Below, in pieces: positions 1-49,686 of a stretch of DNA of 49,686 nucleotides. The position numbers and the translations under genes were made by a program. The stretch comes from Spartobacteria bacterium (GTDB taxonomy: Bacteria; Verrucomicrobiota; Verrucomicrobiia; Chthoniobacterales; UBA10450). The notes beneath the pieces were generated by a model. It was not told where the DNA came from and did no database searches. It saw nothing but the letters and a program-made list of their open reading frames with translations. Numbering within the stretch: position 1 is the first letter of the stretch; every line of letters begins with the position of its first letter. Location: NCBI GenBank assembly GCA_003169975.1, contig PNAA01000007.1:107267-156952 (forward strand), given 5' to 3'.

Positions 1-1382
1 ATCCACCACGTCGCGTAGGTCGAAAATTTATAACCACGGCGGTATTCGAATTTCTCCACCGCCTTCATCAGGCCCATGTTGCCCTCCTGAATGAGGTCGA
101 GGAACGAGAGACCGCGGTTCGTATATTTTTTCGCGATCGAAATAACGAGGCGCAGGTTGGCCTCGATCATTTCCGTTTTGGCCCGGAGCGCTTTGTGCAG
201 CCAGCCGCGCAATTCCTGGTAGCGCGCGTAAAATTCGGTGATCGAAAGCCAGAGCGTCATTTCAACGTCCCGCAATCTTTTTGCATGCAGATTATGGCCG
301 CGCTTTTTCGGACGCTTTTTCATCTCCTCCTGGATGCTGCGAAGGAGCGCGTAATGTTCGTCCGCGAGGTGCACGAATTCTTCGGTCACTCGCTGCTTGA
401 AGAAAAACTGCGGATAGAGGCTCTGCAGTTTGGCGACGGCTTTCTCGAACTTCTTTAGCTTGGCGTCGTCGCGGTGACTCCCGCGCGTCAGGCGCTCATA
501 GTCGCGCGCCAGCTCCGCGCTCATCTTCTGCACTTTTTTGCAAAGCCGCGGGAGCATCTTCATGTAGCGCTCGCGGCTCTCGATTTTCTTGTCGAGAATC
601 ACACGATCGAAACGCTCGCCGCCTTCGACCAGTTTCGCCGCCAATTCAAGATGCGCCGGCGCGACGAATCCGAAGCGATTGATGTGTCCCGCGACCATCT
701 CTTCGGCTTCCTCGATGCGCTTGGAGATTTCCACTTCCTGCTCCCGCGTCAGCAGCGGCACCTGGCCCATCTGCTTCAAATACATCCGCACCGGATCGTC
801 GAGGATGTCGAGCTTCGGCTCCGCTTTTTCCTCGTCCTCCTCGGAATCCTTTTTGACGTCCTTGTAACGATCCACCTCCGACGCCTCGATGATGTCGATC
901 TCGAGTTTGCGCAGGCGCATTAAGATCAGGTCGAGCTCGTCCGCGTCGGTCAGGTCCGGCGGCAACGCCTCGTTGAGGTCATCGAAGGTGAGATAGCCTT
1001 GTTCCTTGGCCAGCTTGATCAGCTCCCGAATGCGCGCCTGGGTGGTGCTCGCCGGCGTCGCCGGGGGCGAATCGCCATTGCTTCCGGCAAATTCCGCGCG
1101 GTGATTATCCAGCGTCCGTTTCCTGGCCGGCGGCCGGAGGAACGACTTCTTCCCGGGCGGACGACCACGTCCACGCTTGGGCGGTGGGGCCATGTTTGCA
1201 ACCGGCTTCCGTGGACGACCGCGCGACCGCTTCACTTGGGCAACGGCTTTTTTGGCGCGCGCTTTCTTAATGCGCACTTTTTTCGCCTTGGGCTTCGGCG
1301 GACGACCACGCTTCTTCGGCTTGCGCGCAGTGGATTTAACCGGCCTCTTCGGGCGGCCGGATGTTTTCAATTTCTTGGCCAA
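1..1382 (-). CDS. rpoD: RNA polymerase primary sigma factor RpoD, C-terminus outside window
   Basis: Housekeeping sigma-70 factor, which directs core RNA polymerase to promoters. About 460 residues are visible and the gene runs off the left edge inside region 2. Residues about 112-170 match region 1.1 ([16 protein letters not shown]), about 194 onward is region 1.2 ([12 protein letters not shown]), and the left edge shows region 2 ([40 protein letters not shown]). The first 80 residues are a Lys/Arg/Pro-rich extension with three AT-hook cores RGRP at residues 25-28, 54-57 and 72-75. No ATG is in frame before residue 64; I chose the TTG at 1382-1380 because coding character continues upstream of M64 and an in-frame stop lies shortly before the TTG. 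No clear ribosome binding site is seen, so the start is the uncertain part. It lies 66 bp downstream of dnaG on the same strand, the classic primase-sigma pairing. Confidence 0.95.
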
Positions 1383-1448
1383 AACGAGGTGCTGTTGAGC
1401 GATAAACGAGATAGCAGGATCTACGCTAGCCGCGGTCCGTCACCCTAC

Positions 1449-3254
1449 TCAGGACTCCACCGCGCGGGTCGGCGAAAACCGTGAAAAATCGTCGAGTTGC
1501 CCACGCAGGTCAACAACTTGTTTCTGCAACGCGACCACCTCGCCCGGGCTGAGCCGGGGCAGCTTCAATCTGCTCTCCGCCGCCTGCAACCTCCGGCGCA
1601 GAGCTGGCTGGCGCAGACCCTCCCACCAATCACGCGCCACCGCGGCGGCGTTGGGCGGTTTTTTCTGCAAGAGCCAGGCCGAGACTAACGACTCCTCCGC
1701 GGCCGGGAGCGAAGACATGAAAAGGTTGAGCGACGCCGGGTCGTCAGGGCGCAAATCACTCTCCAGGATGCGGGCCAACATCTCGCTCCCTGGCGTCTCC
1801 TTCACCACCTCCGGCCAATCCTGGGTCAGCAGGAAATTGCGCGCCTCGGCATCCCGCAGCGCAAGCAGGCAAAGCAGCGCGATCTCGTGCCGGGGCGCCG
1901 GCGCGACCATCCGCAGCGGCGCGTTAGGGTTTCTCGTGCGCTGCGGCTTTGGCAGGAGGGTCGAGAAATCCGCCGTCCCAACGCCGAGGCGGGCGGCGAC
2001 CTTGCTGATCACTTCGTTTCGCATCAAGGGGTCGTGCACGCGCGCGACCGTTTCGGCCAGTTGCCGGGCGAGCTGCATCTTCTTACTCAAATTCGTCACG
2101 TCCGTCGCCGCGACTTCGCGCTCGATCCAAAAATCGAAAAAATCGCGCGCGGCGGCGATCCGGGCGCCGAATTTCTCCGCGCCTTCCTTCCGGACTAACG
2201 AATCGGGATCTTCGCCCGGCGGCATTTCGGCCACGCGGACGACGAGATTGTTTTCCAGCAACGGTTCCAGGGAACGCTCGGCCGCCTTTTGCCCGGCCGC
2301 ATCGGCGTCGAAACAGAGTACGACTTCGTTGACGTAACGTTTCAAGATGCGGGCCTGGCCTTCGGTGAAGGCGGTGCCCTGGGGCGCCACGACATTCGTC
2401 AGGCCGGCTTCGAAAAGCGTGATCAGGTCGAGCTGGCCTTCGCAAACGATGGCGCAGCCCGCGTCGATCAAGCCGCGCTTGGTTTTGTGCAGGCCGAAGA
2501 GGATGCTGCCCTTGCGGAAGAGCGGCGTCTCGGGCGAGTTGAGATATTTCGCAGCCTCCTTGTCGCTCGTTAGGATGCGCCCGCTGAAGGCGATGACCTC
2601 GCCGACATCGTTGCAGATCGGAAACATAAGGCGGCCGCGAAACCGATCGTAGACTTCGCTTTCGGGGCGCTCTTCGTCGCGCAGCTTGACGAGGCCGCTC
2701 TGCAAAATCGTGCCCCGCTTGTAGCCCTGATCGAGCGCCCATTTCAGACAGGCGTCCCAACTTTCCGGCGCAAAGCCGAGCTGCCACGACTTCACCACCG
2801 CGCTGCTGATTCCGCGCTGCTTCAAGTACTCGCGCGCCGGCGCGGCGAACTCTCGTTTCAGCAGGTTTTCGTGAAACCACTCCGCCGCTTCCGCGTGCAA
2901 TTTCAGCAGCGTCCGCCGCGCTTCGTGCTGCCGATCGTCGTCCGTGCTGCCGCCTTGCTCCTCGATCACCGGAATACCCGCGCGGGCGGCGAGGCGTCGC
3001 ACGGAGGCCGGAAAATCGATGTGCTCGTAATCCATCACGAAGCGGAAGACACTCCCGCCGACGCCGCAGCCGAAGCAGTGAAATGATTGCCGCGCCGGGT
3101 TGACGTGGAACGACGGAGTTTTCTCCTGATGAAACGGACAGAGCGCGCGGAAGTTCGTGCCGGCGCGTTTGAGAGGGAAATAGGAACCGATCACCTCCAC
3201 GATGTCGTTCGCGGCGGCAACTTGCTCGATGGTGTGGTTCGGGATCGTTCCCAT
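1449..3254 (-). CDS. dnaG: DNA primase DnaG
   Basis: Primase that makes RNA primers for replication; 601 residues, normal for the family. The N-terminal zinc-binding domain has C39, H42, C60 and C63 (CPFH and CFGCG). The TOPRIM catalytic core follows, with the acidic residue in CEGQLDLI near residue 271 (EGYMD in most homologues) and the DAD motif in CFDADAAGQKA near residue 315. The C-terminal third, which would bind helicase, is poorly conserved. The ATG start gives the usual N-terminus with IPNHTIEQV and DIVEVIGSY. It is followed on the same strand by rpoD after 66 bp, so the two are probably co-transcribed. rpsU, often the first gene of this operon, is absent. The upstream neighbour at 3.3 kb is divergent. 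Confidence 0.97.
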   Translation of the reverse strand: MGTIPNHTIEQVAAANDIVEVIGSYFPLKRAGTNFRALCPFHQEKTPSFHVNPARQSFHCFGCGVGGSVFRFVMDYEHIDFPASVRRLAARAGIPVIEEQGGSTDDDRQHEARRTLLKLHAEAAEWFHENLLKREFAAPAREYLKQRGISSAVVKSWQLGFAPESWDACLKWALDQGYKRGTILQSGLVKLRDEERPESEVYDRFRGRLMFPICNDVGEVIAFSGRILTSDKEAAKYLNSPETPLFRKGSILFGLHKTKRGLIDAGCAIVCEGQLDLITLFEAGLTNVVAPQGTAFTEGQARILKRYVNEVVLCFDADAAGQKAAERSLEPLLENNLVVRVAEMPPGEDPDSLVRKEGAEKFGARIAAARDFFDFWIEREVAATDVTNLSKKMQLARQLAETVARVHDPLMRNEVISKVAARLGVGTADFSTLLPKPQRTRNPNAPLRMVAPAPRHEIALLCLLALRDAEARNFLLTQDWPEVVKETPGSEMLARILESDLRPDDPASLNLFMSSLPAAEESLVSAWLLQKKPPNAAAVARDWWEGLRQPALRRRLQAAESRLKLPRLSPGEVVALQKQVVDLRGQLDDFSRFSPTRAVES

Positions 3255-3368
3255 GCGCGCTGTTTTTCCTCGTGACGACTGCGGAACGCTGCCAGATTAA
3301 CGCAGAGCCCATCTCAAGTCATGTCGAGCAAAGTCGAGACATCCCGTGGCGCAACGTGCCGTGCGGCC

Positions 3369-4784
3369 ATGATCTTCCGTAAACCAACCATGCTGCGTAT
3401 TCTCACCATCTTTCTGGCTGCGACCTTTTCGTTAGGCGCAGCCGAGGCACGCGAAGTAATCGGCCCGGGCAACGTTGTGGTCGTCCCGTTGCATGGAGAG
3501 GTTTCGCCCTCGCTCGCGCTCTTCCTCCGTCGCGCGCAAAAGGCGGCCGAGAACGACGGCGCGACCGCGATCGTCCTCGACATGAATACTTATGGGGGGC
3601 AGCTCGATTCGGCGGAGCAGATTACCGACATCCTGAATCACGCCACGATCCCGACTTACACCTACATCAACACCAATGCCGGTTCGGCCGGTGCGATCAT
3701 CGCGCTTTCCACCAAGCACATCTACATGGCGCCGGTGAGCGCGATCGGCGCGGCCGCGCCGATCCTCTCGACCGGCGAAGATCTCCCGCCGACGCAGAAA
3801 AAGAAGACGGTCTCCTACTGGTCGGCGCTCGTCCGCGGCGCGGCGCTGAAGAACGGCCACAACCCCGACATCGCCGAAGCCTTCATCAACAAGGAGAAGG
3901 AAGTCAAAATCGGCGACCAAGTGATTCATCCGAAAGGCTCGCTCCTCACCCTCAACGCGCAGGATGCGACCGAAAAAATCAACGGGAAACCGGTGTTGGC
4001 CGAGGGCATCGCCGATTCATTGCCCGAGCTGATGCAGAAGGCGGGTTTGAAAGGCGACGTGATCGAGTTCGAGCCGAGCGGCTTCGAGCAACTCGCCTTT
4101 TGGCTCACCGCGCTGTCGCCTCTCTTATTGTTAGGCGGAATTCTGGGCGCTTACCTCGAGTTCAAGATTCCCGGGTTCGGCCTGGCGGGGATCATTTCCA
4201 TCGTCTGTTTTGCCCTCTTTTTTTTCGGACACTATTTTGCCGGGCTCGCCGGTTGGGAGGTGGTCGGGCTTTTCCTTCTCGGGGTCTTCTTCGTCCTGGT
4301 GGAGGTTTTGTTTTTCGGGCATTCGACGATTGTCTTTGGGGTCGTCGGGGTGCTCTTGATGTTCGCCTCGCTCCTCTGGGCGATGGTCGATCGCTATCCG
4401 GGCCAGAAATTTGTCCCGACCGGACAGATGCTAAAAATTCCGCTGCTCAATATGTTGCTGACCTTCGTCGCCGCCGCGATCCTGATCGTGCTCCTCGCCC
4501 GCTTCCTCCCGCAGACGAGCATCTATCGCCGCTTCATTCTCTCCACCACCAATCCCCCGGGTCCTTCACTGGCGGGCGCGCCGCGCTCGTTTGCCACCGC
4601 TCTTCCGCTCACTCCTGGAATGCGTGGTCGCGCCCTAACGATTCTCCGGCCGAGCGGAAAGGCGGAATTCGAGAGCCACGTAGTGGACGTCGTCACCGAA
4701 GGGGAATTCATCGCGCCGGAAACGCCGGTCGCGATCGTCTCGACTGACGGGATGCGGGTCGTGGTCCGGGGAGTTGCCGCCTGA
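3369..4784 (+). CDS. NfeD-family membrane-bound ClpP-class serine protease
   Basis: Long-form NfeD/STOPP protein. A signal peptide (MLRILTIFLAATFSLGAAEA) leads into a ClpP/SppA-like crotonase-fold protease domain with the presumed nucleophile serine in NTNAGSAGAIIAL. A hydrophobic block of four to five membrane segments starts near LAFWLTALSPLLLLGG and ends near LLTFVAAAILIVLLARF, and a C-terminal OB-fold NfeD domain starts at GMRGRALTILRPSG. Such proteins act in membrane-protein quality control alongside stomatin-type partners; no stomatin gene is in the window. Starts at 3321, 3369 and 3390 are all in frame; 3369 and 3390 give a clean signal peptide and none has a strong ribosome binding site. 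The stop overlaps the next ATG (TGATG), so translation of the following permease is probably coupled. Confidence 0.88.
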   Translation: MIFRKPTMLRILTIFLAATFSLGAAEAREVIGPGNVVVVPLHGEVSPSLALFLRRAQKAAENDGATAIVLDMNTYGGQLDSAEQITDILNHATIPTYTYINTNAGSAGAIIALSTKHIYMAPVSAIGAAAPILSTGEDLPPTQKKKTVSYWSALVRGAALKNGHNPDIAEAFINKEKEVKIGDQVIHPKGSLLTLNAQDATEKINGKPVLAEGIADSLPELMQKAGLKGDVIEFEPSGFEQLAFWLTALSPLLLLGGILGAYLEFKIPGFGLAGIISIVCFALFFFGHYFAGLAGWEVVGLFLLGVFFVLVEVLFFGHSTIVFGVVGVLLMFASLLWAMVDRYPGQKFVPTGQMLKIPLLNMLLTFVAAAILIVLLARFLPQTSIYRRFILSTTNPPGPSLAGAPRSFATALPLTPGMRGRALTILRPSGKAEFESHVVDVVTEGEFIAPETPVAIVSTDGMRVVVRGVAA

Positions 4785-5656
4785 TGTCGCGCCGCGCGCC
4801 GATCCTGGCGGCCGAAGCGCGACTTTCGCTCTCGCGCAGCGCGCGGACGGCGCTGAGCTACCTCGCGCTTTTCGTCTTCACGCTCTTCGCGCTTTATCCG
4901 ATCAGCCGCATCGTAACGCTCGCGCTCCGGCCGGGCGACCAGCTTCTTTCCTCCTCGCTCGCGCTCATTCCGCACGGCGCGACGCTGGCCAACTTCCGCA
5001 CTCTGATTTTCGAGACGCCGTTCCTGCGCTGGCTCGGCAATTCGACGCTCATCGCGCTCGCAGTCACCATCACAGGCGTGGCGCTCGCCTCGACCGCCGG
5101 CTACGCCCTTTCGCGCTATCGTTTTCTTGGCCGGAGCACCACGCTCAACGGGCTGCTCGTCACGCAAATGTTCCCCGCGACAATGTTGCTCCTTCCGCTC
5201 TATCTCATCCTGATCAAGCTCAGCCTGATCAATTCCTACCTCGGTGTCGTCATCATCTACACCGCGACCGCGCTGCCGTTTTGCATCTGGCAATTGAAAG
5301 GCTACTACGACACCATCCCGCTTTCGCTCGAGGAAGCCGCCGGGATCGATGGCTGCACCCGCTGGCAATCGTTTTACCTCATCGTCCTCCCGCTTTCCGC
5401 GCCGGCGATCGTGATCACCGCGCTCTTTTCCTTCATGACCGCGTGGAACGAATATGTCGTCGCCGCCCTTGTTCTCCAGGATGTGGAAATCTTTACCCTC
5501 CCGGTCGGTCTGAAGATGTTTCAATCGAACATGAGCACGCAATGGGGCCTCTACGCCGCCGGTGCGCTGCTTGTTTCCATTCCAGTCGTGATCCTTTTTC
5601 TCTTCCTCAGCCGGTTCCTCATTTCGGGCTTGAGTTCCGGCGCGGTAAAGGGTTGA
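4784..5656 (+). CDS. Carbohydrate ABC transporter permease, MalG type
   Basis: Inner-membrane permease of the MalG/binding-protein-dependent family, 290 residues with about six membrane segments. The EAA loop that docks onto the ATPase is present as EEAAGIDGCTRWQSFYLIV, followed by LPLSAPAIV. The family also shows in the conserved MTAWNEYVVAALVL stretch and the C-terminal SGLSSGAVKG, typical of MalG-like proteins. The substrate cannot be told from the permease alone. No partner permease (MalF), substrate-binding protein or ATPase occurs in this window, so it is an orphan here. Its ATG overlaps the stop of the NfeD gene (TGATG), an odd pairing that may simply reflect genome rearrangement. Confidence 0.92.
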   Translation: MSRRAPILAAEARLSLSRSARTALSYLALFVFTLFALYPISRIVTLALRPGDQLLSSSLALIPHGATLANFRTLIFETPFLRWLGNSTLIALAVTITGVALASTAGYALSRYRFLGRSTTLNGLLVTQMFPATMLLLPLYLILIKLSLINSYLGVVIIYTATALPFCIWQLKGYYDTIPLSLEEAAGIDGCTRWQSFYLIVLPLSAPAIVITALFSFMTAWNEYVVAALVLQDVEIFTLPVGLKMFQSNMSTQWGLYAAGALLVSIPVVILFLFLSRFLISGLSSGAVKG

Positions 5657-5673
5657 AGTTGCGCCCTGCGCTT

Positions 5674-6443
5674 ATGAAAAAGCTGACCTTTGCTCTTTGT
5701 CTCACCCTCGTGTTCGGACTCGTTAGGGCAGACCAGACCAACGTCGCCGAGGACGACGCCAGCCGGGAGGCCTACAACGGCGGCTTCGACAGCGGCAAGA
5801 ACGGGGGAAGCGGCTTTGGCGAATGGAAAATGACGACCGAAGGCAACGACGAGAACCGCCACTCCGGGTTTTTCGTCGCGACGACGCAAAACAATTCCGA
5901 TCTGAACGGCATTGCGCATAACGACAAGGCATGGGCCTCTACGCCAACGGCACCGGCTTCGAACAGGCCGTCGCCTACCGCGCATTCGCTAACCCGCTCG
6001 CGGTCGGCGATTCCTTTTCCTTCATGATGGAGAACGGCGTCTTCGAGAAAAAATTCGCGACCGACGATCCGGCCGGCGGTTTGGTCGGCCTCACCCTGCG
6101 GACGAGCAACGCCACCGACTCGACGGCCGACTACAACAAGGACGCCGTCTTCGAATTCGGCTGCTACCAAGGGAAGACCAATTATCAGATCTACGACGGC
6201 TCGGGCGAGGACAAGACCGACTCCGGCGTCCCGTTCACCGATGCGGGCGTCGCCGTCACCATCACCGGGGAGGACAGCTACGATCTGGAGATCCAGACGA
6301 TGAGCGACAAGAAGTTGACGAAATTACCGGGGCGAAAGCTGAAAGCGGCGGGCGCGATTACGAGCCTCGCGATTTTCAATCGCAACAGCGAGAAGAACGA
6401 CGCCTACTTCAACTCGCTCCAGGTCGCGCGCGAAGCGAAGTAA
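5674..6443 (+). pseudogene. Secreted protein of unknown function, disrupted by one frameshift
   Basis: A signal peptide (MKKLTFALCLTLVFGLVRA) starts 17 bp after the permease stop. The first frame runs to about 5930 (NGIAHNDKA) and then diverges; the second frame picks up at MGLYANGTGFEQAVAYR and ends at 6443. One missing base near 5930 (aaggcatgggc where aag-gcc-atg-ggc would keep frame) explains the break. The joined protein would have about 256 residues, rich in Gly, Asn, Thr and Asp, with alternating strand-like segments, as in secreted beta-sandwich or lectin-like proteins. I do not recognise the family. Because the rest of the protein is well preserved, this may be a recent mutation or a sequencing error. 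Confidence 0.6.
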
Positions 6444-6483
6444 ACTTCATCCTTCCGCCTTCCGCCCTCATCCTTCTGGAACG

Positions 6484-6557
6484 TGCGCCCGGCGCGGCTC
6501 GAACGCGCAACCTACAGCTTCGGAGGCTGTCACTCTATCCAGTTGAGCTACGGGCGC
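6484..6557 (-). tRNA. tRNA-Arg, anticodon CCG
   Basis: Read on the minus strand, the acceptor stem GCGCCCG pairs with CGGGCGC and the discriminator base is A. The anticodon arm has the loop CTCCGAA inside a five-base stem (ACAGC/GCTGT), giving anticodon CCG. The T arm is GCGCG-TTCGAGC-CGCGC. No CCA is encoded after the discriminator, so the tail must be added by nucleotidyltransferase. It decodes CGG arginine codons and lies between the frameshifted secreted protein and rplS, on the opposite strand to both. Confidence 0.95.
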
Positions 6558-6683
6558 AGCGAGCGTGATTATAACGATCGCACCGGAAAGCACAACCGGC
6601 GGCCTGTCAGGCCCGCGCCCTTTACAATCCCCCGCAGGCGCGCTAGGTATTCGACCCCGTTTCCAGAGCGGCAAGCGACTTTT

Positions 6684-7022
6684 ATGAACATCATCGACAC
6701 CATCGCCAAAGAGCAGCAGAAGACCGACGTCACGAAATTCAAAGTGGGCGATGGGGTGCGCGTGCACACCCGCGTGCGCGAAGGCGACAAGGAACGGATC
6801 CAGATTTTCGCCGGCATCGTGATCGGCCGCAAAGGAACCGGCTTGAACCAGACTTTCACCGTGCGCCGCATCTCCTACGGCGAAGGCGTGGAGCGCGTTT
6901 TTCCGGTCCATTCTCCGCGCATCGCGAAGGTGGAAGTGGAAAAGCAGGGCAAGGCGCGCCGCGCGAAGCTCAATTACCTGCGCAATCGCAAGGGCAAGGA
7001 AGCGACCGCGGTGCGGGAATAG
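6684..7022 (+). CDS. rplS: 50S ribosomal protein L19
   Basis: L19 of the large ribosomal subunit, found at the 30S-50S interface. The 112-residue product has the family's features: [16 protein letters not shown], the [12 protein letters not shown] loop, [17 protein letters not shown], and the basic [14 protein letters not shown] tail. The ATG at 6684 gives the normal L19 N-terminus ([11 protein letters not shown]); longer in-frame extension would run into the tRNA. It precedes rnhB and yraN in the common rplS-rnhB-yraN order, but trmD, rimM and rpsP, often upstream, are absent here. Confidence 0.97.
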
Positions 7023-7029
7023 TTTGCGA

Positions 7030-7115
7030 TTGTGGCGGCGGTCTGTGACCGCCGAAACGTCGGCCGCCTTGGCGCCGCGATCGTTGCCGTTGGCGCTCAC
7101 AGAGCGCCGCTACAA
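7030..7115. repeat. Intergenic inverted-repeat element between rplS and rnhB
   Basis: Outer arms TTGTGGCGGC (7030-7039) and GCCGCTACAA (7106-7115) are inverted copies with one mismatch. Inside is a second hairpin built on GGCGGTCTGTGACCGCC. It belongs to the general class of TGTAG/CTACA-ended elements seen elsewhere in the window. It argues against using the upstream ATG at 7032 as the rnhB start. Confidence 0.65.
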
Positions 7116-7160
7116 AAAATCTGCGGAAATCTGCGTCGTCTGTGGATACACTGCGCAGCG

Positions 7161-7784
7161 ATGTATCGTCGCTGCAATTTTCGCCACGAAAAAAAATTGC
7201 GCGCTCTCGGCATCGCGCGCATCGCGGGGATCGATGAAGCCGGCCGCGGCGCGCTTGCTGGACCCGTCGTCGCGGCGGCGGCGATTTTGCCAGAGCGTTT
7301 TCGACACCGGAAATTAAACGATTCGAAACAGCTTTCGCCTGAGCTGCGCGAAGAGATTTACCAATACCTGACGAATCACTCCGAGATCGTTTGGGCGGTC
7401 GGGATCGTCGATTCGCTCGAGATCGACCGGATCAATATCCTGCGTGCTTCGCGGCAGGCGATGCGAATCGCGGTCGCCGGCCTGACGATTTCTCCTGAGC
7501 ACGTCTTGATCGACGGACTCCCGGTTTTTCCATTTCCGCTTCCGCAGACGGCGATCGTCGATGGCGATTGCCTCAGCCTGAGCATCGCGGCGGCGAGCGT
7601 GATCGCGAAGGTGACGCGCGACACTTTGATGCGGGAGTTTTGCGCGCGTTTTCCGCAGTATTGTTTCAGCCAGCACAAGGGATACGGAACCGAGCTGCAT
7701 CTCCAGAAACTTCATGAGCATGGGCCTTGTCCAATTCACCGCCGATCGTTTGAACCGGTGGCGCCGCCGGTTTTTTCCTTCTAG
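7161..7784 (+). CDS. rnhB: Ribonuclease HII
   Basis: Endonuclease that cuts RNA in RNA-DNA hybrids and removes misincorporated ribonucleotides. The catalytic signature GIDEAGRGALAGPVVAAA carries the first Asp-Glu pair; further acidic residues sit in the VLIDG stretch and in VDGDCLSLSIAAASVIAKVTRD. The C-terminal QHKGYGTELHL segment is also typical. The frame is open from 7032, but 7030-7115 is an inverted-repeat element, so the ATG at 7161 (MYRRCNFRH) is preferred, giving 207 residues, a usual length. The end overlaps the start of yraN by about 70 bp, consistent with co-translation. Confidence 0.94.
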   Translation: MYRRCNFRHEKKLRALGIARIAGIDEAGRGALAGPVVAAAAILPERFRHRKLNDSKQLSPELREEIYQYLTNHSEIVWAVGIVDSLEIDRINILRASRQAMRIAVAGLTISPEHVLIDGLPVFPFPLPQTAIVDGDCLSLSIAAASVIAKVTRDTLMREFCARFPQYCFSQHKGYGTELHLQKLHEHGPCPIHRRSFEPVAPPVFSF

Positions 7785-8166
7785 CTCCGGGCACCTGCGG
7801 CTCGGGGTACGCGGCGAGAAGTTGGCCGCGCGTTATCTGCGCCGCCACGGTTTCAAGATCCTTTACCGCAACTTCCGGGGGCGCCAGGGCGGCGAGATCG
7901 ACCTCGTCTGCCGCGAGCGCGACACCCTTGTTTTCGTGGAGGTGAAGACCCGGACACGCGAGGATTTCGGGCGGCCGCTGGAGGCGGTCAATCGCCAAAA
8001 GCAACGCCGCATTTCGTTAGGCGGTCTGGCCTGGTTGCGATTGCTGGGCAACCCCGACATCCTGTTTCGCTTCGATGTCGTGGAAGTCACGATGGCGGAT
8101 CAGGCAGCGCCCCGGGTCGAGCTCGTGCGGAACGCGTTTCAATTGTCGGATCCGTATATTTACTGA
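7714..8166 (+). CDS. YraN family protein (UPF0102), endonuclease-like fold
   Basis: Small protein of the YraN/UPF0102 family, which has a restriction-endonuclease-like fold; its cellular role is not settled. The hallmark GEIDLVCRERDTLVFVEVKTR lies near residues 66-86, with the D and E-x-K residues that would bind metal. RGEKLAARYLRRHGFKILYRN precedes it. Two close ATGs (7714 and 7720) both lie within the end of rnhB. The rnhB-yraN neighbourhood is widespread in bacteria and supports the call. Confidence 0.92.
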   Translation: MSMGLVQFTADRLNRWRRRFFPSSSGHLRLGVRGEKLAARYLRRHGFKILYRNFRGRQGGEIDLVCRERDTLVFVEVKTRTREDFGRPLEAVNRQKQRRISLGGLAWLRLLGNPDILFRFDVVEVTMADQAAPRVELVRNAFQLSDPYIY

Positions 8167-8185
8167 AGAGCGCGCACCGCTGCGG

Positions 8186-8271
8186 GTTGTAGCCGGGATC
8201 GGCGATCCCGGTGGGTGAGCGTCGCCACGTCAGCGAGCGACCAGGGTCACCCGCCTCAGGCGGGCTACAAC
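8186..8271. repeat. REP-like intergenic element, full copy (GTTGTAGCC family)
   Basis: Perfect 9-bp terminal inverted repeat GTTGTAGCC (8186-8194) and GGCTACAAC (8263-8271), with an inner hairpin CGGGATCGGCGATCCCG next to the left end. A second full copy lies at 16750-16827, and partial copies at 20387, 45609 and 48477. It follows the yraN stop by about 20 bp and may end transcription or stabilise mRNA. Confidence 0.8.
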
Positions 8272-8386
8272 TCGGGCGCGCCACGTGCGCGCTCCGCACA
8301 ACCAACAATCGGCCAACACTACCCCGCGCCTTTTGCCGCCAGTTTTTGTGCTGTTGTTTCGGTAATTTTTCTGCTACACCCGCCCC

Positions 8387-9700
8387 ATGACTACAGAGAA
8401 TCGAATGGGTCGCGGTGGGAAAACTGCGACTGGAATGGCAGAGAAATTGGCCCTGACGATTGCGGTCGTTAGGAGCGGGATGGAGATGGTTCATTTGGCG
8501 ACGGGAGCATTCGTGCTGTCCGCGTTCTTGTTCTTCGGAACGGCGAGCAAGGGGGCCACGACGGAGATTATCTACTCCTTCGCGGGAGAAGACGACGGCG
8601 AGTACACCGACACGGATGTGGCGATCGATGCGGCAGGAAATCTCTATGGGACGTCCGTCCTGGGCGGAGAATTTGGCGGTGGCACGGTCTGGCAATTGTC
8701 GCCGGTCGGTGGTGGCTGGGTCCATACCGTTCTCTACAGTTTTACCGGAGGCGCGGATGGCGGTGAGCCTTACAAAGGAGTTACGCTCGATAGCGCGGGT
8801 AACCTCTACGGGACCGCGGTAACCGGTGGTTCGGGAAGTTGTGAGGGCGGATGCGGAGTGGCTTATAGGTTGACCAAAGCCGGCGACACCTGGACGCAAA
8901 GTGTCATCCATGCCTTTACGGGAGAAGATGGCTCCGGTCCTGGTGCGAGGGTCGCGGTCGACGATCGAGGCAACGTCTACGGAATGACTCCAACCGGTGG
9001 TGCAAATGGATTGGGAGTCATCTACGCGCTTCATTCCAATTCGAATGGCGATTGGACGCTGCGAGTCATCCACACTTTCACCGGTGGGTCCGACGGATCA
9101 TCCGGCTCGGCCGGCAAGTTAGTTCCCCGTGGCGGGCACGTTTACGGTGGAGCGACTACGGGTGGGGCGAATGGGAGCGGTGTCGTCTTCGAATTGACCC
9201 CGACGCAAATTGGCGAGTGGGGTTTCAGGACCATTTATTCCTTCCAAGGCGCCCCCGACGGGAGCTTCCCCTATGGCGCGTTGCTTTTCGATGCCGCGGG
9301 TAATCTCTACGGGACGACTTATTATGGCGGGACGAGTGGCCTGGGCGCAGTTTACAAGTTGACTCTCATCGGTACGAGGGAATGGAGCGAAACGGTGCTC
9401 TACAGCTTCCAAACTGGAAATGATGGGAACAGCTCCATCAGTAATCTTGTTTCTGATGCGGCGGGGAACCTTTACGGGACAACCAGCGAAGGTGGCTTGG
9501 GGAGCGGCACGATTTTCGAACTGACTCCCGGCCAGGGCGGGACATGGACCGAGAGTTTGCCTCACAGCTTTCAAGGCCCGCCTGATGGAGCTTTTCCCTA
9601 TGCCGGCATGGTCGGTGACGGCGCAGGAAACTTTTACGGCGCCACCGTTCATGGGGGCGATGCTGATGGCGACGGCGCGATTTACAAGTTTACGCCTTAG
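8387..9700 (+). CDS. Secreted GloVer-type tandem repeat protein
   Basis: Extracellular protein of tandem repeats of about 50-60 residues of the Gloeobacter/Verrucomicrobia (GloVer) type. Each repeat carries a core like [14 protein letters not shown], a second motif like GGTVWQLSP, and a YSFTGG segment; about seven repeats can be followed (for example [14 protein letters not shown] and [14 protein letters not shown]). The repeats predict a beta-propeller-like or solenoid structure. A hydrophobic segment near residues 37-55 ([21 protein letters not shown]) is the likely signal peptide, so the true start may be the ATG at 8480 rather than 8387. There is no C-terminal sorting motif. Function is not known. 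It stands alone, preceded by a repeat element. Confidence 0.85.
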
Positions 9701-9722
9701 ACTTCGCGGAGTGCGCAAATTC

Positions 9723-9786
9723 GGAGGGACGCGCTTCCGTGCGTCCATTCTCGTCACAGACCGGACGTGCGGAAGCACGCCGCTCC
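9723..9786. repeat. Intergenic imperfect inverted repeat
   Basis: Arms of about 24 bp (GGAGGGACGCGCTTCCGTG... at 9723 and its inverted partner ending at 9786) face each other around a short spacer. The word GACGCGCTTCCGTGCGTCC is itself nearly palindromic. It lies in the 146-bp gap before the antiporter gene, downstream of the GloVer gene, and could act as a terminator or a processed hairpin. Confidence 0.6.
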
Positions 9787-9846
9787 GGAGGCGCCAGGGG
9801 CAGCGAAGTTGCTTGAGCGGGGGCGCTGGCCAAGCTCCTATGAAGG

Positions 9847-10956
9847 ATGGCGCGCGCGCGAAAATCCAGTTGGTCGCTGACGCTGCTCGATTTGCTGCTC
9901 GTCGCCGTGCCGGTCGCGATCGCGCTGCGATACGTGCCGGCGTGGAGGAATGAAACCCTCCTCTTCATCGTCGCGGCGACCGCGATCGTGCCGTTGGCCG
10001 GCTGGATGGGTCGCGCGACCGAGCAACTGGCGGCGCGTTCTGGTCCCGGCATCGGCGGCTTGCTTAACGCGACTTTCGGGAATGCGGCGGAGCTGATCAT
10101 CGGTCTGGTCGCGTTGAGCAAAGGACTCACCGGCGTCGTCAAAGCGTCGATCACCGGTTCGATCATTGGCAACCTTTTGCTCGTGCTCGGCGCTTCACTT
10201 CTTGCCGGCGGCTTGCGCCATCCGAAACAGACTTTCAATCAAACTGCGGCGCGCGTTTCGGCGACCTCACTTGGGCTGGCGGGCATCGCGCTCCTTATCC
10301 CGACTGTCTTTCACATGGCAGCGGCAGAACGCTCGACGAGATGGACGGCGACGATCGAGGCCCGGCTTTCCGTGGCCATCGCGTTAGTCCTTTTCCTCAC
10401 CTATTTTCTCTCGCTTCTATTTCACCTTGTGACCCACCGCGAGCTTTTCGAAGGGAGCTCGCTGACCGGGCAGGACGACGAGGCGCCCTGGCCGCCTTGG
10501 CAATCGATCACTGCACTGGCCATCGCAACGGCACTCGTGGCCTGGCTGAGCGAGTTCCTGGTCGGATCAATCGAGGCGGCACGGCGCACGTTGGGTTTGC
10601 CCGAAATCTTTGTCGGGGTGGTCGTGATCGCCTTCGTCGGGAACGCCGCCGAGCACTCGACGGCTGTCTGGAGCGCTTGGAAAAACAAAATGGATCTCAG
10701 TCTCGGGATCGCGACCGGATCCAGCCTGCAAATGGCGCTTTTCGTCACGCCGGTGCTCGTGCTGGCCTCTTACGGGTTTGGAACGCCGATGAATTTGGAA
10801 TTCTCTCTGCCGGAGATTGCTTCGATTATTTTCTCGATCTGGATCGTCGGAAAAATCAGCGGTGACGGCGAGAGCAACTGGTTTGAAGGCGTGCAGTTGC
10901 TCGCGGTTTACGTCATTATCGCACTGCTCTTTTTCTTCCTCCCCGCGTCGCCGTAG
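9847..10956 (+). CDS. Calcium/proton antiporter of the CAX (CaCA) family
   Basis: Membrane antiporter exchanging Ca2+ (or another cation) for protons. The 369-residue protein has about eleven hydrophobic segments in two related halves, each with the cation-binding alpha-repeat: [17 protein letters not shown] near residues 75-91 and [19 protein letters not shown] near residues 258-276. An acidic stretch between halves ([11 protein letters not shown]) is usual. The ATG at 9847 gives a short basic N-terminus before the first helix. It stands alone, with a convergent neighbour 62 bp downstream. ChaA-type naming would fit but the exact ion cannot be told. Confidence 0.93.
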
Positions 10957-11018
10957 TGGCAAGGAGGGATTGTCGCCGAAATTGATTCCTCGGCGTGGCA
11001 GTCGTTAGGGTTTGACGC

Positions 11019-12089
11019 TTACTTGGAATTGATCACTTTGATCGGCGGTTCCTCTTTGGCCCAGGAAGGCGCGACCGTGACGTACTTTTCGTATTTCACG
11101 TGGATATAATATTCGAGTGCGTTCATCTCCCGGTCGTTCAGATGGCCGGCCAGTTCACGAGGGTTAAAGTGCTTCTGCTCGGCTTCCGGCAAACCGGGTT
11201 GCAAGATGCCGAGGCGATGCGCCTTCTCCGGGACATGATTGACCTTCGCTTTCCCGAATTTGTAGGTGCCGTTAAAGATCGCCTGGCCAAAGTTATACGG
11301 TGCCTGCGCGATAACGACGTGGGTCGCAGTATTCGCCGGCGGGTTCTCGCGGTGCAAACCGTTCGGTTCTGTCTGTCGCTCGGTCTTAACCGAAGTGAAG
11401 ACGAGAACCAGTCCAACCGCCTTTTGCGTCTCTTCCCGCATCTGTGATGGGGTTTTTGACGACTCTGTGATTGGGTGCGGCAACTTCGCGCTGAGTTCCG
11501 GGATACCTTCAATAAGGGGCAGGGCATAAGCGGTCTTCACGGCGAAATTCACATTCTGGGGAATGAATCCCGCTGAAAGCGCGACGGTGGGAGACAAGGT
11601 AGAAGTGACAATGCCAACTACGTTGCCCCGCTCGTCGACCAGTGGCCCCCCAGAATTGCCTGGTTGCACCGGAATGCTGATCTGGAAGAAGCGAGGATCA
11701 TCTTGGAGACCGCTGGCGGCATTAACATTGCCCTTCGTCAGTTTTGGTGCAAAGCCTTCGATAAGCGGAGCAGGGAAACCAACTGTAAAGACATCGTCGC
11801 CGATCGATACTCCACTGGCTGGACCGATAGGTAGCGAAACAAACTGGCCATCCGCTTTAAGAACTGCAATATCGTTCGCTGGATCGGATTTAACCAACTT
11901 CGCCTCTGAGGACGTATCGCCCACTCGGATCTGAATCCTTTCAGCGCCCTTAACCACATGATAATTAGTTAAGAAAAATCCGTCGGAAGTAATGAAGAAA
12001 CCAGAGCCGGAACCATTGGGCATCGCCATTTCGGCCAACAGCGTGGCGGAAAGGCAAAGGAGCCCGAGAGAAACCAGCTTGTGGCGCAT
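11019..12089 (-). CDS. Secreted trypsin-like serine protease with an unrecognised C-terminal domain
   Basis: A signal peptide (MRHKLVSLGLLCLSATLLA) leads to an HtrA/Do-like chymotrypsin-fold protease. The catalytic triad is intact: His in FLTNYHVVKGAE, Asp in DPANDIAVLKAD and Ser in VQPGNSGGPLVDE. No PDZ domain follows. Instead, from about residue 240 there is a domain of about 110 residues (QAPYNFGQAIFNGTYKFG, VNHVPEKAHRLGILQPGLPE, GHLNDREMNALEYYIHVKY) that occurs alone in the two genes upstream. It is the last of three minus-strand genes; the gap to the previous stop is 14 bp, so they form an operon. Substrate and domain function are unknown. Confidence 0.88.
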   Translation of the reverse strand: MRHKLVSLGLLCLSATLLAEMAMPNGSGSGFFITSDGFFLTNYHVVKGAERIQIRVGDTSSEAKLVKSDPANDIAVLKADGQFVSLPIGPASGVSIGDDVFTVGFPAPLIEGFAPKLTKGNVNAASGLQDDPRFFQISIPVQPGNSGGPLVDERGNVVGIVTSTLSPTVALSAGFIPQNVNFAVKTAYALPLIEGIPELSAKLPHPITESSKTPSQMREETQKAVGLVLVFTSVKTERQTEPNGLHRENPPANTATHVVIAQAPYNFGQAIFNGTYKFGKAKVNHVPEKAHRLGILQPGLPEAEQKHFNPRELAGHLNDREMNALEYYIHVKYEKYVTVAPSWAKEEPPIKVINSK

Positions 12090-12103
12090 TTGGATCGAGG
12101 CTG

Positions 12104-12412
12104 TCAGGTTGCTCCGAACCCGGCAAACTGCAGAATACCAAGACGATGCGCCTTTTCGGGGACATGATTGACCTTCGCTTTCCCGAATTTGTAGGTGCCG
12201 TTAAAGATCGCCTGGCCAAGGTTATACGGTGCCTGCGCGATAACGACGTGGGTCGCAGTATTCGCCGGCGGGTTCTCGCGGTGGAAAAGGTTCGGTTCGA
12301 TCCCCGTGGTAGACGTAATTTTCGGCGTCGTGTATCCCATTCCGCCGAAGGTGAGTGCTGGAGTGGTTGTTGCGAGGGCAACCGCATACAGTGTCACGAA
12401 CAGCGGGCGCAT
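12104..12412 (-). CDS. Small secreted paralogue, truncated copy of the APYN-domain
   Basis: A 102-residue product with a signal peptide (MRPLFVTLYAVALATTTPALT) and the first half of the domain shared with its neighbours (HRENPPANTATHVVIAQAPY, NGTYKFGKAKVNHVPEKAHR). After LGILQ the sequence leaves the family and ends in FAGFGAT, so the second half (ELAGHLNDREMNALEYY) is missing. The nucleotide sequence of the shared part is almost identical to that of the protease gene 14 bp downstream, pointing to recent duplication or gene conversion. It could be a functional short form or a decaying copy. Confidence 0.7.
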   Translation of the reverse strand: MRPLFVTLYAVALATTTPALTFGGMGYTTPKITSTTGIEPNLFHRENPPANTATHVVIAQAPYNLGQAIFNGTYKFGKAKVNHVPEKAHRLGILQFAGFGAT

Positions 12413-12494
12413 TCGTTCAGGATATTAGCCTCTCACGAGCAAGGCACGCTCTTTCTCCGCCGCGGAACGGTTGCTCGTCGTTAGGCGTAGACGA

Positions 12495-12944
12495 TTACCT
12501 CGAGTTGATCACTTTGATCGGCGGTTCCTCTTTGGCCCAGGAAGGCGCGACCGTGACGTACTTGTCGTATTTCACACGGATATAATATTCGAGGGCGTTC
12601 ATCTCCCGGTCGTTCAGATGGCCGGCCAGTTCACGAGGGTTAAAGTGCTTCTGCTCGGCTTCCGGCAAACCGGGTTGCAAGATGCCGAGGCGATGCGCCT
12701 TCTCCGGGACATGATTGACGTTCGTTTTCCGGAATTTATAAGTTCCATTGAAGATCGCGTGGCCAAGGTTATATGGTGCCTGTTCCACAGCGTCAGGCGG
12801 CGTCGCGGACTGGGCCGGCTGTTCGCGCTGGTGGCGTGCGCGCTCCAGTTCGCTTCCTTGCTGGTCAGCATCCGACCCGAAGCTGCGCGCGGCGAGGGTG
12901 ATGACGGAGAGGAGAATAGTGAGTGTGAGAAATGGCAAACGCAT
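12495..12944 (-). CDS. Small secreted paralogue, full stand-alone APYN-domain
   Basis: About 149 residues: a signal peptide (MRLPFLTLTILLSVITLAARS), a short Gln/Glu/Arg-rich linker, then the complete domain also found at the end of the protease gene (QAPYNLGHAIFNGTYKF, HRLGILQPGLPEAEQKHF, ELAGHLNDREMNALEYY, WAKEEPPIKVINSR). The frame is open upstream to 13022, but the signal peptide supports the ATG at 12944. The last 200 bp are nearly identical to the end of the protease gene while the part nearer the linker differs more, a pattern expected of gene conversion. First gene of the three-gene array. I do not recognise the domain. Confidence 0.78.
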   Translation of the reverse strand: MRLPFLTLTILLSVITLAARSFGSDADQQGSELERARHQREQPAQSATPPDAVEQAPYNLGHAIFNGTYKFRKTNVNHVPEKAHRLGILQPGLPEAEQKHFNPRELAGHLNDREMNALEYYIRVKYDKYVTVAPSWAKEEPPIKVINSR

Positions 12945-13031
12945 GCGCCAAAATACTGGTCCCCGCAAAAAAAGCACGCATTTCCTTACCTCCCGGCGCA
13001 CGGCGCGCCCGCTGCGGACCAAACGGCCCGC

Positions 13032-14465
<1,434 letters not shown>

Positions 14466-14484
14466 AAATTGATGAAGGTGAAAA

Positions 14485-15684
14485 TTATTTTGCCGCTTTT
14501 TTCAGCGCGGCGGCCTTGTCGGTTCTTTCCCAGGTGATGTCCGGATCATTCTTCCCGAAATGCCCGTAGTTCGTGGTCTTCGAATAGATCGGCCGCAGCA
14601 AATCGAGTTGCGCGATGATGTGCGCGGGTTTGAAGGAGAAAGTCTCATTGACCGCCCGCTCGATCGCTTCTTCCGGGACGGTGTTGGTGTCGAAAGTGTT
14701 GATGTTCATGCTGACCGGATCCGGATAGCCGATGGCGTAAGCGAATTGGATTTCGCAGCGCGTCGCGAGGCCGGCGGCGACGACGTTCTTCGCCACCCAG
14801 CGCGCCATGTAGGCGGCGCTGCGATCAACCTTGCTCGGATCCTTGCCGGAAAATGCGCCACCTCCGTGCCGACCCCAGCCTCCGTAGCTGTCGACGATGA
14901 TTTTGCGACCCGTCAGGCCGGTGTCGCCTTCCGGACCGCCGATGACGAAGTTGCCGGTCGGGTTGATCAGGTATTCGGTCGCGTTGGTCAGCATTTCGTT
15001 AGGCAAAACTTTCCGGATGACCTCTTCAATGATGAAGCTGCGAATCTCCGAATGCTTCACGTCCTTCGAGTGTTGGGTCGAGACGACGACGTTGGAGACG
15101 CCGACCGGCCGGCCGCCGTCATAGATGACCGAGACCTGCGACTTGGCATCCGGTCGCAGCCAGCGCGCTTTGCCGCTCTTGCGAATGCGCGTGAGTTCGC
15201 GGCCGAGGCGGTGGGCAAACATGATCGGTGCCGGCATCAATTCCGGCGTTTCGTCGCAGGCGAAACCGAACATCAAGCCCTGGTCGCCCGCGCCCTGTTC
15301 GGCGTGCCCCTTGCCTTCGGCCTCGCGCGCATCGACCCCTTGCGCGATGTCCGCGCTTTGGTTGGTGATGATGTTCTGGATATCGATCTTGTCGGCGTGA
15401 AAAACGTCGTCGTCATTGACGTAGCCAATCTCGCGCACGGCATCGCGCACGATCTGGTCAATCGGCACGATGGCCTCCAGCGAAGTGCCATGCGGCAAGC
15501 TCGGGATGGTGATTTCGCCGCCCACAATCACGGTATGACTCTTGGCAAAAGTCTCACAAGCCACGCGGCTTTTCGGGTCGTGCCGGAGGCAGGCGTCGAG
15601 CACGGCGTCGGAGATGGTGTCGCAAACTTTATCCGGATGGCCTTCGCCCACGGATTCAGAAGCAAAAATGAAACGTCGAAGCAT
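14485..15684 (-). CDS. metK: S-adenosylmethionine synthetase (methionine adenosyltransferase)
   Basis: Makes S-adenosylmethionine from methionine and ATP. The 399-residue product has the N-terminal [19 protein letters not shown], the [15 protein letters not shown] hexapeptide region, the P-loop-like [20 protein letters not shown], and [14 protein letters not shown]. The ATG at 15684 follows directly on the control region shared with the divergent regulator. No SAM riboswitch would fit in the 98-bp gap. Together with ahcY it forms the core of the activated-methyl cycle. Confidence 0.97.
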
Positions 15685-15722
15685 GGCGGAGAAGTTGAGA
15701 GTTGAGTTGTTGGAAAGGCGAA

Positions 15723-15740
15723 ATGATCACGCTCGATCAT
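15723..15740. promoter_or_regulatory. Palindrome ATGATCACGCTCGATCAT in the metK/regulator intergenic region
   Basis: ATGATC and GATCAT arms are separated by six bases, about 40 bp upstream of the metK ATG. It sits in the 98-bp gap between divergent genes and is a candidate operator for the ArsR-type regulator next door. The call rests on symmetry and position only. Confidence 0.5.
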
Positions 15741-15760
15741 ATTGACCAATCATGATACGT

Positions 15761-15770
15761 CGATATATCG
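15761..15770. promoter_or_regulatory. Palindrome CGATATATCG just upstream of the SahR-like regulator
   Basis: A perfect 10-bp palindrome ending 12 bp before the regulator's ATG, where it would cover its own ribosome binding region or promoter. An AT-rich palindrome in GC-rich surroundings fits an ArsR-family operator. Autoregulation and control of metK-ahcY are inferred, not shown. Confidence 0.5.
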
Positions 15771-15782
15771 TGTTCACAGTCC

Positions 15783-16718
15783 ATGGCGTCAACCATAAAT
15801 TTCCTGCGCTTGCTCGCCGATCCGACACGGCTGCGCCTCCTTTTGCTCCTTGAGGAGGAGGAACTCTCGGTCGCGGAGCTGCAGGACGTTCTCGGGATGG
15901 GGCAGTCGCGCATCTCGAGCCACCTCGCGCAGTTGAAACGCGCCGGGGTGGTGGAAGATCGGCGCGCCGGGAAGAATGTTTATTATGGCCTAACGAATGG
16001 CCGGAAGCTCGACCCGCAGCACGCGAAGGTGAGCGAGCTGACCCGCGAACTGGCCCGCGAAATGCCCGAGACGCAGCGCGATCGCATCGCGTTGAAGATT
16101 GTCCTGCGGAAACGACAGGACAAGGCGCGGGAGTATTTCGATCAACTGGCGGGCCGATTTGGCCGCAGCTACTGTCCCGGCCGCTCATGGCAGGCGCTGG
16201 CTCATACCATGATCGCGCTCCTCCCGCCGCTCACCGTGGCAGATCTCGGGGCGGGCGAGGGGACCCTTTCGCAGTTGCTCGCCAAGAAGGCGCGCCAGGT
16301 GATCGCGGTCGATAACGCGCCGAAGATGGTCGAGTTCGGTGCGCAACTCGCGAAGCGGCATGGTTTCAAGAATCTCGAGTACCGTTTGGGCGACATCGAG
16401 GATCCGCCGATCGAAAAAAATTCGGTCGACCTCGCGTTTTTAAGTCAGGCCTTGCACCATGCGATCCATCCCGAGCGGGCGATCGTCGCCGCCTATCGCA
16501 TCCTGAAAAAAGGCGGCCGCCTCATCGTGCTCGATTTGTTGAGTCACCGTTTCGAAAAAGCGCGCGAACTCTACGCCGATCACTGGCTCGGGTTCAGCGA
16601 AGTGCAATTGCATCAGTGGCTCGAGAAAGCGGGCTTCACGCACCTCGAAGTGAGCGTGGTCTCCCGGGAAAAAGAGACCCCGCACTTCCAGACGGTTTTC
16701 GCCAGCGGTGTGAAATAG
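15783..16718 (+). CDS. ArsR-family regulator fused to a SAM-methyltransferase-like domain (SahR-like)
   Basis: Residues 1-75 form an ArsR winged helix-turn-helix (LADPTRLRLLLLLEEEELS, GMGQSRISSHLAQLKRAGVV, then the wing GKNVYYGL). Residues about 145-311 are a class I methyltransferase-fold domain with motif I VADLGAGEGTLSQLLA and the acidic end of strand 2 in VIAVDNAPKMVEF. This architecture matches SahR, known from Proteobacteria as an S-adenosylhomocysteine-sensing repressor of SAM-cycle genes. The context agrees: it is divergent from metK-ahcY across 98 bp with two palindromes. The metal-binding cysteines of classical ArsR proteins are not seen, which fits a small-molecule ligand. Whether the methyltransferase domain is catalytic is unknown. 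Confidence 0.87.
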   Translation: MASTINFLRLLADPTRLRLLLLLEEEELSVAELQDVLGMGQSRISSHLAQLKRAGVVEDRRAGKNVYYGLTNGRKLDPQHAKVSELTRELAREMPETQRDRIALKIVLRKRQDKAREYFDQLAGRFGRSYCPGRSWQALAHTMIALLPPLTVADLGAGEGTLSQLLAKKARQVIAVDNAPKMVEFGAQLAKRHGFKNLEYRLGDIEDPPIEKNSVDLAFLSQALHHAIHPERAIVAAYRILKKGGRLIVLDLLSHRFEKARELYADHWLGFSEVQLHQWLEKAGFTHLEVSVVSREKETPHFQTVFASGVK

Positions 16719-16749
16719 CGCCGCAGGCAGCGAAGATTCCCCGCAACGG

Positions 16750-16827
16750 GTTGTAGCCGGGATCGGTGATCCCGGCGGGGCGACGGTCGCCACATCGGAG
16801 CGCGACCGAGGTCACCCCGGCTACAAC
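16750..16827. repeat. REP-like intergenic element, full copy (GTTGTAGCC family)
   Basis: Starts GTTGTAGCC, ends GGCTACAAC, with the inner hairpin CGGGATCGGTGATCCCG, as in the copy at 8186-8271. It lies 31 bp after the stop of the SahR-like gene and before the next gene's ribosome binding site. The words after both full copies (actcgggcgcgcc) are also shared, so the conserved unit may reach beyond the inverted ends. Confidence 0.8.
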
Positions 16828-16910
16828 GACGACTCGGGCGCGCCGTGTGATTTGGACTCGTCAGACGGGCGGCTTGCGGTAAATTCGGAGTCGTTAGTCG
16901 CGGAGAGGAC

Positions 16911-18662
16911 GTGAACCCCAAGAAATTTCTCGCTGAGCTGCAAAGGCGGAATGTTTACCGGGTCCTGGTCGCCTACGGCGTTGTCAGTTGGTTGCTGATT
17001 CAGATTGCGACGCAGGTTTTCCCGTTTTTCGAAATCCCGAATTGGGTGGTCCGGCTGGTGGTCATCCTCCTTCTTTTCGGCTGTCCGCTGACGTTGGTTC
17101 TGGCCTGGGCCTACGAAATCACGCCCCACGGCCTGAAACGAACGGACGAAGTCGATCCAGGAAAATCGATCCGGCGCAGCACGGGGAGGATAATCGATTT
17201 GATCATCATTGGCGTCCTGCTTCTGGTCATCGGAGTGCTGGTTTTCCAGCGCTTCCACCCCTTCCATCTGGGTCCCACCGAGGTGCCGGTGAAGAGCATC
17301 GCCGTTTTGCCTTTTGTCGATCTCAGTCAACAGAAGAATCAGGAGTATTTCAGCGACGGCCTGAGCGAGCAGATCATCAGCGCATTGGCCAGAATTCATG
17401 GATTGTTTGTCGTCGGCCGGACTTCGGCCTTTGCCTTTAAAGGCAAGACCGAGGACATCCGCGAGATAGGCCGGCTCCTGCACGTCAGGCACGTGCTGGA
17501 AGGAAGTGTCAGCCGCGGCCCGGGCCGGGTGCGGGTCGATGCGCGGCTCATCGATGTGACCAACGGCTATCAGCTTTGGTCGGAGATGTACGATTCAAGC
17601 GAACAGGACTTTCTCTTATTGCAAAATGACCTCGCGCAAAAAGTCGCCAGTGCGCTGCAAATCGAACTGCACCTGACGGAGACCAAACAGTTGGGGAAGG
17701 CGCCCACCAAGGACCCCGAGGCCTACGACCTGTATTTGCGCGGCCGATATTTTCTCAACAAGCGCACGGTTGAATCCATTCAGAAGGGGCAGACGCTTTT
17801 CGAGCAGGCGGTGGCGAAAGATCCGGGTTTTGCCCAAGGGCATGCGGGCCTGGCCGATTCCTACGTCCTGCTCGGCAAGATCGGCGCGATCACTCCCGGC
17901 GAGGCCTCGGTGCGGGCCTGGTCGGAAGTGTCGGCCGCGTTGACGATCGATGAAAATCTGGCCGAAGGCCTTGTCTCACGCGGAATATTGCTGACCGATT
18001 TTGAATGGAACTGGCCGGCGGGCGAAGCGGACTACCGCAAGGCGCTCGAACTCGACCCGAATAGCGCGACGGGTCATCTTTGGTACGCTCGGAATCTGGC
18101 GCAAGTGAGTCGTTTGGATGAAGCGTTGCAGGAGATTGGTGCCGCGCAGAGACAGGATCCCCTGGCGCCAATCATCCGCGTCTACCGGGCGAAAATTCTC
18201 TGCACAGCGCACCGCTACGATCGCGCGATCGAGCAAGGCCGGGCTGCGATTGATCTGGATCCGGATTTCGCCGCGGCCTTTTCCGTGCTCGGGCAGGCTT
18301 ATACCCTCAAGGGGCAGTTTCCGGAGGCGATTGCGACCGCGAAAAAATATGTCGAGCTCTCCAACCAGAGCGGCTGGGCCAGGTTGGAGCTCGCCTTCAC
18401 CTACGCGGCCGCTGGGAGAAAAACCGAGGCCGACGCCATCGTTCAGGAAGTGACCGCGCATCCCGGAGAATTTTCGCCCTACGACATGGCGACGATTTGC
18501 GCGGCCTTGCACGACAATCCTGGCGCCCTCAGCTGGCTTGAAAAAGCCATCGAGCAACGTTCCGTCGATGTCGTCTGGGCCCGGGTTGATCCGCGGCTCG
18601 ACAACGTGCGTTCTGATCCGCACTTCGGGCCAGTCGTCGCGCGGATGGCGCCGCGCCAGTGA
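16911..18662 (+). CDS. Membrane protein with TolB/FlgO-like domain and TPR repeats
   Basis: 583 residues. A short cytoplasmic start (MNPKKFLAELQRRNVYRVL) is followed by three hydrophobic segments near residues 18-40, 45-65 and 98-118. A TolB/FlgO-like domain begins at KSIAVLPFVDLS and includes YFSDGLSEQIISALARI, DIREIGRLLHVRHVLEGSVS and NGYQLWSEMYDS. TPR-type helices fill the rest (for example ALELDPNSATGHLWYARNLA). The GTG start at 16911 has a good ribosome binding site (GGAGAGG, 3 bp upstream). Such proteins are common in Verrucomicrobiota and Acidobacteriota, often fused or adjacent to kinases or cyclases; their role is not established. A decayed paralogue lies at 20.5 kb. Confidence 0.83.
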   Translation: MNPKKFLAELQRRNVYRVLVAYGVVSWLLIQIATQVFPFFEIPNWVVRLVVILLLFGCPLTLVLAWAYEITPHGLKRTDEVDPGKSIRRSTGRIIDLIIIGVLLLVIGVLVFQRFHPFHLGPTEVPVKSIAVLPFVDLSQQKNQEYFSDGLSEQIISALARIHGLFVVGRTSAFAFKGKTEDIREIGRLLHVRHVLEGSVSRGPGRVRVDARLIDVTNGYQLWSEMYDSSEQDFLLLQNDLAQKVASALQIELHLTETKQLGKAPTKDPEAYDLYLRGRYFLNKRTVESIQKGQTLFEQAVAKDPGFAQGHAGLADSYVLLGKIGAITPGEASVRAWSEVSAALTIDENLAEGLVSRGILLTDFEWNWPAGEADYRKALELDPNSATGHLWYARNLAQVSRLDEALQEIGAAQRQDPLAPIIRVYRAKILCTAHRYDRAIEQGRAAIDLDPDFAAAFSVLGQAYTLKGQFPEAIATAKKYVELSNQSGWARLELAFTYAAAGRKTEADAIVQEVTAHPGEFSPYDMATICAALHDNPGALSWLEKAIEQRSVDVVWARVDPRLDNVRSDPHFGPVVARMAPRQ

Positions 18663-18729
18663 ATGGTCGCAGAAAAGGCTTGCTCTGGAAGGTGCGTACG
18701 TCGTTCAATTCGAACGGAGGTAAATTGCC

Positions 18730-19020
18730 ATGCCAAATGACCAGTTCCCAGCCCCAGCAAAACCCTACTCGTTGAAGGAGATTGTCAAAAAAATCACCAC
18801 TGACCCCGGTTACGCGAACTTTATTCACGACCAGGTAAGTGCAGCCCGCAGCGGTAATGCGAGCGCGATCGCGATCGTGAAGGCGCACTTTCAACCCGGC
18901 ATGTCAGAGCTGACGGCGTTTGGATTAAGCGAAGACCAGGCGACCGCGCTCCTGAAGTGCACGGATCCGCGATCGCATCTCCTGGACTTCGCATATTACG
19001 TTGCGTATCCGCCGCCTTGA
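18730..19020 (+). CDS. Small ORF of 96 residues upstream of a LanKC-like enzyme; possible RiPP precursor
   Basis: Preceded by a strong ribosome binding site (CGGAGG at 18715-18720, 9 bp before ATG). The protein starts MPNDQFPAPAKPYSLKEIV, continues with a helical, charged region (DPGYANFIHDQVSAARSG), and ends with a single cysteine (ALLKCTDPRSHLLDFAYYVA). It has no signal peptide. The layout (helical front part, short tail with Ser, Thr and one Cys) and its position directly before a lanthipeptide-synthetase-like gene make it a candidate precursor peptide. The typical labionin pattern Ser-x2-Ser-x(2-5)-Cys is not present, so it may instead be a partner protein or unrelated. I do not recognise the family. 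Confidence 0.65.
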   Translation: MPNDQFPAPAKPYSLKEIVKKITTDPGYANFIHDQVSAARSGNASAIAIVKAHFQPGMSELTAFGLSEDQATALLKCTDPRSHLLDFAYYVAYPPP

Positions 19021-20330
19021 CCGCGGAGATCGCGCGCAAACTGCGACAGCGTTGGCGTCGACGCCTAACGAGTCTGCCCGGGCGTGATCGCTTTTGGTGC
19101 TACTCACGCGAGCCGCGGCCGGATGACCCTCCGCAAGGCTGGAAAATTCACCTTTCCGCGACGCTGCTCTCAGCGAACGAAGTCTTCGCCCGCGTCTGGC
19201 CGGTCCTGGTCAGGCACGATGCCTGGTTCAAAGTCGCGGCGCACTCCGATTTCCTTGCGCAACTAAACGCTGGCCTCACGGAATTTTCCCAGGTTGGAAA
19301 ATTTCTTACCGTCTATCCCCGCTCCACGCACGAGGCGGTCAATCTGGCGCGGGAGTTGCACACGGCCACACGAGGCTTACCCGGCCCGCGGATTCCATTC
19401 GACGAGCGCTATCGCAAGAATGGTCTGGTTTATTATCGCTACGGTTCCTTTCGAGTCGTTTCGAAAGACGCGGTCGCGGCGGGATTCATCACCGATCCGA
19501 CAGGCAAGGCGTATCGCGACCGGCGTGGACCGGGACGTGCGGTGCCCCGCTGGCTCGACGATCCTTTTAAGAAACCGCGCTTTGCAGATCACGGCGCACA
19601 TTATGGTGGCCCGCTCGCCCCGGATTATCTTCCGTTTCGAGCGGTCAGCCAAAGGGGAAAAGGCGGCGTCTACGAAGCCGTTGATCTCTCCGTGTCGCCG
19701 GCGCGGCGAGTCATTATCAAAGAGGGGCGTCGTCATGGCGAAACCGCCTGGGATGGCGAAGATGGTTACGCGCGGATCAAACGGGAAGGATTCGTCCTGC
19801 GCGCACTGCACCGTTCCGGAATTTCGGTGCCACAGGTATTTGGAGAATTGAATCGCGATGGGAATCGCTACCTTGTGCTCGAAAAAATCGCAGGTCGTTC
19901 CTTGATCGGCCGGGAAAAAATGCAGCCCCCGAAGCACTCCTGGCAGCGTGCGCTCCGCGTTCTCGAGCAGCTTGGTGGGGTGCTTGCGCAAATCCACGAC
20001 GGGGGCTGGGTCTGGCGCGACTGCAAACCATCTCATATTTTTCTGCACCGCGGCACGATCCGTTTGATTGATTTCGAGGGTGCATGTCGGATCAACACGC
20101 GCAATGTGCTCCCATGGGGCTCGCCGAATTATGTGCCAGCTTCGGCCCGCGGCAAATTTCAGCGCCGCGCGGGAACATGGGAGGATGACTACGCGCTCGG
20201 GGTCATCGTCTTCCAGTTTATGGCCGGTGAATTTCCACCGCTCAATTCCCGCCGGCGCCGCGCATTCTATCGAGAGAGCGGTTGCCCGGATTTCTTGCGC
20301 GCTCGGATCGAGAATCTGCTGCGGTGCTAA
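18957..20330 (+). CDS. Class III lanthipeptide synthetase-like protein (lyase plus kinase domains, no cyclase)
   Basis: The N-terminal half resembles the LanKC N-terminal (phospho-Ser/Thr lyase) domain: GWKIHLSATLLSANEVFARV, VGKFLTVYPRSTHEAVNLA, TRGLPGPRIPFDERYRKNG, VYYRYGSF, then DPTGKAYRDRRGPGRAVPRW. The second half is a protein kinase with all key motifs: Gly loop SQRGKGGVYEAVD, lysine in RVIIKEGR, catalytic loop WRDCKPSHIFL and the LanKC-style metal motif LIDFEGA, then GSPNYVPASA and EDDYALGVIVFQ. The protein ends right after the kinase at about 457 residues; the LanC cyclase domain of class III enzymes (usually over 800 residues) is missing. The ATG at 18957 overlaps the small ORF by 64 bp; a TTG at 19017, overlapping that ORF's stop as TTGA, is an attractive alternative. 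Confidence 0.83.
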   Translation: MHGSAIASPGLRILRCVSAALTAEIARKLRQRWRRRLTSLPGRDRFWCYSREPRPDDPPQGWKIHLSATLLSANEVFARVWPVLVRHDAWFKVAAHSDFLAQLNAGLTEFSQVGKFLTVYPRSTHEAVNLARELHTATRGLPGPRIPFDERYRKNGLVYYRYGSFRVVSKDAVAAGFITDPTGKAYRDRRGPGRAVPRWLDDPFKKPRFADHGAHYGGPLAPDYLPFRAVSQRGKGGVYEAVDLSVSPARRVIIKEGRRHGETAWDGEDGYARIKREGFVLRALHRSGISVPQVFGELNRDGNRYLVLEKIAGRSLIGREKMQPPKHSWQRALRVLEQLGGVLAQIHDGGWVWRDCKPSHIFLHRGTIRLIDFEGACRINTRNVLPWGSPNYVPASARGKFQRRAGTWEDDYALGVIVFQFMAGEFPPLNSRRRRAFYRESGCPDFLRARIENLLRC

Positions 20331-20386
20331 ATCCTGCACCCAAGGCCAGCCGTTCGCGGGTAACTGTCAGTCGCGCCCTGCGGCGG

Positions 20387-20413
20387 GTTGTAGCCGGGAT
20401 CGGTGATCCCGGC
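20387..20413. repeat. REP-like element, left half only
   Basis: GTTGTAGCC followed by the CGGGATCGGTGATCCCG hairpin, as at the left end of the full copies. The right half (ending GGCTACAAC) is absent; the sequence changes directly into a gene remnant, suggesting a recombination junction here. Confidence 0.7.
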
Positions 20414-20415
20414 CG

Positions 20416-20484
20416 ACGTGGGTCAAGCTGCGCGCGGACCCGCGTTTCCAGCAACTGCTGGCGAAGCACGGCGACGTGCACTAA
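20416..20484 (+). pseudogene. C-terminal remnant of a TolB/TPR-type protein
   Basis: An open frame of 22 codons reading TWVKLRADPRFQQLLAKHGD and then VH before the stop. It resembles the conserved ends of the neighbouring TPR proteins (VWARVDPRLDNVRSDPHFGP in the gene ending at 18662; LRDDPAFQKMLTQHESKA in the one ending at 22574). There is no start and no upstream part. It is probably the tail of a third paralogue lost by deletion or recombination at the adjoining half repeat element. Confidence 0.6.
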
Positions 20485-20537
20485 TTTTTCCGACGAGACT
20501 TGCGTCCAAGTCGTTCGGGAATTGAATTGGACCTGTG

Positions 20538-22574
20538 ATGAGTTCCTTCTTTCAGGAATTGAAACGGCGAAAGGTTTATCGCGTCGCGGTTGCCTGCGTC
20601 ATCGCTGCCGGCGGCATCATTTAGCTGGCCTCGGCGGTTTTTCCCGCGTGGGACCTTCCGAACTGGGCTTTGCGCCTCGTCGTCGTTCTGCTGCTGGTCG
20701 GTTTTCCGATCGCTCTCATCCTCGCCTGGGCGTTCGACGTGACACCCAGCGGCATCCAGGTCACGCCCACCCTCCCCGCCGCCGGGAATGGATTGGCGGG
20801 TGAGGGACATCGACGCAGGAATATTTTCGTGCTCGGCGTTTTCGGGCTGGTGGCGGCGGTCGCGGCCGGCTTTTTCCTCCTGCCCCACCTCACGGCGACG
20901 AAGATGGAGAAATCAATTGCCGTGCTGCCCTTTGAAAACCTGAGCGCCGACCAGGAGAACGCTTATTTCGCCGACGGCATCCAGGACGATATCCTGACGA
21001 GCCTGGCGAAGATTGGCGATCTCAAGGTCATCTCGCGCACTTCTGTCATGGCCTACCGGGGAAATGCGCGCAACATCCGCGAGATCGGCAAAGCACTGAG
21101 CGTCGGAGCGGTCCTTGAAGGAAGCGTGCGCCGGGAAGGAAAGCGGGTGCGCTTGAATGTCCAGTTGATCGATACGGCGACCGACCGGCATCTCTGGGCG
21201 GAGGATTACGATCGGGACCTGACCGACGTCTTCGCGATTCAAACTGACCTGGCCCAGAAGATCGCGCACAAATTGCAGGCGCAGCTCTCCCCTAACGAGA
21301 TGCAGCAGATCATGCGCAAGCCGACGGAGAACGGCGAAGCCTATCTCGCTTTCGTGGAAGCTCACAATTGGCATGTCAATCTGGAGGATGCCGCCAAACT
21401 GAAACAGGCGTCGCAACTTTACGAACGCGCCATCCAGCTCGATCCGAAGTTTGCTCTCGCAGTGGCCGACCTCTCCCATCTTGCAGAGCTGGGTCTTTCA
21501 CAATTTTGAACCGACCGAGGCGCAGCGCGAAGCGGCGCGCCGTTCGGCGGAACGCGCCCTGGAGCTGCAGCCGGACTTGCCCGAAGCGCACCTCGCGCGG
21601 GGCTATTCCCTCTATTACGGCGATCGCAAGTACGACGCCGCGCTCAAAGAGTTTGCCATTGCCTAGAGCGGGCTGCCCGAATGACGCGCAGGTTTATCTC
21701 GTTATCGGCGCCATCCAGCGCCGGCAAGGACGCTGGGCGGAATCGACTGCCAGCCTGGAAAAAGCGGTCCGACTGAATCCAAACGATACCTGGCCCTTGC
21801 AGAACCTGGTTTTCAATTACCAGATGCTGCGCGATTACGACGCGGCGGATCGCACACTCGACCGGGCTTTGGCGATGGCTCCAAAAATCCTTCAGCCTTT
21901 GGTCGATCAAGGCCAAACTCGCGATCGAGCAGCGGGGAGATTTTAGCGTCGCGGAAAAAGCGCTCGACGCGCTGGGCAAAGGGGCTGAGACGAGCGAAGC
22001 GCACCCGGACGCCGCGCTCGATATCGCCATCGCACAGCTAAACGTTTTCCTATGGCAGCGAAAATATCGGGAAGCACTTAAGGCCGCGAACAGTGTGAAG
22101 GATGAGGCGCTGTCCGCCAAACCGGAAGGCGCTTTCGAGAAGTATCTTTGCGAGGGCATCGCGTACGAAAAGTTGGGTCAGGCAGCGGAGTCGCGTTCCG
22201 CTTTTCTGAAGGCGAAAGAGTTGATCGAAGGAGCGGTGCGCACGGCCCCCAACTATGCCTCCGGGCACGCCAATCTGGCGCGGGCGCTGGCGCATTTGGG
22301 TGAAAAGGAGGCCGCCATCGCCGCAGCAAAACGCGCGACCGAATTGCTCCCCGAATCGGCCGACGCGTTCGAAGGACCGGTCATGACGGCGGCGCTGGCC
22401 GAGGTTTACGCGCTCACCGGTGAGAACGCGAAAGCGATCGAACTGCTCGATGGATTGCTCAGTCGGCCGAGCGAGGTGACGGCGGCAATGCTCAAGCTCG
22501 ATCCGGCGCTGGATCGGTTGCGCGACGATCCAGCCTTCCAAAAAATGCTCACGCAACACGAGAGCAAAGCCTGA
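20538..22574 (+). pseudogene. Decayed TolB/FlgO-like TPR membrane protein
   Basis: Paralogue of the gene at 16911. The start (MSSFFQELKRRKVYRVAVAC) is followed by an in-frame TAG at 20622-20624 where homologues have glutamine. The frame then continues through membrane segments and the TolB/FlgO-like domain (KSIAVLPFENLSADQENAYF, SVGAVLEGSVRREGKRVRLN). It breaks near 21485 (shift to the frame of WVFHNFEPTEAQREAARR), hits a second TAG at 21664-21666, again in a Gln context, shifts again near 21680 (DAQVYLVIGAIQRRQGRW) and returns to the original frame near 21899 (WSIKAKLAIEQRGDFSVAEK). Two nonsense changes and three frameshifts mean true decay is more likely than sequencing error. Confidence 0.88.
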
Positions 22575-22634
22575 TTTCGGCGGCCGACCGTGCGATTCGC
22601 CTCAGCGAGCAGGCGGCATAGATTGCGACCGAAA

Positions 22635-24014
22635 ATGAACTACGACCTCATCGTCATCGGCGGCGGACCGGCCGGGTATGTCGGGGCAATTCGCGCGGCG
22701 CAACTCGGCCAACGGGTCGCCTGTGTCGAGATGGAACGCGCCGGCGGCACTTGTCTCAACTGGGGCTGCATTCCGACCAAGTCGCTACTCCGCAATGCCG
22801 AGCTCTATCACTTGCTCAAGCACCGCGCGGCCGACTTCGGGTTCAAGATTGAGGGCCTTTCCTACGATTGGAGCAAGGTGATCCAACGTTCCCGCGATGT
22901 GTCGGATAAGAATGCCGCCAGCATCGAATTTCTCTTCAAGAAAAACAAAGTCGACTACATCCGCGGCAAAGCCTCGCTCGACCAGGCCGGCGCAGTTTCC
23001 GTGCGGTTTCCCGACGGAAAGACCGAAACGCACACCGCGCCGAAAATACTGATTGCGACCGGGGTGGTCTCGCGGCCGCTGCCCGGCCTGCCGTTTAACG
23101 GCCAGACGGTCATCGGCAGCCGCGAAGCGATGATCCTGGAGCCGCAACCGAAGAGCATGGTGATTATCGGCGCGGGCGCGATCGGGGTGGAGTTCGCCTA
23201 TTTCTACAACGCTTTCGGGACCACGGTGACTCTGATCGAAATGTTGCCTAACGTTTTGCCGGTGGAAGACACGGAGGTGTCGCAAACCCTGGAAAAAGCC
23301 CTAACGAAACAGGGTATAAGGATCCTGACCAACACGAAGACGACCAAAACGGAAGCCACCGGCAAGGGCGTTCGCGTCACCGTCGAAGGGAAAGTGGCGG
23401 AAACCATCGCAGCGGATGTTTGCCTGGTGGCGATCGGCGTGGCGCCGCTTTTGCCTGACGGAAAGGTGAAAATCGAACTGACCGATCGCGGTTACATCCA
23501 GACCGACGATCGCTCCGAGACGAACGCCCAAGGCATCTACGCCGCGGGCGACATCATCGGGCCGCCTTGGCTCGCGCACGTCGCGAGCTGGGAAGCGATC
23601 CAGGCGGTCGAAGGAATGTTCTGTAAAAGCGAGCCGCGCAAGATTCGCGTCTTTCCCGGTTGCACCTATTGCCAGCCGCAAGTGGCGAGCATCGGCCTAA
23701 CGGAACGCGCAGCCAAAGAAGCGGGTCGCAAATTTAGGATCGGGAAATTTCCCTTCAGCGCCAGCGGCAAAGCGCGCGCCATCGGCGAGACGGAGGGCTT
23801 CGTGAAGTTGATCATCGGCGAACCGCATGGTGAAATTCTGGGCGCGCACATTATCGGGGCGGAGGCGACGGAGATGATTGCCGAGCTCGGTCTCGCGATC
23901 ACGCTCGAGGCCACCTATGAAGAAATCGAGGCAACGATTCACGCGCACCCGACCCTGAGCGAATCGGTCCGCGAAGCGGCTGGTCAGGCTTTCGGCCGCG
24001 CGATCCACATCTGA
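22635..24014 (+). CDS. lpdA: Dihydrolipoyl dehydrogenase (E3)
   Basis: FAD enzyme that reoxidises lipoamide in the 2-oxo-acid dehydrogenase complexes or glycine cleavage system. The 459-residue protein has the FAD site DLIVIGGGPAGYVGAIRAA, the redox-active disulfide GGTCLNWGCIPTKS, the NAD site MVIIGAGAIGVEFAYFYNAF, a second FAD motif GIYAAGDIIGPP, and the C-terminal HAHPTLSE with the catalytic His-Glu pair. An upstream in-frame ATG at 22590 adds 15 unconserved residues; the ATG at 22635 (MNYDLIVIGG) is preferred. No E1 or E2 genes are in the window. Confidence 0.96.
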   Translation: MNYDLIVIGGGPAGYVGAIRAAQLGQRVACVEMERAGGTCLNWGCIPTKSLLRNAELYHLLKHRAADFGFKIEGLSYDWSKVIQRSRDVSDKNAASIEFLFKKNKVDYIRGKASLDQAGAVSVRFPDGKTETHTAPKILIATGVVSRPLPGLPFNGQTVIGSREAMILEPQPKSMVIIGAGAIGVEFAYFYNAFGTTVTLIEMLPNVLPVEDTEVSQTLEKALTKQGIRILTNTKTTKTEATGKGVRVTVEGKVAETIAADVCLVAIGVAPLLPDGKVKIELTDRGYIQTDDRSETNAQGIYAAGDIIGPPWLAHVASWEAIQAVEGMFCKSEPRKIRVFPGCTYCQPQVASIGLTERAAKEAGRKFRIGKFPFSASGKARAIGETEGFVKLIIGEPHGEILGAHIIGAEATEMIAELGLAITLEATYEEIEATIHAHPTLSESVREAAGQAFGRAIHI

Positions 24015-24040
24015 TTGCACGGGATTTCCGCGACCAGCTG

Positions 24041-24259
24041 CTATTTCTTGTTACCCACGATCACGAGCACGATCCCGCCGGCCAAAGCCAGGGCGCCGAG
24101 GATCGGCGGTAAGGGCACGGTGTGCTCCTTATCTGCGCTGACCTGAAGTGGTCCGGCGTCGATGATCTTTTCGCGCTTGGTGTAGGAGAATCCGCCATAA
24201 GCCAGCGCGACGATGCCGATGACGATGAGAATGAGGCCGATATAGCCAGCTGGTTTCAT
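24041..24259 (-). CDS. DUF3185 family small membrane protein
   Basis: 72 residues with two membrane helices (GYIGLILIVIGIVALAYGG and LGALALAGGIVLVIVG) joined by a polar stretch of about 25 residues (YTKREKIIDAGPLQVSADKE, HTVPLPPI). The KREKIIDAGPLQ and LPPILGALAL parts are typical of DUF3185, whose function is unknown. It starts 3 bp after the stop of another small membrane protein (TAGCTCATG), so both are translated from one message. Confidence 0.85.
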   Translation of the reverse strand: MKPAGYIGLILIVIGIVALAYGGFSYTKREKIIDAGPLQVSADKEHTVPLPPILGALALAGGIVLVIVGNKK

Positions 24260-24262
24260 GAG

Positions 24263-24412
24263 CTAAACACTGCGCCTGCCGGAGACAAGGTTGATAATCA
24301 GCACCACAATCGCGATCACGAGCAGAAGGTGAATCAAACTGCCGCCCACAGGTACCACGAACGCGCCGAGCAGCCAGAGCACCAACAGAATAACGAATAT
24401 TGTCCACAACAT
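24263..24412 (-). CDS. lmo0937-family small membrane protein
   Basis: A 49-residue ORF: MLWTIFVILLVLWLLGAFV, then VPVGGSLIHLLLVIAIVVLI and INLVSGRRSV. Two closely packed helices with the G-x-L-IHLLLVIA turn are the mark of the lmo0937 family, which is found in many soil bacteria and is often stress-induced; its function is unknown. A consensus ribosome binding site (GGAGG) precedes the ATG by 8 bp. It is immediately followed by the DUF3185 gene, forming a two-gene unit of tiny membrane proteins. Confidence 0.85.
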   Translation of the reverse strand: MLWTIFVILLVLWLLGAFVVPVGGSLIHLLLVIAIVVLIINLVSGRRSV

Positions 24413-24588
24413 AATTTTCCTCCGGTTAGAGTTTAATTAACTTCGTATCGCGCGGTGCGGGCGCGCTTCTTTTCGCGCAAATTCTTTCGGCGTGGAGGCA
24501 AGAATGCGAAATTTTTGCCCGGTCGGGCGCGGAAATTGCATACGAAACGCATGGCAGCCGGTCTCGGTTGATCGGTTGCCGGATCGTT

Positions 24589-25008
24589 ATGCTGCGCAAG
24601 ACTCTTCTCCCGCTCGCGTTCTCCGTTGTCCTCGGTTGCTCTGTCACGGAGGGCTCGCCCTTTGGCAGCTGGTCGGCGAGCGGCGTGGTCGTGAACAAGA
24701 CCTTTAGGTCCACCCCGCTCACCCACTCGCTGGGCGTGGATGGCATCTACAAGCTGGAGCTGCGCGACCGGGACAACAAAATTCGCCGACAGATGGTCAC
24801 GCGGGCCGTCTTTCTGGTCTACGAAATCGGCGACGAATTCAACGACCTCGCCGCTCCGCGCAAAACACGCAAGGCCAGTGTAACGCCGCAGCACGTGGTC
24901 GAAGCTGAAGCGGACAATTCTTTGGCGGCACCCAAGGTAGCGATCAAAGATCGGCTGGCCAGCACCCGCTTCACTCAGGACATGCTGCCCGAGACCGAAG
25001 GCTTTTAG
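24589..25008 (+). CDS. Putative lipoprotein of unknown function
   Basis: 139 residues from the ATG at 24589. The N-terminus MLRKTLLPLAFSVVLGC is a lipoprotein-type signal peptide with the cysteine at position 17 as acylation site. The mature part shows strand-like segments (GIYKLELRDRDNKIRRQMV, TRAVFLVYEIGDEFNDLA) and a polar tail. I do not recognise the family. Its stop overlaps the stop of the convergent kinase-etherase gene by 3 bp. An alternative ATG lies 21 bp upstream (24568). Confidence 0.65.
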   Translation: MLRKTLLPLAFSVVLGCSVTEGSPFGSWSASGVVVNKTFRSTPLTHSLGVDGIYKLELRDRDNKIRRQMVTRAVFLVYEIGDEFNDLAAPRKTRKASVTPQHVVEAEADNSLAAPKVAIKDRLASTRFTQDMLPETEGF

Positions 25009-26756
25009 CCGGCCGTGTCCCCGCCGTCCAGCGCCGCCCGGACATTCCAGCCGTGGCGCGCCAGGCGCGCCCTCGCCGTCTCGACATCGCAGCCGGTGAG
25101 TTGCATCAGCAGGCGAACGGCGCGCGCGCGCAACTTCTCGTTCGTCGCGGATAATTCGACCATCAGGTTGCCTCGCACGCGCCCGAGCTGCACCATCGCT
25201 CCGGTCGACAAAATATTGAGCGCCACCTTCGTGGCCGTGCCGGCCTTCAGTCTCGTCGATCCGGCAAGCAACTCCGGCCCGGTCGGAAGAACGATGCGAA
25301 GATCAAATTCGTTAGGCGAAGAGGCGTCCGCCGGGTTGCAGGTCAGCAGGAGGGTGCGCGCGCCGCACTCCCGGGCGCGCCGCAATGCGCCCAGGACGAA
25401 CGGCGTCCGGCCGCTAGCGGAGATCCCGCAGACGACGTCGTTTGCCCTCACGCCGCGTTCAACGATCGCGAGCGCGCCCGCGTGCGCGTCGTCTTCCGCG
25501 CCCTCGATGCTCCGATGCAGGGCTCCGACACCGCCGGCGATGATCCCTTGCACAAGCTCCGGCGCCGCGCCGAAAGTCGGCGGGATTTCGCTGGCATCGA
25601 GCACTCCCAACCGACCGCTCGTTCCGGCCCCGACATAGAAAAGGCGGCCGTTGTTCTTCAACGCCGTGGCGACCAGGGAAACGCCCTCCGCCAGTTGTTC
25701 CGCCGCCGCGCGTAGCGCTTCCTGCACAAACTCCTCCTCGGCCACGAAGAGATCGACCAGCTCCCGGGGCGAAAGGTTTTCGAGATCCAGTGACCGCAGA
25801 TTTATTTCTTCCGTCGCAGCCACCGCGATTTCCGGTGCTTGTTTTTCCACAGGCGACGTCAGCGGCGGCCTTTGACCGAGCGCGAGCCAGGCCGCGCCTA
25901 ACGCCGAAGGTTTTTCCATCACGAACGCGTTGGCGGTTGGCAGCAGCTCCGCTAACTCCCGACGGTAGGCCGCGACATAGATGGAATGCCCGCGAAATAA
26001 TCCACCGAGCAGCGCTACCGGCGGAGCGCGAAATTCCAACCGGTCCGCGACTGCGCAGGTGTACTCGGCGAGGACACGCGCGCCCGCGCGCAGGATGTCG
26101 TTGACTTCCGTGTGGCCGGCGGTGCCGGCCGCGAAGACGAGCGGCGCGAGCATTGCAATTTCCATCTTGCCTGCCGTTTGCGCCCAACGAACGAGTTCGT
26201 TCAGATCGTTCAGACCGAGGGCGCGCAACACTTCCTGCGCGAGTTCGCTGCCGCGACGGTGCAGATCGTAGTCGCGCAGCACGAAACGCAGCATCTCCAG
26301 CGACAGATCGTAGCCGCCGCCGGCGTCGCCCAGGACATGCCCCCAGCCGCCGGCACGTTCGACGCAGCCGTCGTGGCGGCCGGTGATGGACGAACCGGTT
26401 CCGGCGTTCACTGCGATGCCGTCGCCTTCGCCGAAGGCTGAAGCGAATCCGGATTCGCGATCGCTGCCGGTTACGATCGCGGCTCCCGGCCAGACTTCGG
26501 CGCAGAGCTTCGCCAGCTCTGCGCGATCCGCGGGCGTCCCGCAGCCGGCGAGGAAGGCCCCGACTCGCTCGACCGCGCGCGGCATTTCGCGCCAGATCTC
26601 CAGAATCCGCGCGCGACTCGTTAGGCGAAAATTTGTGGGAGCCAGCGAGCCTTCGTCCAGCAGTTGCAATTTGCCGCCGCGTGCCGCGAACAGCATCCAC
26701 GACGTTTTGGTGCCGCCGCCCTCGATGCCGAGAATTCTCTCCACCGCGTGCTCCAT
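25005..26756 (-). CDS. murQ: Fusion of a BadF-type amino-sugar kinase and N-acetylmuramic acid 6-phosphate etherase
   Basis: One 583-residue protein with two enzymes of cell-wall sugar recycling. Residues 1 to about 290 are a BadF/BcrA-type ATPase domain as in MurNAc/GlcNAc kinases (ILGIEGGGTKTSWMLF, VNAGTGSSITGRHDG, GWGHVLGDAGGGYDLS). Residues about 310-583 are MurQ: a SIS domain with YVGAGTSGRLGVLDASEIPP and SIEGAEDD, whose glutamates match the two catalytic glutamates of E. coli MurQ, then SGRTPFVLGALR and the end AGTATKVALNILSTGAMVQL. The fusion would phosphorylate MurNAc and then release lactate to give GlcNAc-6-phosphate without letting the intermediate go. MurK and MurQ are separate proteins in well-studied bacteria. 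It stands alone, divergent from ligA. Confidence 0.9.
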   Translation of the reverse strand: MEHAVERILGIEGGGTKTSWMLFAARGGKLQLLDEGSLAPTNFRLTSRARILEIWREMPRAVERVGAFLAGCGTPADRAELAKLCAEVWPGAAIVTGSDRESGFASAFGEGDGIAVNAGTGSSITGRHDGCVERAGGWGHVLGDAGGGYDLSLEMLRFVLRDYDLHRRGSELAQEVLRALGLNDLNELVRWAQTAGKMEIAMLAPLVFAAGTAGHTEVNDILRAGARVLAEYTCAVADRLEFRAPPVALLGGLFRGHSIYVAAYRRELAELLPTANAFVMEKPSALGAAWLALGQRPPLTSPVEKQAPEIAVAATEEINLRSLDLENLSPRELVDLFVAEEEFVQEALRAAAEQLAEGVSLVATALKNNGRLFYVGAGTSGRLGVLDASEIPPTFGAAPELVQGIIAGGVGALHRSIEGAEDDAHAGALAIVERGVRANDVVCGISASGRTPFVLGALRRARECGARTLLLTCNPADASSPNEFDLRIVLPTGPELLAGSTRLKAGTATKVALNILSTGAMVQLGRVRGNLMVELSATNEKLRARAVRLLMQLTGCDVETARARLARHGWNVRAALDGGDTAG

Positions 26757-26826
26757 GCGTTGGAAGTTGCAGCCGGTTGCGGAGAGCGGCTACCGGAGAT
26801 TGCCGTTTGCGCCGCTGTTTGTATGA

Positions 26827-28836
<2,010 letters not shown>

Positions 28837-28842
28837 GGCACG

Positions 28843-29907
28843 CTACCTCGGATTCGCCTCCAGCTTCAGAGGCACAGCCGACTTCTTGCTCGGTCCCAGC
28901 GCCATCGCTTCAGGTTTCGCGGATGCCGCCTGGACATTGAAGGTCAGTTTTTCCTTTCCGCGCAGGACGGTGATCGGAACGGAATCCCCCGCGCTGATGA
29001 AGAACGAAGCGTCGATCACATCCTCGGGTTCGTGCACCGGAACCCGGCCGACCTGCAATAGGATGTCGCCGGTCTTCAAGCCCGAGCCCGCCGCCGGTGT
29101 GCCCTCGTGGATTTCCGTCATCTCAGCGTTGGAACCTTCCACCGCATTCTCCGTCGCATGCACGTCGATCCCGATCCAGCCGTGACGCGCATCGCCGAAG
29201 CGCACGTAATCGCGACGGATCTTTTCCGCGGCGTCGATTGGCAAGGCGTAACAGGCCGAGCCGCTGTCCACGCTGCTGATGAGAATGCCGACGACTTCAC
29301 CTTTGAAATTGAGGAGCGGGGCGCCCGCTTCGCCGCGCTGGGTGGGGAGATTGACGCGCAGATGCGTGGTCGAGAAATAACGCCCGAGATATTTCCGGTC
29401 GAAACCCGCGATCATGCCGAAGCTCGGCGACTCCGGCAAATCGAGCGGATAGCCGATGGCCACGACGGGTGTGGCCAGGCCGAGCTCGGCTGATTTGCCG
29501 ATCGGCAGGAATGGCGTCGCCGCATCCACTTTCAAAAGCGCGATCCCGCTGCGGAGATCGGCCATCAATTGGGTGGCATGATATTTTTTTCCTTTGAACT
29601 GAACGGTGAAATCACTCGCCTCGCCGCCGACGGAATAGGAGGTATAGATCGTGCCGGTCGGGTCAACGAAAAAGCCGGTCCCGGAAAGCTCGCTGTGTTC
29701 ATCGACCGCGTGAATTTTGACGACCGCCTGGCCGCAGCGTTCGAAGATGGACTTCACTTCGCGGCTGATTGCGCCCGCCGTGTCCTCCTGCGCGCGGAGA
29801 GCGGGCAGGCTCAGACTAACGAGTGCGCAGAGACTGGCAAGACCCGCCGTGCACCCGCGGGAAAGAAACGAGCGCGGCGCCTGGCTAAAAATTGAAAGAC
29901 GGCTCAT
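28843..29907 (-). CDS. HtrA/DegS-like PDZ protein with all three catalytic residues replaced
   Basis: 354 residues: a signal peptide (LASLCALVSLSLPALRA), a trypsin-like domain of the HtrA/Deg family, and a PDZ domain from about residue 240 (GWIGIDVHATENAV, GTPAAGSGLKTGDILLQVG). The protease fold is recognisable (GTGFFVDPTGTIYTSYSV, VVAIGYPLDLP, LLNFKGEVVGILIS), but the His of TNxHV is Ser (TSYSVGG), the Asp of the D-x-A-VLK motif is Gly (RSGIALLKVD), and the Ser of GNSGGP is Ala (GEAGAPLL). It should therefore be a binding or sensing protein, not a protease. Its start overlaps the stop of the anti-sigma-like gene by 23 bp, and both follow an ECF sigma factor. Confidence 0.88.
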   Translation of the reverse strand: MSRLSIFSQAPRSFLSRGCTAGLASLCALVSLSLPALRAQEDTAGAISREVKSIFERCGQAVVKIHAVDEHSELSGTGFFVDPTGTIYTSYSVGGEASDFTVQFKGKKYHATQLMADLRSGIALLKVDAATPFLPIGKSAELGLATPVVAIGYPLDLPESPSFGMIAGFDRKYLGRYFSTTHLRVNLPTQRGEAGAPLLNFKGEVVGILISSVDSGSACYALPIDAAEKIRRDYVRFGDARHGWIGIDVHATENAVEGSNAEMTEIHEGTPAAGSGLKTGDILLQVGRVPVHEPEDVIDASFFISAGDSVPITVLRGKEKLTFNVQAASAKPEAMALGPSKKSAVPLKLEANPR

Positions 29908-30403
29908 AACTCACGGGCAACCGGTCGAGCACGTAGCGCGGGGGCGTCGTGGCTCGGTGAGTGTAGGCGCTTTCATTCATCTGACGGGAGAGATCGGGCC
30001 CGAGCCGGCGCGTCGGAAGCGACGAGCTAAGGGTGAAATAATCGGCCACTCGCTGGCTCGGCATTTGATCGATCACGCTTTCATTGGACGGGAGCGTGCT
30101 CGTATCGACCATCGCGTCGCCGGCGGATGACGGCGCCTGGTAGACCTTCACCGAAATGACTGCGGCGCAGACCAGGACCGCGGCCACCGCAGCCGGATAC
30201 GAGGTGAGCGACGGGATGTTTAACCGGAAAAGAGAATCGGAAAGTCGCTGCCAGAGAACGCTCCAGACCGGCTGACGCAAAAGCTCATCCCGCTGGCGGC
30301 GATGAAATTCGTGGAGGAAATTCTCGAAGTAACCGGGAGGCGGTTGCTCAAACTTTTTCAAGCGAAGCAATTTTCCGATTTCGTTTTCGTCGAAGTTGTC
30401 CAT
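29885..30403 (-). CDS. Single-pass membrane protein in the anti-sigma-factor position
   Basis: 172 residues from the ATG at 30403 (MDNFDENEIGKLLRLKKFEQ). The N-terminal 85 residues are cytoplasmic and contain PPPGYFENFLHEFHRRQRDE, a segment common in short verrucomicrobial proteins that follow sigma factors. One membrane helix follows (SYPAAVAAVLVCAAVISVKV), then a periplasmic tail of about 65 residues. A zinc-binding anti-sigma motif (H-x3-C-x2-C) is not present. It starts 14 bp after the ECF sigma stop and overlaps the HtrA-like gene. The anti-sigma role is inferred from position and topology only. Confidence 0.7.
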   Translation of the reverse strand: MDNFDENEIGKLLRLKKFEQPPPGYFENFLHEFHRRQRDELLRQPVWSVLWQRLSDSLFRLNIPSLTSYPAAVAAVLVCAAVISVKVYQAPSSAGDAMVDTSTLPSNESVIDQMPSQRVADYFTLSSSLPTRRLGPDLSRQMNESAYTHRATTPPRYVLDRLPVSYEPSFNF

Positions 30404-30416
30404 GTGGCGGCGAGTT

Positions 30417-31013
30417 CTAACCAACGGGGTTTTTACGGAATTCGTCCAGATAATTTTGCAGTTGGCGATTCGCGTAGAAGAGCCTCGATCGCACTGTTCC
30501 TTCAGAAACGCCGAGGATTTTACTGATCTCGGCGTGTGGCATTCCTTGAATGTGAAACATGGTGACGACGGCCCTGTGTTCATCAGACAGTTTCATCATC
30601 GCCTCGTTCAATCTTCGCTGGAGCTCGGCGAGGTCGGCTTCCCGCACCGGACTGCTCGTCGAGGTCAGCTCGATAAATTCCTTGTCGTTCTGGATGCTCA
30701 CGTCGACGTCGTCGAGGCTGAGGTGATAACGTCGGCCGCGCTTCTTGAGAAAATTGAGCGTCATGTTGACCGCGATCGTGTGGATCCAAGTGTAGAACGA
30801 CGACTTGCCGCGGAAGCCCTTGATCGCGCGGTAGGCCTTGGCGAAGACATCCTGCAGCATGTCGTTCGTGTCCTCGTGATTCGAGGTCATGTTGTAAATC
30901 AGGCCGTAAAGCCGCGGCGAATATTTCACCACGAGATCATCGAAGGCCGCAGCGTCGCCCGATTGGGCGCGCGCGACGAGCGCCTGATCGTCATCGGTTC
31001 GCGGTTGGTCCAT
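30417..31013 (-). CDS. ECF-type RNA polymerase sigma factor
   Basis: Extracytoplasmic-function sigma factor, about 198 residues from the ATG at 31013 (MDQPRTDDDQALVARAQSGD). Region 2 is clear (FDDLVVKYSPRLYGLIYNM, DMLQDVFAKAYRAIKGFRG, SFYTWIHTIAVNMTLNFLKK), as is region 4 (LSDEHRAVVTMFHIQGMPHA, ISKILGVSEGTVRSRLFYAN). The frame is open to 31106, but the longer start adds residues not expected for the family. It heads a minus-strand unit: sigma factor, anti-sigma-like membrane protein, dead HtrA-like protein, all within 0-25 bp of each other. Confidence 0.92.
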   Translation of the reverse strand: MDQPRTDDDQALVARAQSGDAAAFDDLVVKYSPRLYGLIYNMTSNHEDTNDMLQDVFAKAYRAIKGFRGKSSFYTWIHTIAVNMTLNFLKKRGRRYHLSLDDVDVSIQNDKEFIELTSTSSPVREADLAELQRRLNEAMMKLSDEHRAVVTMFHIQGMPHAEISKILGVSEGTVRSRLFYANRQLQNYLDEFRKNPVG

Positions 31014-31102
31014 CGCCTCCCGACTACGTTTAGCACGCGCGGGAGCACCCGACGATAGCAAATCGGTTAGGCGGCGGGGGGCCGGCAGCGCAACGGCAGG
31101 TA

Positions 31103-31807
31103 TCATCGGCGATCGCGCACCGAAAGGAGCCAGAGCAAGTTGCCGAGGGTGGCGACGAAAGCGGCGACGTAAGTCCAGGCGGCCGCGTTGAGAACCTTGT
31201 TCACGCCGATGGCTTCGTTGCCGGGCTGAATGATGCCCATTTGCTGCAGAATGATTTTGGCGCGATGCGAGGCGTCGAACTCGACCGGCAGCGTGATCAA
31301 TTGGAAAATGAGCAGCGCCAGATAGCAGTAGATGCCGATCGTGATCAGCCCAGTGATGTGGAAAAAGAGACCGCCGAAAATGGCGAAGGGCAGAATGCGC
31401 GAGGCAATCCCCGTGACCGGCACGATCGCCATGCGCGCCTTAAGCGGCGCGTAGGCTTTGGCGTGCTGGATGGCGTGGCCGGTCTCGTGCGCGGCGATGC
31501 CGAGCGCGGCGACCGATGGCGTGTTGTAGACATTGCTCGAGAGGCAGAGGCGCTTTTGCGTCGGATCGTAATGATCGCCGAGGTAGTCGTTGATCTCGAC
31601 TACATTGACGTCGCTAATATTGGCCGCCTGCAAGATCTCGCGGGCCGCTTCCGCGCCGGTGATGTTGGAACTCGCGCGCACCGCGCCCCATTTCTTGAAC
31701 GCACCGCTGACGCGAAATTGCGCCCACAAAGCGATCAGGAGCGGAATGCCGACGAGGATGAGATAATTCGACGAGAAAAGCCCGCCGTAAGCATAGGGTG
31801 CGTGCAT
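31103..31807 (-). CDS. Membrane zinc metallopeptidase of the YugP family
   Basis: 234 residues. A first membrane segment (YLILVGIPLLIALWAQF), then a soluble part with the zinc-binding motif AHETGHAIQH (HExxH) near residues 107-116, then further membrane helices (ILPFAIFGGLFFHITGLITI, IYCYLALLIFQLITLPVEFD) and a C-terminal helix (YVAAFVATLGNLLWLLSV). The EFDAS after the helices supplies the third ligand in this family. The role is probably membrane protein turnover; substrates are unknown. It stands upstream of the ECF sigma gene on the same strand, with about 90 bp between the reading frames if the sigma start at 31013 is right. Confidence 0.9.
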   Translation of the reverse strand: MHAPYAYGGLFSSNYLILVGIPLLIALWAQFRVSGAFKKWGAVRASSNITGAEAAREILQAANISDVNVVEINDYLGDHYDPTQKRLCLSSNVYNTPSVAALGIAAHETGHAIQHAKAYAPLKARMAIVPVTGIASRILPFAIFGGLFFHITGLITIGIYCYLALLIFQLITLPVEFDASHRAKIILQQMGIIQPGNEAIGVNKVLNAAAWTYVAAFVATLGNLLWLLSVRDRR

Positions 31808-31860
31808 CGATTAAATAAGAATCGTCTGTGGCTTAGACGCCTGAGCGCGTCGTTCGTTCA

Positions 31861-31953
31861 TTGTGGTGCGGTCGATGCTTCACTATGCGAAGCGCGGGTG
31901 TCGACTCTGCTATCACGCGGAAACCCGCGCCGCCCAGAGGGCGGCGTCTACAA
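31861..31953. repeat. Intergenic hairpin element ending in GTCTACAAC
   Basis: Contains TGCGAAGCGCG and a hairpin GCCGCCC-AGA-GGGCGGC, and ends GGCGTCTACAAC. The same layout and words (TGCGAAGCGCG, CCCAGAGGG, GGCGTCTACAAC) recur at 33157-33259, on the other side of the M24 peptidase gene. The complement of its CTACA end provides the TAG stop codon of that gene. Confidence 0.65.
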
Positions 31954-33078
31954 CTCCAGCCGATTTTCGCAGCGCGAAAGCATCCGAATCCCGCGGTTGG
32001 TGATGACGACCACATCTTCTGTCCGCGTCCCGCCGAGGCCGGGATAATACAGTCCAGGTTCCACGGTCAGAACCTGGCCGGGCTTGAAGACGGTCTTTTG
32101 GAAACGCGGGAACTCGTGAATCTCCAGGCCGAGCCCGTGACCGGTGCCGTGAAAAAATCCCGTCTGCCGGCCGTGGCGCACTTCGGTGGGATAGCCGCGG
32201 TCGGTGAAAAACTGTTTCACTTCCTTGTGCAGCTTGAGGCCATCGACCCCGGGCTTCATTTTTTTCAAGGCGAGGGCCTGCCCTTCGTTGACCGTTTCCC
32301 AAAGGCGGCGTTGCTCGTCGCTCGCGCGTCCGCGCACCACCGTTCTCGTTAGGTCGCCATAGTAACCGCTCGCCGCCGAGCGCGGAAAAATATCGATGAT
32401 GATGAGACTGTTCGCTTTCAGCGGGCCGTGACCGCGTTCATGCGGATCGCAGGCCTGGTCGCCTCCGGCGACGATCGTGTTGGCGGGCAAGCCTCCCGCG
32501 CGCAGAACAGCGGTGTCGATCTCGGCCCGCAAAATCTCGGAGGTCAGGACGGCGCCCGACCATTCCAATTTGTGCGCCTTGCCCGGCTTCGCTCGCTTGA
32601 GCACCTCGATGCCGCGTGCCATGCCGGCTTCCGTGATCTCGAGCGCCTTGCGCAGCAGGCGCAATTCCGGTTCTGCCTTGGTCTCGCGCCCCGGCCAGAA
32701 CAGGCCGTTCGTGGGCTGGAGCCGGATTTTTTTCGACTCGATTTCACGCGCCAGGCCGAGTGGGAAATTGGCCGGTACGACCGCCGAGCGCACTTTTCTT
32801 TTCATCAGGAAATGCGCCACGACCTTTTCATAGGCTGGCGCTTTGGCGCTCTTCCCTTGCACTTCTTTTTCAAACGCGCTGTAGGGCAAAATCTCGTCCG
32901 CCGCGGCTTGTTTGCGACCGCGATCGATCTCGAGATCGCTCAGCACGAGGGTGCGCCGGCCATTCTGCTCGAGGAAAATGAATGCATCGGGCGCGAAAAA
33001 ACGCGTCGCGTAAAGCATGTCGGGATCGTTCTCGCTCGCCGCCACGATCAAGCGCGGCTTAGGTGGATTTTTTTTCAT
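31948..33078 (-). CDS. M24-family metallopeptidase (Xaa-Pro aminopeptidase-like)
   Basis: 376 residues, pita-bread fold peptidase of the Xaa-Pro aminopeptidase/creatinase type. The metal ligands are in place: Asp in IIIDIFPRSAASGYYGDLTR (both aspartates), His in GFFHGTGHGLGLEIHEFP, Glu in LTVEPGLYYPGLGGTRTED. The N-terminal half is the less conserved creatinase-like domain. The open frame extends to 33483, but 33157-33259 is a repeat element, so the ATG at 33078 (MKKNPPKPRL) is chosen. The stop codon lies in the end of the repeat element at 31861-31953, so the last residues may have been altered by its insertion. Confidence 0.9.
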   Translation of the reverse strand: MKKNPPKPRLIVAASENDPDMLYATRFFAPDAFIFLEQNGRRTLVLSDLEIDRGRKQAAADEILPYSAFEKEVQGKSAKAPAYEKVVAHFLMKRKVRSAVVPANFPLGLAREIESKKIRLQPTNGLFWPGRETKAEPELRLLRKALEITEAGMARGIEVLKRAKPGKAHKLEWSGAVLTSEILRAEIDTAVLRAGGLPANTIVAGGDQACDPHERGHGPLKANSLIIIDIFPRSAASGYYGDLTRTVVRGRASDEQRRLWETVNEGQALALKKMKPGVDGLKLHKEVKQFFTDRGYPTEVRHGRQTGFFHGTGHGLGLEIHEFPRFQKTVFKPGQVLTVEPGLYYPGLGGTRTEDVVVITNRGIRMLSRCENRLEL

Positions 33079-33156
33079 ATCGAGATCGATTCTACTCGGT
33101 TCCTCGAACTGGTGCGTCCAAAATATTTTCCGCGCGCCGGTTGTCTTGCGGCCAAT

Positions 33157-33259
33157 GTAGACGCTCCGCTCTGCGAAGCGCGAGCTGCGCGTCAATTGAC
33201 TCGAACGCCAGTCTGCGGCAATGCGCAGACTCGCGCGTCCCAGAGGGACGGCGTCTACA
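33157..33259. repeat. Intergenic element with TGTAGACGC/GCGTCTACA ends
   Basis: Perfect 9-bp terminal inverted repeats TGTAGACGC (33157-33165) and GCGTCTACA (33251-33259) around about 85 bp that include TGCGAAGCGCG and the hairpin AGTCTGCGGCAATGCGCAGACT. It is the same type as the element at 31861-31953. The two elements bracket the M24 peptidase gene. Confidence 0.75.
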
Positions 33260-33283
33260 ACAGCTGTCCCTCGAACGTCCGCA

Positions 33284-36200
33284 CTAGTTTCTTCGCACTT
33301 CCAGTTGGCGGCGCAAGATCCAGTGCAGGAACAAGAGCAAGCCGAGGCTCGATCCGACGAGCACGGCGGTGTTGAACGTGAAGACGCTGACGGTGGCGCC
33401 GTAATAGCGCTTCTGCGCACCGAAGAAAACGTTCGGCTTGCCGCCGCGGCGGTAATCGTTTTGCTCCATCTCCGCGTTTGCAATCAAGTCGGAAACTTTT
33501 TGATTCACGAAAAGTTCTTCGGCGGTAATCGGACCGTTCGCGTTCTGGAAGGCGGCGCGATGGAAGGACATTTTGCCGTTCAGGATGCGGTCGATCAGGG
33601 CGAGGTACTGATTGAGTTCGCGCGGGGTGCGGGCCTCGAGGCCCGAGAGTACGGCGAGCGTCTCTTTCAGGTCGTCGAGCCTTTTCGAATCGCCGGGTTG
33701 TCCCTCGTGCCGGGCGACAATCGCGTCGATCTGCCGCTGCGCATCGTCCTGGCGTCGGGTGAGGGGATTCAATTTCGCCTGCGCCACGATCAGCTCTTCG
33801 TAAGACCAGCGCATCGCGACAAATTCACAGACGAAGGGCACCTGCAGGCGGCTGTCCAATTTCTTCGTTTCATCGCGATCGGGATGTTCGTGGAACCAGC
33901 GGGTGAAAGTGTAAACCAGTCCGAGGTTGCGGTTCATGTCCTCGTATTTGATCAGCGCGCCACCCATGATGATCTGCGGAATGAGGACCAGGGGCACGAT
34001 GTTCGCCGCCGTCTTCGGGTCCGCCACGAGCGAGGAGACGACCAGGCCTAACGACACCCCGCTCATCGCCGTCATGAAGACGACCGCGAGGTCGGGCCAG
34101 AACATCCCGCGGATCTCGAGGATGTAGTTGCCGATCAGGACGAAGAGGATGCATTGCACAAGGGCAAACACGCCTAACGAGACCGTCTTGGAGAAAACGT
34201 AATAGGTCAGCCGGACATTCAGATTCCGTTCGCGCTGGAGAACGGCGCGGTCGCGGATGATGTCGTCCGCGCTGTTCGTCAGGCCGAGGAACATGGCGAC
34301 GATCAGGGTGAGGAAAAGAAAGGTCGGAATGTGATAAGCCGAGGCGAAATCGTAGCGGCCACTGTCGGAATAGCGCAGGATGGTCGCGATGAGAAGCGCG
34401 AGGACCGGCGCGACGCCGATCGTGATGATAAGGTTCGCGCGATTGCGCAACTTGCTGATGAAGGCGCGGTGCAAGAGGGTGCGCAACTGCGTCCATTCGT
34501 CGTGCCAGCGAATCAGTTCGCGCGCCTTTTGCGGCGGAGCCGGCGGGAGGGGCAGCACCGGATCGCGCCGCAGTGGGACTTGCTTGACGTCCTGGATCAG
34601 GCGAAACGCCTCATATTTGTCGCGCCAAAACTCCGGGGAATAGCGCCGTGCCGGCATCAGCTGTCCGCGATTATTTTCCTCGTAGATAATGTCCCCGCTC
34701 AGATCGCGCAGGGGCGTCTCGAGGACATCGAAAATAAACTCCGGGCGGGTCGTCCCGCAGGCGGCGCAGGCGCCGAGGTCGGCCCCGAATTGATGCTGAT
34801 GTTCCGCTTCCGCGAAGTAGCGCAACATGTCGCTCGGTGTGCCGAAGAAAACGAGCCGGCCTCCCTTGTCGAGCAGGATGGCCTTGTGAAACATCTGGAA
34901 AATCTTCGAGCTCGGCTGGTGGATGGTGACGACGATGATTTTGTTGTGCGCCATCCCGCGGATGATCTCGATGACGTGCTCGGAGTCCTTGGAGGACAAC
35001 CCGGAGGTCGGTTCGTCGAAGAGGTAAACGTCGGCCGAGCCGATCATATCGAGGCCGATGTTGAGACGTTTTCGTTCGCCGCCGCTCAGAGTCTTTTTTA
35101 CCGGGCTGCCGACGATGCTGTCGCGCCGTTCGCTCAGGCCGAGCTCGATGAGCTTGGCTTCGAGTCGCCGGGTGCGGTCGCGCCGTGAAAGGTGCGGGGA
35201 GCGGATCGCGGCCGCGAACTGCAGGTTTTCCCCGATCGTTAGGTGCTCGTCGAAGGCGTCGTCCTGCGGGATGTAACTGACGTAACGTTTCAGCGTGTCG
35301 AGGCTATCGTAGAGTGGCTGGCCGTTGAGCAGGATCTGCCCGCGAGACGGTTGCAGTTGCCCGCCGAGCACGCGCATGAGGGTACTTTTGCCGCAACCGC
35401 TCGCGCCCATCACGCAGACGAGCTCGCCGCGATTAAGCGCGAAGCTGATGCCTTCGAGCGCGACCTCGCTGTTGCTGAAGCGGTGATTGACGTCAACCAC
35501 CTCGAGGCTGCGGATGATGTTGCGCTCTTCCTCGATGATGCGTTCCGAAAAATCGCAACGCAGGAATTGACCGACATCAATGCGGATGGTGTCCCCATCG
35601 GTGAGGGGGGCGGTCGTCCGGACCGCGACATCGCCGACCATGATCGGGCGATCCGCTTCGAGCACTTCGAGAACGCCGATGCGTTTGTCGTAATCGCAGG
35701 AAATTTTCAGGAGCACATCGCCGGCCGTGCCGGGCGAAAGCAGGATGTCGTCCTCTTCGAGCAAGCTCGGATTGTTCGAGACAAGATATTCGGACTTGGA
35801 GGCTTTGAGTTGAAAGCGCCCGCCCATCGCCCGCGCCCGGCGCCGCAGATCAAGGAGATCCATCTCAGTGTCGTTGTGGAATACGATGCGATCATCCAAC
35901 GACGCCTCGACCTGGGTGTTGGCATTGAGCTTGACTCCATTGAGCGTCGCCCGGACGTCGCGCAGGGCCTTGACGCGCACGGTGAGACCGAAGGTCACTT
36001 CGAGCGAGCTTTCGCGCGTCCGCGAGCGCTCCAGCTCCACCTCGTCGGAGTCCTTGTTCACCCGCACAAAAATTTGCGGAAGCGAAACATTCTTCTTCGC
36101 GTTGAAGTAAGTCGCGAGATCCTGGAACGAAAGCACGTAGTCACCGATGAGGATGCGCTGCCCGGGATAAATCCGGCAGAAACCTCCGCGCTCGAGCGGC

Positions 36201-36895
36201 CGGCCGCGGACGGAAACCGCCTGGGTGCTGTAGTTCTTGAGCAGGATCAGATCGTGGTAGCGAAAAGCGAGCAGCCGCTCGTTGCCAAAAAGACTCTTCA
36301 AGATGACGTCGGACTGGCCGTTGCCGCCGAAGGAAACGGCCTCGAGCGGCGAGGCGCCGCGCTGATAAACCGCCTGGTCGGAATCCTCCGAGGCGTTGAG
36401 CTGATAGACGATATCGATCGCCTGCGCGGCCATCCCGAGTTGCGACATGAAAGAGTAAAAAGCGACGACCTGCTCCTGTTTGAGGCCGGCCTGTGAAATC
36501 AGGTCATAGAGTTGCACGCCGAGCATGATCTTGCGGTCGGCGCTCAAGGAGGCGGCGAGCTTTTGCGCCATCGCCGAGAGATCCTGTTGCTCGTAGAGCG
36601 CCTGCCGGAAGAGCATGCGCAGCTCGGAGTAAACGGCCTCCGGATAATCGTAACGGAGGAAGCCCAGGCTGGAGTCGATCTCTTCTTCGAGGAGAACCCC
36701 ATCGGCTTTGGAGAAGCTGGCGAGCACCTGGATGAGGAGCGGGAGCAGGTTCGGTCCCTCGGCCACGCTGCGCGGTTTGCGCAGGGCGCGCCGCATCCAG
36801 AGCCGGCCGCGCCGCCGCAGCCGGTAGGCAAACGGGGTCATGCGCTGGACCGCGCGATCGATCTTATCTGCGAAGGTGGAAACCGATTCCGACAT
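33284..36895 (-). CDS. Large ABCG-type ABC transporter with TerB-like and FHA-like N-terminal regions
   Basis: About 1203 residues from the ATG at 36895 (MSESVSTFADKIDRAV); the open frame reaches 37021 but the extra part overlaps the control region shared with ftsH. Residues about 50-155 look like a TerB-type helical domain (LIQVLASFSKADGVLLEEEI). Two FHA-like or strand-rich regions follow (RIYPGQRILIGDYVL; PLTDGDTIRIDVGQFLRCDF). An ABCG/White-type ATPase begins near 480: Walker A GASGCGKST, signature LSGGERKR, Walker B VYLFDEPTSGL, H-loop VTIHQPSS. A C-terminal ABC2-type membrane domain spans about 810-1200 (LIITIGVAPVLALLIATI, ILFVLIGNYILEI). ATPase-permease fusions with FHA domains are known in cyanobacteria; substrate unknown. 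Divergent from ftsH. Confidence 0.87.
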   Translation of the reverse strand: MSESVSTFADKIDRAVQRMTPFAYRLRRRGRLWMRRALRKPRSVAEGPNLLPLLIQVLASFSKADGVLLEEEIDSSLGFLRYDYPEAVYSELRMLFRQALYEQQDLSAMAQKLAASLSADRKIMLGVQLYDLISQAGLKQEQVVAFYSFMSQLGMAAQAIDIVYQLNASEDSDQAVYQRGASPLEAVSFGGNGQSDVILKSLFGNERLLAFRYHDLILLKNYSTQAVSVRGRPLERGGFCRIYPGQRILIGDYVLSFQDLATYFNAKKNVSLPQIFVRVNKDSDEVELERSRTRESSLEVTFGLTVRVKALRDVRATLNGVKLNANTQVEASLDDRIVFHNDTEMDLLDLRRRARAMGGRFQLKASKSEYLVSNNPSLLEEDDILLSPGTAGDVLLKISCDYDKRIGVLEVLEADRPIMVGDVAVRTTAPLTDGDTIRIDVGQFLRCDFSERIIEEERNIIRSLEVVDVNHRFSNSEVALEGISFALNRGELVCVMGASGCGKSTLMRVLGGQLQPSRGQILLNGQPLYDSLDTLKRYVSYIPQDDAFDEHLTIGENLQFAAAIRSPHLSRRDRTRRLEAKLIELGLSERRDSIVGSPVKKTLSGGERKRLNIGLDMIGSADVYLFDEPTSGLSSKDSEHVIEIIRGMAHNKIIVVTIHQPSSKIFQMFHKAILLDKGGRLVFFGTPSDMLRYFAEAEHQHQFGADLGACAACGTTRPEFIFDVLETPLRDLSGDIIYEENNRGQLMPARRYSPEFWRDKYEAFRLIQDVKQVPLRRDPVLPLPPAPPQKARELIRWHDEWTQLRTLLHRAFISKLRNRANLIITIGVAPVLALLIATILRYSDSGRYDFASAYHIPTFLFLTLIVAMFLGLTNSADDIIRDRAVLQRERNLNVRLTYYVFSKTVSLGVFALVQCILFVLIGNYILEIRGMFWPDLAVVFMTAMSGVSLGLVVSSLVADPKTAANIVPLVLIPQIIMGGALIKYEDMNRNLGLVYTFTRWFHEHPDRDETKKLDSRLQVPFVCEFVAMRWSYEELIVAQAKLNPLTRRQDDAQRQIDAIVARHEGQPGDSKRLDDLKETLAVLSGLEARTPRELNQYLALIDRILNGKMSFHRAAFQNANGPITAEELFVNQKVSDLIANAEMEQNDYRRGGKPNVFFGAQKRYYGATVSVFTFNTAVLVGSSLGLLLFLHWILRRQLEVRRN

Positions 36896-37026
36896 GAAAT
36901 TTACCGGGCCCAGATTACGTCCGAGCGGCGACCGGTGCAATGCGGCGGCCCGGGTCCTGCTCTTTTGCATTGGCCGAGGCTTCATGATAGTTTCGCGCTC
37001 GCGCCTTTCCAAACGCTGCATCTCCT

Positions 37027-39066
37027 ATGGCCCAGCCCGAACGAAATTCCCAAAAAGACAACAAAAGGGGCGGCGACCCCAACTTTAACTGGCGCGGCGT
37101 CGTCCTCTTCGCCATCGCCTTTGCCTTAATCGGCCTGGCGTTGCTCTTCCGGGGCGGGACCGGTTACGGCACCGAGGAAGACGTGCCCTACAATCGCTTC
37201 CTCGAGCTGGTCGAACATAAGCAGATTGTGAACGACCCGAAATTTCCGCTCCACCTCGTCGTCGAGGATGGCCGGCCGACGCAGACCATCCGCGGTGCTT
37301 ATTCCAGGCCGGGGGTCGGCAATGCCCCGCCCCAGCAGGTGCCATTTCGGACGACGATCTATCTGAATTTTACCACTGACTTGCAGGAGAAATTGGCCGC
37401 CGCCCATGTGCCGATCGCGATCAAGACCGAGTCGAACGTCCTCGCACAAGCGGTCATCGGCTTCGTCCCGATCGCCCTTTTCCTGCTCATTCTCTATTTT
37501 CTTTTCCGCCAGCAAATCCGCATGGCGGGCAAAGGCGCGCTCAACTTTGGCAAATCGAAGGCGCGCATGCTCGCGCGGGACAAGAACAAGATCACCTTCA
37601 AGGACGTCGCTGGCGTCGAGGAAGCGAAGGACGAAGTGCAGGAGCTGGTCGAGTTTCTGCGTGATCCCAAGAAGTTTCAGAAACTCGGCGGCCGCATCCC
37701 GAAGGGCGTGCTCCTGGTCGGTCCTCCCGGCACCGGTAAGACGCTCATCGCTCGGGCGATCGCGGGCGAAGCGGATGTGCCGTTCTTTTCCATTAGCGGC
37801 TCGGATTTTGTCGAGATGTTCGTCGGCGTCGGCGCGAGCCGCGTGCGCGACATGTTTGAGCAGGGCAAGAAATCGGCCCCCTGCATTATTTTCATCGACG
37901 AAATCGACGCGGTCGGTCGCCATCGCGGCCATGGCGTCGGCGGCGGTCACGACGAGCGCGAGCAAACGCTCAATGCGTTGCTCGTCGAGATGGACGGCTT
38001 CGACACGCAGGAAGGCGTCATCATCATCGCAGCCACCAATCGTCCCGACGTGCTCGATCCGGCGCTCTTGCGTCCGGGCCGTTTCGATCGCCAGATCACG
38101 GTCAATCTTCCCGACGTGAAAGGCCGCGAGGAAATCCTGCGCGTCCATTCCAAGAAAGTGAAACTCGCCGAAGGCGTCGACCTCGCCGTCGTCGCGCGCG
38201 GCACGCCCGGTTACTCCGGCGCGGAGCTGGCCAACGTGATCAACGAAGCGGCGCTCCTCGCCGCGCGACGCGGTCTGAAGGGCATCACCCTCGCCGAGCT
38301 CGAAGAAAGCCGGGATAAAGTTCGTTGGGGCAAGGAACGTCGCAGCCTCGCGTTAAGCGAAAAGGAAAAGACCAACACCGCCTATCACGAAGCCGGGCAC
38401 GCGCTTCTGCTCGAGCTTTTGGAATTTACCGAGCCCCTGCACAAGGTCACGATTATCCCGCGCGGCCCGTCGTTAGGTTCGACCATGTGGCTCCCGCTCG
38501 AGGATAAATATACCCAGCGCCGCAAGGAGTTGCTCGACGACCTCGTCGTCGGCATGGGCGGCCGGGTCGCGGAGGAAATTGTTTTTGGCGACGTGACTAG
38601 CGGCGCGCGCGGCGACATCCAGATGGCGACGCGGCTCGCGCGCAAGATGGTTTGCGAATGGGGCATGAGCGACAAGATGGGGATGGTCGAATACGGCGAG
38701 CACGAAGATTATGTCTTCCTCGGTCGCGACATCTCGCGGGCCCGCGATTACAGCGAAGCCACCGCCGAGCAGATCGACCAGGAAGTGCGCAAGTTGGTCG
38801 ATGACGCCTACGCCCGCGCGAAGGAAATTCTGTTGGCCAACCGCGAAAAACTCGAAGTCATCGCCAAGGCCCTGCTCGAATACGAGACGCTCGACGGCGT
38901 GCAGATTCGCGAAATCATCGAGCACGGCCGGCTGATCAATCCGCCGCCCGGGCCGCCGCCTCCTGCCGGCTCCAAGCTCGCGCCGGAGAAGCCGCCCAAG
39001 CAGATCGTCGTCGCGCCCGACGTGGCGCCGCCGCTGGGTGGCGGCCTGAGCGGCGCGCCAGCCTAG
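37027..39066 (+). CDS. ftsH: ATP-dependent zinc metalloprotease FtsH
   Basis: Membrane-anchored AAA+ protease that degrades membrane and regulatory proteins. 679 residues: first membrane helix ([18 protein letters not shown]), a periplasmic domain, second helix ([19 protein letters not shown]), AAA module with Walker A GPPGTGKT near residue 231, Walker [14 protein letters not shown], and RPGRFDRQI, then the peptidase with HEAGH near residue 454. The aromatic pore residue is in [19 protein letters not shown]. The tail is Pro-rich ([20 protein letters not shown]). It starts 131 bp from the divergent ABC transporter start. Confidence 0.97.
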
Positions 39067-39084
39067 CGGGGGCCAAGCTCTTGT

Positions 39085-39107
39085 AGGGCGGGCGCTCCGC
39101 CTGCCCT
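39085..39107. terminator. Hairpin downstream of ftsH
   Basis: AGGGCGGGCG (39085-39094) pairs with CGCCTGCCCT (39098-39107) over ten base pairs with a three-base loop, 18 bp after the ftsH stop. No T-run follows, so it could be a mRNA-stabilising hairpin rather than a Rho-independent terminator. It is preceded by TGT, so it too begins like the TGTAG-ended elements. Confidence 0.5.
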
Positions 39108-39135
39108 GTCTCACTTCGGCCGCGATTCCGTAATT

Positions 39136-39204
39136 ACCAGGAAAGACGCGAAGGAAGCGGGAGTTAAAGTTATGACTCTTCGTGTCCCTCGCGTTCTTCG
39201 TGGT
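39136..39204. repeat. Imperfect inverted repeat with GACGCGAAGGAA-type arms
   Basis: ACCAGGAAAGACGCGAAGGA (39136-39155 and on to 39160) and CGTGTCCCTCGCGTTCTTCG (39181-39200 and on to 39204) are imperfect inverted copies around a 20-bp A/T-rich loop. It lies in the 256-bp gap between ftsH and the PATR gene. Nothing else was recognised in that gap. Confidence 0.5.
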
Positions 39205-39322
39205 GACTCTGCCCGAAAGAACGCTTCTCCCCGCAGCTCTTTAAGCTTGCCAACGGCGACTCCCATCCGGTGAAACGGGCTCCGCGCGAGCATCTAGCGC
39301 GGCAAACCCGAAGAAACCCACC

Positions 39323-40827
39323 ATGAAGAAGCCGTCTCTCATCCTGCCGGTGCTGGTGCCAGCGTTATTCCTGATCCTGACGAATCAATCCGTCCGCGCA
39401 GATAATTCCACTTGGCTTCTCAATCCGACGAACAGCGATTGGAATACGGGAGCCAACTGGAGCAGGAACACTGTCCCGGGCGATATCGCGACTTTCGACG
39501 TTTCTAATGTGACAAATGTTTCGGTCTCTGCCTTCACTCCGATTCGTCAGATCATATTTGATTCTACTGCGAGTCCGTTCACCATCACCGTTTTGCCAAA
39601 CCAACTTTTAGAGTTCGCAGCCGTAGCCCAGGGCATAACCAACAATTCTAGCATGACACAGAACTTCGTTTCGGCGGTCGATAACACTGGTCAAGCGGGA
39701 AACTGTCTCTTTTTTTATGGGACTGTCAGCGGACAGGTTCTGTTTACGACTGAGGCATCAATTATACCCGGGGGGTTGCCCGGTGCAGTCGACTTTGACC
39801 TTAGTTCTAACTCAGGTGGTGCCACTTTTCACAACCTGGGCGGCGCGGTCGGCGGTCGTGCCGATTTTTCCGCGAGCGCAAGCGCGGGTGAAAGCACCAT
39901 CATCAGCGATGGGGCAACGGTGGCTGGCGGTATCGGCGGAGGAACTTCTTTTTCGCAAAGCAGGCCAAGCGCGGGCAATGCCACGCTCATTGCCAACGGC
40001 GGAACCAACGGCGGCGGCGGCGGATTTTTTCTCTTTGCGGATGGTTCGTTAGGGGGAACCGCGCGCCTGGAGGTGTTTGGCAACGGCTACATGGATGTGA
40101 GCGCGCACACCGGGCCCAGCCTTTCCATCGGCTCGATGGAAGGCGACGGCCAGATCTACCTCGGGAAAAGCACACTGATGGTCGGCACGAACAACCTGAG
40201 CATCAGCTTCTCCGGCGTGTTCCATCCCGGCAGCCCGACGGGCGGCAGCGGGACTGGCGCACTGACTAAGATCGGGAGTGGCACCTTGACCTTGAGCGGA
40301 GCAAACCTTTACACCGCAGGCACGACTGTCAGTGCAGGCGCCTTGGTCATCAGTAACACCACCGCTCAGGCACGGGCACTGGTGCGGTGAGTGTCAATGC
40401 GGGTACATTAGGCGGCAAAGGCATCATCTCGGGGGCAGTGGCCTTGAACGCGGGAGCTTTACTTGCCCCAGCCCACGGAACTAAGGCTCAATCAACCCTC
40501 ACCATCCAAAGCCCGATCACCTTCAATGCTGGCTCGACCTACACCTATACCTTCAAGGCCAAGGCGAACAAAGCGAAGACGGACAAGGTGATTGCCAAGG
40601 GAGTGACGATCAACAGCGGAGCGAGCTTCGCACTGAGCGGGACGACCAAGGGAACGCTGACTAGCGGCCTGGTCCTGACCGTAATCAGCAATACGAGTGC
40701 GAGCGCGATCAGCGGCACCTTCAGCAACCTGGCCGACGGCGCAATCGTGAGTGTGAACGGCAACAACCTCCAGGCCAGTTACGAACGTGGCGATGGCAAC
40801 GATCTTACGCTGACAGTCGTGCCGTAA
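39323..40827 (+). pseudogene. Autotransporter-associated beta-strand (PATR) secreted protein, one frameshift
   Basis: Signal peptide (MKKPSLILPVLVPALFLILT), then a G/N/S/T-rich beta-solenoid protein: WNTGANWSRNTVPGDIATF, repeated GGATFHNLGG-like strands, and the PATR motif GALTKIGSGTLTLSGANLYT. The first frame ends at 40390 and the second opens at 40387 (SVNAGTLGGKGIISGAVAL) and ends at GDGNDLTLTVVP. Comparison with the intact paralogue at 46942 (TGSATGTGTVQVNAGALGG) shows that a one-base indel near 40364 causes the break. The joined length, about 501 residues, equals that of the paralogue. There is no C-terminal autotransporter barrel, so the name reflects the repeats only. Confidence 0.82.
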
Positions 40828-40920
40828 CTGGAGGGCATCCGCGCTGTCGGTGCCTTGAAATCGGTGCCTTGGGGTGGCGCGAGGAAGCGACGGCGCGCTT
40901 CCCTCCAACAAAGCAGCTGA

Positions 40921-41253
40921 TTACTCCCGACGCTGCTTCTCGACGAGCGTCTTGAGCTGCCGCTCCATCGTCTTAAATGCGTCGTTGATTACTTTGCTCA
41001 ACGGCTCATGCATCTCGTGCTCGGCCTGTTTCTCATCCGCGACCAGTTCGTGACCCGGCGGGACGGTGACATCGATCCGCACCCGGAATGGATTGCCCGA
41101 ATGCTGCGCGCGATTCGGGTGCTCGATCACGACGTCGCACCGGCTGATGTGATCGCAGAAGCGATCGAGCCGCGCCGCTTTGTTGCGGATGAGTTCGTCG
41201 AGCTGGTCCGATTTCTCGACCCCCCGGTATGAAATTCCAACGGGTAATTGCAT
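40921..41253 (-). CDS. Ribosome hibernation/ribosome-associated inhibitor protein (HPF/RaiA family)
   Basis: 110-residue short-form HPF/RaiA protein, which binds the 30S decoding region during stationary phase or stress. It begins MQLPVGISYRGVEKSDQLDE, followed by ISRCDVVIEHPNRAQHSGNP, VRIDVTVPPGHELVA, and a helical, basic end (INDAFKTMERQLKTLVEKQR) with the AF-x-x-x-x-RQL signature. It starts 19 bp after the stop of the attachment-family protein and is probably co-transcribed with it. No long C-terminal dimerisation domain is present. Confidence 0.9.
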   Translation of the reverse strand: MQLPVGISYRGVEKSDQLDELIRNKAARLDRFCDHISRCDVVIEHPNRAQHSGNPFRVRIDVTVPPGHELVADEKQAEHEMHEPLSKVINDAFKTMERQLKTLVEKQRRE

Positions 41254-41272
41254 CGCCCAATATAGTGCAAAA

Positions 41273-41734
41273 TCAGAGCGACTGAAGCGAGCGAAAGTGA
41301 TGCGCCAACTTCGACGACTCGATTTTCAAGAGGTCGGACTTCACGTGCTCGACGACGCGGTTGCGGACCGGCGCCGGCAGCAACTCCGCAATGGTGGAGT
41401 GAATCGAGGCCGGCGCGGCAAACGACCAGCCGGCGGTGGTCTCGCGCTTCACCACCTCGGCGATGTGTTCGGCGAGCTGTTTGCAAATGCGCCGGTCGTT
41501 CTCCGTTTCGAGGGCGGTGCGTTCCGCGATCGAGTTGGCGTGGCGGCTGTGGCCGTCGCTCACCGGGAAACGGCCGGCCTGGTCGGTGAGTTTGTCGTCG
41601 TAACGCCCGTGGGAGTCGGTAAGGTCAAACGCCTGCACCAGTTGCAGGCTGGCGCCGCGATTCGGCGTGTCGTTAACCCGGTAGGCTTTGACGCCGCCGC
41701 GATCGGCGACAACGATGAGTGATGTCGGTGTCAT
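41273..41734 (-). CDS. Host attachment family protein (baeRF-like fold)
   Basis: About 153 residues from the ATG at 41734 (MTPTSLIVVADRGGVKAYRV); an ATG 18 bp upstream is also in frame. The family is annotated as 'protein required for attachment to host cells', after a plant-associated bacterium, and is related to the archaeal release-factor-like fold. Visible markers are VVADRGGVKAYRV, GRYDDKLTDQAGRFPVSDGH and the end LAHHFRSL. In this free-living context attachment is doubtful; the gene sits with raiA and glgX, which points to a stress or stationary-phase role. Confidence 0.82.
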   Translation of the reverse strand: MTPTSLIVVADRGGVKAYRVNDTPNRGASLQLVQAFDLTDSHGRYDDKLTDQAGRFPVSDGHSRHANSIAERTALETENDRRICKQLAEHIAEVVKRETTAGWSFAAPASIHSTIAELLPAPVRNRVVEHVKSDLLKIESSKLAHHFRSLQSL

Positions 41735-41770
41735 GGCAATAGAAGATCGCACACCGTGCGCTTTTCGCGC

Positions 41771-44032
41771 TCAATCTTCGGAGGGCGCCGGCTCTTCTTT
41801 CGGTTCAGGCGTTGCCGCTTCTTTCGGGGGTTCGCCGAGGTGCGGTAATTCGAACTGCCGTTTCTTCCACGACTCATGGAGCGCCCGTGTCGTCGAGCGG
41901 GTGGTGAGCTTGAGCAGCATGGTGGCGCGCTCTTTTATTTCCAGCTCGTCGCCGGAGACGAAGTGCTGCGGCTCCTTGCAAAATCCATCGGCCGATGCGG
42001 TGTCGAGCAGAAGCTGCCAGGTGACGCGTTTCTGACCGGGCAAATCGAACTGCAGTGGCTCGTGGTGCGCGTTGATCAGCAAGAGGAATGTGTTGTCCCG
42101 GATCGGCTCGCCCTCGAAATTCTGCACGTCGATCGTGTCGCCGCTCAGGAGTATGCCGAGGCAGCGGACAAAGGGCGAATTCCATTCCTCTTCGGTCATC
42201 TCGGCCCCCCCGGGGTTGAACCACATCACGTCGCGAATTTCGGAGCCGCGAATCCGGCGGCCCTGGAAAAATTTCGGACGCCGAAAAACCGGGTGCTTAT
42301 GCCGGAGCCGGATCAATCCCTTGGTAAATTCGAGCATTGATTTCTGTTCGTCGTCCAGGTTCCAGTTCAGCCAGCTGATTTCGTTATCCTGGCAATAGGC
42401 GTTGTTGTTGCCTTTTTGCGTGCGCGCCCATTCGTCGCCCGCGGTCAGCATCGGCACACCCTGGGAAAGGAGAAGCGTGGCGAGGAAATTGCGCCGCTGT
42501 TGCAGCCGGAGCTGCCTGATCTGGGGATCGTCGGTCGGGCCTTCCACGCCGCAATTCCAGGAGTGATTGTTGTTGTCGCCGTCGCGGTTGTCCTCGCCGT
42601 TCGCTTCGTTGTGCTTGTCGTTGTAACTGACGAGATCATTGAGCGTAAAACCGTCGTGCGCGGTGATGAAATTGATGCTCGCGTAAGGGCGCCGTCCATT
42701 GTGCTGGTAGAGATCCGGACTTCCCGTTAGGCGGTAGGCGAGCTCGCCGATCTTACCCTCGTCGCCTTTCCAGAAGGTGCGCACCGCGTCGCGGTATTTG
42801 CCGTTCCATTCCGCCCAGAGGATCGGGAAATTGCCGACCTGGTAGCCGCCTTCGCCCACGTCCCAGGGCTCGGCGATCAATTTCACCTGCGAGATGACCG
42901 GGTCCTGGTGAACGATTTCGAAAAAGGCGTGCAACTTGTTCACACCATTCTCGTCGCGCGCGAGGGTGGAGGCGAGGTCGAAACGGAAACCGTCGACATG
43001 CATGTCGTTCACCCAGTAACGCAGGCTGTCCATCACGAGCTGGAGGGTTCGCGTGTGGAGGAGATTGAAGGTGTTGCCGGTGCCGGTGAAATCCTTGTAG
43101 AAACGGGGATCTTCCGGCATGAGGCGGTAATAGGCCGGGTTGTCGATCCCGCGGAAACTGAGTGTCGGGCCGAGATGATTGCCCTCCGCGGTGTGATTGT
43201 AAACCACGTCGAGAATCACTTCGAGGCCGGCCGCGTGGAGGTTGCGCACCATGGTTTTGAATTCGGTCACCTGGCCACCGGTCACGCCGCTGGAGGAATA
43301 CTTGCTGTCCGGCGCGAAGAAGCCGATCGAGTTGTAGCCCCAATAGTTCGTTAGGCCGCGGTCGACCAGCGCCTGGTCGTTGATGTAGGCGTGGACCGGC
43401 AGAAGCTCGACCGCGGTGATGCCGAGCTCCTTCAGGTATTCGATCGAGGCCGCGCTGCCAATGCCGGCGTAGGTCCCACGCACTTCTTCCGGCACCTTTT
43501 CGTTGAGCTGCGTGAACCCCTTGGTGTGCATCTCGTAAATGATCGAGCTGTGCAGCGGCGTGCGCGGTGCTTTGTCGTCGCCCCATTCAAACCCGTTCTC
43601 GATCACCACGGCCTTCGGCATGCCCCAGGCGTCGTCTCGGAAATCGGGCGTCAAGTCTTCCGCCGGATCGCCGACGACGTAGCCCGACATCTCATCCGAC
43701 CAATTGACGTGGCCGGCGATCGCCTTCGCGTAGGGATCGATAAGCAGCTTGGCGTTGTTAAAGCGCAACCCACGCTCCGGTTCGTACGGCCCGGAAACAC
43801 GGTAGCCGTAAAGCTGACCGGGCCGCGCGTCGGGCAGGAAGATGTGCCAGACCTGGTCGGTGTGTTCGGTCATCGGGATGCGGATGTTTTCCTGGCGCGC
43901 ATCGGGGGATTCGAAGAGGCAAAGATCGACCGAGGCCGCGCTCTCGGAGAAGAGGGCAAAATTAACGCCGTTACCGAGCCAGGTGGCGCCGAGTGGATAA
44001 GGATAGCCGAGCCAAACTTTGACGGGAGTCAT
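41771..44032 (-). CDS. glgX: Glycogen debranching enzyme GlgX
   Basis: GH13 enzyme that cuts alpha-1,6 branches of glycogen limit dextrins. 753 residues: an N-terminal CBM48 domain ([20 protein letters not shown]), then the catalytic barrel with [13 protein letters not shown], the nucleophile Asp in [15 protein letters not shown], the acid/base Glu in [20 protein letters not shown], and the transition-state pair in [18 protein letters not shown]. The last 25 residues are Glu/Pro-rich ([16 protein letters not shown]). Other glycogen genes are not in the window. It lies 37 bp upstream of the attachment-family gene on the same strand. Confidence 0.96.
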
Positions 44033-44152
44033 GGATTGCGGACGTGTTTATCCTATCGGGAGGGAGGCACGCAAGTGTAGCGGCGGCCGTCATTCCGACC
44101 GAGCCGCTCGAGCGAGGATTCAAGAAAAGGAAAAAGTCGGCGAGGTCGGCGC

Positions 44153-45523
<1,371 letters not shown>

Positions 45524-45608
45524 ATTCTCAGGACGGAGACTATCGCAGGGATGAGAAAAGAAAAGTCAAAGATGAGAATCGCGCCGCGCGCGTTCACTGC
45601 TGGCTCTT

Positions 45609-45640
45609 CTGTAGCCGGGGTCGGTGACCCTGCCCGCGGG
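45609..45640. repeat. Partial TGTAGCC-family element
   Basis: TGTAGCCGGGGTCGGTGACC followed by CTGCCCGCGGG, close to the left end of the full elements at 8186 and 16750. The right end is missing. It lies in the 755-bp stretch without a gene between the NtrC-type gene and the hydrolase pseudogene. Confidence 0.55.
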
Positions 45641-45726
45641 TTATGGAAATTTGTGCAAGCCGCACAATCGCAGCCAAACCCGAAGCGACAGCACAGCAAG
45701 CCGATAATGTCCGTCTATTCCGAGCC

Positions 45727-45957
45727 TTCATCGCGCGACCCGGAGCGCGGCTCCGGCGACGCCGAGGGGCGGTTGCGCCGTGCGGAGCGGCCAATTGTGC
45801 GACGCCGAGAGGCGTTCGCACGGCACCGGGGAGCGATTGCGCGCCGCCGAGATGCGATTGCACCGAGCCAAGGGATTGCTGCGTTGAGACGAGCGTCAAT
45901 CGCGCCGCACCAAGAAAGCATCGCACGGCGCCAAGAGTCAATCTGCGAGTCACTTAG
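45727..45957. repeat. Degenerate 21-bp tandem repeat, about eleven units
   Basis: Units of 21 bp (some 20-23) follow a loose pattern such as GATTGCGCGCCGCCGAGATG, GTTCGCACGGCACCGGGGAG and AATCGCGCCGCACCAAGAAA, sharing a Y-GCRC core about every two helical turns. Open frames exist across it on both strands but with simple repeated residues (for example REAFARHRGAIARRRDAIAP) and no start signal, so I treat it as non-coding. Confidence 0.6.
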
Positions 45958-46039
45958 GCATGAAGCGGAGGAATCTTCGTGAATCTGCGACGCGAGGCAA
46001 CATCCGGTTGCACAAAACACGGCCCGGTGGGTGAGGAGA

Positions 46040-46760
46040 GATGATTTCTGGCACGGCCTCGGCGATTTCCCCTGCGGTAGAGGAAAGCTGCCCGCAGCTC
46101 ACCAAAGCGGTGTTCCAGAATAAGCACGAAGCTTGCAAGAAATAATCTTGACGACAGGCGCAGTTTTCTGTTCTCCTCGGGTACGCGACCCGATCACCCC
46201 ATGAAACGCGCATCTTTTTCTCGGCCCAGTGGCCTTCCCGTTTTTCTCCGCCGCAGAACCCATCCCAAACCGCCCACCATGATGAAGTTACCGACAACCC
46301 AACCTCTCAACCTCTCGAACGCTCAAGGGGCTCGGCCTTTGTTTTCTCGTAGCGGTTGACTGCTTTTTCCTCGTACTGCTAAGCCTAAATACAACCTCGA
46401 CCTTAAACGCCCAGACGCCGACTCCGCCCTTTACGCCAACTCCCACGTGCACTGTAACGCCGACCCCTACGGTTACCCCTAGCCCAAGCCCAACGCCGTG
46501 CAATACATGCTCGCCACATGCGACTCCACCGCCAGTTCCTCCGACGGCCACGCCGATCCCCAGTCCGTATCAGTTGCCTGTGGGTCAAGGCGTTTTGGAA
46601 TGGCGGCCTTTCATTCCGCCTAGCGAGGGTCCTACGTGGCCCTGCATCTTGCTCCTTCACCCAGGAGGCTTCTACATGGGTAGTATGTATGGGCAGGCTC
46701 TGAAGTTGTGGCCCAGGATCTCGCAAACGCTGGCTACTACACTCTTGTGGCCTCATACCG
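46040..46760. repeat. Direct duplication, copy 1
   Basis: About 720 bp that align with 48625-49345: the upstream words TTCCAGAATAAGCACGAAG, AATAATCTTGACGACAGGC and CCATGAAACGCGCATC, then the start of the hydrolase gene, the Pro/Thr-rich linker and HPGGFYMGSMYGQ. Similarity is high but not perfect, with single-base indels. The two copies flank the intact PATR gene. Confidence 0.8.
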
Positions 46761-46884
46761 GCTGGCGCCCCCGATTCCTCGGCCCACGCCATGGATCTCT
46801 GGTTTGAAAGTGACGACGGCAATCCTGTAGCCAAGTTGATCAGCACCAGGGTAATCGAATTCCTTGACGCTCACCTGAAATAAA
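46279..46884 (+). pseudogene. Alpha/beta-hydrolase pseudogene with internal deletion
   Basis: The copy of the hydrolase at 49 kb. From ATG 46279 the frame ends at TGA near 46355, while a signal-peptide-like segment (FLVAVDCFFLVLLSL), a Pro/Thr linker (TPTCTVTPTPTVTPSPSP) and GQGVLEWRPFIPPSEG, HPGGFYMGSMYGQ are in another frame. After GQALK one base is missing, and the original frame resumes as VAQDLANAGYYTLVASYRLA. Next comes a deletion that removes the nucleophile elbow, ending with the family's C-terminus (HAMDLWFESDDGNPVAKLIS, EFLDAHLK) up to 46884. It cannot make an active enzyme. Confidence 0.82.
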
Positions 46885-46941
46885 TCATGCTCGATTCGAT
46901 GACCTCATTTTCTCCTTTCACTTAATGGGATGTAAGACCAA

Positions 46942-48477
46942 ATGAAGAAACAACTCCTGATTCCGTTACTCGCCCTTTCTTTCCTGCCGTGGTCCGCCTA
47001 CGCCGGGAGTGGCACGTGGCTCGCTAACCCGGTCGAGAACAATTGGAATACGGCCGCCAATTGGTCTTCAGGGACGGTGCCTGATTCATCGACTGATATA
47101 GCGACTTTTAGTGTTTCCGGCATCACAGGAATATCGGTCACGGACTATACCACTGTGGGCGGGATTGTGTTTAGCGAAGGCGCGGACAGTTTCACGATTA
47201 CGCCGCTGCCTGGCACAAATATGCAGGTGCAAGGCGAAGGTATTTTCAATTTCTCTGAGGTGATGCAAACGTTTGTCTCGCCGGTCGATGGCGGGAGTTC
47301 CGGGAATTATGTCTTTTTTGGCGAGGGCTTCAGCGGGCCGACAATCACGGGCTTGGTAACCTTTACGCAGGAAGCGCGGAGTGCGGATACCGGAGATACA
47401 GGCTTTGTTCAATTTCAAACCGGGTCCTTCGCGGGTGATGCTACCTTCCATGACTTGGGAGCGACAGTGGCCGGCGGCGTTGGTGGACGCACCGATTTTT
47501 TTGACTCCCATACATCTGCCGACGAATCCACGATCATTAATGAGGGCGCGACCGTCGCTGGGGCGACCGGTGGAGCGAGCTCTTTCTTGCTCTTCAGCCC
47601 CACCGCCGGCAATGCCACTCTCATTGCCAACGCGGGGAGCAATGGCGGAGGCGGCGGCACTTTCACTTTCAAGGATGCTTCGACCGGTGGGACAGCGCGG
47701 GTCGAGCTCTTTGGCAATGGTTATCTTGACTTGAGCGGGAAGAATGGCGGTACCTTTTCAATTGGGTCAATCGAAGGGGACGGCCAGGTGTATCTGGGAC
47801 GGGAGAACTGTTCGGTCGGCAGTAATGGATTGAGCACCACCTTTTCCGGCGTGCTTCATCCCGGCGGGCCGGGCGGTGTCGGGCACGGCACTGGTGCACT
47901 GACCAAGATTGGCAGTGGCACATTGACCTTGAGCGGCGCGAATCTTTACACCGCGGGCACGACGGTGAGCGCGGGTACGCTGGTCGTGAGCAATACGACG
48001 GGCTCGGCAACCGGCACCGGCACCGTACAAGTCAACGCAGGCGCGCTCGGCGGCAGCGGGATCATTTCGGGCGCTGTGACTGTAGGCACGGGCAGCGGAG
48101 AGGGAGCGTTTCTCGCGCCCGCCGCTGGAACCACCAAGCAAGCCACCCTTACCATACAGAGCGGGCTCATCTTCAACGCCAACGCCACCTATACCTACAC
48201 CTTCAAAGCGAAAAAGAAGAAGGCTCGGGCCGACAAAGTGATTGCCAACGGAGTCACGATCAACAGCGGCGCTATATTCGCCTTTCAAGGCACGGCGCAA
48301 GGCACCCTGACGCAAGGCCTCGTCTTGACCGCGATCAGCAACACCGCCGCGACGCCGATCGTCGGCACCTTCAGCAATCTCCCCGACGGCGCGATCCTGA
48401 CCGTCAACGGGAACAATTTCCAAGCCAACTACGAAGGCGGCGATGGCAACGATCTCACGCTCACGGTGGCGCACTAG
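46942..48477 (+). CDS. Autotransporter-associated beta-strand (PATR) secreted protein
   Basis: Intact 511-residue paralogue of the frameshifted gene at 39323. Signal peptide (MKKQLLIPLLALSFLPWSAYA), then WLANPVENNWNTAANWSSGT, strand repeats (GGVGGRTDFFDSHTSADEST, GATGGASSFLLFSPTAGNAT), the PATR motif GALTKIGSGTLTLSGANLYT, and the C-terminal half (TYTYTFKAKKKKARADKVIA, EGGDGNDLTLTVAH). No beta-barrel or PEP-CTERM motif follows, so it should be released or loosely surface-bound. The fold is a right-handed beta-solenoid by family. It is 57 bp downstream of the hydrolase pseudogene and followed by a strong hairpin. Confidence 0.88.
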   Translation: MKKQLLIPLLALSFLPWSAYAGSGTWLANPVENNWNTAANWSSGTVPDSSTDIATFSVSGITGISVTDYTTVGGIVFSEGADSFTITPLPGTNMQVQGEGIFNFSEVMQTFVSPVDGGSSGNYVFFGEGFSGPTITGLVTFTQEARSADTGDTGFVQFQTGSFAGDATFHDLGATVAGGVGGRTDFFDSHTSADESTIINEGATVAGATGGASSFLLFSPTAGNATLIANAGSNGGGGGTFTFKDASTGGTARVELFGNGYLDLSGKNGGTFSIGSIEGDGQVYLGRENCSVGSNGLSTTFSGVLHPGGPGGVGHGTGALTKIGSGTLTLSGANLYTAGTTVSAGTLVVSNTTGSATGTGTVQVNAGALGGSGIISGAVTVGTGSGEGAFLAPAAGTTKQATLTIQSGLIFNANATYTYTFKAKKKKARADKVIANGVTINSGAIFAFQGTAQGTLTQGLVLTAISNTAATPIVGTFSNLPDGAILTVNGNNFQANYEGGDGNDLTLTVAH

Positions 48478-48479
48478 TT

Positions 48480-48506
48480 GTAGCCGGGGGCGATGACCCC
48501 GGCTAC
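48480..48506. terminator. Perfect hairpin after the PATR gene (TGTAGCC-family)
   Basis: GTAGCCGGGG (48480-48489) and CCCCGGCTAC (48497-48506) form a perfect ten-base-pair stem with a seven-base loop, three bases after the stop codon. It is the compact form of the GTTGTAGCC family. No T-run follows, so termination is possible but unproven. Confidence 0.6.
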
Positions 48507-48624
48507 GGTTTGTCGCTTGTGGCGCGACCGGCGACGAGCAGCCACGGGGACTGGGTCGCTCCATGCGGATGGGGCGCTCACAAGGATTTGGCGCTCTTTC
48601 CTGGCCCGGCGTGCGAGATCTAAT

Positions 48625-49345
48625 CTCGCGCACCGCCTCGGTGCTTTCGCCCGGTGAGAGGAAAGCGGTCCGCGTTCACCAAAGCTTAGTTCCAGAATAA
48701 GCACGAAGTTTGCAAAAAATAATCTTGACGACAGGCACAGTTTTCTGTTCTCCTCGGTTCGCGACCCGATCACCCCATGAAACGCGCATCTTTTTCTCTG
48801 CCCAGCGGCCTTCCCGCTTTTCTCCGCCGCAGAACCATCCCAAACCGCCCACCATTATGAAAACTACCGACAACCCAACCTCTCAAACGCTCAAACGCTC
48901 AAGCGGCTCGGCCTTTGCTGTCTGGTAGCGGTTGACTGCTTTTTCTTCGTACTGCTTAGCCTGAAGCTGACCTCGACGGCGAACGCGCTACCTCCCACGC
49001 CTACTCCTACGCCTACTCCCACGTGCACGGTAACGCCGACCCCTGCGGTTACCCATAGCCCGACCCCAACGCCGTGCAATATGTGCTCGCCACACATGAC
49101 GCCGGCTGGTTTTCCCACCGCGACCCCGATCCCCAGTCCGTATCAGTTGCCTGTGGGTCAAGGCGTTTTGGAATGGCGGCCCTACGCTCCAGCAAGCGGT
49201 GGTCCTAAATGGCCCTGTATCTTGCTCCTCCACCCAGGAGGCTTCTACATGGGTAGTATGTATGGGCAGGTTCTGGAGATGGTGGCCCAGGATCTCGCAG
49301 ACGCAGGCTACTACACTCTCGTGGCCTCCTACCGCCTGGCGCCCT
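48625..49345. repeat. Direct duplication, copy 2
   Basis: Aligns with 46040-46760 (see that entry): the same upstream region, hydrolase start and Pro/Thr linker. The 380-bp stretch 48478-48856 otherwise holds only the hairpin at 48480; no gene was recognised in it. Confidence 0.8.
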
Positions 49346-49668
49346 GCGGCGTGATCATGCAGCAGCCCTGCCATGACGTTGACGCGTTATCGGGGCGGCC
49401 TCCCGAACAGACCGATGACGTCAAGGCGGAAATTCGCGCCATTCGCGCCGATACTGTTCATTGCAATGGCATGGTCGGAGTAGTAGGTGGATCGGCCGGC
49501 GGAAGCCACGCACTCTTTGTCGCACTCGATACCAGCACTTCCAGCACCTGGAACTCGTCCTTGCGTCCCGATTGTGCGGTTGGTTTATCCGGCGCCTACG
49601 ACTTTTCTGATCGTACGCCGGAAGATTATGACGTCCATCACGCTGACCCGGTTGCGACGTTTGCCTAG
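49081..49668 (+). CDS. Alpha/beta hydrolase (esterase-like), 5' and 3' ends disrupted
   Basis: Hydrolase of the HSL/BD-FAE-like alpha/beta family. The oxyanion motif HPGGFYMGS and the nucleophile elbow GVVGGSAGGSHA are present, then LRPDCAVGLSGAYDFSDRTP. The frame stops at 49668, before the catalytic Asp and His expected about 60-120 residues later, so the product seems truncated; the window ends 18 bp on. Upstream, the same frame continues without a stop through a Pro/Thr linker and a signal-peptide-like segment (LCCLVAVDCFFFVLLSLKLT), but the natural ATG at 48857 is in a different frame because of an extra 8-bp repeat unit at 48885-48900. It may be a pseudogene, or a phase-variable gene. 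Confidence 0.65.
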   Translation: MCSPHMTPAGFPTATPIPSPYQLPVGQGVLEWRPYAPASGGPKWPCILLLHPGGFYMGSMYGQVLEMVAQDLADAGYYTLVASYRLAPCGVIMQQPCHDVDALSGRPPEQTDDVKAEIRAIRADTVHCNGMVGVVGGSAGGSHALFVALDTSTSSTWNSSLRPDCAVGLSGAYDFSDRTPEDYDVHHADPVATFA

Positions 49669-49686
49669 AAGCTATCCGAAAAGTAG

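Follow-up and report, generated by a model that had tools for sequence, protein, structure and literature searches.

Class III (LanKC) and class IV (LanL) lanthipeptide synthetases such as ThurKC, CuvL and VenL carry a RamC_N lyase followed by a kinase in one chain of about 880–980 residues with a LanC-like domain, and the precursor gene adjoins that of the enzyme. The man-made variant VenL-deltaC, containing lyase and kinase, dehydrated VenA fourfold and gave no detectable cyclised product (Goto 2010; PMC2843593). Class V lanthipeptides and the thioamitide/kintamdin systems (LanK+LanY, KinD+KinC) are also dehydrated by a kinase and a phospho-lyase, in class Va without LanC, and these are two separate proteins (PF01636 and PF17914). 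The class V rosins made by RosK/RosY show that closure of Lan rings can be governed by the substrate, with no LanC involved (PMC12291118).

The window, the whole stretch of 49,686 nucleotides that was analysed, belongs to contig C26; the genome measures 4.47 Mb and is related to Chthoniobacterales/Spartobacteria MAGs. An enzyme and a small protein encoded there (Table 1), of a kind present in some soil bacteria, appear to represent a hitherto undescribed line of ribosomally produced, modified peptides, and no description of a cyclase-less system of this kind was found in the open-access literature. The evidence consists of sequences and models throughout; many of the genomes are MAGs and neighbouring genes were partly called by eye.

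Table 1. Features at the cassette site (positions in the window)
Feature	Position	Strand	Basis or remark
metK	14485-15684	-	first gene of the site
ArsR-type HTH + methyltransferase gene	15783-16718	+	between metK and the FlgO/TolB-TPR gene
Membrane-anchored FlgO/TolB_N-like + TPR protein, 583 aa, co-inherited third cassette gene	16911-18662	+	Pfam FlgO 1.5e-6, TPR
GGAGG ribosome-binding site of the 96-aa ORF, 9 nt before ATG	18716-18720	+	direct reading
Precursor-like 96-aa protein, ATG start	18730-19020	+	family alignment, genome searches, AlphaFold model
Cys77-Thr78, proposed phosphorylation/elimination site	18958-18963	+	sole Cys and sole Ser/Thr columns conserved in 16/16 copies
Cyclase-less lyase-kinase, 437 aa from TTG 19017	19017-20330	+	domain, residue and model evidence
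RamC_N phospho-Ser/Thr lyase domain: K43, H45, K72, K95, D129, R141, R170 (437-aa numbering)	19035-19571	+	Pfam; residues mapped from ThurKC
Ser/Thr kinase domain: K235, E257, D335, D352-F-E354	19701-20258	+	Pfam; mapping from ThurKC

The preliminary description had assigned to the enzyme the lyase and kinase domains of class III synthetases with intact kinase motifs, and this assignment held. RamC_N (PF25816) was matched in Pfam with E 1.4e-45 and Pkinase with E 1.7e-12, and the kinase Lys, Glu, catalytic Asp and DFE are all present. Profile and structure searches both aligned the N-terminal region with LanKC/LanL lyases; the closest solved relatives by sequence and fold were CuvL, ThurKC and other class III synthetases, with a match spanning lyase and kinase. 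Residue mapping showed that ten of the eleven residues with roles defined by mutation in ThurKC (PMC10604976) were kept (K65, H67, K94, K117, D152, R163, R191, K257, E279 and E384, with D152 replaced by Glu in one relative). The K108 position apart, the lyase and kinase residues were intact in all 16 aligned enzymes. Pfam gave no match to the HopA1-type LanY domain (PF17914) in the enzyme, the lyase being RamC_N, and in contrast to the class V and thioamitide/kintamdin pairs the two activities are fused in one chain.

The enzyme had also been proposed to end where LanC should begin. No LANC_like domain (PF05147) was detected with Pfam in the enzyme, nor a LanC-like cyclase in its relatives or in the AlphaFold model, and the NCBIfam LanL and LanKC models aligned with it over only the first ~400 of ~850 model positions. 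In the AlphaFold model (mean pLDDT 85) both domains are complete and the kinase C-lobe is whole at the chain end. Because the relatives terminate at the same residue and group in a single clade, and because the modelled C-lobe is complete, a truncation or frameshift artefact was ruled out and the short form is taken as real rather than a broken gene. The cyclase-less relatives were about 440–530 aa long with 36–63% identity, compared with about 880–980 aa and 30–38% for full-length synthetases. In a tree of 38 rows, a branch with support 100/99 separated all 30 cyclase-less rows from the 8 full-length synthetases, the root not being settled. The enzyme can probably dehydrate threonine but has no ring-closing part; VenL-deltaC shares this domain content, but the short form described here occurs naturally and is widespread.

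The clade includes Verrucomicrobiota (Chthoniobacterales, Opitutaceae), Acidobacteriota, Bacillota (Fictibacillus gelatini) and Actinomycetota (a Propionibacteriales MAG). In Acidobacteriota the enzyme was present in 15 of 162 genomes of one class, and wider searches of the Bacillota order and the Actinomycetota class recovered only the starting genomes. Two damaged copies were also seen. At L058 (G079:C64, 9317-9586) the last 90 enzyme residues alone remain, with 72% identity, probably a decayed copy; at L053 (G072:C301), in the Verrucomicrobiota sister branch, a second enzyme copy is broken by stops (2 TGA, 2 TAA).

The 96-residue ORF was described beforehand as having a strong ribosome-binding site and overlapping or abutting the enzyme gene, and both features were confirmed, the more likely TTG start of the enzyme overlapping the TGA stop of the ORF. 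In other genomes, homologues (E 1e-5 to 1e-15) immediately precede the enzyme gene, indicating that the ORF is a real gene; it is a member of a new family. Profile searches found this family in 12 of the 213 genomes of the order, every one an enzyme carrier (12/14 carriers versus 0/199 other genomes; Fisher 7e-18). With one more case recognised by eye, 13 of the 14 carriers had the small ORF next to the enzyme gene, and the co-occurrence on which the preliminary description depended was thus borne out. In G042 a divergent 134-aa ORF with CTDH occupies the position, no recognisable small ORF accompanies the enzyme in G053, and G024, G027 and G043 each have two tandem copies. A precursor-like gene adjacent to and co-inherited with the putative modifying enzyme, the arrangement expected of a RiPP system, was found, and the earlier proposal of a new RiPP-type system is largely supported, with peptide modification as its putative chemistry.

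Across 16 copies, with 23–42% identity to the window protein among those aligned, only the start Met and Cys77-Thr78 were invariant. Asp or Glu follows in 14 of 16, and no other Ser/Thr column was kept in even 12 of the 16. The protein has a helical, leader-like part (about residues 1–75) and a C-terminal part (about 76–96) that varies in length among copies and is only slightly more variable in sequence (entropy 2.46 versus 2.09 bits). The AlphaFold model (pLDDT 82) places Cys77-Thr78 in a loop between helices 68–76 and 80–92. The length and predicted fold of the window protein are unusual for a RiPP precursor; a fold search gave no significant match and a plasmid search no match. The window core is CTDPRSHLLDFAYYVAYPPP, and the family alignment agrees with the suggestion of a new core type: unlike class III precursors, the family lacks the Ser-x2-Ser-x2-5-Cys core (Ser-x2-Ser-x-Cys in the preliminary description). 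Its leader also differs from those of class III/IV systems in giving no Nif11 or NHLP match, in NCBIfam for the family (A2) members or in Pfam for the members scanned.

The TolB/TPR membrane proteins on both sides had been suggested as possibly linked to export or sensing; of the two genes, the upstream one alone proved a consistent partner. Its cassette copy was the closest to that of the window by score in 11 of 14 carriers (window counted), and in the other three it was cut by the contig edge; identity was 52–66% where it was the top match and 55–59% where contig-cut, paralogues being abundant. At the metK/ArsR-methyltransferase site of 15 genomes without the enzyme, distant paralogues (mostly 28–38%) or none were present. 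The closest-match pattern and this absence indicate that the three genes are present or absent as a set, the upstream gene being co-inherited with the other two. Hydrophobic segments suggest that its TPR part would be periplasmic, and in some carriers its N-terminus is a guanylate/adenylate cyclase-like domain. The downstream gene (20539-22574) looks decayed, with a TAG stop in frame at 20623 and a break of the reading frame near 21507, and as a cassette partner it is unsupported in the window; several relatives have intact TolB/TPR paralogues at this position. Extra cassette-type TPR copies with 56–63% identity and no enzyme found beside them occur at L154 (G031:C78:3187-4521) and L160 (G043:C10:5-835, cut by the contig end).

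RiPP-like peptides were also observed beside related enzymes. Those of Fictibacillus gelatini ("..TTATTVTAVTITTTATVPFTTAATTTIGPFTTTTY") and the Propionibacteriales MAG ("..PTTTTTTTITTTTSLPCGITTTTTTTTT..") have a leader and a Thr-rich tail, cores that would be expected of a Thr dehydratase. In the Acidobacteriota peptides the leaders are of the "W..YM..F" type, and the tail contains a single, nearly invariant Cys, mostly after "AY", with Ser/Thr shortly after. Several of these loci are downstream of a haem peroxidase gene; at L100, L101, L102, L105 and L106 this upstream gene is of the animal type, and a convergent Ser/Thr kinase gene, often with an ECF sigma factor, lies downstream. Double-Gly-type leaders are typical of RiPP precursors, and "LSDLTPKKDARGG"-type leaders of this sort occur in the Verrucomicrobiota sister branch, where several scattered small ORFs of the type were seen at L053. 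The contrast in conservation between leader and core was clearer in the relatives' peptides than in the window family. Comparison of the window family with the Acidobacteriota/Bacillota set by hhalign gave a weak alignment over the leader only (E 1.5e-4, probability 51%).

We consider it probable that a membrane TPR protein, a precursor and a dehydratase form a three-gene RiPP-type cassette in which the Thr of Cys-Thr is converted to dehydrobutyrine with no dedicated cyclase. The helical N-terminal part of the small protein would act as leader. Thr78, the sole Ser/Thr kept in all copies, is the obvious target; the kinase would phosphorylate it, and the lyase would eliminate the phosphate to leave Cys77-dehydrobutyrine78. 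As the enzyme has no cyclase, the product would either remain a reactive dehydrated peptide or close without a dedicated enzyme, for which a seven-membered thioether between Cys and its neighbour is a possible form. Set against this reading are the enzyme of G053 with its missing small ORF, the length and predicted fold of the window protein, the slight difference in variability between leader and C-terminal part, the Gly at the Lys108 position, the two LanC proteins of the window's own genome, and a cassette in which reading by eye revealed no peptidase or exporter. If the reading is right, the dehydrating half of class III/IV synthetases is at work by itself in several phyla, a natural counterpart of VenL-deltaC, with a bearing on the origin of the three-domain lanthipeptide synthetases. 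Such clusters would escape genome mining that relies on the LanC domain, and the adjacent Cys-Thr would be a simple, testable substrate. A wider reading is offered tentatively, as possible rather than probable: natural cyclase-less lyase-kinases in at least four phyla may make up a broad, unnamed "dehydration-only" RiPP class, and in its Chthoniobacterales branch Cys-dehydrobutyrine may close spontaneously to a vicinal thioether, or stay reactive, and be shown to the membrane TPR protein.

An alternative that we regard as unlikely is a signalling module, in which the enzyme would mark the small protein with phospho-Thr and then by irreversible elimination at Thr78, and the TPR protein would read this switch with no peptide cut out or exported. 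No peptidase or exporter was recognised by eye among the cassette neighbours, and the folded prediction with Cys-Thr in a loop, together with the cyclase domain of some TPR partners, would fit such a switch. However, the tandem divergent copies and the C-terminal length variation argue against it, as does the resemblance of the relatives' Thr-rich tails or double-Gly-type leaders to RiPP precursors.

The absence of a cyclase from the enzyme leaves room for cyclisation in trans, by which the product would be a lanthipeptide after all. The window's own genome (G000) encodes two LANC_like proteins and the core has one Cys, but 11 of 14 carrier genomes have no LANC_like protein and the Fictibacillus core has no Cys. 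Moreover, both G000 LanC proteins belong to a separate class I cluster with its own full LanB and GG-leader candidate. These results make cyclisation in trans very unlikely, and of the earlier suggestions on the product the missing cyclase stood, whereas LanC acting in trans is mostly rejected as a rule. The class I lanthipeptide-like cluster is at L124 (G000:C33, 4723-11378), with a LanB of 1066 aa, two adjacent LanC and a small "VKDLSVRSAQADKLKGG" peptide with a Cys/Thr tail as the candidate precursor. Near the cassette itself, no decarboxylase or LanX-like gene was seen.

Least probable is a kinase-only enzyme that retains the lyase fold for binding and yields a phosphopeptide: the position of Lys108, required for dehydration in ThurKC (PMC10604976), is Gly in 16/16 aligned enzymes, but all 16 retain the seven remaining lyase residues that are required or important in ThurKC, with one Asp as Glu in one of the enzymes.

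The translation start of the enzyme was unusual, in the window (18957-19020) and upstream of the enzyme at L041, L044, L046, L049 and L050. The window frame opens at GTG 18957 (457 aa) or at TTG 19017, the latter being more likely the true start; ATT in L044 and L046 and CTG in L050 likewise overlap the precursor stop codon. No ATG precedes the catalytic QGWK motif in any of 14 clade enzymes, that is, in 783 open-frame codons where composition predicts about 9.5, the codons not being independent. Since three clade enzymes have no ATG, GTG or TTG at all before this motif, a programmed frameshift fusing precursor and enzyme was considered. Because the relative frame of the two genes differs between genomes, re-initiation at weak starts is preferred to such a fusion, though not proven. 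A simple reading is that weak re-initiation would keep the enzyme at low levels compared with its substrate.
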